The translations under genes were made by a program, and so were the position numbers. DNA of 64,000 nucleotides from NCBI RefSeq assembly GCF_016918935.1, contig NZ_JAFFOB010000019.1, forward strand, positions 186,001 through 250,000. Reading direction: 5' to 3'. This stretch comes from Roseitranquillus sediminis. Its GTDB lineage: Bacteria; Pseudomonadota; Alphaproteobacteria; Rhodobacterales; Rhodobacteraceae. Positions 1 through 64,000 of the stretch are shown piece by piece (the first letter of the stretch is position 1; each line of letters opens with the position of its first letter). Under the pieces are notes generated by a model. It worked only from the letters and a program-made list of their open reading frames with translations. It made no database searches and was not told where the DNA came from.

Positions 1-3000
1 CGGCCGGCCGGCGCAGGTCCAGCGTCATCGGGAACTCGGGGTGGGGCCGGTCGGGCGCTGGCGCATAGGCGCCGGGCGTGTGGCCGTGCGGCTCGAACCG
101 CGCCAGTCTGCGAGCCTCTGCCTCGTTGTTATTGACCGGAAAAGTGTCGTAGCTGCGCCCGCCCGGATGCGCCACGTGGTAGACGCATCCGCCGAGCGCG
201 CGGCCGGTCCAGGTGTCGAAGATGTCGAAGGTCAGTGGAGCGTCGGGCTCCAGCACTGGGTGCAGCGCACTCGCCGGTTGCCACGCCTTGTAACGCACGC
301 CGCCGACGCTGACGCCGTTCGTCTCGGTCTGCGTCAGGGGCACGCGGCGGCGGTTGCAGGTGACGGCGTAGCGACTGGGGTCGGCGGCGCTCAGCTTGAC
401 CTGAAGCCGCTCGGTCGAGCTGTCGGTATAGCGGACCGTCCCGCCGATCGCGCCCGTTTCGCCCAGCACGTGCCACGGCTCCAGCGCCTGGCGCAGCTCG
501 AGCCGGACGCCGTCGGCCTCGGTCTCGCCACAGAACGGGAAGCGGAACTCGGCCTGCGCCTCGAACCAGTCGGGGCGCATCGGAAAGCCGTGGTCGGTCA
601 GGTCGTCCAGCACCTCGAGGAAGTCGGCCCAGACGTAGTGCGGCAGCATGAAGCGGTCGTGCAGCGTGGTGCCCCAGCGGGTGAGCTGACCGCGCAGCGG
701 GTCCTGCCACAGGCGGGCGATGATCGCCCGGATCAGGAGCTGCTGGGCGAGGCTCATGCGCGGGTCGGGCGGCATCTCGAAGCCGCGGAACTCGACGAGG
801 CCGAGGCGTCCCGTCGGCCCGTCGGGCGAATAGAGCTTGTCGATGCAGATCTCGGCCCGGTGGGTGTTGCCGGTGACGTCGACCAGCATGTTCCTGAGCA
901 GCCGGTCCACGAGCCACGGAAACGGCGTCTCGCCTTCCCCCGGCGCAGGGATCTGCGCCAGCGCGATCTCCATTTCGTAGAGGCCGTCGTGTCGCGCCTC
1001 GTCGACCCGCGGGGCTTGGCTTGTCGGGCCGATAAAGAGGCCGGAGAAGAGGTAGCTGAGCGACGGGTGCCGCTGCCAGTAGAGGACGAGCGACTTCAGC
1101 AGGTCCGGCCGGCGCAGAAACGGGCTGTCGAGCGTCGTGCGCCCGCCGACGACGACGTGGTTGCCGCCGCCGGTGCCGGTGTGCTTGCCGTCGATCATGA
1201 ACTTGTCGGCGCCGAGACGAGACTGCCGCGCCTCCTCGTAGACCCCGTGCGTGATCTCCTTGCACTCGTCCCAGCTCGCCGCCGGGTTGACGTTGACCTC
1301 GATCACGCCGGGGTCGGGCGCCACGCGGATGACGTTCAGCCGCGGGTCGGGCGGCGGAGCGTAGCCCTCGATGTGGACCTGGACGCCCTGCGTCTTCGCC
1401 GCGGCCTCGGCTGCGGCGATCAGCTCCAGATAGTCCTCGACCCGCTCGACCGGCGGCATGAAGACGGTCAGGCGGCCGTGGCGCGGCTCGACCGAGATCG
1501 CGGTGCGAACGGCGCCGCCGATCTCTCCCAGATGCTGCTCGACCCGGTCCTGGCGCACGCTCTCGCCGGCGAAATGCGCGGCCATCTGCGCCCGCCCCTC
1601 CTGCCCCGGCGTGTCGGGCAGCGGCCCGCGCGGCTCGGTCGGGTCGGCGATGTTGGTGTAGGGGTATTGCGACGGCGGCACGTAGGGCAGCGACTCGAGC
1701 GGTAGGCGGTAGCCGACGGGGCTGTCGCCCGGCACGAGGTAAATCTTGTCGCGGCGCAGCTTCCACCGCTCCGAGCGCCAGCCGCGCCCGGCGTCGCGAG
1801 CCTGCCAGCGCTGCACCGGCAGGACGTAGCCCGCGGGCGTGGTCAGGCCGCGGTCGAACACCGCGGCGATGCGGTGGCGCGCCTCGGGGTCCTCGAGCTC
1901 GCTGTTCTCGGGCGTCACGTTGTCGGGCAAGCGCGCTTCCTTGAGCAGCCACTCCGCCGGGTCCTCGTAGGCCGGCGCCACGTAGTCCGGCTCCAGCCCC
2001 AGTTCCTCGGCGATGCCCACCGTCAGCGCCTCGGCGTCGGCCGGCGTCGGCTGCGCGTCCGTCTCCTCCGGCGCGATCGTCGCCGGGTCCTGCCAGATCG
2101 GCTGGCCGTCGCGGCGCCAGTAGAGGCTGAAGGTCCAGCGCGGCAGCGTCTCGCCCGGATACCACTTGCCCTGCCCGTAATGCAGGAACCCGCCTGGCGC
2201 GAAGCGGTCGCGCAGCCGGCGGATCAGCCGGTCGGCCAGCGCGCGCTTCCGGGGACCGACGGCGGCGGTGTTCCACTCGTCGCTCTCGAAGTCGTCGATC
2301 GAGACGAAGGTCGGCTCGCCGCCCATCGTCAGGCGAACGTCGCCGTCCTTGAGCGCCTCGTCCACCTTGTGGCCCAGCGCGTCGAGATCGGCCCAGGCGT
2401 CGTCGTCGAAGGGTTTGGTGATGCGCGGATGCTCGGCCACCCGCTCGACGCTCATGTCGAAGTGGAAATCGACGTTGGCAGCGCTCGCCATCCCGCTGAT
2501 CGGGGCGGCGTTGCGGTAGTGCGGCGTGGCGGCGAGCGGAATGTGGCTCTCGCCCGTCAGCAGGCCGGAGGTCGGGTCGAGGCCGATCCAGCCGGCGCCC
2601 GGCAGGAACACCTCGGCCCAGGCGTGCAGGTCGGTAAAGTCATGGTCCGTTCCCTTCGGCCCGTCGAGCGCCTCGACGTCGGGCTTGAGCTGGATCAGAT
2701 AGCCTGAGCAGAACCGCGCCGCGAGGCCGAGGTGCCGCAGGATCTGCACCAGCAGCCACGACGTGTCGCGGCACGAGCCGGATCCGCGCTCAAGCGTCTC
2801 CTCCGGCGTCTGCACGCCGGGCTCCATGCGGATCAGGTAGTCGATCTCGTTCGAGAGCCGGCTGTTGAGGCCGACGACGAAGTCCACCGTCCTCAACTCG
2901 GTCCGGTCCACGCCGGCCAGCCACTCGGTCAGGCGCGGTCCAGCCGGCTCCCTCGCAAGATAAATGGCAAGGTCGCCCGCAAGCTCCTCGGGATAGTCGA

Positions 3001-3310
3001 AGGGCCAGGTCTCCGCCCGCTCCTCCACGAAGAAGTCGAACGGGTTGTAAACCGTCATGTCCGCGACGAGGTCGACCTCGATCCGCAGCTCCCGCACGGG
3101 ATCGGGGAAGACATAGCGCGCCAGCCAATTGCCGTAGGGATCCTGCTGGTGGTTCACGAAGTGTCCGGCGGGGCTGACCTTCAGGCTGTGGCTGATGACG
3201 CGGGTGCGGCTGTGCGGCGCGGGGCGGAGCCGGATGATCTGCGGGCCGAGCGTCACCGGCCGGTCGTAGACGTAGTGGGTCAGGTGGTGGATCGCGGCCT
3301 TGATCGACAT
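1..3310 (-). CDS. Transglutaminase-like / DUF2126 family protein (3' end outside window)
   Basis: The minus-strand frame starts at ATG 3310 and is still open at base 1, giving about 1,100 residues. That is close to the usual full length of DUF2126 proteins, so only a short C-terminal tail is missing. The N-terminal ~270 residues carry a bacterial transglutaminase-like domain: catalytic Cys about residue 180 in [10 protein letters not shown], then His in [10 protein letters not shown] and Asp in GLDPTSG. The remainder is the long DUF2126 region. Family members occur beside ATP-grasp and alpha-E proteins in a proposed peptide-modification locus; those partners would lie to the left of this window. 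The substrate is unknown. It could share a transcript with the dehydrogenase gene 80 bases upstream. Confidence 0.9.
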
Positions 3311-3390
3311 GGGCAGGACATTCGTTTCTGAACTGAGGCGAGGCTTTCACACTTCCCGCCGCGGCACCACAGGCTTTCGTCTTGCGGCGC

Positions 3391-4512
3391 TCATCCCGCG
3401 TCCGCGAGGATTGCCGCGACGGCACGCTGATTCAGCGGCGCAGGGTTCGCCCTCATCGAGGACGAGCCGAGCGCGGCCTCCGCGAGCGCCACGTGGTCCG
3501 CGGCTCGGACCCCGAGTGCCGACAGGCGCGGCAGGCCGCTGTCGTGCATCCAGCGCTCCAGCCCGTCGATGCCGCCGAAGCGGCCGGCGATGAGGCGCTC
3601 CACCTCGTCCAGCCGGCCGGTCCGGCCGAGCGCGCGGAGGTTCGCCCTGAGCCCGTGCGGCAGGAGCGCGCCGCAGATGGCACCGTGCGACGCGCTGGTC
3701 ATACCGCCGATCGGCCCCGCCAGTCCGTGGATCACGCCCAGGCCCGAGTTGGCGAGGGCGATCCCACCCGCCACGCTGACCCACGCCATCCTGTCGCGTG
3801 CCTCAGCGTCTTCGTCCTCCATCAGCCGGGGCAGCGCGTCGAGCGCCATCGGGATCGCCGGCCTACAGATCGCGTCGGTGAGCGGGTTTGCGCGCGTCGA
3901 GCAGTAGGGCTCGATCACCTGCACAAGAGCATCGAGGCCGCTTGCGAGCGTCACTGCGCGTGGGCAGCCATCGGTCAGCGCCGGGTCCACCAACGCGACG
4001 TCCGCCAGCATCCGCTCGTCGCGCAGGCTGACCTTTCGCCGATGCTCCGGCACGCCAATGACCGCGTTGCGGGTCATCTCGGCGCCGGTTCCGGCTGTGG
4101 TCGGCAGGGCGACGAACGGCAGCGGCTCCGCCTCGAGCGGGCGGCCGGCGCCGACCACCTCCAGATGGTCAAGCGGCGCGCCGGCAGCGGGTGCCAGAGC
4201 GGCAACCGCCTTGCCGAGGTCTACGGCCGCGCCGCCACCGAGTGCGACGACGCAGTCGGCACGCGCCTCACGCGCGACGTCGAGCGCCGCGAGCAGCATG
4301 TCGAGGTCCGGTTCTGCGGTGCAGGCGTACGTCTGCGCAAGCAGGCCGCGAGCGTCGAGCGCCTCGACCAGCCACGCCGCGCGCGCGGTGCTGCGCCCGT
4401 GGACCAGCAGCACACGCTCTCCCCGCCTGGCCACCACATCCGACGCCTCGGCCGCGACGCCGCGCCCGAACCTGAGGCGGTCGACAGTGGCGAAGGTAAA
4501 TGGCGCGATCAT
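3391..4512 (-). CDS. Iron-containing (group III) alcohol dehydrogenase / maleylacetate reductase family
   Basis: A 373-residue protein. ATG 4512 is preferred over an in-frame start further upstream because it has GAGGA seven bases before it. The NAD-binding loop is ALGGGAAVDLGK (about residue 90) and the conserved ALPTTAGTGAEMTRN follows at about 136. Metal-ligand positions are Asp194, His262 and His276; the place where many relatives have a second His is Gln198 (GLDALVQVIE), a substitution I recall from some subfamilies. Members reduce or oxidise short alcohols, lactaldehyde, glycerol or maleylacetate using NAD(P)H. It lies 89 bases after a glycerol importer operon, suggesting polyol or aldehyde metabolism, but a hairpin lies between them. 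The substrate cannot be set from sequence. Confidence 0.85.
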   Translation of the reverse strand: MIAPFTFATVDRLRFGRGVAAEASDVVARRGERVLLVHGRSTARAAWLVEALDARGLLAQTYACTAEPDLDMLLAALDVAREARADCVVALGGGAAVDLGKAVAALAPAAGAPLDHLEVVGAGRPLEAEPLPFVALPTTAGTGAEMTRNAVIGVPEHRRKVSLRDERMLADVALVDPALTDGCPRAVTLASGLDALVQVIEPYCSTRANPLTDAICRPAIPMALDALPRLMEDEDAEARDRMAWVSVAGGIALANSGLGVIHGLAGPIGGMTSASHGAICGALLPHGLRANLRALGRTGRLDEVERLIAGRFGGIDGLERWMHDSGLPRLSALGVRAADHVALAEAALGSSSMRANPAPLNQRAVAAILADAG

Positions 4513-4531
4513 GCCCAGATCCTCGCGGAGC

Positions 4532-4566
4532 GGCAAAGATGAGGCGCGGAAGTGACCTCCCGCGCC
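4532..4566 (-). terminator. Hairpin after glpV, terminator-like
   Basis: Bases 4543-4552 and 4557-4566 pair in nine of ten positions around a four-base loop (TGAC on the plus strand). In the minus-strand transcript the stem is followed by TCATCTTT, a modest T-rich run. It would end or attenuate the glp importer transcript before the dehydrogenase gene. Confidence 0.45.
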
Positions 4567-4601
4567 CCGGTTGGCAGGCAATCAGCCGCCTTCGCCAATG
4601 C

Positions 4602-6317
<1,716 letters not shown>

Positions 6318-6347
6318 TTCTCATTCCTCCCTCTTTATTGACTATCT

Positions 6348-6626
6348 TCAGACCCAGCGGAACACGGCCGCCGCGTAGAGCGCACAAAGTATCAGCGCCT
6401 GCCACTGCGGCAGGTCGGTCAGTCCGAGCCAGCCGAGATTTATGAAGGCCGAGCCGAGCAGCGTGATGAAGAGCCGGTCGCCCCGCGTCGTCTCGATCCC
6501 CAACACGCCCACTCGCGGTGTCTCGGGGTAGCGGATCGCCAGGATGGTGAAACCCACTAGGACCGCCGCAATGGAGCCGAAGAACGCCGCCGTCGGCCAC
6601 GTCCATGCCATCCACGACAAGTCCAT
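6348..6626 (-). CDS. glpU: Small membrane protein GlpU (DUF2160)
   Basis: A 92-residue protein with about three hydrophobic segments (residues 8-30, 52-70 and 75-92) and short polar loops. It corresponds to the small DUF2160 protein found between permease and binding-protein genes in GlpSTPQUV importers. Its role is not defined; it is presumed to be an accessory membrane subunit. Its ATG (6624-6626) overlaps the glpQ stop (6626-6628), so the two are translationally coupled. Confidence 0.85.
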   Translation of the reverse strand: MDLSWMAWTWPTAAFFGSIAAVLVGFTILAIRYPETPRVGVLGIETTRGDRLFITLLGSAFINLGWLGLTDLPQWQALILCALYAAAVFRWV

Positions 6627-7500
6627 CAAACCCTCCCCAAGGCGAAGCCCTTGGCGATGTAGTTGCGCACGAAAAAGACTACGAGCGCACCGGGAATCAG
6701 CGTCAGCGCGCCGGCGGCGGCAAGGACGCCCCAGTCGAGGCCCGACGCCGAGACGGTCCGGGTCATGGTGGCGGCGATCGGCTTGGCGTCGACGCTGGTC
6801 AGCGTCCGGCTCAGCAGCAGCTCGACCCACGAAAACATGAAGCAGAAGAACGCGGCGACGCCGATTCCCGACGCGATGAGCGGCATGAAGATCTTCACGA
6901 AGAACTTCGGGAACGAGTAGCCGTCGATGTAGGCGGTCTCGTCGATCTCGCGCGGTACGCCGCGCATGAAGCCCTCGAGAATCCAGACCGCCAGCGGCAC
7001 GTTGAAGAGGCAGTGCGCCAGCGCCACGGCGATGTGCGTGTCGAAGAGCCCGACCGACGAGTAAAGCTGGAAGAACGGCAGCGCGAAGACCGCGGGAGGC
7101 GCCATCCGGTTGGTGAGCAGCCAGAAGAACAGGTGCTTGTCGCCCATGAAGCTGTAGCGACTGAAGGCGTAGGCCGCGGGCAGCGCCACGGCGACCGAGA
7201 TGACCGTGTTCATCACCACGTAGATGAGCGAGTTCACATAGCCCATGTACCACGACGCGTCGGTCAGGATCGTGCGGTAGTTCGCCAGCGTCGGGTTGCG
7301 CGGCCAGAGCGAGAAGGTGCCCAGGATCTCGGCGTTGGTCTTGAGGCTCATGTTGATGAGCCAGTAGATCGGCAGCATCAGGAACAGGATGTAGAGCACC
7401 ATCACGAGCGTGGAGCCGGAGGGCCGCCAGCGCCGCGCGGACCGTGCGCGCGCCCGGTCCGGCGCCAGATCGCCGGGGATATCGGTCGTGTCGGCGCTGC

Positions 7501-7504
<4 letters not shown>
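6626..7504 (-). CDS. glpQ: Glycerol ABC transporter permease GlpQ
   Basis: A 292-residue inner-membrane permease of the MalG-like class. A polar N-terminal ~30 residues precede the first helix, the central part carries the loop GVPREIDETAYIDGYSFPKF, which is the EAA-type coupling helix contacting the ATPases, and the C-terminal helices follow. It forms the channel with GlpP. Its start overlaps the glpP stop as ATGA at 7501-7504. Related transporters move sugars and polyols, and glycerol is inferred from the neighbouring gene set. Confidence 0.88.
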
Positions 7505-8369
<865 letters not shown>

Positions 8370-8373
<4 letters not shown>

Positions 8374-9467
8374 CGCGCGGCCCTCCCCTGCTCCGCCTCG
8401 GGCGCGACGCGCCAGTCCTCGACGTAGACGTTGATGCGCTCCGGTGCGAAGACCGCCCGCGCCCGGCCGGTGCCCACGGCGGCACCCTCCGCCACGACTG
8501 CGTTGACGGGCTCCCCCTCATGGTGCGCGCGTGCGATCCGGTAGCGACCGACGTCCTCGACCCGGCTGACCTCGACGGGCAGCCCCTCGCCGTCCGAGGT
8601 CAGGGAGACGAACTCCGGCCTGATGCCGATCTGCACCCGGCCGCGGACCGGCCGATAGTTGCCGGAGAGAGGCACTGCGTGATCGCCGACCCAAGCGGTG
8701 TCGCCGAAGACCTGCGCGTCGAGCAGGTTCATGCCGGGCGAGCCGATGAAGTAGCCCACGAACGTGTGCTCCGGACGCTCGAAGAGCTCCTCGGGCGTGC
8801 CTGTCTGCACCACGCGCCCGTCGTGCATCACCACCACGCGGTCGGCAAAGGTCAGCGCCTCGGTCTGGTCGTGGGTGACATAGATCATCGTATGGCCGAA
8901 CTGCTGGTGCAGGGCGCGGAGCTGGGTCCTCAGCTCCCACTTCATGTGCGGGTCGATGACCGTCAGCGGCTCGTCGAACAGGATAGCGCTCACGTCCTCG
9001 CGCACCATGCCGCGGCCGAGGCTGATCTTCTGCTTGGCGTCGGCGGTCAGCCCCCGCGCCTTGCGGTCGAGTTCCGCCTCCATCCCGATCATCGCCGCGA
9101 TGCTCTCCACCCGCCTGCGCACGTAATCGGCGTCGGCGCCGCGGTTCCGCAGCGGAAAGGCGAGGTTCTGGCGGACCGTCATCGTGTCGTAGACGACGGG
9201 AAACTGGAACACCTGCGCGATGTTGCGCTCGGCCGTCGGCGCGTCGGTGACGTCCGTCTCGCCGAAGAAGACGCGCCCGCGCGAGGGCGCCAGGAGGCCG
9301 GAGATGATGTTGAGCAGGGTCGACTTGCCGCAGCCCGACGCGCCGAGCAGCGCGTAGGCGCTGCCGTCCTGCCACGTCATGTTCAGCTCCTTGAGCGCCC
9401 AGTCGTCCGGATCCGCCGGGTCGGGGACATAGGAATGGGCGAGGCCGGAGAGGGTGATGCGGGCCAC
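8370..9467 (-). CDS. glpT: Glycerol ABC transporter ATPase GlpT (degenerate signature)
   Basis: A 365-residue cytoplasmic ATPase. Walker A is GASGCGKST (about residue 43) and Walker B is AILFDEP. The place of the LSGGQ signature holds LTADAKQKISLGRGM, so the canonical signature is missing; my recollection is that GlpT proteins in this class share this. The C-terminal third is the TOBE/OB regulatory region of MalK-like ATPases. With GlpS it forms a heterodimer, so only some composite ATP sites would be canonical. It starts three bases after the glpS stop. Confidence 0.88.
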
Positions 9468-9470
9468 GGG

Positions 9471-10559
9471 TCAGGCCGCCTGCGCGTATGGGGCGGCCGA
9501 CGCCAGGCGCCCCTCGCCGTCGAAGAGATAGATGTGGGCGGGCGAAAGGTAGACGCGCACCTCCGAACCCTGCGGCAGGTGCCGCACCCCGCGCATCAGT
9601 CCGACCCAGCGCCACTCGGCATAGTCGAGGTGCACGAACGTCTCCGATCCCGTGATCTCGCTCACCGCGACGCGCGCGACGAATTCCAGCGCGCCCGCAT
9701 TGTGCCGCTCGAGCTCCAGATGGTTCGGCCGGAAACCGGCGCTGTAGCGCCCGTCGGGCAGCGCCTCGTAGCGCCCTGCCGCCGGTACCTCGTCCTGCGC
9801 GCCGAAGCGGAGCATCCCGGCTCGCTTCTCGAGCGACATGAAGTTCATCGGCGGATCGCTGAAGACGCGTGCGGTGGTCGCGTCGGCAGGGCGTCGATAG
9901 ACACGCGGCGTCGGCCCGAACTGCGTCACGCGCCCCTCCCAGAGCGCTGCCGCGTTGCCGCCGAGCAGGAGCGCCTCCTCCGGCTCGGTCGTGGCGTAGA
10001 CGAAGATGGCGCCTGACTTGGCGAAGATGCGCGGGATCTCCTCGCGCAGCTCCTCGCGCAGCTTGTAATCGAGGTTCGCGAGCGGCTCGTCGAGCAGGAC
10101 GAGCCCCGCCCCCTTGGCCAGCGCCCGCCCCATCGCGCAGCGCTGCTGCTGCCCGCCCGACAGCTCCAGCGGCCTTCGCCCCAGCATCGGCGTCAGCTTG
10201 AGCATCGACGCCGTCTCGCGCACCGTCCGGTCGATTTCGTCCGCGGACCTGCCCATCAGGCGCAGCGGCGAGGCGATGTTGTCGTAGACGCTCATCGACG
10301 GGTAGTTGATGAACTGCTGGTAGACCATCGCAACGTCGCGGTCCTGCACCCGCCGGCCAGTCACGTCCTCGCCGCGCCAGTAGAGTCGCCCCTCCGAGGG
10401 AGCGTCGAGGCCCGCCATCAGGCGCATCAGCGTCGTCTTGCCCGCGAGCGTCGGGCCGAGCAGGACGTTCATCGTTCCCGCCTCGAGCGTCAGGTCGGTC
10501 GGATGGATGTGCGCGTCCGCGCCGACCCGCCTGGCCAGTCCCCGCAGCTCGAGCGTCAC
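9471..10559 (-). CDS. glpS: Glycerol ABC transporter ATPase GlpS
   Basis: A 362-residue cytoplasmic ATPase and first gene of the importer operon. The Walker A loop is the variant GPTLAGKTTLM, the signature is the standard LSGGQQQR and Walker B is LVLLDEP. A C-terminal TOBE-like region follows. The start codon is GTG at 10559, with GGGAGG six bases before it. It pairs with GlpT, whose signature is degenerate, making a division of labour between the two ATP sites likely. The 180 bases between this gene and tRNA-Thr should hold the operon promoter; no convincing promoter could be picked there. Confidence 0.88.
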   Translation of the reverse strand: MTLELRGLARRVGADAHIHPTDLTLEAGTMNVLLGPTLAGKTTLMRLMAGLDAPSEGRLYWRGEDVTGRRVQDRDVAMVYQQFINYPSMSVYDNIASPLRLMGRSADEIDRTVRETASMLKLTPMLGRRPLELSGGQQQRCAMGRALAKGAGLVLLDEPLANLDYKLREELREEIPRIFAKSGAIFVYATTEPEEALLLGGNAAALWEGRVTQFGPTPRVYRRPADATTARVFSDPPMNFMSLEKRAGMLRFGAQDEVPAAGRYEALPDGRYSAGFRPNHLELERHNAGALEFVARVAVSEITGSETFVHLDYAEWRWVGLMRGVRHLPQGSEVRVYLSPAHIYLFDGEGRLASAAPYAQAA

Positions 10560-10741
10560 GACCGCCCTCCCGTGGTCGGGAGACAGACTTCCGCCATTCG
10601 CCGAGACAGATGCATCGCCCCCCTTCGTCTCGCGCCGTTCCGGGCCCGTCGGCGTCTCTCAGCGCGCCTTTCAGGAACGATAGTCGCAACGATCAGGGAC
10701 AGCTAGCCCCTTGCATGTCTCAGCTGCATCGAAAGGAAGGG

Positions 10742-10817
10742 TGGTGCCGGTTGAGGGACTCGAACCCCCGACCTTCGGTTTACAAAACCGCTGCTCTACC
10801 AGCTGAGCTAAACCGGC
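10742..10817 (-). tRNA. tRNA-Thr (anticodon TGT)
   Basis: 76 bases including an encoded CCA tail. The acceptor stem GCCGGTT pairs perfectly with AACCGGC, the D arm is GCTC...GAGC, and the T arm contains GGTTCGAGTCC. The anticodon loop TTTGTAA places TGT at 10782-10784 (minus strand), reading ACA and wobble partners. The anticodon stem has one G-A mismatch at its outer pair (position 27-43). Confidence 0.97.
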
Positions 10818-10831
10818 ATCCGGCGGCACCC

Positions 10832-10860
10832 GCGATAGGACGATTCCCCGCGGCGCACAA
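10832..10860 (-). promoter_or_regulatory. Candidate promoter of tRNA-Thr
   Basis: On the minus strand, TTGTGC and TATCGC are separated by 17 bases, with the -10 hexamer ending 14 bases before the mature tRNA 5' end. Match to consensus is partial in both boxes; the position is what supports it. Confidence 0.4.
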
Positions 10861-10945
10861 GATCCGCGCCCAGGCGAAATCCGCACCGAGGCGAACCGCC
10901 ACCGCCGGAGGACCAAGGCGTCTGCGCGCCGGTGAATGTGCCGCG

Positions 10946-11212
10946 CTACATGCCGAGCGCCTGGCGGTACATGTCCAGGACGGCTTCCTCTTCGGCGATG
11001 TCATCCTTGTCGCGCTTGCGCAGCGCGATCACCTTGCGCAGCACCTTAGTGTCGTAGCCGCGGCCTTTGGCCTCGGCCATAACTTCCTTCTGCTGCTCGG
11101 CGATGTCGCGCTTCTCGGCGTCAAGCCGCTCGTAGCGCTCGATGAACTGCCGCAGCTCCTCGGCCGTGACGCGATAGCTGGCTTCTGCGCCCGTCTCGAC
11201 GACGTCGTCCAT
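10946..11212 (-). CDS. gapR: GapR-like DNA-binding protein (DUF2312)
   Basis: An 88-residue, highly charged, mostly helical protein typical of the DUF2312 family. The N-terminal ~60 residues form the coiled-coil region (AEELRQFIERYERLDAEKRD onward) and the C-terminal part has KVIALRKRDKDDIAEEEAVL, both characteristic. GapR clamps around overtwisted DNA ahead of forks and polymerases in Caulobacter and relatives. It stands alone, 128 bases upstream of the tRNA gene on the same strand. Length and composition match the family. Confidence 0.93.
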   Translation of the reverse strand: MDDVVETGAEASYRVTAEELRQFIERYERLDAEKRDIAEQQKEVMAEAKGRGYDTKVLRKVIALRKRDKDDIAEEEAVLDMYRQALGM

Positions 11213-11328
11213 TTCTGCCTCCTGCCCGGTGGATCGGCAGGTGTCGTAACTGGCCGTCGGGACCGTCGCAAGGCTTGCATTCTGCCGCCATGCGCTTCAT
11301 CTCCGCCCGGAGTTTTCGGGAGGTCGCG

Positions 11329-11544
11329 ATGCAGTGGCTCATCTGGCCGGGTGTGATCGTCTCGCTGGCGGGGCTGGCCATACTGCTCTGGTGCGTGACG
11401 CGTGTCATAAGCGCCAAACGCCGCGGCATGTCCGACGAGGAGCTGCGCAAGACATTGCAACACGCGGTCGGGGTGAACCTCGCCGCGTTCCTGACTTCGA
11501 TCCTCGGACTGCTGATGATCGTGACGGGGTTACTGCTGGGCTAG
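11329..11544 (+). CDS. Small two-helix membrane protein, unknown function
   Basis: A 71-residue protein from ATG 11329, which has GGGAGG five bases ahead and starts right at the first hydrophobic helix; the in-frame ATG at 11275 lacks this. Two predicted membrane helices (residues about 3-24 and 47-70) flank a positively charged loop with ISAKRRGMSDEELRKTLQ. The topology is a simple hairpin with a cytoplasmic loop likely. No family recognised. It is divergent from gapR and convergent with the next small gene. Confidence 0.7.
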   Translation: MQWLIWPGVIVSLAGLAILLWCVTRVISAKRRGMSDEELRKTLQHAVGVNLAAFLTSILGLLMIVTGLLLG

Positions 11545-11556
11545 TCGTTCCGGCCG

Positions 11557-11760
11557 TCAGAGCGGGACGTTGTTCCAGAGCTCGTCGAGCGGATCCTGCT
11601 TCGGCACGTTGCGGCTCCGCTTCCCGGTCACGGGCTTCGGATTGGCGACCACCATGCGCAGCCTGTGCTTGAGTTCTCCGGCGCGCGCCGGGTCGGCGAG
11701 GATCGCGTCCACTATGGTATCGACTTCATCGAGGAAGATCCTCTTCGGCTCTGCCTTCAT
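11557..11760 (-). CDS. Small hypothetical protein
   Basis: A 67-residue soluble protein. ATG 11760 is chosen because AGGGAGGA lies upstream. The N-terminal half is a helix with LDEVDTIVDAILADPARAGE, the C-terminal half is basic and proline-rich, ending PLDELWNNVPL. Similar composition occurs in short Rhodobacterales proteins but no function is known to me. It lies tail-to-tail with the preceding membrane protein gene, 12 bases apart. Confidence 0.6.
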   Translation of the reverse strand: MKAEPKRIFLDEVDTIVDAILADPARAGELKHRLRMVVANPKPVTGKRSRNVPKQDPLDELWNNVPL

Positions 11761-11963
11761 ATCGTCGTCCTCCCTGCACAGAGTCGGCGCCCTCGTGGCG
11801 ACTCCCTCGTAACACATCGAAGTCGTATTCTGGATGACAATTGCTGCGCCATTCTGGCGCGCTTGCCGCACCGGCTGCTCAATCGGGCAGTACTGTCCGC
11901 GCTGCCCGTTGAGAGGCAGAATGCGAACTGGACCGTGCCACCGCCGGCGGCTAGAAAAGGCGC

Positions 11964-12386
11964 ATGGATTTCGCCCGTATCACACCCGAATTCGCCGTTG
12001 CGCCGCAGATCCTCCCACGTGACGCGGAGGAACTGCGGGAGGCCGGCTTCACCGACGTCGTCTGCAACCGGCCAGACGAGGAGGTGCAGGACGAGGTCGC
12101 TTCGCAGGCCGTCCGCGCCGCGGTCGAGGGCGCGGGACTGCGATTCCACGACAATCCGGTCCGCAACGGCGCGATGAGCGAGCAGAACATCGAGGAGCAG
12201 CGGCGCGTGCTGGCTGAGGCCGAGGGGCCGGTGCTCGCCTACTGCCGCTCGGGCACACGCTCCGCGGTGGTGTGGGCGTTGGGGCGCGAGGATCTGAGCG
12301 TGGACCAGATCCTCTCCGCGACCGGCGAGGCAGGCTATGCGCTCGATGGCCTGCGGCCGCAACTCGAGGCGCGGCGCAACCGCTAG
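11964..12386 (+). CDS. DUF442 / TIGR01244 sulfurtransferase-like protein
   Basis: A 140-residue single-domain protein of the family that also forms the N-terminus of beta-lactamase-hydrolase-like (Blh) proteins. The fold is that of dual-specificity phosphatases; the active loop is CRSGTRS with Cys94, more like a rhodanese loop than the phosphatase C-x5-R. VVCNRPDEEV near residue 32 is also conserved in the family. It probably handles persulfide sulfur. Here it stands alone with no Blh metallo-hydrolase or transporter neighbour. Its stop overlaps by four bases the stop of the convergent FliM-like gene. Confidence 0.85.
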   Translation: MDFARITPEFAVAPQILPRDAEELREAGFTDVVCNRPDEEVQDEVASQAVRAAVEGAGLRFHDNPVRNGAMSEQNIEEQRRVLAEAEGPVLAYCRSGTRSAVVWALGREDLSVDQILSATGEAGYALDGLRPQLEARRNR

Positions 12387-13447
12387 TCGGGCAGGTCTGC
12401 GATCTGCATCGGCGGGAAGTCACCAAGATCGAGATCGAGCGGCAGAGCATCAGTGTCCGCATCGACCCCGTCGCCGCTCCATTCTCCGGACAGATCGAGA
12501 CTGCCGCCAGCCGCCGCGGGCAGCGCCCGCATTGTGGCAGGTGCGGCGTCCTCAAACGCCTCGTCGCCGTCGCGCTTTTCGCACGCTCCGAGCGCCACGA
12601 TGCGGATCGCGCGGAAGCCGCCCTGCTGACCGAGGCGCGCAGTCGCCAGCACCTCGCCCTCCGCCGTCTCGAGCGTGACGGCGGCGAGAGCGGAGAGCGG
12701 CACTGGCACCACGTCGCCCACCTGCCACTCTGACACAGTGGCAATCGGCACCCGCGCACGGTGCAGCACCGCATCGACGCTGGCCGGAGCGCCGAGGATC
12801 TGAGCCTGAAACGCTGCGGAAAACGCCCGCTGGTCCGGCGCCGTCGCACCGGACTGCGGCGCGACGGGGAACGCGACCGTGAGTGCACCGCACTTGGCGC
12901 CGCCTCCGAGGTCCAGCTCGAGCCGGAAGACCTGGTAGGGCCCTTCCGCAAGTGTCATCGTCGCCGCGCGGGCATCGACCAGCGGCGCCGCGTAGCGATA
13001 GCCGCTGTACGCAGGAGGCTCGGGCATCTGCGACAGCGATCGCTCGAACTCCTCGAGCAGCGCGTCGAGCATGTCGGCGCATAGCATCGCGTCGGTCGCG
13101 GTCGCCTTGCGCGGCTCCGCCTGCCGCGCCGTGACACGGCCGGAGGTCAGCGCCTCGATCAGGCCGCCCAGGATCTGCGCATCGAGAATGGCGAGCCCGT
13201 AACGCTCCGCCGGTCCCTCCAGCAGGGTGAGGAGCGCGCCGGGCGGCAGATCCTCGACCAGAGCGTCGCGCACCACCCGCTCTTCCGTCACGGAGCGCGT
13301 CATGGCAACCAGCGACGCGGCCTTGTCGGCGGCCTGCGGAACGGCAATCTTCCAGGCGCGCAGCGTCGTCATGCGGCCAAGCTCGGGCGCCGGTCGCCCC
13401 TCGCCCGCCTTGCGCCGCATCGCTCGAAGCGCGCCGTCGCTGACCAT
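12383..13447 (-). CDS. FliM/FliN-like (SpoA domain) protein
   Basis: A 354-residue protein. ATG 13447 with GGAAGG upstream is preferred; an in-frame start at 13462 is possible. Residues about 250-300 form a SpoA/surface-presentation domain (ARVPIATVSEWQVGDVVPVP), as in flagellar switch proteins FliM/FliN. The N-terminal ~230 residues resemble the middle domain of FliM only weakly, and a ~60-residue acidic tail follows the SpoA domain. Such proteins in Rhodobacterales are labelled flagellar motor switch proteins. No other flagellar gene is within the window, so a role in the motor is family-based inference. Confidence 0.75.
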   Translation of the reverse strand: MVSDGALRAMRRKAGEGRPAPELGRMTTLRAWKIAVPQAADKAASLVAMTRSVTEERVVRDALVEDLPPGALLTLLEGPAERYGLAILDAQILGGLIEALTSGRVTARQAEPRKATATDAMLCADMLDALLEEFERSLSQMPEPPAYSGYRYAAPLVDARAATMTLAEGPYQVFRLELDLGGGAKCGALTVAFPVAPQSGATAPDQRAFSAAFQAQILGAPASVDAVLHRARVPIATVSEWQVGDVVPVPLSALAAVTLETAEGEVLATARLGQQGGFRAIRIVALGACEKRDGDEAFEDAAPATMRALPAAAGGSLDLSGEWSGDGVDADTDALPLDLDLGDFPPMQIADLPD

Positions 13448-13519
13448 CACCCCGCCTTCCATCCGTCCCGGAACCTGCGTCCGGTCTGGCAGAACGCCGT
13501 TAATGCGGGGTTACGCCCC

Positions 13520-16207
13520 TCACTCAGCCGCCTGCGCGCGGGCCGTCGCCAGCGTCACGCGAAATGCCGCGCCGCCCTGGCCTGGCAGGTACGCGATGTC
13601 GCCGCCGAGATTCGCCATGATCTCGCGACAGATGGCGAGGCCGAGGCCTGCGCCGCCCGCCGCGCGCTGGTCGGTGAGGCGGGAGAACTTCTCGAAGATC
13701 AGGTTCTGCGCCTCGCGGGGGATGCCGCGGCCGTTGTCGATGAAGTCGACCGTCACCTGCCCCTGTCCGCTTCGCACGTGGACGGCGAGTTCGGGCCGCG
13801 GGGCTTCGCAGTACTTGGCTGCGTTGGACAGGACGTTGATGAAGACCTGCGCGAGGCGGTCGGGATCCGTGCGGATCGCCACCGCCTCCGAGGCGAGATC
13901 ACGGCGCAACCGCACCCGGCCAGCCTCGAGTCCCGCCGCCGATACGGCCCTGTCTATCACGCGCCTCAACGTCGTGTCGGCGACGTTCAGCATCACCTGA
14001 CCGTTCTCCAGCACGCTGAGGTCGAGGAGGTCGTCGAGCAGCCGCGTCAGTCGGACCGCCTCGTCATGGATCACCCCGGTGTAGCGGAGCCGATCGGCCT
14101 CGCCCAGCTCGGCACCGTCGCGCAGGATCTCTGAGAAGGCGCGGATCGAGGTCATCGGTGTCCTCAGCTCGTGGCTGATCTGACTCAGGAACGCGTCCTT
14201 CTGGTGGCTGAGGGCAGTCAGCTTCTCGTTCGCGTCGCGCAGCTGCCGCGCCGTACGCTCGAGCTCGGACGACTTGGCCTCGAGTTGGGCGGAATATTCC
14301 ATGATCTGCGCAGTCTCGTCGGCGACGCGCATCAGGTCCTCTACCGAGACGGAGCTGCCGCCGATGATCTGGCCCAGCATAGCATGCGCCGTCGCGGCGC
14401 CGACCGAGCCCGCCAACTCGCGCTCGAGCCGCTCGAGGAAGGCGGGCGTCGGGTCGGGTAGGAAGCCCACGCGGCCCTGCCGCGCGACCTCGCGGCTGAA
14501 GAGGGCTTGCGCCTCGGCCGAGCCGAGGATGCGCTGCGCCATCATCAGCAAGTCCTCTGCCTCGGCCGAACCACCGCTCCAGCCGCGCGGCTCGGCGGCG
14601 TGGCGAAACACGTTGACGAAGGTCGCCCCCTGCAGCCGCTCCAGCGGCTTCGGAAAGGTCAGGATCGAGCCCGCGAGAAAGAGACAGATGTTGATCGAGA
14701 GGCTCCAGAACATCGCGTGCACGACCGGATCGAGGCCCTCGATGCCGAAGAGGGCCCGCGGCCTGAGCCAGCCAATGCCCCATGGACCCTCGGCCAGCAT
14801 CACCGCTGGGATCAGCACACCCTCGCCGAAGCTCGGCAGGAACAGCGTGTAGACCCACACGAGGAAGCCTGCGAGGAGGCCCGCCACCGCACCGATGCGG
14901 GTCGCGCCGCGCCAGAAAACACCCCCGACCAGCGCCGGCGCGACCTGCGCCACGCCGACAAAGGAGATCAGACCGATCGCGGCCAGCGCCTCGCCGCCAC
15001 CCGTGACGCGGTAGTAGGCGTATCCGAGCGCCAGCACCGCGCCGATGGACAGGCGGCGCGAGGCTAGTACCACCTCGCGCACGTCGCCCGACCGTACTCC
15101 GCCACCGGACCGCGTGCTGAGCCAGATCGGCAGAACGATGTTGTTCGAGACCATCGTCGCAAGCGCGATGGCCGCAACGATCACCATCGACGTCGCAGAC
15201 GAGAAGCCGCCGAGGAACGCCAGCAGCGCAAGCCCCTCGCGCCCCTGCGCCAGCGGCACCGTGAGTACGAAGAGGTCAGGGTTCGACCCGGCGGGCATCA
15301 CGGCCAGCCCCGCCACCGCGATCGGCAGCACGAAGAGGCTCATCGCCATGAGGTAGAGCGGGAACGCCCACGAGGCGGTGGCGAGGTGGCGCTCGTCGGG
15401 GTTCTCGACCACAAGCACCTGGAACATGCGCGGCAGCGTCAGGAACGCGACCCCTGCCAGCAGCGTGTAGCCGATCCAGCGGCTGGGCCGGACCTGCCAC
15501 TCGGCAAGCCGCGAGGTGTCGATCATGTCGAACATTGGCGCGACGCCGCCCGCCACACCCCAGACGACGAAGACGCCGACAGCCAGTAGCGCCACCAGCT
15601 TGACCACCGCCTCGAGCGCGATGGCGGTCACGATACCATGGTGCCGCTCGTTCACGTCCAGCTTGCGCGTGCCAAAAACGATGGTGAAGAGCGTCAGCCC
15701 CGCCGCCACCCAGAGCGCGCTCCCCGACGTCTCGGGTGCGCGCATGAAACCCGGCTCCTCGGCCGCGAAGACCGACACCGACAGCGTGACCGACTGAAGC
15801 TGCAGCGCGATGTAAGGGGTCGAGCCCAGCACGGCGAGGACGGTGACGAGCGCGCCCAGCAGGTTGGACTTGCCATATCGCGACGAGACGAGGTCGGCGA
15901 TCGATGTGATGCGCTGGCTCCGGCCGATCCGCACGAGCTTGCGCACCACGCCCCACCAGCCGACCATCACCAGCGTCGGCCCGAGGTAGATCGTCATGAA
16001 CTCCAGTCCGGACCGTGCCGCGTAGCCGACTGCGCCGTAGAACGTCCACGCCGTGCAGTAGATGGAGAGCGAGAGCGTGTAGACCGCCGGCGAGCGCAGC
16101 CAGCCCGCCTGCCCTCGCGACGCCCGCTTCTCGGCCGCCCACGCGACCAGGAAGAGCAGGCCCACATAGAGGAGGCAGACCGCGAGCAGGAGGTGGAGCG
16201 ACAGCAT
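13520..16207 (-). CDS. Sodium/solute symporter-domain sensor histidine kinase
   Basis: An 895-residue membrane sensor. Residues 1 to ~500 form an SLC5/PutP-like transporter of about 12-13 helices; a linker of ~150 residues includes a coiled coil. HisKA has the phospho-acceptor in ISHELRTPMTSIRAF (about residue 675), and HATPase_c has FINVLSNAAKYCE and GGAGLGLAICREI. It lacks a receiver; a separate receiver is encoded two genes upstream. CbrA-type kinases are the closest known design, sensing nutrient state or transport flux. The start overlaps the stop of the small membrane gene (TGATG), so the two are coupled. The transported ligand is unknown; acetate or another small acid is a guess from the ScfR neighbour. 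Confidence 0.9.
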   Translation of the reverse strand: MLSLHLLLAVCLLYVGLLFLVAWAAEKRASRGQAGWLRSPAVYTLSLSIYCTAWTFYGAVGYAARSGLEFMTIYLGPTLVMVGWWGVVRKLVRIGRSQRITSIADLVSSRYGKSNLLGALVTVLAVLGSTPYIALQLQSVTLSVSVFAAEEPGFMRAPETSGSALWVAAGLTLFTIVFGTRKLDVNERHHGIVTAIALEAVVKLVALLAVGVFVVWGVAGGVAPMFDMIDTSRLAEWQVRPSRWIGYTLLAGVAFLTLPRMFQVLVVENPDERHLATASWAFPLYLMAMSLFVLPIAVAGLAVMPAGSNPDLFVLTVPLAQGREGLALLAFLGGFSSATSMVIVAAIALATMVSNNIVLPIWLSTRSGGGVRSGDVREVVLASRRLSIGAVLALGYAYYRVTGGGEALAAIGLISFVGVAQVAPALVGGVFWRGATRIGAVAGLLAGFLVWVYTLFLPSFGEGVLIPAVMLAEGPWGIGWLRPRALFGIEGLDPVVHAMFWSLSINICLFLAGSILTFPKPLERLQGATFVNVFRHAAEPRGWSGGSAEAEDLLMMAQRILGSAEAQALFSREVARQGRVGFLPDPTPAFLERLERELAGSVGAATAHAMLGQIIGGSSVSVEDLMRVADETAQIMEYSAQLEAKSSELERTARQLRDANEKLTALSHQKDAFLSQISHELRTPMTSIRAFSEILRDGAELGEADRLRYTGVIHDEAVRLTRLLDDLLDLSVLENGQVMLNVADTTLRRVIDRAVSAAGLEAGRVRLRRDLASEAVAIRTDPDRLAQVFINVLSNAAKYCEAPRPELAVHVRSGQGQVTVDFIDNGRGIPREAQNLIFEKFSRLTDQRAAGGAGLGLAICREIMANLGGDIAYLPGQGGAAFRVTLATARAQAAE

Positions 16208-16455
16208 CAGCCGTCATCCTCGGGGTCGATGCGCTTGAGCCGGCCGGACAGCACGAAGGCCGCGAGGATCAAGCCGAACCAGACACCGAAGAGGTAGATC
16301 GCGCTGACAGCTATGCTTGAGGCGTGGCCGCCGCGCAGCACCGGCAGCATGAAGAGGAAGAGTCCGAAGTAGGGCAGGATCCGAGCCGCATCCATGATCC
16401 GGCGCCGGCGATAGCCGCGCCGCGCCAGGAACAGCGGTTCACGCGGCGCCTTCAC
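16207..16455 (-). CDS. Small membrane protein between receiver and symporter-kinase
   Basis: An 82-residue protein with two predicted helices (about residues 27-42 and 48-70), a basic N-terminus and an acidic tail RLKRIDPEDDG. The frame begins at GTG 16455, overlapping the receiver gene by 17 bases; ATG 16395 is an alternative start just before the first helix. The stop overlaps the kinase ATG. Its strict position suggests an accessory subunit of the symporter-kinase, similar in size to small partners of SLC5 transporters. This role is inferred. Confidence 0.75.
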   Translation of the reverse strand: MKAPREPLFLARRGYRRRRIMDAARILPYFGLFLFMLPVLRGGHASSIAVSAIYLFGVWFGLILAAFVLSGRLKRIDPEDDG

Positions 16456-16819
16456 GGCCGAGGAGATGGCGGAGCGAGTCGAGCACCTCGGCGTTCGAGA
16501 ACGGCTTCGTCATGAAGAGGCTCGCTCCGTGCCGCTCGGCCATCTCGCGGTCGCGCTTCTGTCCGCGTGCAGTCAGCATCAGCACCGGCAGCGCGGCGGT
16601 GGCTGGATCCCCACGCAGGTCCCTCAGAATGTCGTAGCCCGAGCGGTTGGGCAGCATCACATCCAGCACCACCACGTCGGGGTCGCGCTGACGCACCGCA
16701 TCGAGCGCGGTCGCGCCGTCCGAATGGCAATGCACGTGCCAGCCGTCCCGCGACAGGATGAAGCGCATCGCCTCCATTATGTTCGGCTCGTCCTCGATCA
16801 GCAGGACCGTACCGCCCAT
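16439..16819 (-). CDS. Single-domain response regulator (receiver only)
   Basis: A 126-residue receiver domain. The acidic pair is in LLIEDEPNIMEA, the phospho-acceptor Asp in VVLDVMLPNRSGYDIL, Thr in MLTARG and Lys in FMTKPFS. It has no output domain, so it acts by phosphotransfer or protein contact. Its gene is first in the receiver / small membrane protein / symporter-kinase operon and is the obvious partner of that kinase. Confidence 0.92.
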   Translation of the reverse strand: MGGTVLLIEDEPNIMEAMRFILSRDGWHVHCHSDGATALDAVRQRDPDVVVLDVMLPNRSGYDILRDLRGDPATAALPVLMLTARGQKRDREMAERHGASLFMTKPFSNAEVLDSLRHLLGREGAA

Positions 16820-16881
16820 TGCCGACCTCCCCTCCCGATCCCAGGGGCTCGCCTTGCGGTCTTTTCCGCCCCTTTCGCACC

Positions 16882-16910
16882 TGTATCACCCCAAGACAAG
16901 GACGTGTCAA
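16882..16910 (-). promoter_or_regulatory. Candidate promoter for receiver/kinase operon
   Basis: On the minus strand a perfect TTGACA (16905-16910, overlapping the ScfR stop codon) is followed after 17 bases by GATACA (16882-16887), about 60 bases before the receiver ATG. It would let the kinase operon be transcribed separately from the regulator gene upstream. Confidence 0.42.
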
Positions 16911-18178
16911 AGAACGTCCAAGAGGATCGAAGGCTCGCGTCGCGCGACACAGGCCTCGCGCGGGCAGATGCGGCAACTGGTGCCGATCGGCTCCGCGGGT
17001 GCGTCTGGCGGCGGATCAGGCAGGATCAGCAACGTCGCCTCGTGCACGACCGGACCGTCGAACCCGGCGGGACGCGAGGCCGCGGCGCTGGCGAACGTCA
17101 GGAAGCGCTGCGGCCGCCGGCCCGGATGCTCGACAACCGAGCGGATGGGCACGCCCGGCCCGGCCAGCGCCCGGTAAAGAGGCCAGAGCGGGCATGCAGC
17201 GCCGAAACGCGGCATCGGAAAGCCGTCGATCGCCTTGCGCAGGGTCATCGTGCCTGACCCGTCGCAGATGACGAGACCGCTCGACGTCTCGTCGGGCACC
17301 AGCGCCCACCGCCGCAAAACTGCGGCCACGTCGACGCCGAAGCGCCGGGCCAGCGCGGCGGGGTCCGGTGACGCCGCCCTCGCCTCGGCATAGAGCTCGT
17401 GCGGCATCGCCGCTGCGTCGGTCGCGAAGCGGCCGAGCCAGTGCTGGGCGAGCAGGCGGCCGGCGCGGGAGCCGAACGCGTTCTCGGACAGCATGTCGTC
17501 AGCGCTTGCGCCGTCGGGCAGACGCCAGCCGAGATCGTCCAGCCACGCCTCGACCTCCTCGTGCGGCGCCAGCCGCGTTCGGTCTACATCGGCGGTCGTG
17601 TCGAGGTAGGCGACGAGGGCGCGGCTGCTCTCGGCTAGGCTGCGGCTGTCTTCGTGCAGGTTGCGGTGGAACCGCGCCTGCCACTCCGGGTCGATTCCGG
17701 CGGCCTCCGTCAGGATTGCGGCCGTCGACCTGATCGCGGTGACCTTCGACAGCACCTCGTGCAACGACGTTTGCAGGAACGGGTCGTGGGTCAGTCGGTC
17801 ACTCAGCGCCTCGACGCTCCGTTCGAGCGCCTCGATGCGACGTGCCTGCGTGTCGATCAGCCTTGCCCAGCCAGGGAACCGTCCGGCGAATTCCTCGACC
17901 CGGTCGACCTCCGGTTCGCTTGCGCGCGAGGCTTCGGCGGTGTCGCGCAGCGTCGCGATCAGGTCGACCGCGGCGCCTTCGGACAGGGCTGCCGGCTCCA
18001 CGTCGAGCGCGCGCGCAATGTCGTTGAGCAGCTTTCCCCCGATCCTGCGCCGGTTGTGCTCGATGAGGTTGAGGTATGAGGCCGATATGCCTGCCTGGCG
18101 CGCGAGGTCCGCCTGCCTCATCTTTCGATCGAGCCTCCGGTCGCGGATCCGGCTTCCGGTGAGTGCGGTTCGGGGCAA
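16907..18178 (-). CDS. ScfR-family short-chain fatty acyl regulator (XRE type)
   Basis: A 423-residue transcription regulator. The N-terminal helix-turn-helix includes MRQADLARQAGISASYLNLI (residues ~20-39). A helical middle region follows, then the ScfRs C-terminal domain with FGAACPLWPLYRAL and a cysteine motif CRICPREACVARREP near the end. Family members (PrpC/RamB/ScfR type) bind a short-chain acyl-CoA and control acetate or propionate genes. The start is TTG 18178; the residues after it (ALTGSRIRDRR) match the usual ScfR N-terminus, which supports this rare codon. It sits just upstream of the symporter-kinase operon, which hints that both respond to short acids. Confidence 0.9.
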   Translation of the reverse strand: MPRTALTGSRIRDRRLDRKMRQADLARQAGISASYLNLIEHNRRRIGGKLLNDIARALDVEPAALSEGAAVDLIATLRDTAEASRASEPEVDRVEEFAGRFPGWARLIDTQARRIEALERSVEALSDRLTHDPFLQTSLHEVLSKVTAIRSTAAILTEAAGIDPEWQARFHRNLHEDSRSLAESSRALVAYLDTTADVDRTRLAPHEEVEAWLDDLGWRLPDGASADDMLSENAFGSRAGRLLAQHWLGRFATDAAAMPHELYAEARAASPDPAALARRFGVDVAAVLRRWALVPDETSSGLVICDGSGTMTLRKAIDGFPMPRFGAACPLWPLYRALAGPGVPIRSVVEHPGRRPQRFLTFASAAASRPAGFDGPVVHEATLLILPDPPPDAPAEPIGTSCRICPREACVARREPSILLDVL

Positions 18179-18298
18179 GGCGGCACTGTCCTGTCGCTGG
18201 CGTCCGCGGCCCCGTCCGACTCAGGAACGCCGACGCGGTGCCGCAGATCGAAGTCTAGCCGTTCCCGGCGCGAAGAAAACGGCCCTCCCGGCGCCGGT

Positions 18299-19549
18299 TC
18301 AGCTTGCGATGCCGGCGGTCTCGAGAACGGCGTGCAGGAGGACGTTGGTCCCCTTCGCGGCCCAGTCCGGCATGATCTCCTCCGCCTCGTTGTGGGAGAT
18401 CCCGTCCTTGCAGGGGCAGAAGATCATCGCCGTCGGCGCGATGCGGTTGATCCAACAGGCGTCGTGCCCAGCGCCCGACACGATGTCCCTGTGGCTGTAG
18501 CCGAGCCGCCGGGCCGCCTCGCGCACCGCACCCACGCATCCCGTGTCGAAGGTCACGGGGTCGTAGTGCCCTGTTGGCTCGATCTCGATCTCAAGTCCGA
18601 GCCCCGAGGCGATCTCCCGGGCCTCCGCCTCGAGCCGCTCGCGCATCGAGGTGAGCTTGCCGAGATCCGGCGTGCGGAAGTCGATGGTGAACACCGCGCG
18701 GCCGGCAACCACGTTGCGCGAGTTCGGGTGGAGGTCGGCGTGCCCCACCGCACCGACCGCCTCCGGCTGGTGGTCCATGGCGATGCGGTGCGCGGACTCG
18801 ATGACGCGCGCCATGCCGAGGCTCGCGTCGCGGCGCATCTGCATCGGGGTCGAGCCGGTGTGTGCATCGCGCCCTGTCAGCCGCACCTCGAGCCACCAGA
18901 GCCCCTGGCCATGGGTCACGACGCCGACGTCCGTGCCCTCGGCCTCGAGGACCGGGCCTTGCTCGATGTGGAGCTCGAAATAGGCGTGGATCGGACGGCC
19001 TCCGACCTCTTCCTCGCCCTTCCAGCCGATGCGCCCCAGTTCGTCGCCGAAGCGCCGGCCGTTGGCATCGGTCCGGTCGTAGGCCCACTCCAGCTCGTGC
19101 TCGCCGATGAACACTCCGGAGCCCAGCATCGCTGGCGCGAAGCGCGTGCCCTCTTCGTTAGTCCAGTTGGTGACGACGACGGGCCGGCGGGTGCGGATGC
19201 CCGCGTTGTTCAGCGTCCGCACCAGCTCGAGCCCGCCGAGCACGCCCAGCACACCGTCGAACCGCCCGCCGGTCGGCTGCGTGTCGAGATGCGAGCCCAC
19301 ATAGACCGGCGCGGCGTCAGGCTCAGTGCCCTCGCGGCGGGCAAACATGGTCCCGATGCCATCGACGCCGACGGTGCAGCCCGCCGCCTCGCACCACTCG
19401 CGGAATAGCGCCCGACCATCGGCATCGGCGTCGGTGAGCGTCTGGCGGTTGTTGCCCCCGGCGACGCCCGGCCCGATCTGCGCCATCTGCATCAGGCTCT
19501 CCCAGAGGCGGGCGCCGTCGATCTGCAGGTTTGGAGCGGGGGCAGTCAC
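18299..19549 (-). CDS. N-carbamoyl-beta-alanine / N-carbamoyl-amino acid hydrolase (M20)
   Basis: A 416-residue metal-dependent amidohydrolase of the M20/HyuC type. Metal-site motifs are GSHLDTQPTGGRFDG (about 85), NWTNEEGTRF (about 128), HIEQGP (about 193) and SGAGHDACW (about 366). A dimerisation lid is inserted around residues 210-330. Enzymes of this group cut N-carbamoyl-beta-alanine or N-carbamoyl-L-amino acids to amine, CO2 and ammonia. The gene starts (GTG 19549) four bases after the transaminase stop. That neighbour points to beta-ureidopropionase of reductive pyrimidine breakdown (PydC). No dihydropyrimidinase or PydA/B genes are in the window. Confidence 0.88.
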   Translation of the reverse strand: MTAPAPNLQIDGARLWESLMQMAQIGPGVAGGNNRQTLTDADADGRALFREWCEAAGCTVGVDGIGTMFARREGTEPDAAPVYVGSHLDTQPTGGRFDGVLGVLGGLELVRTLNNAGIRTRRPVVVTNWTNEEGTRFAPAMLGSGVFIGEHELEWAYDRTDANGRRFGDELGRIGWKGEEEVGGRPIHAYFELHIEQGPVLEAEGTDVGVVTHGQGLWWLEVRLTGRDAHTGSTPMQMRRDASLGMARVIESAHRIAMDHQPEAVGAVGHADLHPNSRNVVAGRAVFTIDFRTPDLGKLTSMRERLEAEAREIASGLGLEIEIEPTGHYDPVTFDTGCVGAVREAARRLGYSHRDIVSGAGHDACWINRIAPTAMIFCPCKDGISHNEAEEIMPDWAAKGTNVLLHAVLETAGIAS

Positions 19550-19553
19550 GGGT

Positions 19554-20879
19554 TCAGTCGAGCCGGCTCAGGACGTCGCGCAGGGTGGAGACGATGCGGT
19601 CGATCTGTTCCCTCTCGATGATGAGCGGCGGCGAGAGGGCGATGATGTCGCCCGTAGTGCGGACGAGGACGCCGCGGTCGTAGGCGTCGAGGAAGGCGGT
19701 GAAGGCGCGGCGCGTGGGCTCACCCTTCATCGGCTCGAGCTCGATGGCGCCGATCAGGCCAAGGTTGCGGATGTCGATCACGTGGCGCGCGTCGCTCAGC
19801 GAGTGCAGCGCCTCCTCCCAGTAGCTCTGAATCTCGGCCGCGCGGTCGAAGAGCGCGAGCTCGCGGTAGGTTTCGAGCGTCGCGAGACCTGCCGCCGACG
19901 CGATCGGGCAGCCGGAATATGTGTAGCCGTGGAAGAGTTCGATCAGGTGCTCGGGGCCATGCATGAAGGCGTCGTGGATCTGGTCGCTGGCCAGCACGCC
20001 GCCCATCGGCACCGCCCCGTTGGTCAGGCCCTTGGCGCAGGTGATCATGTCGGGCACGGTTGCGAACCTGTCGGCCGCGAAGGGCGCGCCGAGCCGGCCG
20101 AAGCCGGTGATGACCTCGTCGAAGATGAGCAGGATGCCGTGCTTCGCGGTGACCTCGCGCAGCCGCTCAAGATAGCCCTTTGGCGGCACTAGGACGCCGG
20201 TCGAGCAGGCCACGGGCTCGACAATGACGGCGGCGATGGTTTCGGCGCCGTGCAGCGCCACCAGACGCTCGACCTCGTCGGCGAGATGCGCCCCCTCCTC
20301 CGGCTGGCCGCGGGTGAACGTCTGACCCGGAAGTTGCGTGTGCGGCAGGTGGTCGACGCCCGCCAGCAGATGCCCGAAATAGCGGCGGTTGTTGGTGATC
20401 CCGCCGACGGAGATGCCGCCGAAGTTCACGCCATGATAGCCGCGCGCCCGCCCGATCAGGCGGGTCCGGCTGCCCTCGCCTCGCGCGCGATGGTAAGCCA
20501 GCGCGATCTTGAGCGCGGTGTCGACGCTCTCGGACCCAGAATTGGTGAAGAAGACGTGGTTCAACGGGTCTGGCGCGAGGTCGCGCAGGCGGTTGGCCAG
20601 CTCGAACGCCTTCGGGTGGCCCATCTGGAAGGCGGGCGCGTAGTCGAGCCCCGCCGCCTGGCGCTGGATTGCCTCGACGATGCGCGGCTGCCCGTGGCCG
20701 GCGTTGCAGCACCAGAGGCCAGCGGTGCCGTCCAGAACCTGCCGTCCGTCCGCGGTAGTGTAATGCATGCCCTCGGCCGCGACAAACATGCGCGGCGCCT
20801 GCTTGAACTGGCGGTTGGCCGTGAAAGGCATCCAGAATGCCGAGAGGTCGTTCGGCACGTTCGGCCGGTCTAGCGCCAT
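19554..20879 (-). CDS. Omega-amino acid--pyruvate transaminase (class III)
   Basis: A 441-residue PLP enzyme. FTNSGSESVDTALKIAL (about 112), FDEVITGFGRLG (about 253) and the lysine motif TCAKGLTNGAVPMG (about 285) are all present. It resembles beta-alanine:pyruvate transaminases, including GLWCCNAGHG near residue 54. The expected reaction turns beta-alanine and pyruvate into malonate semialdehyde and alanine. Coupling with the carbamoyl hydrolase downstream makes two consecutive steps of uracil catabolism. Other amine donors (taurine, GABA, aromatic amines) are possible. Confidence 0.88.
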   Translation of the reverse strand: MALDRPNVPNDLSAFWMPFTANRQFKQAPRMFVAAEGMHYTTADGRQVLDGTAGLWCCNAGHGQPRIVEAIQRQAAGLDYAPAFQMGHPKAFELANRLRDLAPDPLNHVFFTNSGSESVDTALKIALAYHRARGEGSRTRLIGRARGYHGVNFGGISVGGITNNRRYFGHLLAGVDHLPHTQLPGQTFTRGQPEEGAHLADEVERLVALHGAETIAAVIVEPVACSTGVLVPPKGYLERLREVTAKHGILLIFDEVITGFGRLGAPFAADRFATVPDMITCAKGLTNGAVPMGGVLASDQIHDAFMHGPEHLIELFHGYTYSGCPIASAAGLATLETYRELALFDRAAEIQSYWEEALHSLSDARHVIDIRNLGLIGAIELEPMKGEPTRRAFTAFLDAYDRGVLVRTTGDIIALSPPLIIEREQIDRIVSTLRDVLSRLD

Positions 20880-21091
20880 GGAAAGTCTCCAGAAGCGGCC
20901 GCGCGGGCCGCGTTGCAGGGCCGTGATCGTCAGGTCGCGGCGAGGCTAGCAGAGGCCTTCGGCCAGTCAAGCCGAGGCGCCCTTGCCGGCGTTAACCATC
21001 GCGGCGGATGCACCGGCGCAATTTACCGCCGGCTAAGAATGTCAGGACGATCTTCGCCGTGGATTGGGGGCCTCGCGCACGGAGCGGAGGT

Positions 21092-21436
21092 ATGACTGAC
21101 ATTGGAGTGATTGGGCGGGTGCTGGCCGCGGGTCCTGGAGCCGTGGTTCATCCGGCCCAGCCGGCGAGCCAGGCGAGGCTGCAGGTACAGCCGCATGCAG
21201 AAACGCCGCGCCCGGTCGCGGATCCGGACGCGCCGACTGGACCCCGGCCCACGTTCGAGCATACGTTCCTCGAGCGGGCACGCGCGATCTGGCCGGACGA
21301 TCCCGCCGCGACGGCGCGGGCCGAGCGCAACGCCCCAAAGGAAATCCCGCGGACGTCTCCGCGGATCGGCGGCGATGTCCTGCTGCTTCGCACCGTAGAC
21401 ATGGTGGCTCCGCCGACCATCGACCTTCGGCGTTGA
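21092..21436 (+). CDS. Hypothetical protein, proline/alanine-rich
   Basis: A 114-residue frame from ATG 21092. GGAGG lies immediately upstream but too close to be ideal, and an in-frame ATG at 21008 exists. The N-terminal half is rich in Ala, Pro and Gln and likely disordered; the segment PRPTFEHTFLERARAIWPDD looks like a short helix; the end is MVAPPTIDLRR. No family recognised. A GTTAACCAT motif resembling a CtrA half-site lies about 95 bases upstream. It could be a real small gene or chance coding in GC-rich DNA. Confidence 0.45.
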   Translation: MTDIGVIGRVLAAGPGAVVHPAQPASQARLQVQPHAETPRPVADPDAPTGPRPTFEHTFLERARAIWPDDPAATARAERNAPKEIPRTSPRIGGDVLLLRTVDMVAPPTIDLRR

Positions 21437-21453
21437 CGCGCGAAGGGCACGGG

Positions 21454-21828
21454 CTATCCGTCAGCGACGAGCAGGACGTTGTTCTCGCTGTCCCTGATCA
21501 GGGCGTAGGCTACCAGCGGGTTCCAGGCCGCCGATTTCGGCTCCTGCACGATCTCGACGCCGTTGTCGCGCAAGACTTCCAGCGCCTCGTCGAGGTCATG
21601 TACCACGAGTGGCAGCGCCAGCCGTGATTTGGACACGCTGCGGCCCGGCTTGTCGTCAAGATGGATCTGGGTGCGGGAGTCCGCCACCTCGAGCAGGACC
21701 CAGCGGCTGTCGCCGAAGGGTGCGTCGGTCAGGACCCGCAGGCCAAGCTTGTCCCGGTAGAAGTCGCGTGCACGAACTATGTCGGTGACGGGCACGGAAA
21801 CGAAGCTGATGTGACTGAATATGCTCAT
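21454..21828 (-). CDS. VOC-superfamily (glyoxalase/bleomycin-resistance fold) protein
   Basis: A 124-residue single VOC protein with the two beta-alpha-beta-beta-beta halves: HISFVSVPVTDIVRARDFYR at the N-terminus and LVVHDLDEALEVLRDNGVEI from about residue 73. His6, Glu47 and the final RDSENNVLLV region are at positions used for metal binding in this fold. The substrate is unknown; small VOC proteins include isomerases, dioxygenases and resistance proteins. It is convergent with the preceding gene and divergent from accB. Confidence 0.88.
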   Translation of the reverse strand: MSIFSHISFVSVPVTDIVRARDFYRDKLGLRVLTDAPFGDSRWVLLEVADSRTQIHLDDKPGRSVSKSRLALPLVVHDLDEALEVLRDNGVEIVQEPKSAAWNPLVAYALIRDSENNVLLVADG

Positions 21829-21982
21829 GACTTGGGATCGCCGTCAAAAATTGTCCGCGTGACGGCTTCTACCTGCCCTGCGCAACCCAGTGTGCGCAAT
21901 CCGAAACTGACGCAAGGAGAGGCATGTGCGGTGTCAGGACAACTATGAGGCGTGCCGTGGCGACCGTCCTGGCATGCATGAC

Positions 21983-22011
21983 TTTCAACTGTCCGTTGCC
22001 TCGACTATAAG
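21983..22011 (+). promoter_or_regulatory. Weak candidate promoter for accB-accC
   Basis: TTTCAA and TATAAG lie 17 bases apart, about 60 bases before the accB ATG. The -10 box is close to consensus, the -35 box is poor. Confidence 0.3.
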
Positions 22012-22071
22012 CACGTCAATCGAGAAACGGACCCGTGGCAGACGGGCGCTAATGGACCGATCGGGACGCGG

Positions 22072-22566
22072 ATGACCAGAGAGACCCACGAGACGGACGT
22101 CGCCTTCATCAGGGCGCTGGCGGAGTTGCTGCGCGAGAACGACCTGACGGAACTGCAGGTCAAACGCGAATACGCCGAGGACGACAGCCTGAACGTGCGG
22201 GTCAGCCGCCTGACCGCTCCGCCGCCCGCCGCGCCTCCCGCACCGCCGGTGCCCATCCCGGCGGCACCCGCGATTTCGACACCGGCGCCGACCGCCGCGG
22301 CGCCTGCCGAGACCGAAGATCCGGCAAGCCATCCGGGCGTGGTGACCTCGCCCATGGTCGGCACCGCCTACCTGCAGGCCGAGCCGGGCAGCGACGCGTT
22401 CGTGAAGATCGGTGACCGGGTGACAGAGGGACAGACGCTGCTCATCATCGAGGCGATGAAGACAATGAACCACATCCCCTCGCCGCGGGCCGGAACCGTC
22501 CGCCGGATCATGATCGAGGATGGCGCGCCGGTGGAGTACGGCGCTCCCCTGATGATCGTCGACTGA
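22072..22566 (+). CDS. accB: Biotin carboxyl carrier protein of acetyl-CoA carboxylase
   Basis: A 164-residue protein. An N-terminal ~48-residue helix-strand region, a Pro/Ala linker (about 49-85) and a C-terminal biotinyl domain follow in order. The biotin attachment motif is IIEAMKTMN with Lys130. It carries carboxybiotin between AccC and AccAD in the first step of fatty acid synthesis. The stop codon directly abuts the accC ATG, so the two subunits are made together. Confidence 0.97.
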   Translation: MTRETHETDVAFIRALAELLRENDLTELQVKREYAEDDSLNVRVSRLTAPPPAAPPAPPVPIPAAPAISTPAPTAAAPAETEDPASHPGVVTSPMVGTAYLQAEPGSDAFVKIGDRVTEGQTLLIIEAMKTMNHIPSPRAGTVRRIMIEDGAPVEYGAPLMIVD

Positions 22567-23913
22567 ATGTTCTCGAAGATCCTGATCGCCAACCGGGGCG
22601 AGATTGCCCTGCGCGTCGTCCGGGCCTGCCGCGAAATGGGCATCCGCAGCGTCGCCGTCCATTCCACGGCCGACGCCGACGCGATGCACGTGCGCATGGC
22701 GGACGAAAGCGTCTGCATCGGGCCTCCGTCCTCTTCCCAAAGCTATCTCAGCGTTCCCGCCATTATCTCGGCCTGCGAAATAACGGGCGCCGAGGCGATC
22801 CACCCCGGCTACGGCTTCCTCTCCGAGAATGCGAACTTCGTGCAGATCGTCGAGGACCATGGGCTCACCTTCATCGGCCCGCGAGCGGAGCACATCCGCG
22901 TCATGGGTGACAAGATCACCGCGAAGGAGACGATGCGGCAACTCGGCGTTCCATGTGTGCCCGGATCGGCCGGAGGAGTGCCGGACCTCGACGCGGCCCG
23001 TGCGGTCGCCGACGAGAGCGGCTATCCAGTCATCGTCAAGGCGACGGCCGGTGGCGGGGGGCGCGGCATGAAGCTCGCGCGCTCGGCAGAGGATCTCGAG
23101 CGCGCCTTCCGCACCGCCCGGGCCGAGGCCAAGGCGGCCTTCGGCAACGACGAGGTCTACATCGAGAAGTACCTCAGCAAGCCGCGCCACATAGAGATCC
23201 AGGTCTTCGGCGACGGCAAGGGACGGGCGGTGCATCTGGGCGAGCGTGACTGCTCGCTTCAACGGCGCCACCAGAAGGTACTGGAGGAGTCGCCCGGCCC
23301 CGCCATAGACGATGCGACGCGCGCCCGCATCGGCCGGATATGCGCCGACGCGGTGGGAGCGATCAACTACGCCGGTGCGGGCACAATCGAGTTCCTCTAT
23401 GAGGACGGCGAGTTCTACTTCATTGAGATGAACACCCGCCTGCAGGTCGAGCATCCGGTGACTGAGGCGGTTTACGACGTCGATCTCGTGCGCGAGCAGA
23501 TCCGCGTCGCGGCGGGACAACCCATGTCGTTCGACCAGGACGCGCTGACGCCGCGGGGTCACGCGATCGAAGTGCGGATCAACGCCGAGAAGCTGCCCAA
23601 CTTTTCGCCGTCACCGGGCCGGATCAGCCAGTACCACGCGCCAGGCGGCCTCGGGGTGCGTGTCGACAGCGCACTTTACGACGGCTACCGGATCCCGCCC
23701 TACTACGACAGCCTGATCGGCAAGTTGATCGTGCATGGCAGCGACCGACCCGAGGCGCTGTCGCGGCTGGCCCGTGCGCTGGGGGAACTGATCGTTGACG
23801 GCGTGGACACCACCATACCGCTCTTCCACGCGCTGCTCCGCGAGCCGGCAGTCCTCTCCGGCGACTACGACATCCATTGGCTGGAGCACTGGTTGGAGCA
23901 GCGCCCCGGCTGA
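22567..23913 (+). CDS. accC: Biotin carboxylase subunit of acetyl-CoA carboxylase
   Basis: A 448-residue ATP-grasp enzyme that carboxylates biotin on AccB with bicarbonate and ATP. It has ILIANRGEIALRV at the N-terminus, ATP-binding glycine loop ATAGGGGRGMK (about 160), the catalytic EMNTRLQVEHPVTE (about 287) and the C-terminal biotin carboxylase domain. Length matches the family. It is followed after 11 bases by aat on the same strand. Confidence 0.97.
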   Translation: MFSKILIANRGEIALRVVRACREMGIRSVAVHSTADADAMHVRMADESVCIGPPSSSQSYLSVPAIISACEITGAEAIHPGYGFLSENANFVQIVEDHGLTFIGPRAEHIRVMGDKITAKETMRQLGVPCVPGSAGGVPDLDAARAVADESGYPVIVKATAGGGGRGMKLARSAEDLERAFRTARAEAKAAFGNDEVYIEKYLSKPRHIEIQVFGDGKGRAVHLGERDCSLQRRHQKVLEESPGPAIDDATRARIGRICADAVGAINYAGAGTIEFLYEDGEFYFIEMNTRLQVEHPVTEAVYDVDLVREQIRVAAGQPMSFDQDALTPRGHAIEVRINAEKLPNFSPSPGRISQYHAPGGLGVRVDSALYDGYRIPPYYDSLIGKLIVHGSDRPEALSRLARALGELIVDGVDTTIPLFHALLREPAVLSGDYDIHWLEHWLEQRPG

Positions 23914-23924
23914 CTGCGACAGAC

Positions 23925-24569
23925 ATGACCGACGGCGCTCTTACTCCCGACCTGTTGCTCGGCGCCTACGCCACAGGTATCTTTCCCATGGCGGAGCGGC
24001 GCGATGACCCGGAGATCTTCTGGGTCGACCCGCTGCGGCGGGGGATCATCCCACTCGACCGCCTCCACGTCTCGCGCTCGCTGCGGCGCCGGATCCTGCG
24101 CGGCGGCTATGAGGTGACGTACGACACCGATTTCGACGGCGTGGTGGCTGGATGCGCCGCGCGGCCGGAGACCTGGATCAACGACACGATCCGGCAGCTC
24201 TACGCCGAGCTCCACCGGCGAGGGCACGCGCACAGCGTCGAGATCCGCCACTCAGGTGCCTTGGTCGGCGGCGTCTATGGCGTGGCGATCGGCGCGGCCT
24301 TCTTCGGCGAGAGCATGTTCAGCACCATGCGCGATGCGTCAAAGATCGCCCTCGTCCACCTGGTCGACCGGCTGGTGCAGGGAGGCTTCATGCTGCTCGA
24401 CACGCAGTTCGTTACGCCGCACCTGCGATCGCTCGGTGCGACCGAGATCTCGCGTGGCGAATACCGTCTGCGCCTTGCCGAGGCGCTGGACCTGCCGGCG
24501 GAATTCGGCGCCGCGGGATCGGCGCCGGCGCCTCAGCTCGTGCTGCAGCGCATCACCCAAACGTCGTAG
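23925..24569 (+). CDS. aat: Leucyl/phenylalanyl-tRNA--protein transferase
   Basis: A 214-residue enzyme adding Leu or Phe to N-terminal Lys/Arg of proteins, marking them for ClpS/ClpAP (N-end rule). Characteristic blocks are LLGAYATGIFPMAE (about 10), WVDPLRRGIIPLDR, SVEIRHSGALVGGVYGVAIG and LLDTQFVTPHLRSLGA (about 155). ATG 23925 fits family N-termini; an in-frame ATG at 23877 would overlap accC. The 3' end overlaps the convergent DUF2155 gene by 37 bases. Confidence 0.95.
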   Translation: MTDGALTPDLLLGAYATGIFPMAERRDDPEIFWVDPLRRGIIPLDRLHVSRSLRRRILRGGYEVTYDTDFDGVVAGCAARPETWINDTIRQLYAELHRRGHAHSVEIRHSGALVGGVYGVAIGAAFFGESMFSTMRDASKIALVHLVDRLVQGGFMLLDTQFVTPHLRSLGATEISRGEYRLRLAEALDLPAEFGAAGSAPAPQLVLQRITQTS

Positions 24570-24880
24570 CGCGGATGATCGAGCGCGTTCAGCGCCGGGC
24601 TCGACGCGACCATCCAGCCCTTGAAGAGTGACGCCTCCTCTTGCCGGACCTCAAGCAAGGCAAAGGCGTCGCCCGAAGGGTTCTGCGACGGATACCGGCA
24701 TTCGACGAGCGTGATGCCGAGGCGGCCGAAGCTGGCTGTCTCCCCCACGTGCACGGTCACGTCCGCGACACGCCCGTCGATCTTGTCGAGCGCGCGCAGA
24801 ACGGCCCCCGGCGCTTCGACCACCTGCGCCTGCGCGGCCGGGGCCGTGAGAAGCGCGACGGCGAATGCAACGGCCCTCAC
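24533..24880 (-). CDS. DUF2155 family exported protein
   Basis: A 115-residue protein starting at GTG 24880 with a signal peptide (hydrophobic residues 2-18, ending AAQA). The mature part contains LRALDKIDGRVADVTVHVGE, FGRLGITLVECRYP and a C-terminal HPRYDVWVMRCSTS, typical of the domain. Function is unknown; a periplasmic location is expected. Its start overlaps the mlaD stop (GTGA), and the order NDUFA12-mlaD-DUF2155 opposite accBC-aat is, to my knowledge, conserved in Rhodobacterales. Confidence 0.9.
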   Translation of the reverse strand: MRAVAFAVALLTAPAAQAQVVEAPGAVLRALDKIDGRVADVTVHVGETASFGRLGITLVECRYPSQNPSGDAFALLEVRQEEASLFKGWMVASSPALNALDHPRYDVWVMRCSTS

Positions 24881-25326
24881 CCCTCGCTCCCTGTCACGAA
24901 GCGCAGGAGGAGCGTGATCAGGCTGACGGCGCTCTGCGTGTCCTCGATCTCGCCACCCGGATCGATGTCGAACGGCGAGCCGCCCGGCAGCACCTCGATG
25001 AAGGTCCCGCCGAGCAGGCCCTCGGACGCCACCGCAATCGATGTGTCCTCCGGCAGGCGCACCCCGTCGTCGATGGCGAAGAGCGTGTCCGCCCGATAGG
25101 TCTCGGGGTTCAATGCCAGACCCGTGACGGTGCCGATGCTGACGCCCGCGAGCCTTACGTCGGTGCCTACGGTCACGCCCTCGGCCGAGCGGAAGCTCGC
25201 AGTGAGCGGATAACTGGCGGCACGGACGCCGCTGCCGCCGGCGAACTGCGCGGCGTAGACGAGAAACCCCACGGCGATCAGGACGACGAGCGCCCCGGTT
25301 GCGACCTCGACCGGATTCTCCCGCAT
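24877..25326 (-). CDS. mlaD: MlaD-like phospholipid transport protein (MCE domain)
   Basis: A 149-residue protein anchored by one N-terminal helix (about residues 10-30) followed by a single MCE domain: YPLTASFRSAEGVTVGTDVR, LAGVSIGTVTGLAL and EGLLGGTFIEVLPGG. MlaD forms a hexameric periplasmic ring that shuttles phospholipids between membranes with MlaFEB. Those partner genes are not here, so they must be elsewhere. The chosen ATG 25326 overlaps the NDUFA12 stop; a much longer upstream frame would overlap that gene. Confidence 0.92.
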   Translation of the reverse strand: MRENPVEVATGALVVLIAVGFLVYAAQFAGGSGVRAASYPLTASFRSAEGVTVGTDVRLAGVSIGTVTGLALNPETYRADTLFAIDDGVRLPEDTSIAVASEGLLGGTFIEVLPGGSPFDIDPGGEIEDTQSAVSLITLLLRFVTGSEG

Positions 25327-25709
25327 CACTCCGGCGTCCAGGCCTCGTAGTCGCTGCGCAATGCCGGCTCGGGCCGGCGGATCGAGCCCGGCGGCGCATA
25401 GGCCAGCGTCGTACCGGTCAAGTTCGGCAGGTGCGGCTTCTCCCACGACCGGTGGCGCAGCGGCCGCTCGGACGGCGGCTCGTCCCAGGTGTGGTGCAGC
25501 CAGCCGTGCCAGTCGGGGCTGACGCGGCTCGCCTCGGACTCGCCGTTATAGATGACCCAGCGCCGCTTGCCGTCCTTCGTTCGGTAGAAGGCGTTGCCGG
25601 CCTCATCCTCGCCGACCCTCACGCCGCTGCGCCAGGTGAAAAGCTGCGTGCCGATCGTCTGGCCGTGCCACCAGGTCAGCGCGCGCGTGATGTAGGTGCC
25701 GATGCTCAT
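25326..25709 (-). CDS. NADH:ubiquinone oxidoreductase subunit NDUFA12 family
   Basis: A 127-residue protein of the family that includes the mitochondrial complex I accessory subunit NDUFA12/B17.2. Conserved parts are TLFTWR-like [40 protein letters not shown] and LHHTWDEPP. In alphaproteobacteria it associates with the complex I peripheral arm. It is first in the three-gene operon with mlaD and DUF2155, an apparent functional mix that is nevertheless common in this lineage. Confidence 0.93.
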
Positions 25710-25766
25710 TCCGCCTCCGACTGCGTGGGGCAGGTATGCCCGTTCCGCCGGGCGCCGTCCAGCGGC

Positions 25767-26873
25767 TCACGCCGCAGCAGCATCTCGCAGCCGTGCGCGA
25801 TGCGCCTGCAGCCACCACGCCGTGACAAGCAGCGGCGCATCCTCCGCCTCCCCCGACGCGACCAGCTCCATCAGCCGCGCGAACGGGAGCACGTGGCTCA
25901 GGATGTCCTCCTGCTCGGCCATAGCGCCGCCCACCTCGCCGCCCCGCGCCGCAAGGTCGCAGATGCCGACATAGGAGTGCACGTACTCGCTGAGGCACCC
26001 GGTCGACGCGTAATAGCCGCCGACCCGTTCCAGCCGCGCGATCTCCAGCGCCGCCTCCTCACGCGTCTCCCTCAGCGCGGTCGCCTCTGGCGTCTCGCCC
26101 GGATCGATCCGCCCCGCCACCGGCTCCAGCGTCCAGGCGCGTTCGTCCCCGCGAAGCCATGGGCCGTAGCGGTACTGCTCCAGCAGCATCACCTCGTCGC
26201 GCCTCGGATCGTAGGGCAGCACCGTCACCGCATCCGACGCGATGAGTCCCGAGCGCGTCACCGTCTCGCTCCACGAACCGTCAAAGCGGCGAAAGCGCAA
26301 GTCCTGCTCGACGAGCGTGAAGTAGTCGGCGTAGGGCCGTCGGTGCGCCCGAACCTCCACGTCGGCGCCGTCGAACCCGCGCCGCACCTCGGCTGGCGCC
26401 TGGACTGCCTTGGCGCGGGCCGCCGAATCCGCGCGCTGCAGGATCATCGGGCGGTGGCCGGCGACCCAGTCGGGCGAGCGGCTGGATATATACTCCATCG
26501 TCTCCCGCGCGGCTTCGCGCAGGATCGACCCCCATTTCTCCTGCCAATGGTCCAGCCGCCACGGATCGACGGCCGATGCCTCCACATCGGCGCGCCAAAT
26601 GATGACCGGAATGCCGCCCAACAGCGCAGGCTCACGTCCATGCCCGAAGCTCGCCTCGTAGAACTCCAGGCGCCGGAGCGTCTCCTCGCCGAGCGACGCC
26701 GTCATCAACCCATCCGCAGATGCGCCCTCCTTGGCGACGAGGGTGGGGACATCCGCCGTCGCGCGCACCGCGAAGCCGTCAAGGGTCGCCGGCTCGACCG
26801 CCACCTCGGCGCCGAGCACGATACGACGCAGATCGTCGTCGCGCAGCGTGCCGTAGAAGAATGCCCGCTCCAT
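25767..26873 (-). CDS. trgB: TrgB-like protein: gamma-glutamylcyclotransferase-like + Nudix hydrolase fusion
   Basis: A 368-residue two-domain protein. Residues 1-~110 form an AIG2/GGCT-like fold (AFFYGTLRDDDLRRIVLG); from ~170 on comes a Nudix hydrolase with box GRIDPGETPEATALRETREEAALE at about 255, reported here as GRIDPGETPE then RETREE. Such fusions were named TrgB from tellurite resistance in Rhodobacter. The Nudix part resembles ADP-ribose pyrophosphatases. ATG 26873 is chosen for GGGGGAG five bases ahead; a GTG precedes it directly. Upstream lies a broken trgA, so any TrgA-TrgB partnership is lost here. Confidence 0.88.
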   Translation of the reverse strand: MERAFFYGTLRDDDLRRIVLGAEVAVEPATLDGFAVRATADVPTLVAKEGASADGLMTASLGEETLRRLEFYEASFGHGREPALLGGIPVIIWRADVEASAVDPWRLDHWQEKWGSILREAARETMEYISSRSPDWVAGHRPMILQRADSAARAKAVQAPAEVRRGFDGADVEVRAHRRPYADYFTLVEQDLRFRRFDGSWSETVTRSGLIASDAVTVLPYDPRRDEVMLLEQYRYGPWLRGDERAWTLEPVAGRIDPGETPEATALRETREEAALEIARLERVGGYYASTGCLSEYVHSYVGICDLAARGGEVGGAMAEQEDILSHVLPFARLMELVASGEAEDAPLLVTAWWLQAHRARLRDAAAA

Positions 26874-26894
26874 CACCTCTCCCCCGGGTTCGAC

Positions 26895-27233
26895 TCAAGA
26901 CCGCCGCCGCGCCACCTTCCCCGTGATCCAGCCGGCCGGCAACGCGCGACGACCAGCAGCAGCGCAGCATGGTGCAGCAGGGGGCCGCTCGACGCCGCCA
27001 TCAGCGCCACCACGTCCTGCACCGCCCCTACCGGGTCTTCGGGGCGAAATCGAGCGAGCGCAGGAGCATCGCATGCGTCGCGTGTAAAGAACTCGAGACG
27101 CAGCCGTTACCGCCGTAGCCGGCCCGATCGCGTCGACGCCGGCCACGCTGTCCCGCTCCGGCATCGCGAGTACGACGACCGGAGACAACTTCGCGAAGAG
27201 GAGCACGGCCGTTGCCTTGGCGGATGTCGGCAT
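26895..27233 (-). pseudogene. trgA: Decayed trgA (tellurite resistance membrane protein)
   Basis: No frame covers the space between cfa and trgB, but pieces of a TrgA-like protein occur in order in different frames: from ATG 27233, MPTSAKATAVLLFAKLSPVV, then MPE; from about 27069 a second frame with HAMLLRS; from about 27037 a third with DPVGAVQDVVALMA and LLHHAALLLVV; and finally ALPAGWITGKVARRR before TGA 26895-26897. These match, from memory, the start (MPTAAK...), the middle (E/AMLLRS...DPVEA) and the end (AGW...AARRW) of TrgA. At least two frame changes are needed. The ATG lies two bases after the cfa stop, the expected spacing for an operon member. Confidence 0.7.
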
Positions 27234-27235
27234 CC

Positions 27236-28441
27236 TCAGCCCGGGCGCTGCACGGTGATCTGCGTGACGTCGCAGTTCCCGCTCTGGAACGCAGCCGCGC
27301 ACGAGGTCAGGTAGAACGACCACATCCGCCGGAACCGTTCGTCGAAGCCGAGGCTCGCGATCTCGTCCCAGCGCATCGTGAAGGCGTCATGCCAGCGTCT
27401 CAGCGTCTGGCTGTAGCTCTCGCCGAACTCGACCGACTGCGCGACCCTCAGGCCCGCCCGCTCGATCTCCGCGCGCAGCACCGTCGGGCTCGGCAGCATG
27501 CCACCGGGAAAGATGTACTTCTGGATGAAGTCCACCCCGCGGCGATAAACTTCCCACCGCCGGTCCTGCAGGGTAATGATTTGCAGCGTCGCATTGCGAC
27601 CGGGCCGCAGTCGCTCGCGCACGGCATCGAAATAGACGGGCCAGTACTTCTCGCCTACCGCCTCGAACATCTCGATCGACGCGATCCCGTCGTACCGCCC
27701 CGCCTCGTCGCGATAGTCGCGGAAGGCGATCTCCACTTGTTCTACCAGACCGGCGTTCGCGATCCGCTGCCGGGCGAAGTCGAACTGCGCCCGGCTGATG
27801 GTTAGACCCGTCACCCGAAGGCCCCGCTCGCGCGCGGCGTACTCGGCAAATCCGCCCCAGCCACAGCCGATCTCCAGAACATGGTCGCCCTCGCGCACGC
27901 CCATCTGGTCGATCAGGCTGGCGTACTTCGCCGCCTGCGCCGCCTCGAGGCTCTCCTCGCCTGTCTGGAATTTCGCCGACGAATAGGTCATCGTGGAATC
28001 GAGCCAAAGGCGGTAGAAGTCGTTTCCGAGGTCGTAGTGCGCCGCGATGTTCCGCTTGGCCTGCGACCGCGTGTTGCCGCGCAGGAGGTGGCGCAGACGT
28101 TCGTAGGCGCGCAGGACCCGCATGCCGGGGAAGCCGTCGTAGAGATCGTCTCCCGCCACGTGAATCACGTCCATAAAGGCCTGCAGATCCGGCGTCGACC
28201 ATCCACCGTCTAGGTAGGCCTCGCAGAAGCCCATGTCGCCCTCGCGGATCAGCCTCGCGAAAAGGTCGGGGTCGTGCACGACTACCTCCGCCTCCGGCCC
28301 CTTCTCGCGTCCATCGGCGCGGAACCGTCTTCCGTCCGGCAGGACGAAGTCGAGGCGCCCGCGCTCCATCCCGCAGGCCGTGGTGAAGACCGGTGCGAAA
28401 TAGCGCGGCAGGTCATCCTGTCCCTCCGTCGTGCTGAGCAT
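27236..28441 (-). CDS. cfa: Cyclopropane-fatty-acyl-phospholipid synthase
   Basis: A 401-residue SAM-dependent enzyme that adds a methylene bridge to unsaturated acyl chains of membrane lipids. An N-terminal lipid-binding domain leads to AHYDLGNDFYRLWLDSTMTY (about 134), the SAM loop LEIGCGWGGFAEYAA (about 190) and FIQKYIFPGGMLPS (about 305), all typical. ATG 28441 with GGAG five bases upstream is preferred over GTG 28447. In Rhodobacter, cfa and photolyase genes belong to the RpoE singlet-oxygen response; adjacency of both here fits that theme. Confidence 0.94.
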   Translation of the reverse strand: MLSTTEGQDDLPRYFAPVFTTACGMERGRLDFVLPDGRRFRADGREKGPEAEVVVHDPDLFARLIREGDMGFCEAYLDGGWSTPDLQAFMDVIHVAGDDLYDGFPGMRVLRAYERLRHLLRGNTRSQAKRNIAAHYDLGNDFYRLWLDSTMTYSSAKFQTGEESLEAAQAAKYASLIDQMGVREGDHVLEIGCGWGGFAEYAARERGLRVTGLTISRAQFDFARQRIANAGLVEQVEIAFRDYRDEAGRYDGIASIEMFEAVGEKYWPVYFDAVRERLRPGRNATLQIITLQDRRWEVYRRGVDFIQKYIFPGGMLPSPTVLRAEIERAGLRVAQSVEFGESYSQTLRRWHDAFTMRWDEIASLGFDERFRRMWSFYLTSCAAAFQSGNCDVTQITVQRPG

Positions 28442-28537
28442 GCCCACTCCTTTCCCAACCCGATCAGGAAGCTACCGGCCGAAGTGAGTTCCAGCAACTC
28501 CGCCGAGACCCACCCGAGCGACCGCGAGGTCGCGAGA

Positions 28538-28562
28538 GGAAAGAAATGGCGCCGAAGGCGCC
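28538..28562 (-). terminator. Terminator-like hairpin after the photolyase gene
   Basis: In the minus-strand transcript GGCGCC, a three-base loop TTC and GGCGCC form a perfect stem (28548-28562), followed by ATTTCTTTCC. It lies just past the photolyase stop, so cfa probably has its own promoter in the next ~95 bases. Confidence 0.6.
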
Positions 28563-28578
28563 TCCGCCGAGTTGGCCG

Positions 28579-29985
28579 TCAGTCCCTGCGCTCCGCGTAG
28601 GCGTCAAGTGCGCGTTGCCTGCCGGCGGCCGCGGAGACCAAGGGCGCGGGATAGGCATCGTCGGGCGACATGTTCCATCTCAGCGGGATCGCATCGAAAT
28701 AACTCAGCGCATCCTCGCCGGGCCGCCTCTGACCCTCCGCGATCCAGCGACCGACATAGGCGCGTTCGGGATCGAACTTCTGTAGCTGAGTCGCTGGGTT
28801 GAACACTCGAAAGAACGGCGACGCGTCGGGACCCGATCCCGCCACCCACTGCCAGCCGAGCGCATTGTTCGCCACGTCCCAGTCCGTCAGGCACTCTTCG
28901 AACCAGCGGCAGCCGACGCGCCAGTGCGTCATCAGGTGCTTGGTGAGGTAGGAGGCGACGATCATCCGAGACCGGTTGTGCATCCGCCCGGTGACGAACA
29001 TCTCCCGCATCGCCGCGTCGACGAAGGGCATGCCCGTTCTGCCCTGCCGCCAGAGCATCGCGTCGCCATTGTCGTCGCGCCACGGAAAGTCATCCCATTC
29101 CGGCCGCCAGTTACCGGTGACGAGTCGCGGCGTGTACCAGAGCAGGTGGTAGGCGAATTCGCGCCAGATCAGCTCCTTGAGCCAGGTCGAGGCGCCGGAG
29201 CGTCCCTCTTCCTCCGCCCGCCGCGCCGCGTGCCAGCAGGTGCGGATTGAGATCTCTCCGTAGGTCAGGTTCTCCGACAGCCCCGACGTGCCATTGACCG
29301 CGGGCAGGTTCCGCCCCGCCTCGTAGTCGGCGATACCATCTTCGATGAAGCCGGCGAGCCGGTCCTGAGCCGCCGCCTCGCCGACGCGGACATGCCGCGC
29401 CACGACCTCGGCCCCGCGCTGCATGTCCGCTCCCAGCGCCCAGTCGTTCAAGGTATCGCTCCGGGGCCAGCGCTCGGGGGGCCTCAGGCGGGGCACCCGC
29501 GGCAGCGGGTCCTGCACCTCCCAATGCCGCGTCGCGCGCCAGTAGGGCGTGTAGACCTTGTAGTAGCCGCCGGATCCAGTCTCGATCGACCAGGGCTCGA
29601 ACAGCACGTGGCCCGGAAACACCCGCGTCTCGACGCTGCTTTCTCGCTCCACCTCTTCGTCACGTGCGCGAGAGGCGGGATCGTAGGCGCGGGTCCACCA
29701 GATCGCCGCCGCGCCCGTCTCGTCCACCAGCCGTGCGAGAGCTTCGGCGGCGCGGCCATGTCGAAGCACGAGGCGTGACCCGATGGCCTCAAGTTCGCGC
29801 CCGAAGGCGCCGATACTCAACGATAGCCGCCAACGCGGCGCGGCGCCTTGACCTTCGATCACCTCGTCGCGCAGGAACACGGGAATGACTGGGCGGCCGC
29901 TCTCGAAGGCAGCGTGCAGCATGGGGTGATCGCCCAATCTCAGGTCCCGCCGCAGCCATGCGATTATCGGCCGATCATCCGGCAT
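28579..29985 (-). CDS. Deoxyribodipyrimidine photolyase (cryptochrome/photolyase family)
   Basis: A 468-residue flavoprotein. The N-terminal antenna-binding Rossmann domain begins IIAWLRRDLRLGDHPMLHAA. The C-terminal FAD domain has GRMHNRSRMIVASYLTKHL (about 330) and NALGWQWVAGSGPDASPFFR (about 375), typical of class I CPD photolyases. It splits UV-induced pyrimidine dimers using blue light. It is monocistronic by the hairpin after it, but lies directly upstream of cfa on the same strand. A 6-4 photolyase or cryptochrome role is unlikely but not excluded. Confidence 0.93.
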   Translation of the reverse strand: MPDDRPIIAWLRRDLRLGDHPMLHAAFESGRPVIPVFLRDEVIEGQGAAPRWRLSLSIGAFGRELEAIGSRLVLRHGRAAEALARLVDETGAAAIWWTRAYDPASRARDEEVERESSVETRVFPGHVLFEPWSIETGSGGYYKVYTPYWRATRHWEVQDPLPRVPRLRPPERWPRSDTLNDWALGADMQRGAEVVARHVRVGEAAAQDRLAGFIEDGIADYEAGRNLPAVNGTSGLSENLTYGEISIRTCWHAARRAEEEGRSGASTWLKELIWREFAYHLLWYTPRLVTGNWRPEWDDFPWRDDNGDAMLWRQGRTGMPFVDAAMREMFVTGRMHNRSRMIVASYLTKHLMTHWRVGCRWFEECLTDWDVANNALGWQWVAGSGPDASPFFRVFNPATQLQKFDPERAYVGRWIAEGQRRPGEDALSYFDAIPLRWNMSPDDAYPAPLVSAAAGRQRALDAYAERRD

Positions 29986-30463
29986 CTGGTCCTCCGCTTC
30001 AGCTTGCCGTCGATCTAGCGCCGTCGCCCGCCGATCAACGCGCCGCCGGATGGTTCTCCACGCAGCCGCTGCTCCAATGCAAGGGAACGGCCCGCGACGT
30101 TCGCTGCGCCGAGCCGCTGGATGCGCGTGTCAGCAAGACCAACCGAAATCGCAGTGCAGCACCAAAGCCGCGCATTTTAGGTTGGCGAGCCACGGCACAC
30201 CGCGCTGCCGTCCCGATCGCAGCTGCCCGCGCCCGACGCCCGGCCGTCCTGACGACGCGCCGTTTCGTTTTCCGGAGCTCCAATAGCGACGCAAATGTTC
30301 GCCGCATCCTGCGCATGGTCATCCTGCGGCCTCAAAGCAGGCAGCAAGCGGTTCTTCGGCTTGAAAAGTGTCGTCCGCGTGCTCACCTGCGCGCGGAACC
30401 TGCCTTTGGCCGCGTATCTTGAGACGTTCCCAGTCTAACGCAATGCGCCCGTCGAGCCCTCGC
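29986..30463. other. 478-base stretch without a recognisable gene
   Basis: Between the alaS stop and the photolyase start. A minus-strand frame of 95 codons (30035-30322) is very arginine-rich and a GTG-started frame of 69 codons (30177-30386) overlaps it; neither resembles a known protein nor has a clear Shine-Dalgarno. The part near 30012-30037 may hold the photolyase promoter. No tRNA, repeat or strong hairpin was seen. Confidence 0.6.
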
Positions 30464-33115
30464 TCAACTCTCCAGCACCCTTTCGGCGGCGGCGATGGCG
30501 GCACTCGCGTTCGCCGCATCCTTGCCTCCGCCCTGCGCGAGGTCCGGCCGACCGCCGCCGCCCTTACCGCCCAGTTCCCCGACCGCTGCGCGTACAAGAT
30601 CCACGGCCGAGATCCGGCTGGTCAGGTCCGTCGTAACCCCGGCCGCTACCGCCGCCTTGCCGCCGGCATCGGTGATCAGCAGCACCGCGCCAGATCCAAG
30701 CCGCGCCTTGTGCTCGTCGACGAGCGCCGGCAGGTCCTTGCCGCTGACGCCCTGCAGCACCTGCCCCACGAACGAGATCCCGTTGACCTGCCGCGCCGCT
30801 TCCTCCGCCTGCCGCGGTCCGCCCAGAGCGGCCTCGCGCCGCAGTTGCGCCACCTCGTTCTGCAGCGCCCGCCTCTCGTCCAGGAGCGCGCGGATGCGCG
30901 CGGGCACCTGATCCGGCTGTGACTTGAGCGCCGCCGAGACTTCGGCCAAGTGGTGGCCCTGCCCGGCGAGATACTCGAACGCCGCCGCGCCAGTCAGAGC
31001 TTCAATCCGACGCACGCCGGCCGACGAAGCGCTATCGCCCAGCGTCACAAAGACGCCGATGTCCCCGGTCCGCCGGACATGGGTGCCCCCGCAGAGCTCG
31101 ATCGAGTAGGTGCGCCCGCCCGGACCCTTGCCGGTGTCGGCCTCGCCCATCGAGACGACGCGAACCTCGTCGCCGTACTTTTCGCCGAAGAGCGCCTGTG
31201 CTCCCAGAGCTCGGGCATCGTCGGGCGTCATGACCCGGGTTTCGACCGGCGCATTCTGCCGGATGAAGGCGTTCACCTCCCGCTCGACCTGAGTGACCTC
31301 ATCGGGACTGAGCGCCGCCGCATGGCTGAAGTCGAAGCGAAGCCGGTCCGGCGCATTCAGCGAGCCACGCTGCGCAACATGCGGCCCCAGGGCCTGCCGC
31401 AATGCCTCGTGCAGCAGGTGCGTCGCCGAGTGGTTTGCCCGGATCGTCGAGCGCCGCGCATGGTCCACTTCGAGAGCCGCCGCCTCACCCGTCTTGACGC
31501 GTCCCTCGACCACCTCGGCATAGTGGATAAAGACGCCGGCCGTCTTGCGCGTGTCGGTGATCTGCGCGCGACCGCTGGCGGTGCGCAGCATCCCGGCATC
31601 GCCCACCTGGCCGCCAGCCTCGGCGTAGAACGGCGTCTGGTTCACGACGATCAGCACGCCTTCGCCTGCCGTGGCCTCGTCGGCGGGTGCGCCGTCCTTG
31701 ACGAGCGCGAGGATCTGTCCCTCCGCCGTCTCCGTGTCATAACCCAGGAACTCGGTCGAGCCGTGGCGGTCGGCGATGTCGAACCAGATGCCGGCGTCGG
31801 CCGTTTCGCCCGATCCGGCCCAGGCGGCGCGCGCCTTCGCCTTCTGCTCCTCCATCGACTGCTGGAACGCGTTGACGTCAACGCCGCGGCCGCGCTCGCG
31901 CAGCGCGTCCTGCGTGAGATCGAGCGGGAAACCATAGGTGTCATAGAGCTTGAAGGCGGTCGTGCCGGGCAACTCGACGCCGTCGGGCAGGTCCGCCAGC
32001 TCCTCGTCGAGCAGGCGCAGGCCGCGCTCCAGCGTCTGGCGGAAGCGCGTCTCCTCCGACCTCAAAGTCTCCTCGATCATCGGCCGCGCGCGAACGAGCT
32101 CCGGATAAGGTTGCCCCATCTGCCGCACGAGCTCGGGGACCAGCCGGTGCATGAGCGGCTCCTGCGCACCCAGCAGGTGGGCGTGACGCATCGCGCGCCG
32201 CATGATGCGGCGCAGCACATAGCCTCGCCCCTCGTTCGAGGGCATCACGCCGTCGGCGATGAGGAACGATGTCGACCTCAGATGGTCGGCGATCACCCTG
32301 TGATGCACCTTGCCGGGGCCGTCCGGCTCGGTCGAAGTGGCGTGCGCCGCCGCCTCGATCAGCGCCCGCATCAGGTCGGTATCGTAGTTGTCGTGCTTGC
32401 CCTGCAGCAGCGCGCCGATCCGCTCGAGGCCCATGCCGGTGTCGATCGACTGCGCCGAGAGTTCTCGGCGGGTGCCGTCCTCGAACTGCTCGTATTGCAT
32501 GAAGACGAGGTTCCAGATCTCGATGAACCGGTCGCCGTCCTCGTCCGGACTGCCCGGGGGGCCACCGGGAATATGGTCGCCGTGGTCGTAGAAAATCTCG
32601 GAGCACGGACCGCATGGACCGGTCGAGCCCATCATCCAGAAGTTGTCGTCGGTCGCGATGCGGATGATCCGGTTGTCCGGCAGGCCGACCTTGCGCCAGA
32701 TCGCCGCCGCCTCCTCGTCGGTGTGAAAGACGGTGGCGAGAAGGCGCGACGGGTCGATGCCGTACTCCCGCGTCACCATCTCCCAGGCGAACGGGATGGC
32801 GGCATCCTTGAAGTAGTCGCCGAACGAGAAGTTGCCGAGCATTTCGAAGAAGGTGTGGTGTCGCGCTGTATAGCCGACGTTGTCGAGGTCGTTGTGCTTG
32901 CCGCCGGCCCTCACGCACTTCTGCGCGGTCGTGGCGCGCTTGTAGTCGCGCGTCTCGATGCCGGTGAACAGGTTCTTGAACTGGACCATGCCCGAGTTCA
33001 CGAACATCAGCGTCGGGTCGTTGCGTGGCACGAGCGGCGAGCTCTCGACCACCTGATGGCCCTTGCCGGCAAAGTAGTCGAGAAACGTCGATCGGATGTC
33101 GTTGAGCGAGGGCAT
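30464..33115 (-). CDS. alaS: Alanyl-tRNA synthetase
   Basis: An 883-residue class II synthetase. Aminoacylation domain motifs include [20 protein letters not shown] (about 25) and [20 protein letters not shown] (about 83); the editing domain has [16 protein letters not shown] and the zinc-type [15 protein letters not shown] (about 675); the C-terminal DHHA1 domain ends in a Gly/Lys-rich region. It charges tRNA-Ala and clears mis-charged Ser/Gly. It follows recA by 112 bases; recA-alaS adjacency is common in alphaproteobacteria. Confidence 0.97.
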
Positions 33116-33227
33116 GGAAGGTCCGGGTTCAGGGATCAGCCCCCTTTAGCCGCGCGCCGTCCGCCTGTCCACACGCGCGCGGACCGCCCCCGCCCGCGTC
33201 AGGAGGGGACGGTCGCAGCTCGGCCAC

Positions 33228-34307
33228 TCAGCCTTCCAGCAACGCGTCGCCGACCTCGTCGTCACCGGCACCCATGTCGAACTCGAGGCCGTGCGCCGCG
33301 CGGATCTTGTCCTCGATCTCCATCGCGATGCGCGCGTTCTCCTTCAGGAAGGTCTTGGCGTTCTCGCGGCCCTGTCCAATACGCTCGTCACCGTAGGAGA
33401 ACCACGAGCCCGACTTCTCCACCACGCCGGCCTTGACGCCGAGGTCCAGCAGCTCCCCGACCTTCGAGATCCCCTCGCCGTACATGATGTCGAACTCGAC
33501 CTGCTTGAACGGCGGCGCGACCTTGTTCTTGACCACCTTCACCCGCGTGGTGTTGCCGACCACCTCGTCGCGGTCCTTGATCGAGCCGATACGGCGGATG
33601 TCGAGCCGGACTGAGGAATAGAACTTGAGCGCGTTGCCGCCCGTCGTCGTCTCCGGGCTGCCGAACATGACGCCGATCTTCATGCGGATCTGGTTGATGA
33701 AGATCACCGTGCACTTCGAGCGGCTGATCGAGCCGGTGAGCTTGCGCATCGCCTGGCTCATCAGCCTCGCCTGGGCGCCTACCTGCGCGTCGCCCATGTC
33801 GCCCTCAAGCTCGGCCTTTGGCGTCAGCGCCGCGACCGAATCGACAACGACCATGCTAACCGCGCCGGAGCGCACCAGCGTGTCGGTGATCTCCAGCGCC
33901 TGCTCGCCCGTGTCGGGCTGCGAGATCAGGAGTTCATCGAGGTCCACGCCCAGCTTGCGCGCGTAGAGCGGGTCGAGCGCATGTTCGGCATCGACGAAGG
34001 CGCACACGCCGCCCTTCTTCTGCTCCTCGGCCACGCAATGCAGCGTCAGCGTCGTCTTGCCCGAGCTTTCCGGCCCGTAGATCTCGACGATGCGCCCTTT
34101 CGGGATGCCGCCGATGCCGAGCGCGATGTCGAGCCCTAGCGAGCCCGTCGACGTCGACTCGATCTCGGCGATCGGGTTGTCACCGCCGAGCTTCATGATC
34201 GAGCCCTTGCCGAACTGCCGCTCGATCTGGCTCAGCGCGCTGTCGAGCGCCTTCTGCCGGTCGCTGTTTCGCTTGTCGGTCATGTCGAGGATGTTCGCCG
34301 TGGCCAT
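33228..34307 (-). CDS. recA: Recombinase RecA
   Basis: A 359-residue recombinase. Walker A is GPESSGKTT (about 76), Walker [10 protein letters not shown] (about 150), the L2-type region [17 protein letters not shown] (about 222) and the C-terminal acidic tail are present. RecA drives strand exchange and stimulates LexA self-cleavage. ATG 34307 has AAGGA about 10 bases ahead. A LexA-type box overlies the promoter, so it should be SOS inducible. It lies downstream of cckA on the same strand. Confidence 0.98.
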
Positions 34308-34359
34308 TGGGTGCCGATCCTTATTTCACAGCAGCCGCCGAGCGGCAATGACTGCCCAT

Positions 34360-34374
34360 GTTCACTTGATGTTC
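34360..34374 (-). promoter_or_regulatory. LexA/SOS box of recA (GTTC-N7-GTTC)
   Basis: GTTC at 34360-34363 and GTTC at 34371-34374 (plus strand) are separated by exactly seven bases, the direct-repeat form recognised by LexA in Rhodobacter-type alphaproteobacteria. It sits directly downstream of the candidate -10 box, where a repressor would block initiation. Confidence 0.8.
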
Positions 34375-34382
34375 CGTTAACC

Positions 34383-34411
34383 CTTATGGGACCGTAACAG
34401 GAACATTGCAA
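34383..34411 (-). promoter_or_regulatory. Candidate recA promoter
   Basis: On the minus strand TTGCAA (34406-34411) and CATAAG (34383-34388) are separated by 17 bases. The expected start site falls at about 34376, inside or beside the LexA box. Confidence 0.55.
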
Positions 34412-34440
34412 GCCGCACGTGGATGCGCGGCAGAGCATGG

Positions 34441-36717
34441 TTAATCGCCGCGTTTGGCCAGCGCGTCGAACTGAGCATGAACCGTCGACGTCAGGTCGGT
34501 CAGCGAGAACGGCTTGGGCAGGAATTTCGAGTTCGGGATCCGCGCCTGGTCCTCGGCAAGGCTGTCCTCAGCGTAACCAGAAACGAACACCACCCGCGTG
34601 TCCGGCCGCGCCTTCAGCGCCTCGCGCACCCAACTCGGCCCGTCCATCCCCGGCATGATCACGTCGGTTACGAAGACGTCGACGCGCAGCGTCTCGTCCT
34701 CCAGGAGCTTCAGCGCTTCCTCCGCGTTTTCCGCCTCGAGCACGGTATAGCCCCGCATCCGCAGGGCCCGTCCGGCGAAGGCGCGGACCGGCGCTTCGTC
34801 CTCGACCAGAAGGACTACCCCGTCGCCCTGCCGCGGCGCTTCAGACACCTGCTTCGCAGCTTCCGCCTCGGGCTCGGAGGGCGCGTCGTGCGCAGGGAAG
34901 TAGAGCGAGAACTCGGTCCCCGTCCCAGGCACGCTGTCGGCGAAGATGAAACCGCCGGTCTGCTTGACGATGCCATAGGCGGTCGAGAGCCCGAGGCCGG
35001 TGCCCTCGCCGGTACGCTTGGTGGTGAAAAACGGCTCGAAGATCTTCGGCAGCTTGTCCGGCGGAATGCCGACGCCCTGGTCGACGACCCGAACCACCAC
35101 CCACTCGCCCGTGGGCACCACGGCCCTGTCGCGGCGCATGGGCTCGCGAAGCGTCAGAACCTTCGTCGAGATCTCGATCCTGCCGCCCGACGGCATCGCA
35201 TCACGCGCATTGACGACCAGGTTCATCAGGACCTGCTCCAGCTGCCGCTTGTCCGCCCGGATCATCTTCAGCTCCGGATCGTGACTCAGCTCGAGCGTCA
35301 CCTTCTCGCCCACCAGCCGGTTGAGCAGGTGGGCGAGGTCGGAGAGGCTCTCGCGCAGGTCGAGCGACTGCGGCTTGAGGTTCTGCTTGCGCGAGAAGGC
35401 GAGCAGCTGCCGCACCAGGCTCGCGGCGCGGTTCGCGTTCTGCGCGATCTGGCTGAGGTCCGAGTAGTCGGGGTCGCCAGCGTCGTGCCGCAGCAGCAAA
35501 AGGTCGCAGTGACCGCTGATGGCCGTCAGCAGGTTGTTGAAGTCGTGCGCCACACCGCCGGCCAGCTGGCCGATCGCCTGCATCTTCTGGCTCTGGACGA
35601 ACTGTGCTTCGAGCGTCTTGAGTTCGGTCGCGTCGTTCAGGACCGCGACCAGCATTGGCTCGCCCTCCTGCTCGATCCGGCCCAGCGTGATCTGGAGGTA
35701 AACCTCCTTGGAGGGACGCGAGGCGCGGACGACCTCTGGCTTGTTCAGGCCGCGTCCCTCTAGAGCATCCGCAATCCACTCGCCGACCGGCCGCCCCAGA
35801 CCTTCGACGAGGGAGGACATCGGCGTCCCCACAGCCATCTGATCGGCCAGCAGGTCGCGGGCGAGCCGGTTAGCCATCTCGACCTCGCCGGTCGCCGCGA
35901 TCTCGAGGAGCGGCACCGGAAGCGCGTCGAAGAGCTGCCGGTCAGGCGCTGTGGCGAGCGTGCGCGCCGGCAGCAGATAAACCTCGCGCCGTCCTGCCGC
36001 GCTCGCTGTCTCGACGACCGTCCACCGCCTCGCGCCGCCCGGCCCTGTCACCTCGTGAATCTCGCCAGAGCGGAGCGGCAGGTCGGGGAAGACCTCGTCC
36101 AGGGTGTTTGAGCAATCGCCGATCACCTCGCGCATCGCGGTGTTGCGGTAGAGGATGGTGCCGGTGCGCGAGGCCGCGAGCACCGGCAGGGCCGCGTCGT
36201 CGCTGCCCCTCCCACCCCCGTCGAGGGCGAGATCTTCGAGCCGCCACAGGAAACCGTCCCTGCCCATGCGATGCGTGTTCAGCCTGATGCGGCCTTGGCG
36301 GGTGACGACCTCCTCCTCCGCGCGGCCCCGGCTGGCGGCCTGCTCCTGCAGGCGATGGAGCACCGCGGCCGGCGCGGCGAAGGCGTCCCCGAGCGCACCG
36401 AGAAGCGTTTCGACGTTGTCGCCGAAGCGCTCGACCGCCGCGGCGTTGCGGTAGCCGACGCGCCCCTCGCCGTCGGTCGTGAAGGTGGGCGTCTTGTCGT
36501 GCTCGACGAACCTTGCGACGGCGCGAAAGAGCTCCCGCTTGGCCTGCCTGCGCCGGAGCCCGAATACCCCCATTATTGCCGCAACCGCAAGGACCGCGCT
36601 GCCCGCCGCAAGGAGGAACGGGCCCGTCTGCGGCAACGGCGCAATAATCCCGGCCCCAAGAAGCAGGAGCGCAGGGACGAGCAGAAGCCACAGCCGCGGC
36701 ATGGTGGACTCGGCCAT
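34441..36717 (-). CDS. cckA: Cell-cycle hybrid histidine kinase CckA
   Basis: A 758-residue membrane kinase from ATG 36717; the frame also extends to TTG 36756. Two N-terminal helices (about residues 6-45) are followed by PAS-type sensor regions, HisKA with [18 protein letters not shown] (about 380), HATPase_c with [15 protein letters not shown], and a C-terminal receiver with [14 protein letters not shown]. In alphaproteobacteria CckA passes phosphate through ChpT to CtrA, controlling division or, in Rhodobacterales, motility and gene transfer. The partner genes are elsewhere. Location next to recA matches Rhodobacterales gene order. Confidence 0.92.
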
Positions 36718-36843
36718 CTTGTCGATGGACCTTGGAGCGAGTGAGGGATGCGGCAAGTGTCAACCTCGATGAACGTGTCGCGCCTCGCCGACCGAGAACG
36801 CTCGGCAGCGCGCCACCTTGAATCATGTACAAGTTGTGTTTTC

Positions 36844-38010
36844 TTACTTCAACTCGCGCCGCATGATAGACAGGAAGAAACCGTCGCCCCCGTCCAGCGG
36901 CGTGAGGCGCTGCGCCTCCTGCTGCGACCAGTCGGAGTGGCGCTCAAGGAAGCCGGCGATCTGCTCTTCGTCCTCCTCCCGCAGCAGCGAGCAGGTGACG
37001 TAGGCGAGAGTGCCGTCCGCCGCCGTCAGCTCCGCCGCTTGGTCGAGGATCTCCGTCTGCGTGCGGCGCAGTTCGGACAGGCGCCGAGGTGTTAGCGACC
37101 ACTTCGCCGCGGGATCTCGGCGCCACGTCCCCGACCCCGAACAAGGCGCGTCCACCAGCACCACGTCGAAGACGTCGCGCACCGGCGGCCGGTCGTGCAG
37201 TGCGACCACAACCCCGGCGCGGCGGGCGCGCTCCGGCAGGTCGGCCATCCGCCGCGGAAACGCGTCGTGCGCGTGCCACTCCGCATCCTGCCGCGCGGCG
37301 AGGGCGAGGGTCTTGCCGCCGCCACCCGCACAGAGATCCAGCACCCGAGCGCCGGGCTTGACCGGCACCGCGTCCGCCACGGCCTGCGAGGCGGCGTCCT
37401 GTACTTCCACCAGCCCCTCGCCATAGCTTCGCGAGTTACGGATGCGGCGCGCGCCCTCGAGCACCTCGAGCGCCGTCGGGGACAGGTCGTGAGGCTGCGC
37501 GACGATGCCCTCGGCCGCGACCGCCCGCAGCGCCTCGTCCTGGTCCGCCTTCCGCAGGTTGACGCGCAGATGGACCGGCGCGCGCGACTGCATTGCCCGA
37601 AGGACCGGCTCGGCCAGGTGACCTAGCGCCTCGTCGAGGCGCGGCAGCAGCCAATCGGGGCAGTCGAGTTCGGTTTCGCGCGGCCAGGGACCGTGCGGCG
37701 CCGGCGCCTCCTCGGCGTCGAGCGGCGGCGGCGCATGGCGGGCGCCGTCGAAGACCTGCGCTGGATCGAGTCCTGTGGCGCGCACGTGACCGAGCATCAG
37801 GCCCCTGCCGGTCTCAGACCCGCCCCATGCAGCCAGCGAGCGCCGCCGGCGCAGCGCGTCATAGACATGGTCACGGATGGCGGCGCGGTCGCCCGAGCCG
37901 GCAAAACGGTTGCCTCGCGCCCAGTTGGTCAGAACCCGCTCGGCGGGCGCGCCCTTGAGGATCGCATCCAGCACCTCGATCGCCGCCGCGACCCGCGCCT
38001 CCGGTGTCAC
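36844..38010 (-). CDS. RsmB/NOP-family RNA (cytosine-5) methyltransferase
   Basis: A 388-residue protein. The N-terminal NusB-like helical region (AAAIEVLDAILKGAPAERVL) precedes the methyltransferase domain. SAM loop VLDLCAGGGGKTLALAA (about 220), the motif IV cysteine in LVDAPCSGSGTWRRDP and the catalytic cysteine in AYVTCSLLREEDEEQ are present. It probably methylates rRNA or tRNA at a cytosine C5; the exact target is unknown. It starts at GTG 38010, overlapping the efflux pump stop (GTGA), which makes it the last gene of the pump operon. Confidence 0.88.
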   Translation of the reverse strand: MTPEARVAAAIEVLDAILKGAPAERVLTNWARGNRFAGSGDRAAIRDHVYDALRRRRSLAAWGGSETGRGLMLGHVRATGLDPAQVFDGARHAPPPLDAEEAPAPHGPWPRETELDCPDWLLPRLDEALGHLAEPVLRAMQSRAPVHLRVNLRKADQDEALRAVAAEGIVAQPHDLSPTALEVLEGARRIRNSRSYGEGLVEVQDAASQAVADAVPVKPGARVLDLCAGGGGKTLALAARQDAEWHAHDAFPRRMADLPERARRAGVVVALHDRPPVRDVFDVVLVDAPCSGSGTWRRDPAAKWSLTPRRLSELRRTQTEILDQAAELTAADGTLAYVTCSLLREEDEEQIAGFLERHSDWSQQEAQRLTPLDGGDGFFLSIMRRELK

Positions 38011-41000
38011 GCCGGCACCGCCGCGCCTGACCGCCGCCGCCTCGGCGCGTCCCGCAGCATCAGCATCGCCGGCGTCACCACCAGCGTCATCACCGTCGCG
38101 ATCACCAGCCCGCCGGCGATGGCCGACGACAGCTCGGTCCACCACTGAGTCGAGGGCGCCCCGTAGACGATGGTGCGGGCGAAGAAGTCGATGTTGACGC
38201 CGATCACCATCGGCAAGAGCCCGAGTGCGGTCGTGACCGAAGTCAGCACGACGGGCCTCAGGCGCTGCGCACCCGTTCTCAGCGCCGCCTCGCGCGGCGA
38301 CTGCCCTGTGCGGCGCAGGTCATTGTAGGTGTCGATCAAGACGATGTTGTTGTTCACGACGATCCCCGCGAGCGCGATGACTCCGATGCCGCCCATGACC
38401 ACGCCGAAGGGGCGTCCCGTCACCATTAGCCCGAGGAGCACGCCGGCGACCGAGAAGATGATCGCCGACATCACGATCAGCGCCTGGTAGAAGCTGTTGA
38501 ACTGGATCAGCAGAACCGCGAACATCAGTCCGATGGCAGACAGGAAGGCGGCTGCGAGAAACTGCATCGCCTCCTGCTGGTCCTCCGCCTCACCCGCGAA
38601 TGACCAGTCGACGCCGGCAGGCAGGTCGGTTGCCTCCAGCGCATTGCGGAGCGCGTTGATCTGGTCGTTGACCAGGAGGCCCGGCGCCACGTTCGCCTCG
38701 ATCGTCAGCACCCGCCGCTGGTCGATCCGCTGGATGCGGCCGGTGCGGGGCGACGGCTCGAAGCTGACGAAGTTGGAAATAGGGACGAGGCCCGCCGACG
38801 TCGGGATGCGAAGGCTCTCCAGCTCCTGCAGTGTCCGGTTCTCGTTCGGGAAGCGGACGCGGATATCGACCGGCCCCTCCGCGTCACCGGGGCGGTAGTC
38901 CGCGACGGTGATGCCCTGCGTCAGGAGCTGCACCGCCTGCCCCAGCAGCGTCACGTCGGCGCCGAAGCGCGCGGCCTCCGACCGGTCCAGCGCCAGGCGC
39001 CACTCCACGCCCGGCAACGGCCGGGTGTCGGCGATGTCGGTGAAGCCTCCGATCCGGCGCATCGCCGCCAGCGCAGCCTCGACCGCCTGTTCCTGCGCCT
39101 GCCGGTCGTTCGAGATGATCTGCAGGTTGACCGGCTTTCCCTCCGTCGGACCGCCCGACTGGGTCTGCACCTGCACGTCGATGCCGGGAATCTGGGCCAT
39201 CTCCTGCCGGATCTCCTCGCCGATCTCGTCGGCGGTGCGGCGCTCGTCCCACTCCATCAGTTCGAGCTGGATCGTGCCGATGACCTCCTCGTCGGACTGC
39301 CTGTCGGCGCTCGAACGAGCATAGACGCTGGCGATCTCGCCATACTCCAGCAGCCGCCGCTCGACCTGACGTACCAGGGCGTCGCGCTCGTAAATCGAGA
39401 AGTTGTCCCGCGCGCGGACGGTGACCTGCATGAACTCCGGCTCCACCTCCGGGAAGAAGGTGAGGCCTCGCCCAAGCTCGCCATAGGCCGCAAAGGCGCC
39501 GAGCAGCAGCGCGACCGCCAGCAACAGCGTCGTCACCGGCCTGAGGATCGCGCGCTCGAGCAGGCGGAGATAGGCGCCCGTCATGCCGCCGATGTGGCGC
39601 GGGTCGCCATGCTCGGCGGCCGCGAGTGCCGCCTTCTGCCGCGCCGACTGGGGCTGCCGCCTGCCAATGATCCCGCCGAGCACCGGAATGAAGATCAGCG
39701 CCATGAAAAGCGACGCCGTGAGCGTCAGGATCACCGTGATCGGCAGGAACTTCATGAACTCGCCGACGACCCCCTCCCAGAAGAGCAGCGGGAAGAAGAC
39801 GCTGAGCGTGGTCGCGGTCGAGGCGATGATCGGCCAGGACATGCGCTTGGCCGCATGGGCGTAGGCGTCGCGCGGGCTCGCCCCCTTCTGCAGCTTGCGG
39901 TCGGCGAGCTCGACCGTGACGATGGCGCCGTCGACCAGCATCCCCACCACCAGGATCAGCGAGAAGAGCACGACGATGTTCATCGTGTACCCCATCGCCC
40001 AGAGCGCCGCGACGCCGCTGAGGAAAGCTCCTGGAATCGCCAGCCCGACCAGCACCGACGAGCGGAAGCCCAACGCCCAGACGATGACGATCATCACCAG
40101 GATGATCGCCGCGATGACGTTCGACTCGAGGTCCGAGAGGATCGTCTCGACCTGCTCGCTCTCGTCCTGCAGGTAGGTGATGCGCACGCTCTCGGGCCAG
40201 GTTTCATCCGCCTCGTCGACGACGTCCTTCACCGCCGCCACCGTCTCGATGATGTTCGCGCCGACGCGCTTCTTGATCTCGAGCGCCAGCGCCGGCTGGC
40301 CGTCGATCCGCGCGAAGCTCGTCGGGTCCTCGAAGGTCCGCCGCACCGTCGCCACGTCGGCGAAGGTCACGACCGTGTTGCCGCGCACCTTGACCGGCAG
40401 CTCCATCACGTCCTGAATATTCTCGATGAGGCCGGGGACCTTCAGGACCAGCCGTCCCGCCTCGGTCTCGATGGCGCCGGCTGCAATCAGGCGGTTATTT
40501 CGGTTTATCTGGCTGATCAGCTCGTCGAACGAGAGGTTGTATGTCTCGAAGACCGTCGGGTCGATCAGGACCTCCATGACCTCCGACCGCTCGCCGCCGA
40601 TCTCGACCTCGAGCACGCCCGGCACCGCCTCGATCCGGTCACCGAGATCATTTGCAAGGTTGTTGAGGGCGCGCTCCGGCACGGGACCGGAGAGGATTGC
40701 GGTCAGGATCGGGAAGAGCGCGGTGTTGACCTCGTTGACCGTGGGCTCCGAGGCGTCGTCGGGCAATTCCGGGCGGGCTCGGTCCACCGCCTCACGCACG
40801 TCGGTCAGGGCCTCGTCGGCGTCGAAGCCGGGCTCGAACTCCAGCGTGACCGAGGCATAGCCCTCGCCCGCGCTCGCGCTCATCTCGTCAACGCCGGTCA
40901 GCGAGGCGAGTTCGGTCTCGATTGGCTCCACCAGCAGGCGCTCGGCATCCTCGGGCGAGATGCCGTCGAGCGTCGTCACGACGTAGATGACAGGGATCGG

Positions 41001-41123
41001 GATTTCGGGCGAACTCTCCTTCGGGATGAACGCGTAGGAGACCGCTCCGACGACCATGATCAGCGCGAAGACAAGCGCCACGAACCGCCCGCGCGAGAAG
41101 GCCGCCTCGATGACGGCACTCAT
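38007..41123 (-). CDS. RND efflux pump, inner-membrane permease
   Basis: A 1,038-residue permease with the RND plan: 12 helices in two halves, two large periplasmic loops. Helix 4 reads LVVGMLVDGAIVTVELADRK: the first of the two proton-relay aspartates of AcrB is present, the second is Gly. In helix 10 the AcrB lysine position falls in VVNNNIVLIDTYNDL, also without Lys. So the relay differs from AcrB, as in other RND subfamilies. It works with the adaptor encoded just upstream (ATGA overlap). An outer-membrane channel gene is not in the operon. Substrates unknown. Confidence 0.92.
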   Translation of the reverse strand: MSAVIEAAFSRGRFVALVFALIMVVGAVSYAFIPKESSPEIPIPVIYVVTTLDGISPEDAERLLVEPIETELASLTGVDEMSASAGEGYASVTLEFEPGFDADEALTDVREAVDRARPELPDDASEPTVNEVNTALFPILTAILSGPVPERALNNLANDLGDRIEAVPGVLEVEIGGERSEVMEVLIDPTVFETYNLSFDELISQINRNNRLIAAGAIETEAGRLVLKVPGLIENIQDVMELPVKVRGNTVVTFADVATVRRTFEDPTSFARIDGQPALALEIKKRVGANIIETVAAVKDVVDEADETWPESVRITYLQDESEQVETILSDLESNVIAAIILVMIVIVWALGFRSSVLVGLAIPGAFLSGVAALWAMGYTMNIVVLFSLILVVGMLVDGAIVTVELADRKLQKGASPRDAYAHAAKRMSWPIIASTATTLSVFFPLLFWEGVVGEFMKFLPITVILTLTASLFMALIFIPVLGGIIGRRQPQSARQKAALAAAEHGDPRHIGGMTGAYLRLLERAILRPVTTLLLAVALLLGAFAAYGELGRGLTFFPEVEPEFMQVTVRARDNFSIYERDALVRQVERRLLEYGEIASVYARSSADRQSDEEVIGTIQLELMEWDERRTADEIGEEIRQEMAQIPGIDVQVQTQSGGPTEGKPVNLQIISNDRQAQEQAVEAALAAMRRIGGFTDIADTRPLPGVEWRLALDRSEAARFGADVTLLGQAVQLLTQGITVADYRPGDAEGPVDIRVRFPNENRTLQELESLRIPTSAGLVPISNFVSFEPSPRTGRIQRIDQRRVLTIEANVAPGLLVNDQINALRNALEATDLPAGVDWSFAGEAEDQQEAMQFLAAAFLSAIGLMFAVLLIQFNSFYQALIVMSAIIFSVAGVLLGLMVTGRPFGVVMGGIGVIALAGIVVNNNIVLIDTYNDLRRTGQSPREAALRTGAQRLRPVVLTSVTTALGLLPMVIGVNIDFFARTIVYGAPSTQWWTELSSAIAGGLVIATVMTLVVTPAMLMLRDAPRRRRSGAAVPA

Positions 41124-42283
41124 TCGGTCATCTCCCGCCGATCATCTGTCGCGGCGAGTGTCGCGACCTCGTCTTCCGTGCGCGGCGCCACCGCCTCGCC
41201 CGCACTCACGAATCCCTGACCGATGGTGATGATCCGCACCTCGTCCGGCAGCCCGGAGATCCAGATGCCGTCGGTCTGGGCACGCACGATCTCGACCTCG
41301 TGGAACTCCACCCGGTTTCCGTCATCGACCGTCTTGACGCCCAGCGCGCCGTCGGAGCCGAGCGACAGCACCGCGGGCGAGAGAAAGTGCGCCACGGTCT
41401 CGCCCACAGGAATGCGCACCTCGGCGCTGACGCCGCTCGGAACCGGATCTTCCTGGTTCGGGACCACGATCTCGGCGCGGAACGTGCGCGTCTCGGCATC
41501 GGCGTTCACACCAATATAAGCGACCTCCCCCTGCCGCACCTGCCCCGTGATGAACGATACCTCCGCGTCCTGTCCCACCTCCAGCGCCGACAGCGACTGC
41601 TGCGGCACCTGGATCACGACCGTCAGCGGCTCGCCGTCCACGATCTCGCCCACCTCCTCGCCGGCGGTGACGTACTCGCCGACCTCGATCGTCAGCTCGT
41701 CCAGCGTTCCGGCGAAGGGCGCGCGGATGATGGTGTTTTCCAGCGCCTCCTCGGCCGCCGCCACCTGAGCGCGCGCTGCGGCCAGCGCCGAGCGCGTCTC
41801 GGCGATACGGTCGAGCGTCGAGGCGCCGCGCTCGAGCAGCGTCTCGGCGTTGCGGAAGTCTCGCTCGGCCCGCGTCAGCTCCTCCTGCGCCCTCTCCAGT
41901 TCCGCCTGCCGCTGCGTGTTGTCGACTCGAGCGATGATCTGGGCGGCCTCGACGGCCTCGCCCTTGCGCGCCGCGACCTCGGCGATCTCGCCCGTCGCCT
42001 CCGTTCGGATCGAGGACAGCCGGTCCGGCTGCGCCTGCCCCTCGGCGGAGAAGATGCGCGTCACCGGTTCGGCGCGCGACTCCCGCACCGCCACCGCGAT
42101 TTCCCGCGGAGCGTCGGCGACGGAGGTCTTGGTGTCCGGCTCCTCGCCGGGCAGGACGAAGCCGCTCGCCATCCATCCGAGGAGCGCGAGGATCAGCGCG
42201 GCAGCGACCCACTTCGAGCGGGAGACACCGCCGTCATCCTGGAACGAAAGCGCTGGGGTCTCGGTCGTCGCGGATTGCGGCAT
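41120..42283 (-). CDS. RND efflux pump, periplasmic adaptor (HlyD/MFP family)
   Basis: A 387-residue adaptor. One N-terminal membrane helix (about 25-45), then a lipoyl half motif, a long coiled-coil hairpin (QAELERAQEELTRAERDF onward), a second lipoyl half with ENTIIRAPFAGTLDELTIEV and a beta-barrel domain. It bridges the RND permease to an outer-membrane channel. ATG 42283 has GAGG six bases before it; ATG 42289 is an alternative. First gene of the adaptor-permease-methyltransferase operon. Confidence 0.92.
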   Translation of the reverse strand: MPQSATTETPALSFQDDGGVSRSKWVAAALILALLGWMASGFVLPGEEPDTKTSVADAPREIAVAVRESRAEPVTRIFSAEGQAQPDRLSSIRTEATGEIAEVAARKGEAVEAAQIIARVDNTQRQAELERAQEELTRAERDFRNAETLLERGASTLDRIAETRSALAAARAQVAAAEEALENTIIRAPFAGTLDELTIEVGEYVTAGEEVGEIVDGEPLTVVIQVPQQSLSALEVGQDAEVSFITGQVRQGEVAYIGVNADAETRTFRAEIVVPNQEDPVPSGVSAEVRIPVGETVAHFLSPAVLSLGSDGALGVKTVDDGNRVEFHEVEIVRAQTDGIWISGLPDEVRIITIGQGFVSAGEAVAPRTEDEVATLAATDDRREMTE

Positions 42284-42493
42284 AGTCATCCTCAGCGGCG
42301 GCGGCCAGCGGGCGTGGCGCGGTTCGGGAGCAACTCATGCCCAGTCCGAGTCCGACGAGGCAAAGCGGATGGCTGCGCTCTCGCCGGCCACGGGAAGCGC
42401 CTCAGCACATGTCGCGGCGAAGCGCAATTTCAATCTCCTGGACTCGGCCCGCGTCGTCGCAACAAGCTCGCCGAGGTCACTACAGGAGACGCC

Positions 42494-42991
42494 ATGACCC
42501 CGGAATCCTTCAAGCTGGAGCCGAATGACGCGATCCCGAACAATCCGCGCCTGCCTGTTCTGCACTATCGACGGGTTCTCGCCCCTTTCGAGACATCGGC
42601 CGAAGCGCTGGAGACGCTCTTCCGGCGCAACGGTTGGCCGCCGCAATGGCGGAACGGGATCTTCGACTACCACCATTATCACTCGACCGCGCACGAGGCG
42701 CTGGGGGTGGCTGCCGGTTCGGCGCGGGTGATGCTGGGCGGTCCCGGCGGGCGCGAGGCCGAGCTAGCGGCTGGTGACGTCGTGGTCCTGCCGGCGGGCA
42801 CCGGTCATTGCCTGGTCGAGGCGAGGGACGGCTTCCTCGTCGTCGGGGCTTATCCTGAGGGACAGGAGTGGGACCTGCGTCGGGACGGTGCGGACCGTGA
42901 AACGCTGGCTGCCATCGCCGCAGTGCCACGCCCCGCTTTCGATCCCGTCGGCGATATGGAGGGCGCGATTTTCCAGCTCTGGCCGTCCTGA
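42494..42991 (+). CDS. Cupin-domain protein (YjlB-like)
   Basis: A 165-residue single-cupin protein. The metal-binding face is HHYHSTAHEALGVAAGSARV (His cluster and Glu) and the second motif is LPAGTGHCLVEA. AGGAG lies eight bases before ATG 42494. It resembles Bacillus YjlB by length and by the YHxSxxHE pattern. Function unknown, metal-binding likely. Divergent from the efflux operon and tail-to-tail with guaB six bases apart; the 210-base divergent gap holds both promoters, not identified. Confidence 0.85.
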   Translation: MTPESFKLEPNDAIPNNPRLPVLHYRRVLAPFETSAEALETLFRRNGWPPQWRNGIFDYHHYHSTAHEALGVAAGSARVMLGGPGGREAELAAGDVVVLPAGTGHCLVEARDGFLVVGAYPEGQEWDLRRDGADRETLAAIAAVPRPAFDPVGDMEGAIFQLWPS

Positions 42992-42997
42992 AAACGC

Positions 42998-46449
<3,452 letters not shown>

Positions 46450-46498
46450 CTGGAACCGCCGGGAGCCTCGGGCGTCATGCCATGAGAAGGAGGCCCCG

Positions 46499-47008
46499 AT
46501 GCAGACCACCCTCAAGATCAACGGCGAGAGTTGGACGCTGGATGTCGACCCGCGCACCAGCCTGCTCGACGCGCTGCGCCACCACCTTGACCTGACCGGC
46601 ACCAAGAAGGGGTGCGACCACGGCCAGTGCGGCGCGTGTACGATCATCCTGAACGGCCGGCGGATCAATTCGTGCCTGACGCTGGCCGTGATGCACGACG
46701 GCGACGAGATCACGACCATCGAAGGGTTGGGCGAGCCGGGGCGGCTGAACCCGATGCAGGAAGCGTTCGTGCGCCACGACGGGTATCAGTGCGGCTATTG
46801 CACGCCGGGTCAGATCATGTCGGCGACCGGAATGCTGGACGAGGTTTCGCAGGGCTGGCCCAGCCACGTCAGCGCCTCGCTTGAAGGCGACGTTCCGCTC
46901 AGCCGCGAGGAGGTGGCCGAGCGGATGAGCGGCAACCTCTGCCGCTGCTCAGCCTATCCCGGCATCGTGCGAGCGATCCGGGAGACCGCGGGTGAGGTTT
47001 CGGAATGA
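46499..47008 (+). CDS. Molybdenum hydroxylase, 2Fe-2S subunit (PaoA/CoxS-like)
   Basis: A 169-residue iron-sulfur subunit. The plant-ferredoxin type cluster is bound by Cys39, 44, 47 and 59 ([15 protein letters not shown]); the second cluster by Cys98/Cys101 (QCGYCTPGQ) and Cys148/Cys150 ([10 protein letters not shown]). Unlike PaoA of Escherichia coli there is no Tat signal, so the enzyme is probably cytoplasmic. It passes electrons from the molybdenum subunit to FAD. AAGGAGG precedes the ATG; the stop overlaps the next gene (ATGA). Confidence 0.94.
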
Positions 47009-47994
47009 GGCCGTTTGACTACATGCGCGCCGAGGATCTGCAGGCAGCGACCGAGGCAAAAGGAAATGGTGCGACGGTGATAGCGGGCGGCACCAACCTG
47101 CTCGACCTGATGAAGCTGGAGGTCATGGCGCCTGAGCGGCTGGTCGACATAACACGTTTGGACCTGCACAACACCGAACGGACGTCGGGGGGCGGATTGC
47201 GCATAGGCGCGCTGGTCACGAACAGCGATCTTGCGGCAAATCCGGACGTGCGGCGCAACTGGCCGGTGCTGTCGCGCGCGCTGCTCGCGGGCGCCACAGG
47301 GCAGCTGAGAAACAAGGCCACCACCGGCGGCAACCTTCTGCAGCGGACGCGGTGCTACTACTTCTATGACACCGCCATGCCCTGCAACAAGCGCGAGCCG
47401 GGGTCGGGGTGCCACGCGAGGACCGGCTTCAACCGCATCCACGCGATCCTCGGGGCGAGCGACAAGTGTATCGCGACTCACCCCAGCGACATGGCGGTCG
47501 CCATGCGGGCCCTCGACGCCGAGGTGGAGGTGCAGGGTTCGGGTGGCACACGCCGGATGGGCCTCGATGCGCTCTACCGCCTGCCCGGCGACACGCCGCA
47601 CATCGAGACGTCGCTCGCGGAGGGCGAGATCATCACCGCCGTCATCCTGCCACCGCCGCCCACCGCAGCGACGCAGGTATATCGCAAGGTGCGCGACCGC
47701 TCCTCCTATGCGTTCGCGCTCGTCTCCGTTGCCGCCGTCGTGGCGATGGACGGCGCGCGGATCCGCGAGGCACGGCTGGCCTTCGGCGGCCTCGGACCGA
47801 TGCCCTGGCGCGACGGCGAGGTGGAGCGCGCACTCGAGGGTCAGGAGCCGTCGGACGCGCTCTTCGACTGTGCCTCCGATATCCTGCTGCGCGACGCCCA
47901 AGGCCAGGGCAGCAACGACTTCAAGATTCCCCTCGCCCGGCGGACGCTCAAGGCGGTCCTCCGCGAGGTCACGCGCACGGAGGCGCCGGCATGA
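47005..47994 (+). CDS. Molybdenum hydroxylase, FAD subunit with 4Fe-4S insert (PaoB-like)
   Basis: A 329-residue FAD-binding subunit. FAD motifs are [14 protein letters not shown] (about 27) and the [12 protein letters not shown] region. An insertion carries Cys117, Cys127, Cys136 and Cys155 ([25 protein letters not shown]), the pattern that holds an additional 4Fe-4S cluster in PaoB and 4-hydroxybenzoyl-CoA reductase. This separates the enzyme from plain xanthine or CO dehydrogenases. It is coupled to both flanking genes by ATGA overlaps. Confidence 0.93.
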
Positions 47995-50186
47995 ACAAGC
48001 ACCTCAAGATGGACGCGCCGCAGAAGCGGGTTCTCGACGAGACGGCGCAGGGGACGCTCGGCCGGCCGCTGGACCGGCCGGAGGGGCCGCTCAAGGTTTC
48101 CGGCCGCGCCGCCTACTCGGCGGAATACCAGCTGCCGAACATGGCGACGGGCGTGCTGGTGCGGGCGACGATTACCCACGGGCGCATGACGTCGCTGAAC
48201 GACGAGGCGGTCCGGGGGATGCCCGGCATCCTTGGCGTCTTCACGGGCGAGCGGTTCCTGCGCAATCCCGCGCAGGGAGGCGCGGGCAAGGCCCCGGTGC
48301 AGGGTGCCTCCGAGGTGGCCTATCTCGGGCAGCCGGTCGCGCTCGTCGTGGCCGAGACGTTCGAACAGGCGCGGCACGCGGCGCAGCAGCTCAGGCCGAC
48401 CTTCGCCGGCGAGCCGGCGGATACGCACCCCGAACACGCGGCGCAGGTCGACCGGCCCGACAAGAAGCAGCTCGATCAGGGCGATGTCGATGGCGCGATG
48501 CAGGCGGCGGCGGCGAGCGTCGACGTCGTCTACACCACCCCGCCGCACAGCAGCGCGCCGATGGAGCCGCACGCCTCGGTCGCCGAGTGGCAGGGCGACC
48601 GGCTGATCCTGCGCGGCTCGTACCAGATGTTGAAGTACAACAAGAAGGAACTTGCGGATGCCATTGGCGTCGCGCCGGAAAATGTCCGGATCCTGTCGCC
48701 CTATGTCGGCGGCGGCTTCGGCTCGAAGCTCGGGATCGCGCCCGAGGCGGTGTCGGCGGCGCTGGCGGCACGGGAGCTGGGGCGGCCGGTCCGGGTGGTG
48801 ATGTCGCGCCAGCAGGTGTTCGAGGGGACCATGCGCCGCAGCGAGACCCGGCAGCGCCTGCGCCTCGCGGTCGATGCGGACGGCGTGCTGACGGCGCTGG
48901 AGCATGACGCGCGGGTCTCGAACTTGCCTGGCGAGAGCTTCAGCGAGCCGGTGCAGCAGGCGACGCACTTTCTCTATCGTGGCGAGAACCGGCGGCACGA
49001 GAACGAGATTGCGCGCGTCCACCGTACCTGCGCCGGCTCCGTCCGTGCACCGGGCGAGGCAGTGGGAATGCTGGCGCTCGAGGCGGCGATGGACGAGCTG
49101 GCCGAGGCAGCGGGCATCGACCCGATCGAGCTGCGCAAACGCAACATTCCCGATACGCACCCCGAAAACGGTATCCCCTACTCCGCCCGCTCGCTTGCAG
49201 AGTGCCTCGACGAGGGCGCCAGGCGTTTCGGCTGGGGGCAGCGCGATCTCCGGCCCGGTCAGCGGCGCGAAGGCGAATGGCTGATCGGCATAGGCGTCGC
49301 AGCGGCGGCGCGGCCAAACATACTGTCGGATTCGCGCGCCCGCGTCACCTTGCGCGAGGACGCCACGGCCCTCGTCGAAACGGACATGACCGACATCGGC
49401 ACCGGCACCTACTCCGTCCTGTCGCAGCTCGCGGCCGAGATGCTTGGCCTGCCGGTCGAGAGCGTGGAGGTGCGGCTGGGCGACACCGACCTGCCGCCCG
49501 CCGCTGGCTCCGGCGGCTCCTGGGGTGCCTCGTCCTCCGGCTCTTCAGTCTTCCTGGCCTGCCGCGGCATCCGCGAGACGCTCGCGCGGCGGATCGGCTG
49601 CGGCGCCGAGGCGCTGACGCTGCAGGACGGCGTGGCGACTGGTGGGAACCGGCGCGAGACGCTGCGGGACCTGCTGGCGGAGGGCTCGATCGAAGTCGAG
49701 GGGCACATCGAGCCGGGCGAGACGGCGAAGGAGGTCAGCCAGGCATCGTACGGCGCGCACTTCGTCGAGGTGGCGGTGAGCGCTGTCACTGGCGAGGTGC
49801 GGGTGCGCCGGATGCTGGGCGTATTCGCCGCCGGCCGAATTCTCAACGAGAAGACCGCCCGCTCGCAGTGTCACGGCGGGATGATCTGGGGCATCGGCTC
49901 GGCGCTGACGGAGGAGATCGCACACGACCCGCGCGACGGGCACATCGTCAACCGCGACTTGGCCGAGTACCACATCCCCGTAAACATGGACGTGCCGGAT
50001 CTCGACGTGACGTTCTTGGAAGAGCGCGACGATCATGCCAGCCCGATCCAGTCGAAGGGCATCGGCGAACTCGGCATCTCGGGCGCGGGCGCGGCGGTCA
50101 TCAACGCCATCTACAACGCCTGCGGCGTGCGGGTGCGCGACTATCCTGCGACTCCGGACAAGATCATCGCCCAATTGGCCGAGTAA
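47991..50186 (+). CDS. Molybdenum hydroxylase, molybdopterin-binding subunit (PaoC-like aldehyde oxidoreductase)
   Basis: A 731-residue catalytic subunit. [28 protein letters not shown], the arginine motif [14 protein letters not shown] (about 345), [14 protein letters not shown], and the C-terminal catalytic glutamate in [17 protein letters not shown] (about 690) all match PaoC, which oxidises aromatic and other aldehydes with molybdopterin cytosine dinucleotide. No XdhC/PaoD maturation factor or cofactor cytidylyltransferase is in the window. The aldehyde substrate is unknown. Ends five bases before the GH13 gene. Confidence 0.92.
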
Positions 50187-50191
50187 GCGTG

Positions 50192-51841
50192 ATGCTGGAT
50201 CTCTGGTACAAGAACGCGATCATCTACTGCCTAGACGTCGAAACATTCATGGACGCGAATGGCGACGGCGTGGGTGACTTCGAAGGGCTGACACACCGGC
50301 TCGACCATCTCGAGGCGCTGGGCGTCAATGTCATCTGGTTGAACCCGTTCTACCCGACGCCCAACCGCGACAACGGTTACGACATCACGGACTTCTACGG
50401 TGTAGACCCGCGCCTCGGTCATCTGGGGCATTTCGTCGACTTCTCGCGCGCCGCGGCGGATCGGGGCATGAAGGTGATCGTCGACCTCGTGGTGAACCAC
50501 ACCTCGACCGATCATCCCTGGTTCCGCTCGGCCTGCGAGTCCGAGGACTCGCCCTATCGCGACTGGTACGTCTGGTCGAAGGAAAAGCCGGAAGACATCC
50601 ACGAGGGCATCATCTTCCCGGGGGTTCAGGATGCGGTTTGGACCTACAGCGAGCGGGCCGAGGCGTGGTACCTGCACCGCTTCTACGCGCACCAGGCCGA
50701 CCTCAACATCGCGAACCCGAAGGTGCGCGAGGAGATCCAGCGGATCATGGGCTTCTGGCTGGAGCTTGGCGTCTACGGCTTCCGCATCGACGCGGTGCCG
50801 TTCCTCGTCGAGTACATGGGGCTGAAAGAGAAGCCCGATCGCGAGCCGCTGCTCCTGCTGACCGAGATGCGGGACTTCCTCTCCTGGCGGCGCGCCGGGG
50901 CAATCATGCTGGCAGAGGCCAATGTCACGTATGACACCGTCGGAGCCTACTTCGGCGGACAGCAGATCGGCGCCGAAGACCGGATGCACATGGTCTTCGA
51001 CTTTCCGCTCAACCAGCAGATCTACCTCGGCATCGTGCGCGGCAGCGCCCTTCCGGTCATCGAAGCGCTGAAGCGCCGACCGAGCGAGATGTCGCACGGC
51101 GCGCAGTGGGCGAACTTCCTTCGGAACCACGACGAATTGTCGCTCGACAAGCTCGAGGACGACGAACGACAGGAGGTCTTCGACGCGCTGGGATCCGATC
51201 CCGACATGCAGATCTACGAGCGGGGACTGCGGCGCCGACTCGCCCCCATGATGGGCGGCGACGAGACGCGGCTGGCAATGCTGCACTCGCTGCTCCTGGC
51301 GCTGCCCGGAACGCCGGTCCTATGGTACGGCGACGAAATCGGCATGGGCGAGGACCTGTCGCAGCCGGAGCGCAGTGCAGTGCGCACGCCGATGCAGTGG
51401 GCGAACGAGCCGCACGCCGGCTTCTCGCGCTGCGAAAGCAAGAGCGACCTCGTTCGGCCGGTGGTCGACGAGGGGCCGTTCTCATTCGAACGTGTCAATG
51501 TGGTGGCGCAGCGGGACCGACCCGATTCGCTGATGGGCCGGATCCAGCGACTGATCCGGGTGCGCCGCGCCTGCCCCGAGATTGGATGGGGGGAAACGCA
51601 GGCCATCGACGTTGGCTCCGACGCTGTCCTGGCCATGATCGCGGACTGGCGGGACAATCGCGTGCTCACCCTCCACAATTTCTCGGCTGAACGGCTGCAG
51701 GTGCGGGTGACGCTGCGAGATGCGAGGTTCCTCGCCCGCCTGCTCGAATGTGACACTCCAGACACGGTCCCGGCGGACCAGCCGATCGAGCTGGAGCCCT
51801 ATGGCTTTCGCTGGTTCCGCGTGGACGGCGAGCGGCGGTAG
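50192..51841 (+). CDS. GH13 alpha-glucan enzyme, trehalose-synthase-like
   Basis: A 549-residue glycoside hydrolase. The four conserved regions are VIVDLVVNHTS, GFRIDAVPF (nucleophile Asp200), IMLAEANV (acid/base Glu242) and FLRNHDELS (Asp314). The N-terminus WYKNAIIYCLDVETFMDANG and the RDWYVWS stretch resemble maltose alpha-D-glucosyltransferase (TreS, GH13_16), which interconverts maltose and trehalose; hydrolysis is an alternative. It lacks the fused maltokinase seen in some TreS. ATG 50192 or GTG 50189 starts it, five or fewer bases past the molybdenum subunit, so read-through transcription is likely despite unrelated function. Confidence 0.88.
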   Translation: MLDLWYKNAIIYCLDVETFMDANGDGVGDFEGLTHRLDHLEALGVNVIWLNPFYPTPNRDNGYDITDFYGVDPRLGHLGHFVDFSRAAADRGMKVIVDLVVNHTSTDHPWFRSACESEDSPYRDWYVWSKEKPEDIHEGIIFPGVQDAVWTYSERAEAWYLHRFYAHQADLNIANPKVREEIQRIMGFWLELGVYGFRIDAVPFLVEYMGLKEKPDREPLLLLTEMRDFLSWRRAGAIMLAEANVTYDTVGAYFGGQQIGAEDRMHMVFDFPLNQQIYLGIVRGSALPVIEALKRRPSEMSHGAQWANFLRNHDELSLDKLEDDERQEVFDALGSDPDMQIYERGLRRRLAPMMGGDETRLAMLHSLLLALPGTPVLWYGDEIGMGEDLSQPERSAVRTPMQWANEPHAGFSRCESKSDLVRPVVDEGPFSFERVNVVAQRDRPDSLMGRIQRLIRVRRACPEIGWGETQAIDVGSDAVLAMIADWRDNRVLTLHNFSAERLQVRVTLRDARFLARLLECDTPDTVPADQPIELEPYGFRWFRVDGERR

Positions 51842-51843
51842 GT

Positions 51844-52209
51844 TCAGCCGAGGACGCTACGCAGGAGGCTGGCCACAGCCCGCGGGTCGACCGGCTTCGT
51901 CAGGCTGCGGGCATTGGGAAAGCGTGACATCACCTCGTTGCCGGCGGCGCCATATCCGGTGAGGAAGACAAACGGCTTGCCGTCGCGCTGGAAGCGTTCC
52001 GCGATCTCGTGGCTCGTACCGTCGGCGCCGAGATTGATGTCGAAAACGCCGATCTCCGGCGCCACCTCCTCGAAAGCCTCAATTGCGCCCCCTGTCGAGC
52101 GGTACGGACCGTAGGTCTCGAAACCTTCGTCCTTGAGCACGTCGGCGAGATCGAGCCCAACGATGATCTCGTCCTCGACGATCAGAACCTTTGTCTTGCG
52201 CTCTACCAC
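51844..52209 (-). CDS. Single-domain response regulator
   Basis: A 121-residue receiver domain. Acidic residues in LIVEDEIIVGLDLAD, phospho-acceptor in GVFDINLGADG, Thr in FLTGYG and Lys in LTKPVD. The D-I-N-L variant is typical of receivers linked to HWE/HisKA_2 kinases in alphaproteobacteria. The start chosen is GTG 52209 with GAGG five bases ahead; an upstream ATG at 52308 would add ~33 unlikely residues. No kinase is adjacent. Tail-to-tail with the GH13 gene, two bases apart. Confidence 0.88.
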   Translation of the reverse strand: MVERKTKVLIVEDEIIVGLDLADVLKDEGFETYGPYRSTGGAIEAFEEVAPEIGVFDINLGADGTSHEIAERFQRDGKPFVFLTGYGAAGNEVMSRFPNARSLTKPVDPRAVASLLRSVLG

Positions 52210-52394
52210 ATGAACCTCACCTACAAGAAGCGCCGCCTCCAGTGGCGGATCGGGCCAAGGTGACGCATTGGCAACCGCTTCCTGTTGCCAGTGCGCCTCG
52301 GCACGCAACCCATCAAAACAGAGCGTCGCTTTCTTTCAACCGCGTTTCGCAGGCGCGCGCCGATTCTGCCCCACATAGGCGCCGGTGCGCTAGC

Positions 52395-53453
52395 CTAGCG
52401 GCTTCTGCGTAGCCTCCCGACGACGCCGTCGGGAAAAAAGTAGACGCTGAGGATGAAGAGCACCCCCAACCACAGCAGCCAGCGGTCCGAATTCAGGAGA
52501 TCGGGCAGCAGGAACAATCCTGCCGTCGCCTCGGACGCTCCGCTCATCAGTGTCTGAAGGTAGTTCTGCGCCAGTACGAAGAGAGTCGCGCCGATTACCG
52601 CACCATACATCGTGCCCATTCCGCCGATGACGACCATCAGCAGGATGTCGAGCATGATCTCGAAGCTCAGCACCGTGTCCGGCCCGACGTAGCGCAGCCA
52701 GATGGCGAAGAGGCTGCCGGCGAGGGAGGCCGCCGCGGCCGAGATGCAGGTTGCGGCGATCCGATAGCGCACCACCCGGTAGCCGACCGCCTCGGCGCGG
52801 AAGTCGTTCTCGCGGATCGCCTTAAGCACGCTGCCGAAGGGCGAGTTCACGATGCGCAGGAGGAGCAGGAATAAAATGAGCGCAGAGAAGAAAACGAGGT
52901 AGTAGTTCAGGAGCTTGCCGTTCAGCCGCGTACCGAAGAGCTCGCCCTCCACAATCGTGAGCGCCGGCGTCAGCGCCCGCGGAATGGAGTAGTTGAGCCC
53001 GTCCTCGCCGCCGGTGAGCCCTGAGAACTGACTGACCAGCACCGCGAAGGCCGAGGCCACAGCTAGCGTGATCATCGCGAAGAAGATTGCCCGGACCCTG
53101 AGCGAGAATAGCCCGATCACCAGAGCCAGCGCGACCGCGGCGAATGCGCCCGCCAGCGCGCCGGCGCCGAGGGCCGGGAAGCTGCGGCCAATGTGCTCGC
53201 AGCCCAGCGCAACGCCGTAGGCGCCGAGGCCGAAGAACATGGTGTGGGCGAAGCTGACGATGCCGGTGTAGCCGAGCAGCAGGTCGTAGCTCGCCACCAG
53301 CACGATGAAGATGCAGATCCGCGCCGCCGTCTCCAGCGAGCGCGTGCCGGGAAACAAGAACGGCGCGAAGGCGAGCGAGACGAGGATCGCCGTCAGGATC
53401 AGCGCCAGTGCGGCACTGCGCGGCCGGTCGCCTGCGAGCAGGTGAACGATCAT
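52395..53453 (-). CDS. livM: Branched-chain-type ABC transporter permease LivM
   Basis: A 352-residue inner-membrane permease with about 8-10 helices. Family marks are GYTGIVSFAHTMFFGLGAYG (about 62) and VIGGMGTMYGAVIGA (about 290), with FGSVLKAIRENDFRAEAVGY as the ATPase-contact loop. It forms the pore with LivH. The start overlaps the livH stop by ATGA. Last gene of the operon; a 185-base gap without a gene follows. Confidence 0.92.
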   Translation of the reverse strand: MIVHLLAGDRPRSAALALILTAILVSLAFAPFLFPGTRSLETAARICIFIVLVASYDLLLGYTGIVSFAHTMFFGLGAYGVALGCEHIGRSFPALGAGALAGAFAAVALALVIGLFSLRVRAIFFAMITLAVASAFAVLVSQFSGLTGGEDGLNYSIPRALTPALTIVEGELFGTRLNGKLLNYYLVFFSALILFLLLLRIVNSPFGSVLKAIRENDFRAEAVGYRVVRYRIAATCISAAAASLAGSLFAIWLRYVGPDTVLSFEIMLDILLMVVIGGMGTMYGAVIGATLFVLAQNYLQTLMSGASEATAGLFLLPDLLNSDRWLLWLGVLFILSVYFFPDGVVGRLRRSR

Positions 53454-54481
53454 TTCGCCTTCACCACCGGCATCATGCCCTGCGGCCGCCACATAAGGAT
53501 GACGACCAGCAGGCCGATGTTCGACATCAGCGCGAGCTTCGGCTCGAGGAAGGCCACGTAGTTCTGCATCAGACCCACGAGCAGGGCGCCGATGAAGCAC
53601 CCCTCGACCGAGCCGAGCCCGCCAATGATGACCACGATGAAGACGAGGATCATCATCTCCTCGCCCATGCCAGCCGTCACTACCTCCTGATAGAGTCCCC
53701 ACATCACGCCACCGAGCCCGGCCAGCGCAGAACCCGCGACGAAGACCACCACAAAGACCAGCCGCAGGCGATAGCCCAGCGCCTGCACCATCTCGCCGTC
53801 CTCCACGCCCGCCCGGACGATGAGCCCGATGCGCGTGCGGCGCAGCACCCACCGCATCGCGAGGAACAGCACCAAACCCACCGCCACCGCGACCAGCCGG
53901 TAGCGCTCGAGCGCGGCGCCGGCGAAGGTTACCGCGCCCTTGAGCATCTCCGGCCGCGTCAGATAGATTTCTTCGGGTCCCCAGATCACGGCGATGAGTT
54001 GCTCGACCACGATCAGGCCGCCCACAGTGACGAGGATCTGCTTGAGGTGCGCGCCGTAGACCGGCCGGACGATCACCCGCTCGAACGCCCAGCCCATGAC
54101 GGCCGTCGCCGCCATCGCCGCCAGCACGGCGAGGAACAGAGCCACGAGGTTCAGCGCCAGCGACGGCGCGCCCGTCATCTCCCCCAGCGCCATGAGCAGG
54201 CTGACGCCGACGAACGCGCCGACGGAGATGAAGGCCCCGTGGCCGAAGTTGATGACGTCCATCAGCCCGAAGACCAGCGTCAGCCCCGACGCCATGATAA
54301 AGATCATCATCCCCATCGCCAGTCCCGAAACTGTCAGCGTGAGCCAGGACGAGGTCGACGAAATCGCCGCCAATCCCACCAGCACCAGAACCGGCACCAG
54401 TAGCACCGGCGCCAGACGCGAGAGTCGGTCGGCCAACGGCAGCCGCCTGACGACGCCGGCGCGATCCGCGGCCTCGCTCAC
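53450..54481 (-). CDS. livH: Branched-chain-type ABC transporter permease LivH
   Basis: A 343-residue permease. After a basic N-terminal ~25 residues come the helices with MASGLTLVFGLMDVINFGHG (about 65), VGGLIVVEQLIAVIWGP, RAGVEDGEMVQALGY and IIGGLGSVEGCFIGALLVGL, typical of LivH. Its GTG start (54481) overlaps the stop of the unknown gene upstream (GTGA), and its stop overlaps livM. Confidence 0.92.
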   Translation of the reverse strand: MSEAADRAGVVRRLPLADRLSRLAPVLLVPVLVLVGLAAISSTSSWLTLTVSGLAMGMMIFIMASGLTLVFGLMDVINFGHGAFISVGAFVGVSLLMALGEMTGAPSLALNLVALFLAVLAAMAATAVMGWAFERVIVRPVYGAHLKQILVTVGGLIVVEQLIAVIWGPEEIYLTRPEMLKGAVTFAGAALERYRLVAVAVGLVLFLAMRWVLRRTRIGLIVRAGVEDGEMVQALGYRLRLVFVVVFVAGSALAGLGGVMWGLYQEVVTAGMGEEMMILVFIVVIIGGLGSVEGCFIGALLVGLMQNYVAFLEPKLALMSNIGLLVVILMWRPQGMMPVVKAK

Positions 54482-55011
54482 GCGGCGCTTCCGACGCCGA
54501 CCAGATCCATTCCCTCGAACGCGACCCGCACATCGTCCTTCATGCGCCACGTCTTCGCTTCATCGTCCCAATCGGCGAGGAGCCCCGACCAGAACGGCGT
54601 GCCGTCGCGACGCATCTCCACCGGCCAGAGGTAGTCGCCCCGCTCATGGCACATCTTGCCGAAGTGCGTGTGCCAGGCTTGGCCGTCCCACCCACAGACC
54701 CTCGACAGAGTGGACGACGAGTCGTCCGGGTGCCGGAACAGCGCCTGGATGAAGCGCAGATCAGTCTCCGACGGCGGCCGGCCACGGAAGGCGGCGGTGA
54801 CGCGCGCGATCCGCTCCTCCGGTTCTAGCGCCTCGTATACGCTGGCGGCCGGCGCGGGCACGGCGTCGTCCAGCGCCACGATCAGCCGCTCCGCAGCCTG
54901 GCGCTGCGCATCGCTGCCGCCGTCGCGCCAGCATCCGGCATTTCGGCGCATCCGCGCCCTCTCCTGCTCGGACTTCTCCGTCAGGGTCGCCCTGATCCGG
55001 TCGATATTCAC
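54478..55011 (-). CDS. Unknown soluble protein coupled within the liv operon
   Basis: A 177-residue protein with no signal peptide or membrane helix. The N-terminal ~80 residues are helical and charged (TEKSEQERARMRRNAGCWRD); the C-terminal half has conserved-looking aromatic and Cys/His residues: SRVCGWDGQAWHTHFGKMCH, RGDYLWPVEMRRDG and PFWSGLLADWDDEAKTWRMK. It starts at ATG 55011, overlapping livF by ATGA, and ends overlapping livH by GTGA, so it is translated in step with the importer. I recognise no family. It might regulate the transporter or process its substrate; nothing in the sequence decides this. Confidence 0.85.
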   Translation of the reverse strand: MNIDRIRATLTEKSEQERARMRRNAGCWRDGGSDAQRQAAERLIVALDDAVPAPAASVYEALEPEERIARVTAAFRGRPPSETDLRFIQALFRHPDDSSSTLSRVCGWDGQAWHTHFGKMCHERGDYLWPVEMRRDGTPFWSGLLADWDDEAKTWRMKDDVRVAFEGMDLVGVGSAA

Positions 55012-55730
55012 GCACCCTCCATTCTCAGGCCCATCAGGCGCTCCTGCAGCGCCGTGTCGCCTGCGAGGTCGGCCATCGCACCGGTCCAGACGACGCGGCC
55101 ATCATCCATGACGGCCGCCGTGTCGCCGAGAGCGCGGGCGACGGCGAAGTTCTGCTCGACCATCAGGATGCTCGCCCCCTGCCGCTTCAGGTTGCGCAGC
55201 GCCGCCGCCATGGTCGAGACGATGGCGGGCGCGAGGCCCTTGGTCGGCTCGTCGATCAGGTAGAGGCGCCGCTCTTCGGCCATGGCGCGGGCGATGGAGA
55301 GCATCTGCTTCTGTCCGCCCGACAGCGTGCCTGCGGGCGAGCGCCAGAAGGTGCGGAGCGGCGGGAACGCCTCGAAGATCCGCTCCAGCCGCATCCGGTC
55401 GAGCGGCCCGGAGACGGCGGCGAGCACCATGTTCTCCTCCACCGTCAGGTCCGAGAAGATGCCCATCCCCTCCGGCACATAGCCGACGCCGGCGCGGGCG
55501 ATGGCGGCGGTCGGCGCGGCGATGATGTCCCGGCCGTGGAGCCGGATCGTTCCCGCCCGCGCCCGCCAGTGTCCCATGATCGTGCGCAGGGTCGTCGTTT
55601 TGCCGACGCCGTTGCGGCCGAGCAGCATCGTGACGCCGCCGCGCGCCACCTCGAGGTCGACGCCGTGCAGGATGCGATACTGCGCGATGTCGGTGCAGAC
55701 GCCGGAGAGGGACAGGATCGGCTCAGGCAA
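55008..55730 (-). CDS. livF: Branched-chain-type ABC transporter ATPase LivF
   Basis: A 240-residue ATPase. Walker A is LLGRNGVGKTTTLRTIMG, the signature TLSGGQKQMLSIARAM and Walker B LYLIDEPTKGLAP. It has the short LivF architecture. No ATG lies in the right place; TTG 55730, overlapping livG by eight bases, puts the first strand EPILSLSGV at the normal position. It powers import together with LivG. Confidence 0.9.
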   Translation of the reverse strand: MPEPILSLSGVCTDIAQYRILHGVDLEVARGGVTMLLGRNGVGKTTTLRTIMGHWRARAGTIRLHGRDIIAAPTAAIARAGVGYVPEGMGIFSDLTVEENMVLAAVSGPLDRMRLERIFEAFPPLRTFWRSPAGTLSGGQKQMLSIARAMAEERRLYLIDEPTKGLAPAIVSTMAAALRNLKRQGASILMVEQNFAVARALGDTAAVMDDGRVVWTGAMADLAGDTALQERLMGLRMEGA

Positions 55731-56487
55731 CGTCCAGCCCCCGGCCCATGTAGGCCTCCTGGACCACGTCCGACTCCATGACCTCGGCCGGCGGCCCGTC
55801 CGCGGCAACCCGACCGTTGTGCAGCACCACGATCCGGTCGGCCAGCGTGCGGATCACGTCGAGCTTGTGCTCCACCAGCAGGATGCAGCGGGTGCGGTCG
55901 GCCTGGAGCGCGGCGATCAGGTCCAGCACGCGCGGCGCCTCGTCCATGCTCATGCCGGCCGTGGGCTCGTCGAACATGTAGACGGCGGGATCGAGCGCGA
56001 TCAGCATCGCGACCTCCAGCTTGCGCTGGTCGCCGTGGGAGAGTTCGCTGACCCGCGCCGTCTCCACCCGGTCGAGCCGCACCCGCGTGACGATGTTGCG
56101 CGCCGCGGCCGCGAGGCCAGAGAGGTCGGCCGCCCTCCGCAGCAGCGTGAAGCCGCAGCCTCGCCGGGCCTGCACCGCGAGGCGCACGTTCTCGAGCACC
56201 GTGAGGTCGGGAAAGAGGTTGGTGAGCTGGAACGCGCGGCCGATGCCGCGGGCCGTCCGCTCTGCGGCGCCGGCGCGGGTGATGTCTTGCCCCGCCAGCA
56301 GGACGCGGCCCGCCGTCGCCCGGACCTGGCCGGAGATCAGGTTGAAATAGGTGGTCTTGCCCGCCCCGTTCGGCCCGACGATGGCCGTCAGCTCGCCGGC
56401 GCGAAAGCCGCAGCTGACGCTGTCTACGGCGACGTGGCCGCCGAAGCGGACCGTCAGGTCGCGGGTCTCGAGGAGGGGCTGGGACAT
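55723..56487 (-). CDS. livG: Branched-chain-type ABC transporter ATPase LivG
   Basis: A 254-residue ATPase. Walker A is AIVGPNGAGKTTYFNLI, the signature is the LivG form ELSHGDQRKLEVAMLIA and Walker B is YMFDEPTAGMS. The C-terminal ~15 residues (VVQEAYMGRGLDVA) match the usual LivG tail. ATG 56487 places the first strand correctly. The gene follows the binding-protein gene after 35 bases. Confidence 0.93.
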   Translation of the reverse strand: MSQPLLETRDLTVRFGGHVAVDSVSCGFRAGELTAIVGPNGAGKTTYFNLISGQVRATAGRVLLAGQDITRAGAAERTARGIGRAFQLTNLFPDLTVLENVRLAVQARRGCGFTLLRRAADLSGLAAAARNIVTRVRLDRVETARVSELSHGDQRKLEVAMLIALDPAVYMFDEPTAGMSMDEAPRVLDLIAALQADRTRCILLVEHKLDVIRTLADRIVVLHNGRVAADGPPAEVMESDVVQEAYMGRGLDVA

Positions 56488-56522
56488 GCGGCGAAGGGGG
56501 GCGTTGAAACGCCCCCGCTCCC

Positions 56523-57695
56523 TCACTGGTTCTGGATCGGGATGTCCATGTCCTCGATCCCCAGCTCGCGGACCAGCACCGGGACCCCGTAATCCTTGCC
56601 CTCCTGCACCTCCGTGCGGAAGTGGTACATCGACTGGAGCGCCTGGTGGTCCTCCGGCCGGAAGCGCATCGTGCCTTTGGGCGTCTCCCACTCCATGCCT
56701 TCCATGGCCACGATCAGCTCCTCGGTGTCGGTCGACCCGGCCTTCTCCAGCGCCTCCACGATGGCGATGCCCGCCGCCATGCCGCCGGCGGTGAAGAAGT
56801 CGGGCGGGGTTCCGAAGCGCTCCTGGTGCTGCTCGACCAGCCAGTCGTTCACCGCGTTGTCCGGGATCTCGTAGTAATAGTAGGTCGCGCCCTCCATTCC
56901 CGGCAGCTCCCTGTAGGCGGTGAGCGCCGCCAGGATGTTGCCGCCGGTGGCAATCTCGATGCCGTGGCGCGAGGGCTCCATCGCGTTGATCTTGGTCATC
57001 GGGTTGTTGCCGCCGGCCCAGATGATGAAAAGCTTCTTCTCGCCTTCCACGCCGTCCATCGCGTTGAAGATGCGCTCCGCCGCGGCAGTGAAGTCCGTGG
57101 TGTCGGTCGGAACGTACTCCTCGTGGACGACCTCGCCGCCTGTCGCCTCGAGCGCGGTGCGGAACGCCGCCACCCCGTCGCGGCCGAAGGCGTAGTCCTG
57201 CGCCAGCGTCGCCACCTTGACGTCCTCGCCGCCGAGCGCCACGGCATTCGAGATCGCATCCTGAGAGGAATTGCGCCCAGTGCGGAATACATAGCGGTTC
57301 CAGTCGGTCCCAGTGATGGAGTCCGCGACCGCGGGTTCGACGATCAGGATCTTCTCGTAGTCCCGCGCGACCGGCAGCATCGCGAGCGCTACGCCGGAGC
57401 TGACCGGCCCGACGGCGATGTCGGCGCCGTCGTCGGCGTATGCCTCCTCCAGCATCGCCTTGCCCTGAGCCGGGTCGAGCTGCGTGTCCTTCTCGATGAC
57501 CACGATGTCCTCGCCCAGAATCTGCATCGTCCCGTCGGTCGCGTACTCGAGACCCAGCATCAGGCCCTGATGGCTCTGCGCGGCGTAGGCTTCGAGCGGC
57601 CCCGTCTTGCCGTAGACATGCGCGATGGTGATCTCTGCCGAAGCTGCGCCGGAAATGGCGCCGAGGGCCGCGGCGGCGGCCACTATATGTCTCAC
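56523..57695 (-). CDS. Branched-chain-type ABC transporter binding protein (LivJ/K family)
   Basis: A 390-residue periplasmic binding protein with a signal peptide (hydrophobic 5-18, cut near GAASA). GTG 57695 is preferred because GGGGAGG lies six bases upstream. The two-lobed Peripla_BP_6 fold shows DTQLDPAQGKAMLEEAYADD, VGPVSSGVALAM and DYAFGRDGVAAFRTALEATG. Relatives bind branched-chain amino acids, amides, urea or aromatic acids; the ligand cannot be fixed here. First gene of the operon binding protein-livG-livF-unknown-livH-livM. Confidence 0.9.
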   Translation of the reverse strand: MRHIVAAAAALGAISGAASAEITIAHVYGKTGPLEAYAAQSHQGLMLGLEYATDGTMQILGEDIVVIEKDTQLDPAQGKAMLEEAYADDGADIAVGPVSSGVALAMLPVARDYEKILIVEPAVADSITGTDWNRYVFRTGRNSSQDAISNAVALGGEDVKVATLAQDYAFGRDGVAAFRTALEATGGEVVHEEYVPTDTTDFTAAAERIFNAMDGVEGEKKLFIIWAGGNNPMTKINAMEPSRHGIEIATGGNILAALTAYRELPGMEGATYYYYEIPDNAVNDWLVEQHQERFGTPPDFFTAGGMAAGIAIVEALEKAGSTDTEELIVAMEGMEWETPKGTMRFRPEDHQALQSMYHFRTEVQEGKDYGVPVLVRELGIEDMDIPIQNQ

Positions 57696-57749
57696 GTTCA
57701 ACCTCCCCACGCGCCTGTACGGCGCTTACAGAATTGTGCGGTCATGGCT

Positions 57750-57763
57750 ACACCGCCCGGTGT
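57750..57763. promoter_or_regulatory. Palindrome upstream of the liv operon, possible operator
   Basis: ACACCG-CC-CGGTGT is a perfect six-base inverted repeat, 55-68 bases before the binding-protein GTG. Its size and place suit a dimeric repressor or activator site. Confidence 0.4.
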
Positions 57764-57961
57764 GACGCAACAAGCTGCGCCGACTGGCTTTCCCCAGGTC
57801 GCGCAGCTCACGCGGAATGTTGGTAAAGGTTCCCCTCCGTTGCTTGCGCTTTCTGCATGGCAGCATTGAACCTTCGGACATTGTGCATATGCAGCATTCG
57901 ACCATGTTGCTCTGCGAAGGCGGCGCATGATCGCGCCGCGCGAAAGAGAGAGTTTGACAGT

Positions 57962-58177
57962 ATGGAACATGTTCAGAACGCCGGCACGCACCGCATCGGG
58001 TTCCTCGAGCGCCTCGTCCTGATGACGCGGCAGCTCAACGAGCGCAACGAGCGCGAGACAATCCGCCGCAAGACCTACCGTGAGCTCCAGTCGTTGAGCG
58101 ACCGGGACCTCGCCGACCTCGGGATCAGCCGCTCGATGATCCCGCAGATTGCGCACGACGCAGCCTACGGCGCGTGA
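57962..58177 (+). CDS. DUF1127 small protein
   Basis: A 71-residue protein. The C-terminal DUF1127 motif is YRELQSLSDRDLADLGISRS, preceded by a basic helix (ERETIRRKT). Small DUF1127 proteins are common in alphaproteobacteria; some bind RNA or take part in phosphate, polyamine and small-RNA related regulation. ATG 57962 follows a purine-rich GAAAGAGAGAG. It is divergent from the liv operon and stands alone. Confidence 0.88.
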   Translation: MEHVQNAGTHRIGFLERLVLMTRQLNERNERETIRRKTYRELQSLSDRDLADLGISRSMIPQIAHDAAYGA

Positions 58178-58399
58178 ACTGTTCGCGGGCGCGCCGCGGG
58201 ACGAGGATCGGACGCGCCTCGTCTACGGCGCGCGCACGCGTCTCAACGGGTTCGTGAGGCCACGAGGCTTGATGCGAATCCGCAGAACGACTAAGGAACG
58301 TCCCTGCTTCCCGGGACTTGCCGGGACCGCTCGCGCGACATCGTATTGCCGCATTCGCGCGATCTGAGCCACAGTGGTTCCGAGCGAGGGTCAAGCGCA

Positions 58400-60001
58400 A
58401 TGTCAGTAGCGAGTTACGTGTCGCGAGCGCCGAGAGAGCTCGGCTCCTTCCTCACATGGGGCTTGCTCTGGCTAGCCGTCGCCACGCTCGGTGCGGGCGT
58501 GTTCTTTAGGGACGGCATCGCCGAGCTGCTTGAGGCGTGGCAGCTCCCGGAATACAGTCACGGCCCCCTGATCCCGGTCCTCTCTGCTCTGCTCTTCCTG
58601 CGGCAGCTCAAGGAAGTGCCAGTCCGGCATGGCGCGCTGCCTGACCGCTGGCCAGGTGTCCCCGTGCTCGTCCTTGCCGTGATGATCGGCTTTCTGGGCA
58701 ACCTGTCGATGGTGGGCGACCTGGTGGCCTACGCGCTCATCATCTGGGTCTACGGGATTTTGCTCGTCAGTTTCGGGTGGAATACCGGCAAGCACTTCTG
58801 GCCGCCGGTCGTGCACCTCGTCTACATGCTACCTTTGCCGGCTGTGCTCTACTACAAGGTCTCGACCTACCTGCAGTTCATCTCGTCCGAGCTCGGGGTC
58901 GTCTTTCTCAAGCTGCTCGGCGTCTCCGTCTTCCTCGACGGCAACATCATCGACCTCGGCGTCTACAAGCTCCACGTGGCCGAGGCGTGCTCGGGTTTGC
59001 GCTACCTGTTCCCGATCCTGTCGTTCAGCTACATCTTCGCGGTGCTCTACCGCGGTCCTATGTGGCACAAGGCCGTGCTGCTGATCTCGGCCGCTCCAAT
59101 CACAGTCCTGATGAACTCGGTCCGGATCGCGATCGCGGGCGTCGTCGTCAACGTCTACGGCGTCGAGTGGGTCGAGGGCTTCACGCACTTCTTCGAGGGC
59201 TGGGTGATCTTCATCGCCTGCATCCTCATCCTGTTCCTGCTGGCGTGGTTCCTGCTCTTCCTGCGCCGCGACCGGCTGAGCCTCGTCGACGCGCTCGACC
59301 TCGACACGTCCGGCCTCGGGGCGCAGGCGGCCAGGCTGCGTCTGATCCAGCCGTCCCGCGCCCTAATCACCGGCGCGCTCCTCATGGTGGTGGCGGCGGC
59401 GGCCTGGCAGGCGGTACCCGAGAGATCGTCCGTCGTGGTGGAGCGGGACCCGTTCGCCCTCTTCCCTCGCGAGATGGATGGCTGGCAAGCCGGTCCCGCA
59501 AGAGGTCTCTCCGCTGGCGTCGAAGGAGTCCTAGCCGCGGACGATTATCTCTCGGTCGACCTCGTCAACGCACAAGCCGCGGCGCCCGTCGACCTCTTCA
59601 TGGCCTACTACTCCGACCAGACGGACGGCGGCGTTCACTCGCCCGAGATCTGCCTGCCCGGTTCGGGCTGGGAGATCGCGTGGCTCGAGCGGGTCGACAT
59701 CTCGGACGAGATCGGGCTTGGCCAGTCGTTCGACCTGAACCGCGCCATCATCCAGAAGGGCGAGACGCGGATGATGGTCTACTACTGGTTCGACCAGAAG
59801 GGGCGGAAGATTGCGTGGGACATGGCCGCCAAGGTATACCTCATGCTCGACGGGATGACGACCGGCCGCAGCGACGGGGGGATGGTGCGCCTGACGACGC
59901 TGATCCGGAACGACGAGACCGACGCTGCGGCCGAAGCGCGCCTGCAGGACGTCCTCGTCGAGGTGATCGAGCCCTTGCCGCGGTTCATCCCCGGCGCATG
60001 A
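58400..60001 (+). CDS. xrtD: Exosortase XrtD with fused EpsI domain (VPLPA-CTERM type)
   Basis: A 533-residue membrane cysteine protease/transpeptidase. The exosortase part (residues ~1-290, about eight helices) has the catalytic triad Cys197 (AEACSGLRYLFPI), Arg242 (MNSVRIAIAG) and His263 (GFTHFFEGW). The C-terminal ~220 residues form a periplasmic EpsI domain with SPEICLPGSGWEI and YYWFDQKGRKIA. This fusion is typical of the VPLPA-CTERM-specific enzyme of Rhodobacterales, which processes C-terminally tagged exported proteins, often alongside exopolysaccharide genes. Neither a VPLPA-CTERM substrate nor polysaccharide genes are seen in this window. Confidence 0.92.
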   Translation: MSVASYVSRAPRELGSFLTWGLLWLAVATLGAGVFFRDGIAELLEAWQLPEYSHGPLIPVLSALLFLRQLKEVPVRHGALPDRWPGVPVLVLAVMIGFLGNLSMVGDLVAYALIIWVYGILLVSFGWNTGKHFWPPVVHLVYMLPLPAVLYYKVSTYLQFISSELGVVFLKLLGVSVFLDGNIIDLGVYKLHVAEACSGLRYLFPILSFSYIFAVLYRGPMWHKAVLLISAAPITVLMNSVRIAIAGVVVNVYGVEWVEGFTHFFEGWVIFIACILILFLLAWFLLFLRRDRLSLVDALDLDTSGLGAQAARLRLIQPSRALITGALLMVVAAAAWQAVPERSSVVVERDPFALFPREMDGWQAGPARGLSAGVEGVLAADDYLSVDLVNAQAAAPVDLFMAYYSDQTDGGVHSPEICLPGSGWEIAWLERVDISDEIGLGQSFDLNRAIIQKGETRMMVYYWFDQKGRKIAWDMAAKVYLMLDGMTTGRSDGGMVRLTTLIRNDETDAAAEARLQDVLVEVIEPLPRFIPGA

Positions 60002-60339
60002 CCCCCCACCGCCTCGTGAACCGCCAACGGCAGTTTGTGGGCGCCGCGACCTGAGGCCGTAAGGCGTCGTGCATTCGCGCCCAATTCCCGCGGGCGAAGT
60101 GGGTAGCCCTTGCTTGCCGCAGGATCCCCCCCTCGACACGTCATCCCGCAGCGCCGGCAAGCGCCGTTGCCGGCAGGGCATAGGCTCGCGCGATTGCCAT
60201 TTCCACGTTCTGCGATTGGTGCCCGGTCCAGAGGGCGGGATCCGAGAGCCACGGTCTTGGCTCGATATCTACTTTCCTACACGCTCCGCCGCGGGATCAG
60301 GCGGAGCGGTGAGCCGTCGCGGTCGCGCGTGTGACGGGG
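60002..60339. other. 338-base gene-free stretch after xrtD
   Basis: It lies between two convergent genes. Frames here are short and unlike any protein known to me. The only structured element is the inverted repeat at 60153-60174. It may hold transcription ends of xrtD and of the chemotaxis receptor. Confidence 0.6.
60153..60174. repeat. Perfect 8-base inverted repeat
   Basis: GCCGGCAA, six bases GCGCCG, then TTGCCGGC. It makes a GC-rich stem without a T-run on either side, so it is a weak terminator candidate or a protein-binding palindrome between two convergent genes. Confidence 0.5.
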
Positions 60340-62145
60340 TCAGGCCACCGCGTCGAGCGGGCGGGGCCGCAGCGCCGGCCCATGGCCGAGGCTGAAGCGC
60401 GAGACCACGCCGCTCAGCATCGCGATCTCGTCGCGCATCCGCTGCGCCGCGACCAGTGCCTGGTCCGCCTCGCTCGACTGCTTCTGGATGTACTGGTCCA
60501 TGGATCGGACGGCGACGTCCACCTGCTCGATGCCCGTCGCCTGCTCGCGCCCAGAGCTAGACACTCCGCCGATGTCCTCGGCGAAGCGGGACATCGCCTG
60601 GTGGATCTCGCTCAGCACACTGCCGGTGTCGCCGACCATCATCACACCGGCTTCGACGCTTGCCGTGCTCTCGGCAATCAGCTTCGCGATGTCGGCCGCC
60701 GCTTCGGTGGAGCGCTGCGCCAGGCTCCGCACCTCCGAGGCCACCACCGAAAAGCCCTTGCCGGCCTCGCCCGCCCGTGCCGCCTCGACGCCGGAATTGA
60801 GCGCGAGCAGGTTGGTCTGGAATGCAATGTTGTCGATCACGTCGCTGATCTGCGAGATCTGGCGGGCGCTCTCCGCAATCCGGTTGACCGCCTTGATGGC
60901 CGCCTCGACCTTCTCCCGGCCGATCTTGGTCCGCTCCGAGATGCCGATCACGTTTCGCTCCGCCTCGGTGATGAGGCCCGCATTGCGCGTCACTGCATGC
61001 GACAGACTGTTCATGGTCGCCGACGTCTCCTCGAGCGAGGCCGCGTTCTCCTCGGACAGGCGCGCGACGACTCCGGCCGCCTGCTCGATCTGGTCGGCGG
61101 CCGCGCGGCTGTTCTCGACCGAGCTCAGGATCGCTTCGACCACCTGCCGCTGCGCTAGCGCCGTCTCGTTGACGCTCTGCCTGAGCTGCTCGAAGCGCCC
61201 CTTCTGCGGCAGGCCAATTGTCGAGGTCAGGTCGCCTGCCGCGACTGCCTCCATGTGCCGCCCGAGGCCGTCGATGAAACCGTCCAGAACGTCGAAGAGC
61301 GCATTGAGCCGCTCGGCGAGCCGCGCCAGCGTCTCATCGTCGAATTCCGCCGAGATACGGCCGGTGAGGTCGCCTTCAATGCCACGCGCGATGAGGCGCG
61401 AAAATTCCTCCTCGAGGGTCAGCAGCATCTGTCGCCGCTTCTGCTCGTTCTGCTCCTCGGAGGCACGCGCCAGGCGATCCGCCGCGCGCGCGCGCTTGGC
61501 CTCGGCCTCGGCCTGACGCGTCGCTTCCTGCGCCTGCCGGCGCGCCTGTTCCGCGTCGGCGAGCGCAGCCTCCGCACGCGCCGCTGCCCCCTCCGTAGCG
61601 CGGCGGCTCTGCTCGTTCTCGACGCTCATCTGCCGGCGGTTGCGTATTGCCATGACGATGGCAATCGTTTCGCACGCGACGATGGCGCCGTGCAGCAGCG
61701 TGCGCTCGATGTTCTCCACGATGTCCGCGCTGGGATAGACCAACGCGGGCGCGAAGAGGCCAAGCGACAGGTGGTGGACGACGATCAGTCCCGTCGCGAC
61801 CAGCACTGCCTGCACGTCGACCAGCGCAACCAGGGCGGCCAGCGCGGCGAAGAAGGCCATATGGCTGTCGATCTGCCACGGATGACCGGCGAAGGCCGAG
61901 GTCAGCGCGACCGCCTGCCCGATCAGCGCCACGGCGGCGCCCGAGCGCAGGGCGGATTCTCCGATCCAGCGCGTGGCGTGGCCCAGTCCCGCGAAGAGCA
62001 GCGACGCGCCCAATGCGAGGGCCAGCGGTCCGCCAGCAAGCCACGCGGTCACCGCCACGACGGGCGCGCAGACCCAGCTCGTGAGCAGGATGAAGTGCGC
62101 CGCCTCGCGACCCGCGAGTTCGTTTCCATCCATCGTGTCAGCCAT
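60340..62145 (-). CDS. Methyl-accepting chemotaxis protein with multi-helix membrane sensor
   Basis: A 601-residue receptor. Residues ~15-165 form about five or six membrane helices with histidines at 88, 95, 124, 125 and 152 (AGHPWQIDSHMAFF, VVHHLSLG, LLHGAIV). A long coiled coil (about 170-235), HAMP-like segments and the MCP signalling hairpin follow, with tip DNIAFQTNLLALNSGVEAAR. There is no periplasmic ligand domain. It should modulate a CheA kinase. ATG 62145 overlaps by eight bases the 3' end of a small exported-protein gene. Similar His-containing membrane modules occur in other alphaproteobacterial receptors and cyclases, to my recollection without a formal name. Confidence 0.88.
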   Translation of the reverse strand: MADTMDGNELAGREAAHFILLTSWVCAPVVAVTAWLAGGPLALALGASLLFAGLGHATRWIGESALRSGAAVALIGQAVALTSAFAGHPWQIDSHMAFFAALAALVALVDVQAVLVATGLIVVHHLSLGLFAPALVYPSADIVENIERTLLHGAIVACETIAIVMAIRNRRQMSVENEQSRRATEGAAARAEAALADAEQARRQAQEATRQAEAEAKRARAADRLARASEEQNEQKRRQMLLTLEEEFSRLIARGIEGDLTGRISAEFDDETLARLAERLNALFDVLDGFIDGLGRHMEAVAAGDLTSTIGLPQKGRFEQLRQSVNETALAQRQVVEAILSSVENSRAAADQIEQAAGVVARLSEENAASLEETSATMNSLSHAVTRNAGLITEAERNVIGISERTKIGREKVEAAIKAVNRIAESARQISQISDVIDNIAFQTNLLALNSGVEAARAGEAGKGFSVVASEVRSLAQRSTEAAADIAKLIAESTASVEAGVMMVGDTGSVLSEIHQAMSRFAEDIGGVSSSGREQATGIEQVDVAVRSMDQYIQKQSSEADQALVAAQRMRDEIAMLSGVVSRFSLGHGPALRPRPLDAVA

Positions 62146-62449
62146 TGGGCCCCCCGCACATCCACTTGATTCCGGTGCCGTCGCGCACCAGCCACGCGCC
62201 CGCATCGAGGAGGCGATCCGCAAGTTCCGCATCGCCGGCCGCCAACACGGCGAGTGGTGCGCGGCCAAGCCCGATCACGCGCCCGCCGGCCGCCTCGACC
62301 GTCGCCGCCGGGTCCACCCACGGCGGCGTCACGACCAGCAGCGGCGCCCCTGCGACAGGCCGCGCCACGGCAATCGCGGCAGCCGGCCCGATGCCGAACG
62401 CCGCGAGAAAGGCCGCTCCGATTATAAGTCGCGTCACGCCGTTGCCCAT
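62138..62449 (-). CDS. Small exported or anchored protein coupled to the chemotaxis receptor
   Basis: A 103-residue protein with an N-terminal hydrophobic helix/signal (residues ~7-28) from ATG 62449. The rest reads as a compact alpha/beta unit: PLLVVTPPWVDPAATVEAAG, GRVIGLGRAPLAVLAAGD and LLDAGAWLVRDGTGIKWMCG near the C-terminus. No family recognised. It overlaps the receptor gene by eight bases, so it is translated with it and might be a periplasmic partner; this is inferred. Confidence 0.7.
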   Translation of the reverse strand: MGNGVTRLIIGAAFLAAFGIGPAAAIAVARPVAGAPLLVVTPPWVDPAATVEAAGGRVIGLGRAPLAVLAAGDAELADRLLDAGAWLVRDGTGIKWMCGGPNG

Positions 62450-62519
62450 CGTCCGGGTTCGACGTCCGCTTCGCATGGAATTGGCTAACGATAGATGAAG
62501 CGCCGTCGGCGGCGCCGGC

Positions 62520-64000
62520 CTACTCCCAGTGCATGGACACGGACGACTCGCTGCGATCCTGCTCGCCCGGCCAGATCGCTCCGTCGTCGGGCGGAGCGGC
62601 GCCAGAGACGTCCATCGTCACCACCAGCGTCCGGTCGCCGGCGACGCGCCGCATTGTCCAGCGCATCTCCGCCGCACGCTCGAAGTGCGCCTCCGCCTTT
62701 GCGAAGAACTCCGCCTCATCGCGCCGCAGCCATGCCAGCTTCCGCGTCAGACGCGCCTTGCGTCCGTCGGCACCGTCTTCCCCGGCCAGCCGAGCCAGCC
62801 GATCGAAGTCGACCGGGCGCCGGTTGTCAGGGTCCGTCAAAAAGTGATGGCCTGCCTCGGCACCCTGATAGATGTCCGGGATGCCTGGCATTGTCATCTT
62901 GAGGGCAAGTTGTATCTCCGATAGCGCCCGCCCCCGCTCCATGATGCTGGTCGCCGCAGTTGGCAAGTGCCGGCCCCAGTCTGCCGCGAGTGCCCGCGCC
63001 CAATCGAGCGCCGGCGTCTCGGCCTCCTCCACCGGATCGGTCCAGAAGGTGATACGCTTGGCCTCACGCAGCGCCTTCTCGGCATGGTCGGCCAGGCGGT
63101 CCCCCAGGTCCGTCGACGCCTCGTCCCAGATCGCCAGGAGCGACTGGCAGAGATACCAGCGAAAGTTCGCGCTGACGTCCGAGGCGCCGGGCACGCGGGA
63201 CGAGGCGTCCCGGTAGAGCGTCACGAAGTCCTCCGGGAAGTGGCTGATCGCCACCAGCCGCATCCGCGCATCCTCGCTCCGCTTGGTGTCGTGACTCGAC
63301 GTGAGCGTCAGACCGGCGGGCTGCACCCTGAGCCGTTTCTGCAGTCGCCAGTCGAAGCCGCCGGCATCGAGCGTGGCATGGTCCGGCTCGGCCCCCACCT
63401 CATTGGCGGCGAGATAGCGATTATAGCGGAAGGAGGCCGTGTCTTCATGCGCCTTGGCGAGCAGCGCCCCGGTCACCTGCTGGAAGCGGGCGCGAAAGGC
63501 GACCTCCTCCTTGGTCTTCGGGTTGCGGACAACCTCGGCGAGGAACCGGATCGCAGCATCCGATCGCGGCCGCTCCACCGCCTCGGCGACCACCGCCTCC
63601 CACAGCGACGCGTCCTCCTCGCGCGCAGGATCCTTGTCGAAGTAGGTGCGATAGCGCGGGAAGGCGACCAGCAGCGCCCCGATCGCCTCGCGCAGGAACT
63701 CCGGCCCCACCTCGACGTGTGGCGCGCGGTCGGCTGCGCGCTGCGCGAGACCGATCAGCTGGTGCAGCTCTGCCGCCAGCTCGTTGCGGAGCACTTCGCC
63801 CTTCGCCTGCCGCAGCGTCTGCATGAAACTGCCGGTTCGGCCGGTCGTCTGCCGCCACGCCGAGTCGAGGCGGACGAGGCCTTCGTCATCCGTCAGCACT
63901 TGCGCGATGGCACGCGCGGCCTCGTATCCGGTGGTGCCCTCGACCGGCCACTCCTCGGGCAGGTCCTCGTCCCCGACGAGGATCTTCTCGACCCAGATCG
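62520..64000 (-). CDS. treY: Malto-oligosyltrehalose synthase, C-terminal part (5' end outside window)
   Basis: The frame is open at base 64000 and ends at 62520, giving about 493 residues of a protein usually ~700-950 long. Family features: EWPVEGTTGYEAARAI at the left edge of the fragment, then LTLTSSHDTKRSEDARMRL, MPGIPDIYQGAE (about two thirds in) and DPDNRRPVDFDRLARL. TreY turns the reducing end of maltodextrins into a trehalosyl unit, later released by TreZ. The TreZ gene would be expected to the right of the window. With the GH13 enzyme at 50192 it hints at two trehalose routes. Confidence 0.93.
   Translation of the reverse strand, partial: IWVEKILVGDEDLPEEWPVEGTTGYEAARAIAQVLTDDEGLVRLDSAWRQTTGRTGSFMQTLRQAKGEVLRNELAAELHQLIGLAQRAADRAPHVEVGPEFLREAIGALLVAFPRYRTYFDKDPAREEDASLWEAVVAEAVERPRSDAAIRFLAEVVRNPKTKEEVAFRARFQQVTGALLAKAHEDTASFRYNRYLAANEVGAEPDHATLDAGGFDWRLQKRLRVQPAGLTLTSSHDTKRSEDARMRLVAISHFPEDFVTLYRDASSRVPGASDVSANFRWYLCQSLLAIWDEASTDLGDRLADHAEKALREAKRITFWTDPVEEAETPALDWARALAADWGRHLPTAATSIMERGRALSEIQLALKMTMPGIPDIYQGAEAGHHFLTDPDNRRPVDFDRLARLAGEDGADGRKARLTRKLAWLRRDEAEFFAKAEAHFERAAEMRWTMRRVAGDRTLVVTMDVSGAAPPDDGAIWPGEQDRSESSVSMHWE

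Follow-up and report, generated by a model that had tools for sequence, protein, structure and literature searches.

A liv-type importer operon lies on the minus strand of the window (the whole 64,000-nucleotide stretch of DNA analysed). Between its livF and livH genes stands an additional gene, here called X, which overlaps both neighbours. Is X a part of the importer, a regulator of the operon, or a gene of other origin that came to lie there? The features of the locus are:

56523..57710, minus strand: substrate-binding protein of the importer (SBP; Peripla_BP_6)
55723..56691, minus strand: livG-type ATPase (ABC_tran and BCA_ABC_TP_C; longest open reading frame, start uncertain)
55008..55808, minus strand: livF-type ATPase (ABC_tran; longest open reading frame, start uncertain)
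55016..55020, minus strand: GGAGG in the 3' end of livF, now a ribosome-binding-like site of X (junction sequences)
55008..55011, minus strand: four-base GTGA overlap of the livF stop with the X start
54478..55011, minus strand: gene X, 177 aa, GTG start (open reading frame and sequence; full-length homologue in genome G745)
54478..54481, minus strand: four-base GTGA overlap of the X stop with the livH start, a GTG
53450..54481, minus strand: livH-type permease (BPD_transp_2)
52395..53453, minus strand: livM-type permease (BPD_transp_2; ATGA overlap with livH)

Gene X in the livF/livH junction

The reading frame of X is intact and encodes an acidic protein (pI 5.43). Its GC3 is 0.860, compared to 0.881-0.931 in SBP, livF, livH and livM (livG was excluded from this set). 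A full-length homologue with 70 of 175 residues identical was found in G745, a genome of another family. Thus, X is a real gene, having importer-like GC3 and full-length relatives elsewhere. The sequence-only reading had described four-base overlaps with livF and livH and co-translation of X with the importer. Both overlaps are borne out by the sequence and, as a gene layout, so is the co-translation. Elsewhere in the window, a TreS-like protein is encoded at 50189-51841 on the plus strand (551.2 bits, below the curated cut-off of 678.35), just downstream of an open reading frame for a PaoC-like molybdenum-binding subunit.

The Pfam content around X (Peripla_BP_6, two ABC_tran and two BPD_transp_2) is that of an ordinary five-gene liv-type importer. 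A search with SBP in 248 genomes of the window's family gave 39 matches at E<=1e-60, 38 of them from other genomes, each carrying its own genus label. When the 38 orthologous operons from these other genera were compared by tblastn, all had the order SBP-livG-livF-livH-livM, in agreement with the earlier statement that importers of this class normally comprise a binding protein, two ATPases and two permeases. X had no match in any of them at E<=0.001. The largest gap between livF end and livH start in the 38 operons was 254 bases (L078, aligned coordinates), which excludes room for the 534-base X. Moreover, genome G193 has an X relative elsewhere (L012), and its liv operon (L045) lacks X. Thus, X is an addition to the liv operon seen in the window's genome only, in a survey in which the window's genus was represented by one genome. 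These results contradict the suggestion that X is a standing sixth component; judged by presence in orthologous operons, X does not qualify as part of the importer (0/38).

We next consider the junction itself. In most of the 25 listed relatives the last residues of livF are MGL.ME or something close to it. The ME codons contain a GGAG, which directly precedes the livH start in 10 of the 25; the spacing differs in the others. In the window, the livF end reads ATGGAGGGTGC GTGAAT, where the GTG is the start of X, and GGAGG lies four bases ahead of it. At the 3' end of X, GCC GCGTGA GC runs into livH, and GCGTGA is found at each end of the insertion. X therefore occupies the exact livF/livH stop-start junction. 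Judging by the sequence, the signal ahead of it appears to be of the type used by livH in those 10 listed relatives. Since X stands behind GGAGG and livH is left with a weak GGAAG only upstream, the layout suggests that livH translation is coupled through X.

A relative of X in genome G1044 shares an ATGA overlap with an rsmE-type gene (PF04452, PF20260), and a TTG overlaps the stop of this relative by four bases; the frame continuing from this TTG is a by-eye reading. Further downstream there is a GCS2 gene. This junction looks like a second case of X-type placement. The start is NTGA in all seven full-length members shown, with the starts in G745 and G1190 chosen inside a longer open reading frame for this count; start codons are in any case often followed by an A.

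Predicted fold and family of X

X stayed below cut-off for every Pfam, NCBIfam, PHROGs and PADLOC model, consistent with its earlier description as an unknown protein. NNH6 was the sole Pfam row for X (13.4 bits, compared to a cut-off of 27), and the weak Pfam matches to NNH6 and DUF7716, being below cut-off, were rejected. The anti-phage models of PADLOC-DB gave no match to X at E<=1. We then predicted the structure of X with AlphaFold2, using 14 sequences as input. The model has a mean pLDDT of 90.5 and a pTM of 0.70. Helices are predicted at residues 3-12, 15-31, 34-50, 64-77 and 82-93, followed by a helix-turn-helix (99-105 and 113-123), two strands (146-149, 154-157) and a final helix. 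On this basis X is divided as follows:

54826..55011, minus strand: N-terminal three-helix module, residues 1-62 (AlphaFold2 helices 3-12, 15-31 and 34-50)
54493..54825, minus strand: C-terminal predicted winged helix, residues 63-173 (AlphaFold2; Foldseek and VIA-align; 16 aligned sequences including X)
54643..54717, minus strand: predicted helix-turn-helix, residues 99-123 (model and conservation)
54541..54576, minus strand: predicted wing strands, residues 146-157 (model)

Leu102, Ser103, Gly107, Trp108, Trp113 and Cys121 are conserved in the helix-turn-helix region, with Trp108, Trp113 and Cys121 in or beside the predicted motif. The sequence-only reading had seen a Cys/His/Trp-rich C-terminal half. 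For tryptophan this holds (6 of 7 in residues 63-177), but there are only two Cys and four His in this part, and a metal-site reading of it found no support.

Foldseek with the X model against the PDB returned 152 rows at E<=10, none of them at E<=0.001. Among 50 of these 152 rows the leaders were MarR regulators, Z-beta domains and Csa3. VIA-align with residues 63-177 gave Z scores up to 6.7, with Csa3, MarR, ArsR, the DNA-binding parts of LysR proteins and the N-terminus of Rio2 kinase. Going by their names, we take the leading proteins in both searches to be mostly winged-helix proteins, and Z scores of this size may reflect a common arrangement. The AlphaFold2 elements fit a winged helix, but the Foldseek E values are above 0.001 and Z is at most 6.7. 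Against viral models, Foldseek of X found nothing at E<=0.001. We conclude that X is predicted to combine a three-helix N-terminal module with a C-terminal winged helix. The latter also speaks against the proposal of a substrate-handling enzyme, for which no enzyme family was matched.

The N-terminal module modelled alone had a pLDDT of 79.9, and none of its 13 Foldseek rows reached E<=0.001. Small proteins, often with a basic tail, carry this module too in the order of G745 (L137-L153; lengths by eye), and in 11 of these 17 loci a cold-shock protein gene lies within ~0.3 kb of the match.

No curated winged-helix Pfam family matched X over its cut-off. HTH_24 appeared weakly in 3 of 8 X relatives (best E 0.012), and in the relative at L097 it reached E 0.00098 and 19.1 bits, compared to a cut-off of 21.9. 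Searches of PDB profiles with alignments A7, A10, A6, A9 and A11 gave no row below E 0.001; weak rows included the ArsR-type chains 6uvu (E 0.014 and 0.41) and 3cuo (E 1.1). X residues 63-177 thus resemble MarR/ArsR winged-helix repressors in predicted fold but match no such family. Membership in DUF3489 (PF11994), which is found in 10 of 41 genomes including the window's own, was rejected: hhalign against 15 of the 21 DUF3489 matches aligned only 25 columns at a probability of 46.6, a short common stretch up to the turn of the helix-turn-helix, and no Pfam match was seen at E<=1. Provided that the predicted fold holds, X would represent a new family of a known fold.

Relatives of X and their genomic settings

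Counts from the genome searches are lower bounds, as only the best first-look candidates were scored. The X family was matched in 8 of 394 genomes of the window's family and in 3 of 244 genomes of the order, the window's genome being included in both counts. It was matched in 3 of 385 genomes of the class (own genome included, one match set aside) and in 3 of 149 genomes of the family of G745. A better profile gave 10 of 180 in the order of G745: two already known, three new full-length members and five of a distant subfamily. Matches in G092 (L003, inside a 298-aa open reading frame, AraC-like by eye), G061 and G590 (each with a stop inside) were set aside as likely chance. A tree of 21 X-type domains had stars on just 2 of its 18 inner branches, a poor resolution, and gives X no settled place. 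No description of the family was found within open-licence papers. Most likely, then, the X family is undescribed, sparse and scattered.

Several full-length relatives lie with type I restriction genes. In G792 hsdS and hsdR flank the relative, whose start forms a four-base overlap. In G1136 it directly follows hsdM, hsdS and a small open reading frame, and precedes a 1644-aa protein that scores 1404.6 bits against NF058533 ProA (cut-off 1500). In G745 it is divergent beside hsdM-hsdS-hsdR, with an integrase 14 kb away. A piece of a relative in G817, read by eye, lies in an apparently broken, degenerate restriction locus. The link to restriction thus consists of three loci, two of them (G745 and G792) with one genus label and so not fully independent, and the degenerate G817 locus. 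Three of eight X relatives were within 10 kb of an N6_Mtase gene, compared to an expectation of 0.6-2.7% each (mean 1.2%; P ~9e-5; 8 genomes with 18 N6_Mtase matches). The window's genome has five N6_Mtase matches, none on the contig of X. No type I system adjoins the full-length relatives in G1158, G1190 and G1044; in G1158 an N6_N4_Mtase gene lies ~4 kb downstream, and the open reading frame lists of G1190 and G1044 hold no restriction genes beside the relatives.

Other genes were noted at these loci. The G792 restriction operon has an Abi_2 gene between hsdM and hsdS (L091 9463-10431). In L107, 8261-14786 comprises a type I restriction operon with an X relative and then the ProA-like antiphage protein, which is under its cut-off. 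In L108, 11815-15035 (G1190), two adjoining open reading frames ~2.6 kb from the X relative may form a Hachiman-type defence pair (HamA/HamB). The X relative in G059 has a zinc-finger-like first part, and it is this part that matches an endonuclease PHROG (E 7.5e-6).

A distant subfamily with another N-terminus is found between fmt and truA in four genomes (L109 8407-8922, L110 8651-9166, L112 8213-8737 and L113 of G1148), the fmt and truA neighbours having been Pfam-checked in L109 only. Its domain is homologous to that of X (probability 97.2 over 107 columns). Plasmid relatives of this subfamily numbered nine records, of which seven served as a comparison set; the set includes the C-terminal ~120 residues of a protein from Nostoc C057, and residues 189-286 of this protein match GmrSD_C (25.2 bits, cut-off 23). 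In a single hhalign comparison with the seven plasmid proteins, the X profile reached a probability of 95.4 over 112 columns (E 1.9e-8). Thus, in the seven-protein set, the C-terminal domain of X is homologous over its whole length to the Nostoc GmrSD_C protein and its plasmid relatives. Against the GmrSD_C protein alone the X profile gave 5.6 bits, compared to 53.0 bits for the fmt-truA profile. The annotation puts an ISL3 transposase between this GmrSD_C protein and a DUF262 gene; on plasmid p057_H (L156 613-4372) the transposase stands between DUF262 and DUF1524 genes, a pair that looks like a split GmrSD-type system.

Searches of plasmids and phages gave no matches to X or to its full-length homologues, and three scans of viral contigs gave none either. 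A phage or plasmid origin of X was rejected on these grounds, as X itself matched nothing in phage, viral or plasmid data.

We compared the family with described restriction and defence proteins. PMC12255303 describes RptR as a repressor of type I restriction loci, an all-helical, four-helix protein of 79 aa encoded upstream of the operon, and names the hsdS-hsdR gap as a potential recombination hotspot. RptR resembles the X family as a small regulator whose gene accompanies type I restriction genes, but X relatives lie inside or beside the operon, and X, with 177 aa and predicted wing strands, was rejected as an RptR. Nor did the name RptR occur among the rows of the PDB profile searches. BrxR/CapW regulators (winged-helix-WYL; PMC9122601) are likewise winged-helix proteins travelling with defence systems, but no WYL domain was matched in X. 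A link to GmrSD-type proteins that bear additional C-terminal domains (PF07510; PMC4619093) comes from the Nostoc C057 C-terminus, which is in the set matching the X domain. X has neither nuclease domain, and with both GmrS (PF03235) and GmrD (PF07510) absent it was rejected as a GmrSD type IV restriction enzyme.

In the sequence-only reading, recurrence between livF and livH across genera was to indicate a functional link, and homologues scattered away from transporters were to argue against one. The homologues found are largely of the scattered kind: some belong to restriction operons, one follows an rsmE-type gene, and others are neighbours of genes for a Glu/Gln-tRNA synthetase and a methylmalonyl-CoA mutase. 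What remains is importer proximity among the shorter relatives in Rhodobacteraceae. Five of ten had an ABC ATPase domain within 5 kb, compared to 17.2% of control points (P 0.018), and three of ten within 1 kb, compared to 5.9% (P 0.018). As a control this is coarse: the points come from 20 stretches of the same family, each of 20 kb, which hold 10 ATPase domains in total, and a single stretch accounts for four of the ten. L012, L013 and L014 look like one common site, with an ABC ATPase gene behind an apparent glycosidase gene; when they were counted once, the figure fell to three of eight within 5 kb (P 0.145, not significant). L012-L014 and L083 are convergent with the adjoining importer, and L015 has an ABC permease gene ~4 kb away. 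None of the shorter relatives lies inside an importer operon. Proximity to ABC genes thus lends weak support to a transporter link.

Origin and role of X

We favour, with a probability of roughly 0.55, the reading that X is a winged-helix DNA-binding-type protein from a restriction-linked family, captured by this liv operon in this lineage. Full-length family members recur with restriction systems, and the family probably moves between genomes. One copy would have inserted exactly at the livF/livH stop-start junction, taking over GGAGG from the livF end and bringing the livH GTG inside its own stop. X would then be translated from the importer message, with livH dependent on coupling through X. 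It would work as a small DNA-binding protein, either like a transcription regulator or as a restriction accessory, and not as a part of the importer. It is thus probably a captured passenger, not a new importer part. From these data we infer its DNA binding, its mobility, the defence ancestry of this copy, the livH coupling and its status as a passenger of the liv operon. The capture reading draws on the absence of X from 38 of 38 orthologous operons, GCGTGA at both ends and the GGAG directly before livH in 10 of the 25 listed relatives. The confident model with a helix-turn-helix and two-stranded wing, the winged-helix PDB leaders and HTH_24 in L097 point to the fold, and the loci in G792, G1136 and G745, the N6_Mtase proximity and the plasmid-set match point to restriction. 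Several results weigh against it. X is acidic, the Foldseek and VIA-align scores are modest, and the restriction loci are few, with one genus label twice and three full-length relatives away from type I systems. The plain X profile scores poorly on the GmrSD_C protein, the tree does not settle the place of X, X itself matches no phage, viral or plasmid sequence, and its GC3 shows no sign of recent acquisition. Some of the shorter Rhodobacteraceae relatives are also somewhat close to ABC importers.

That proximity, including the ABC permease near L015, would suit a local transcriptional regulator of the liv operon, with a winged helix acting on the operon promoter in autogenous or substrate-responsive control. 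The regulator option, already raised from the sequence, gains from the predicted MarR/ArsR-like arrangement and from the co-translation layout, but the same operon does without X in all 38 relatives and the proximity loses significance once the syntenic-looking loci are merged. The gene for an operon's regulator is rarely placed mid-operon, and we regard this role as unlikely. It is somewhat more doubtful that the family acts on RNA or translation instead of DNA, the winged helix and helical module being RNA- or ribosome-linked. The fmt-truA subfamily, the relatives by the rsmE-type and tRNA synthetase genes and the N-terminal module near cold-shock protein genes are consistent with such a role; no RNA-binding family was matched, however, the fmt-truA members differ in their N-terminus, and type I restriction operons do not point to RNA.

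X could also be a neutral passenger that has no remaining activity and is kept because livH translation now runs through it. An insertion seen in this genome only and the weak GGAAG ahead of livH would fit, but with the reading frame intact and most family-conserved positions kept we consider this quite improbable; a search for a close X orthologue usable for measuring selection found none. Least credible is a functional sixth importer component, for example an ATPase partner or substrate-handling protein. The overlaps at both ends and the relatives close to importers could be cited in its favour, but the gene is missing from the orthologous operons, its homologues occupy restriction and housekeeping settings and no enzyme family was found, making this highly improbable.

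A broader proposal, which we put forward tentatively and think doubtful as it stands, is that the X family is a mobile winged-helix accessory or controller of restriction systems, spreading in the form of a compact cassette. Its NTGA start would allow it to settle at stop-start overlaps of existing operons, to use the next gene's ribosome-binding site and to be expressed at once.

If the capture of a winged-helix protein is the right explanation, the sixth importer subunit can be dropped as a tempting false lead. An undescribed family would then be present in several type I restriction operons, with a distant form terminating a GmrSD_C-type protein. Restriction-system regulators and accessory proteins have been poorly catalogued, and X would provide a concrete gene for testing. 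Its junction would be a clean case of a gene entering an operon without breaking it, taking what appears to be the translation signal of the gene downstream.
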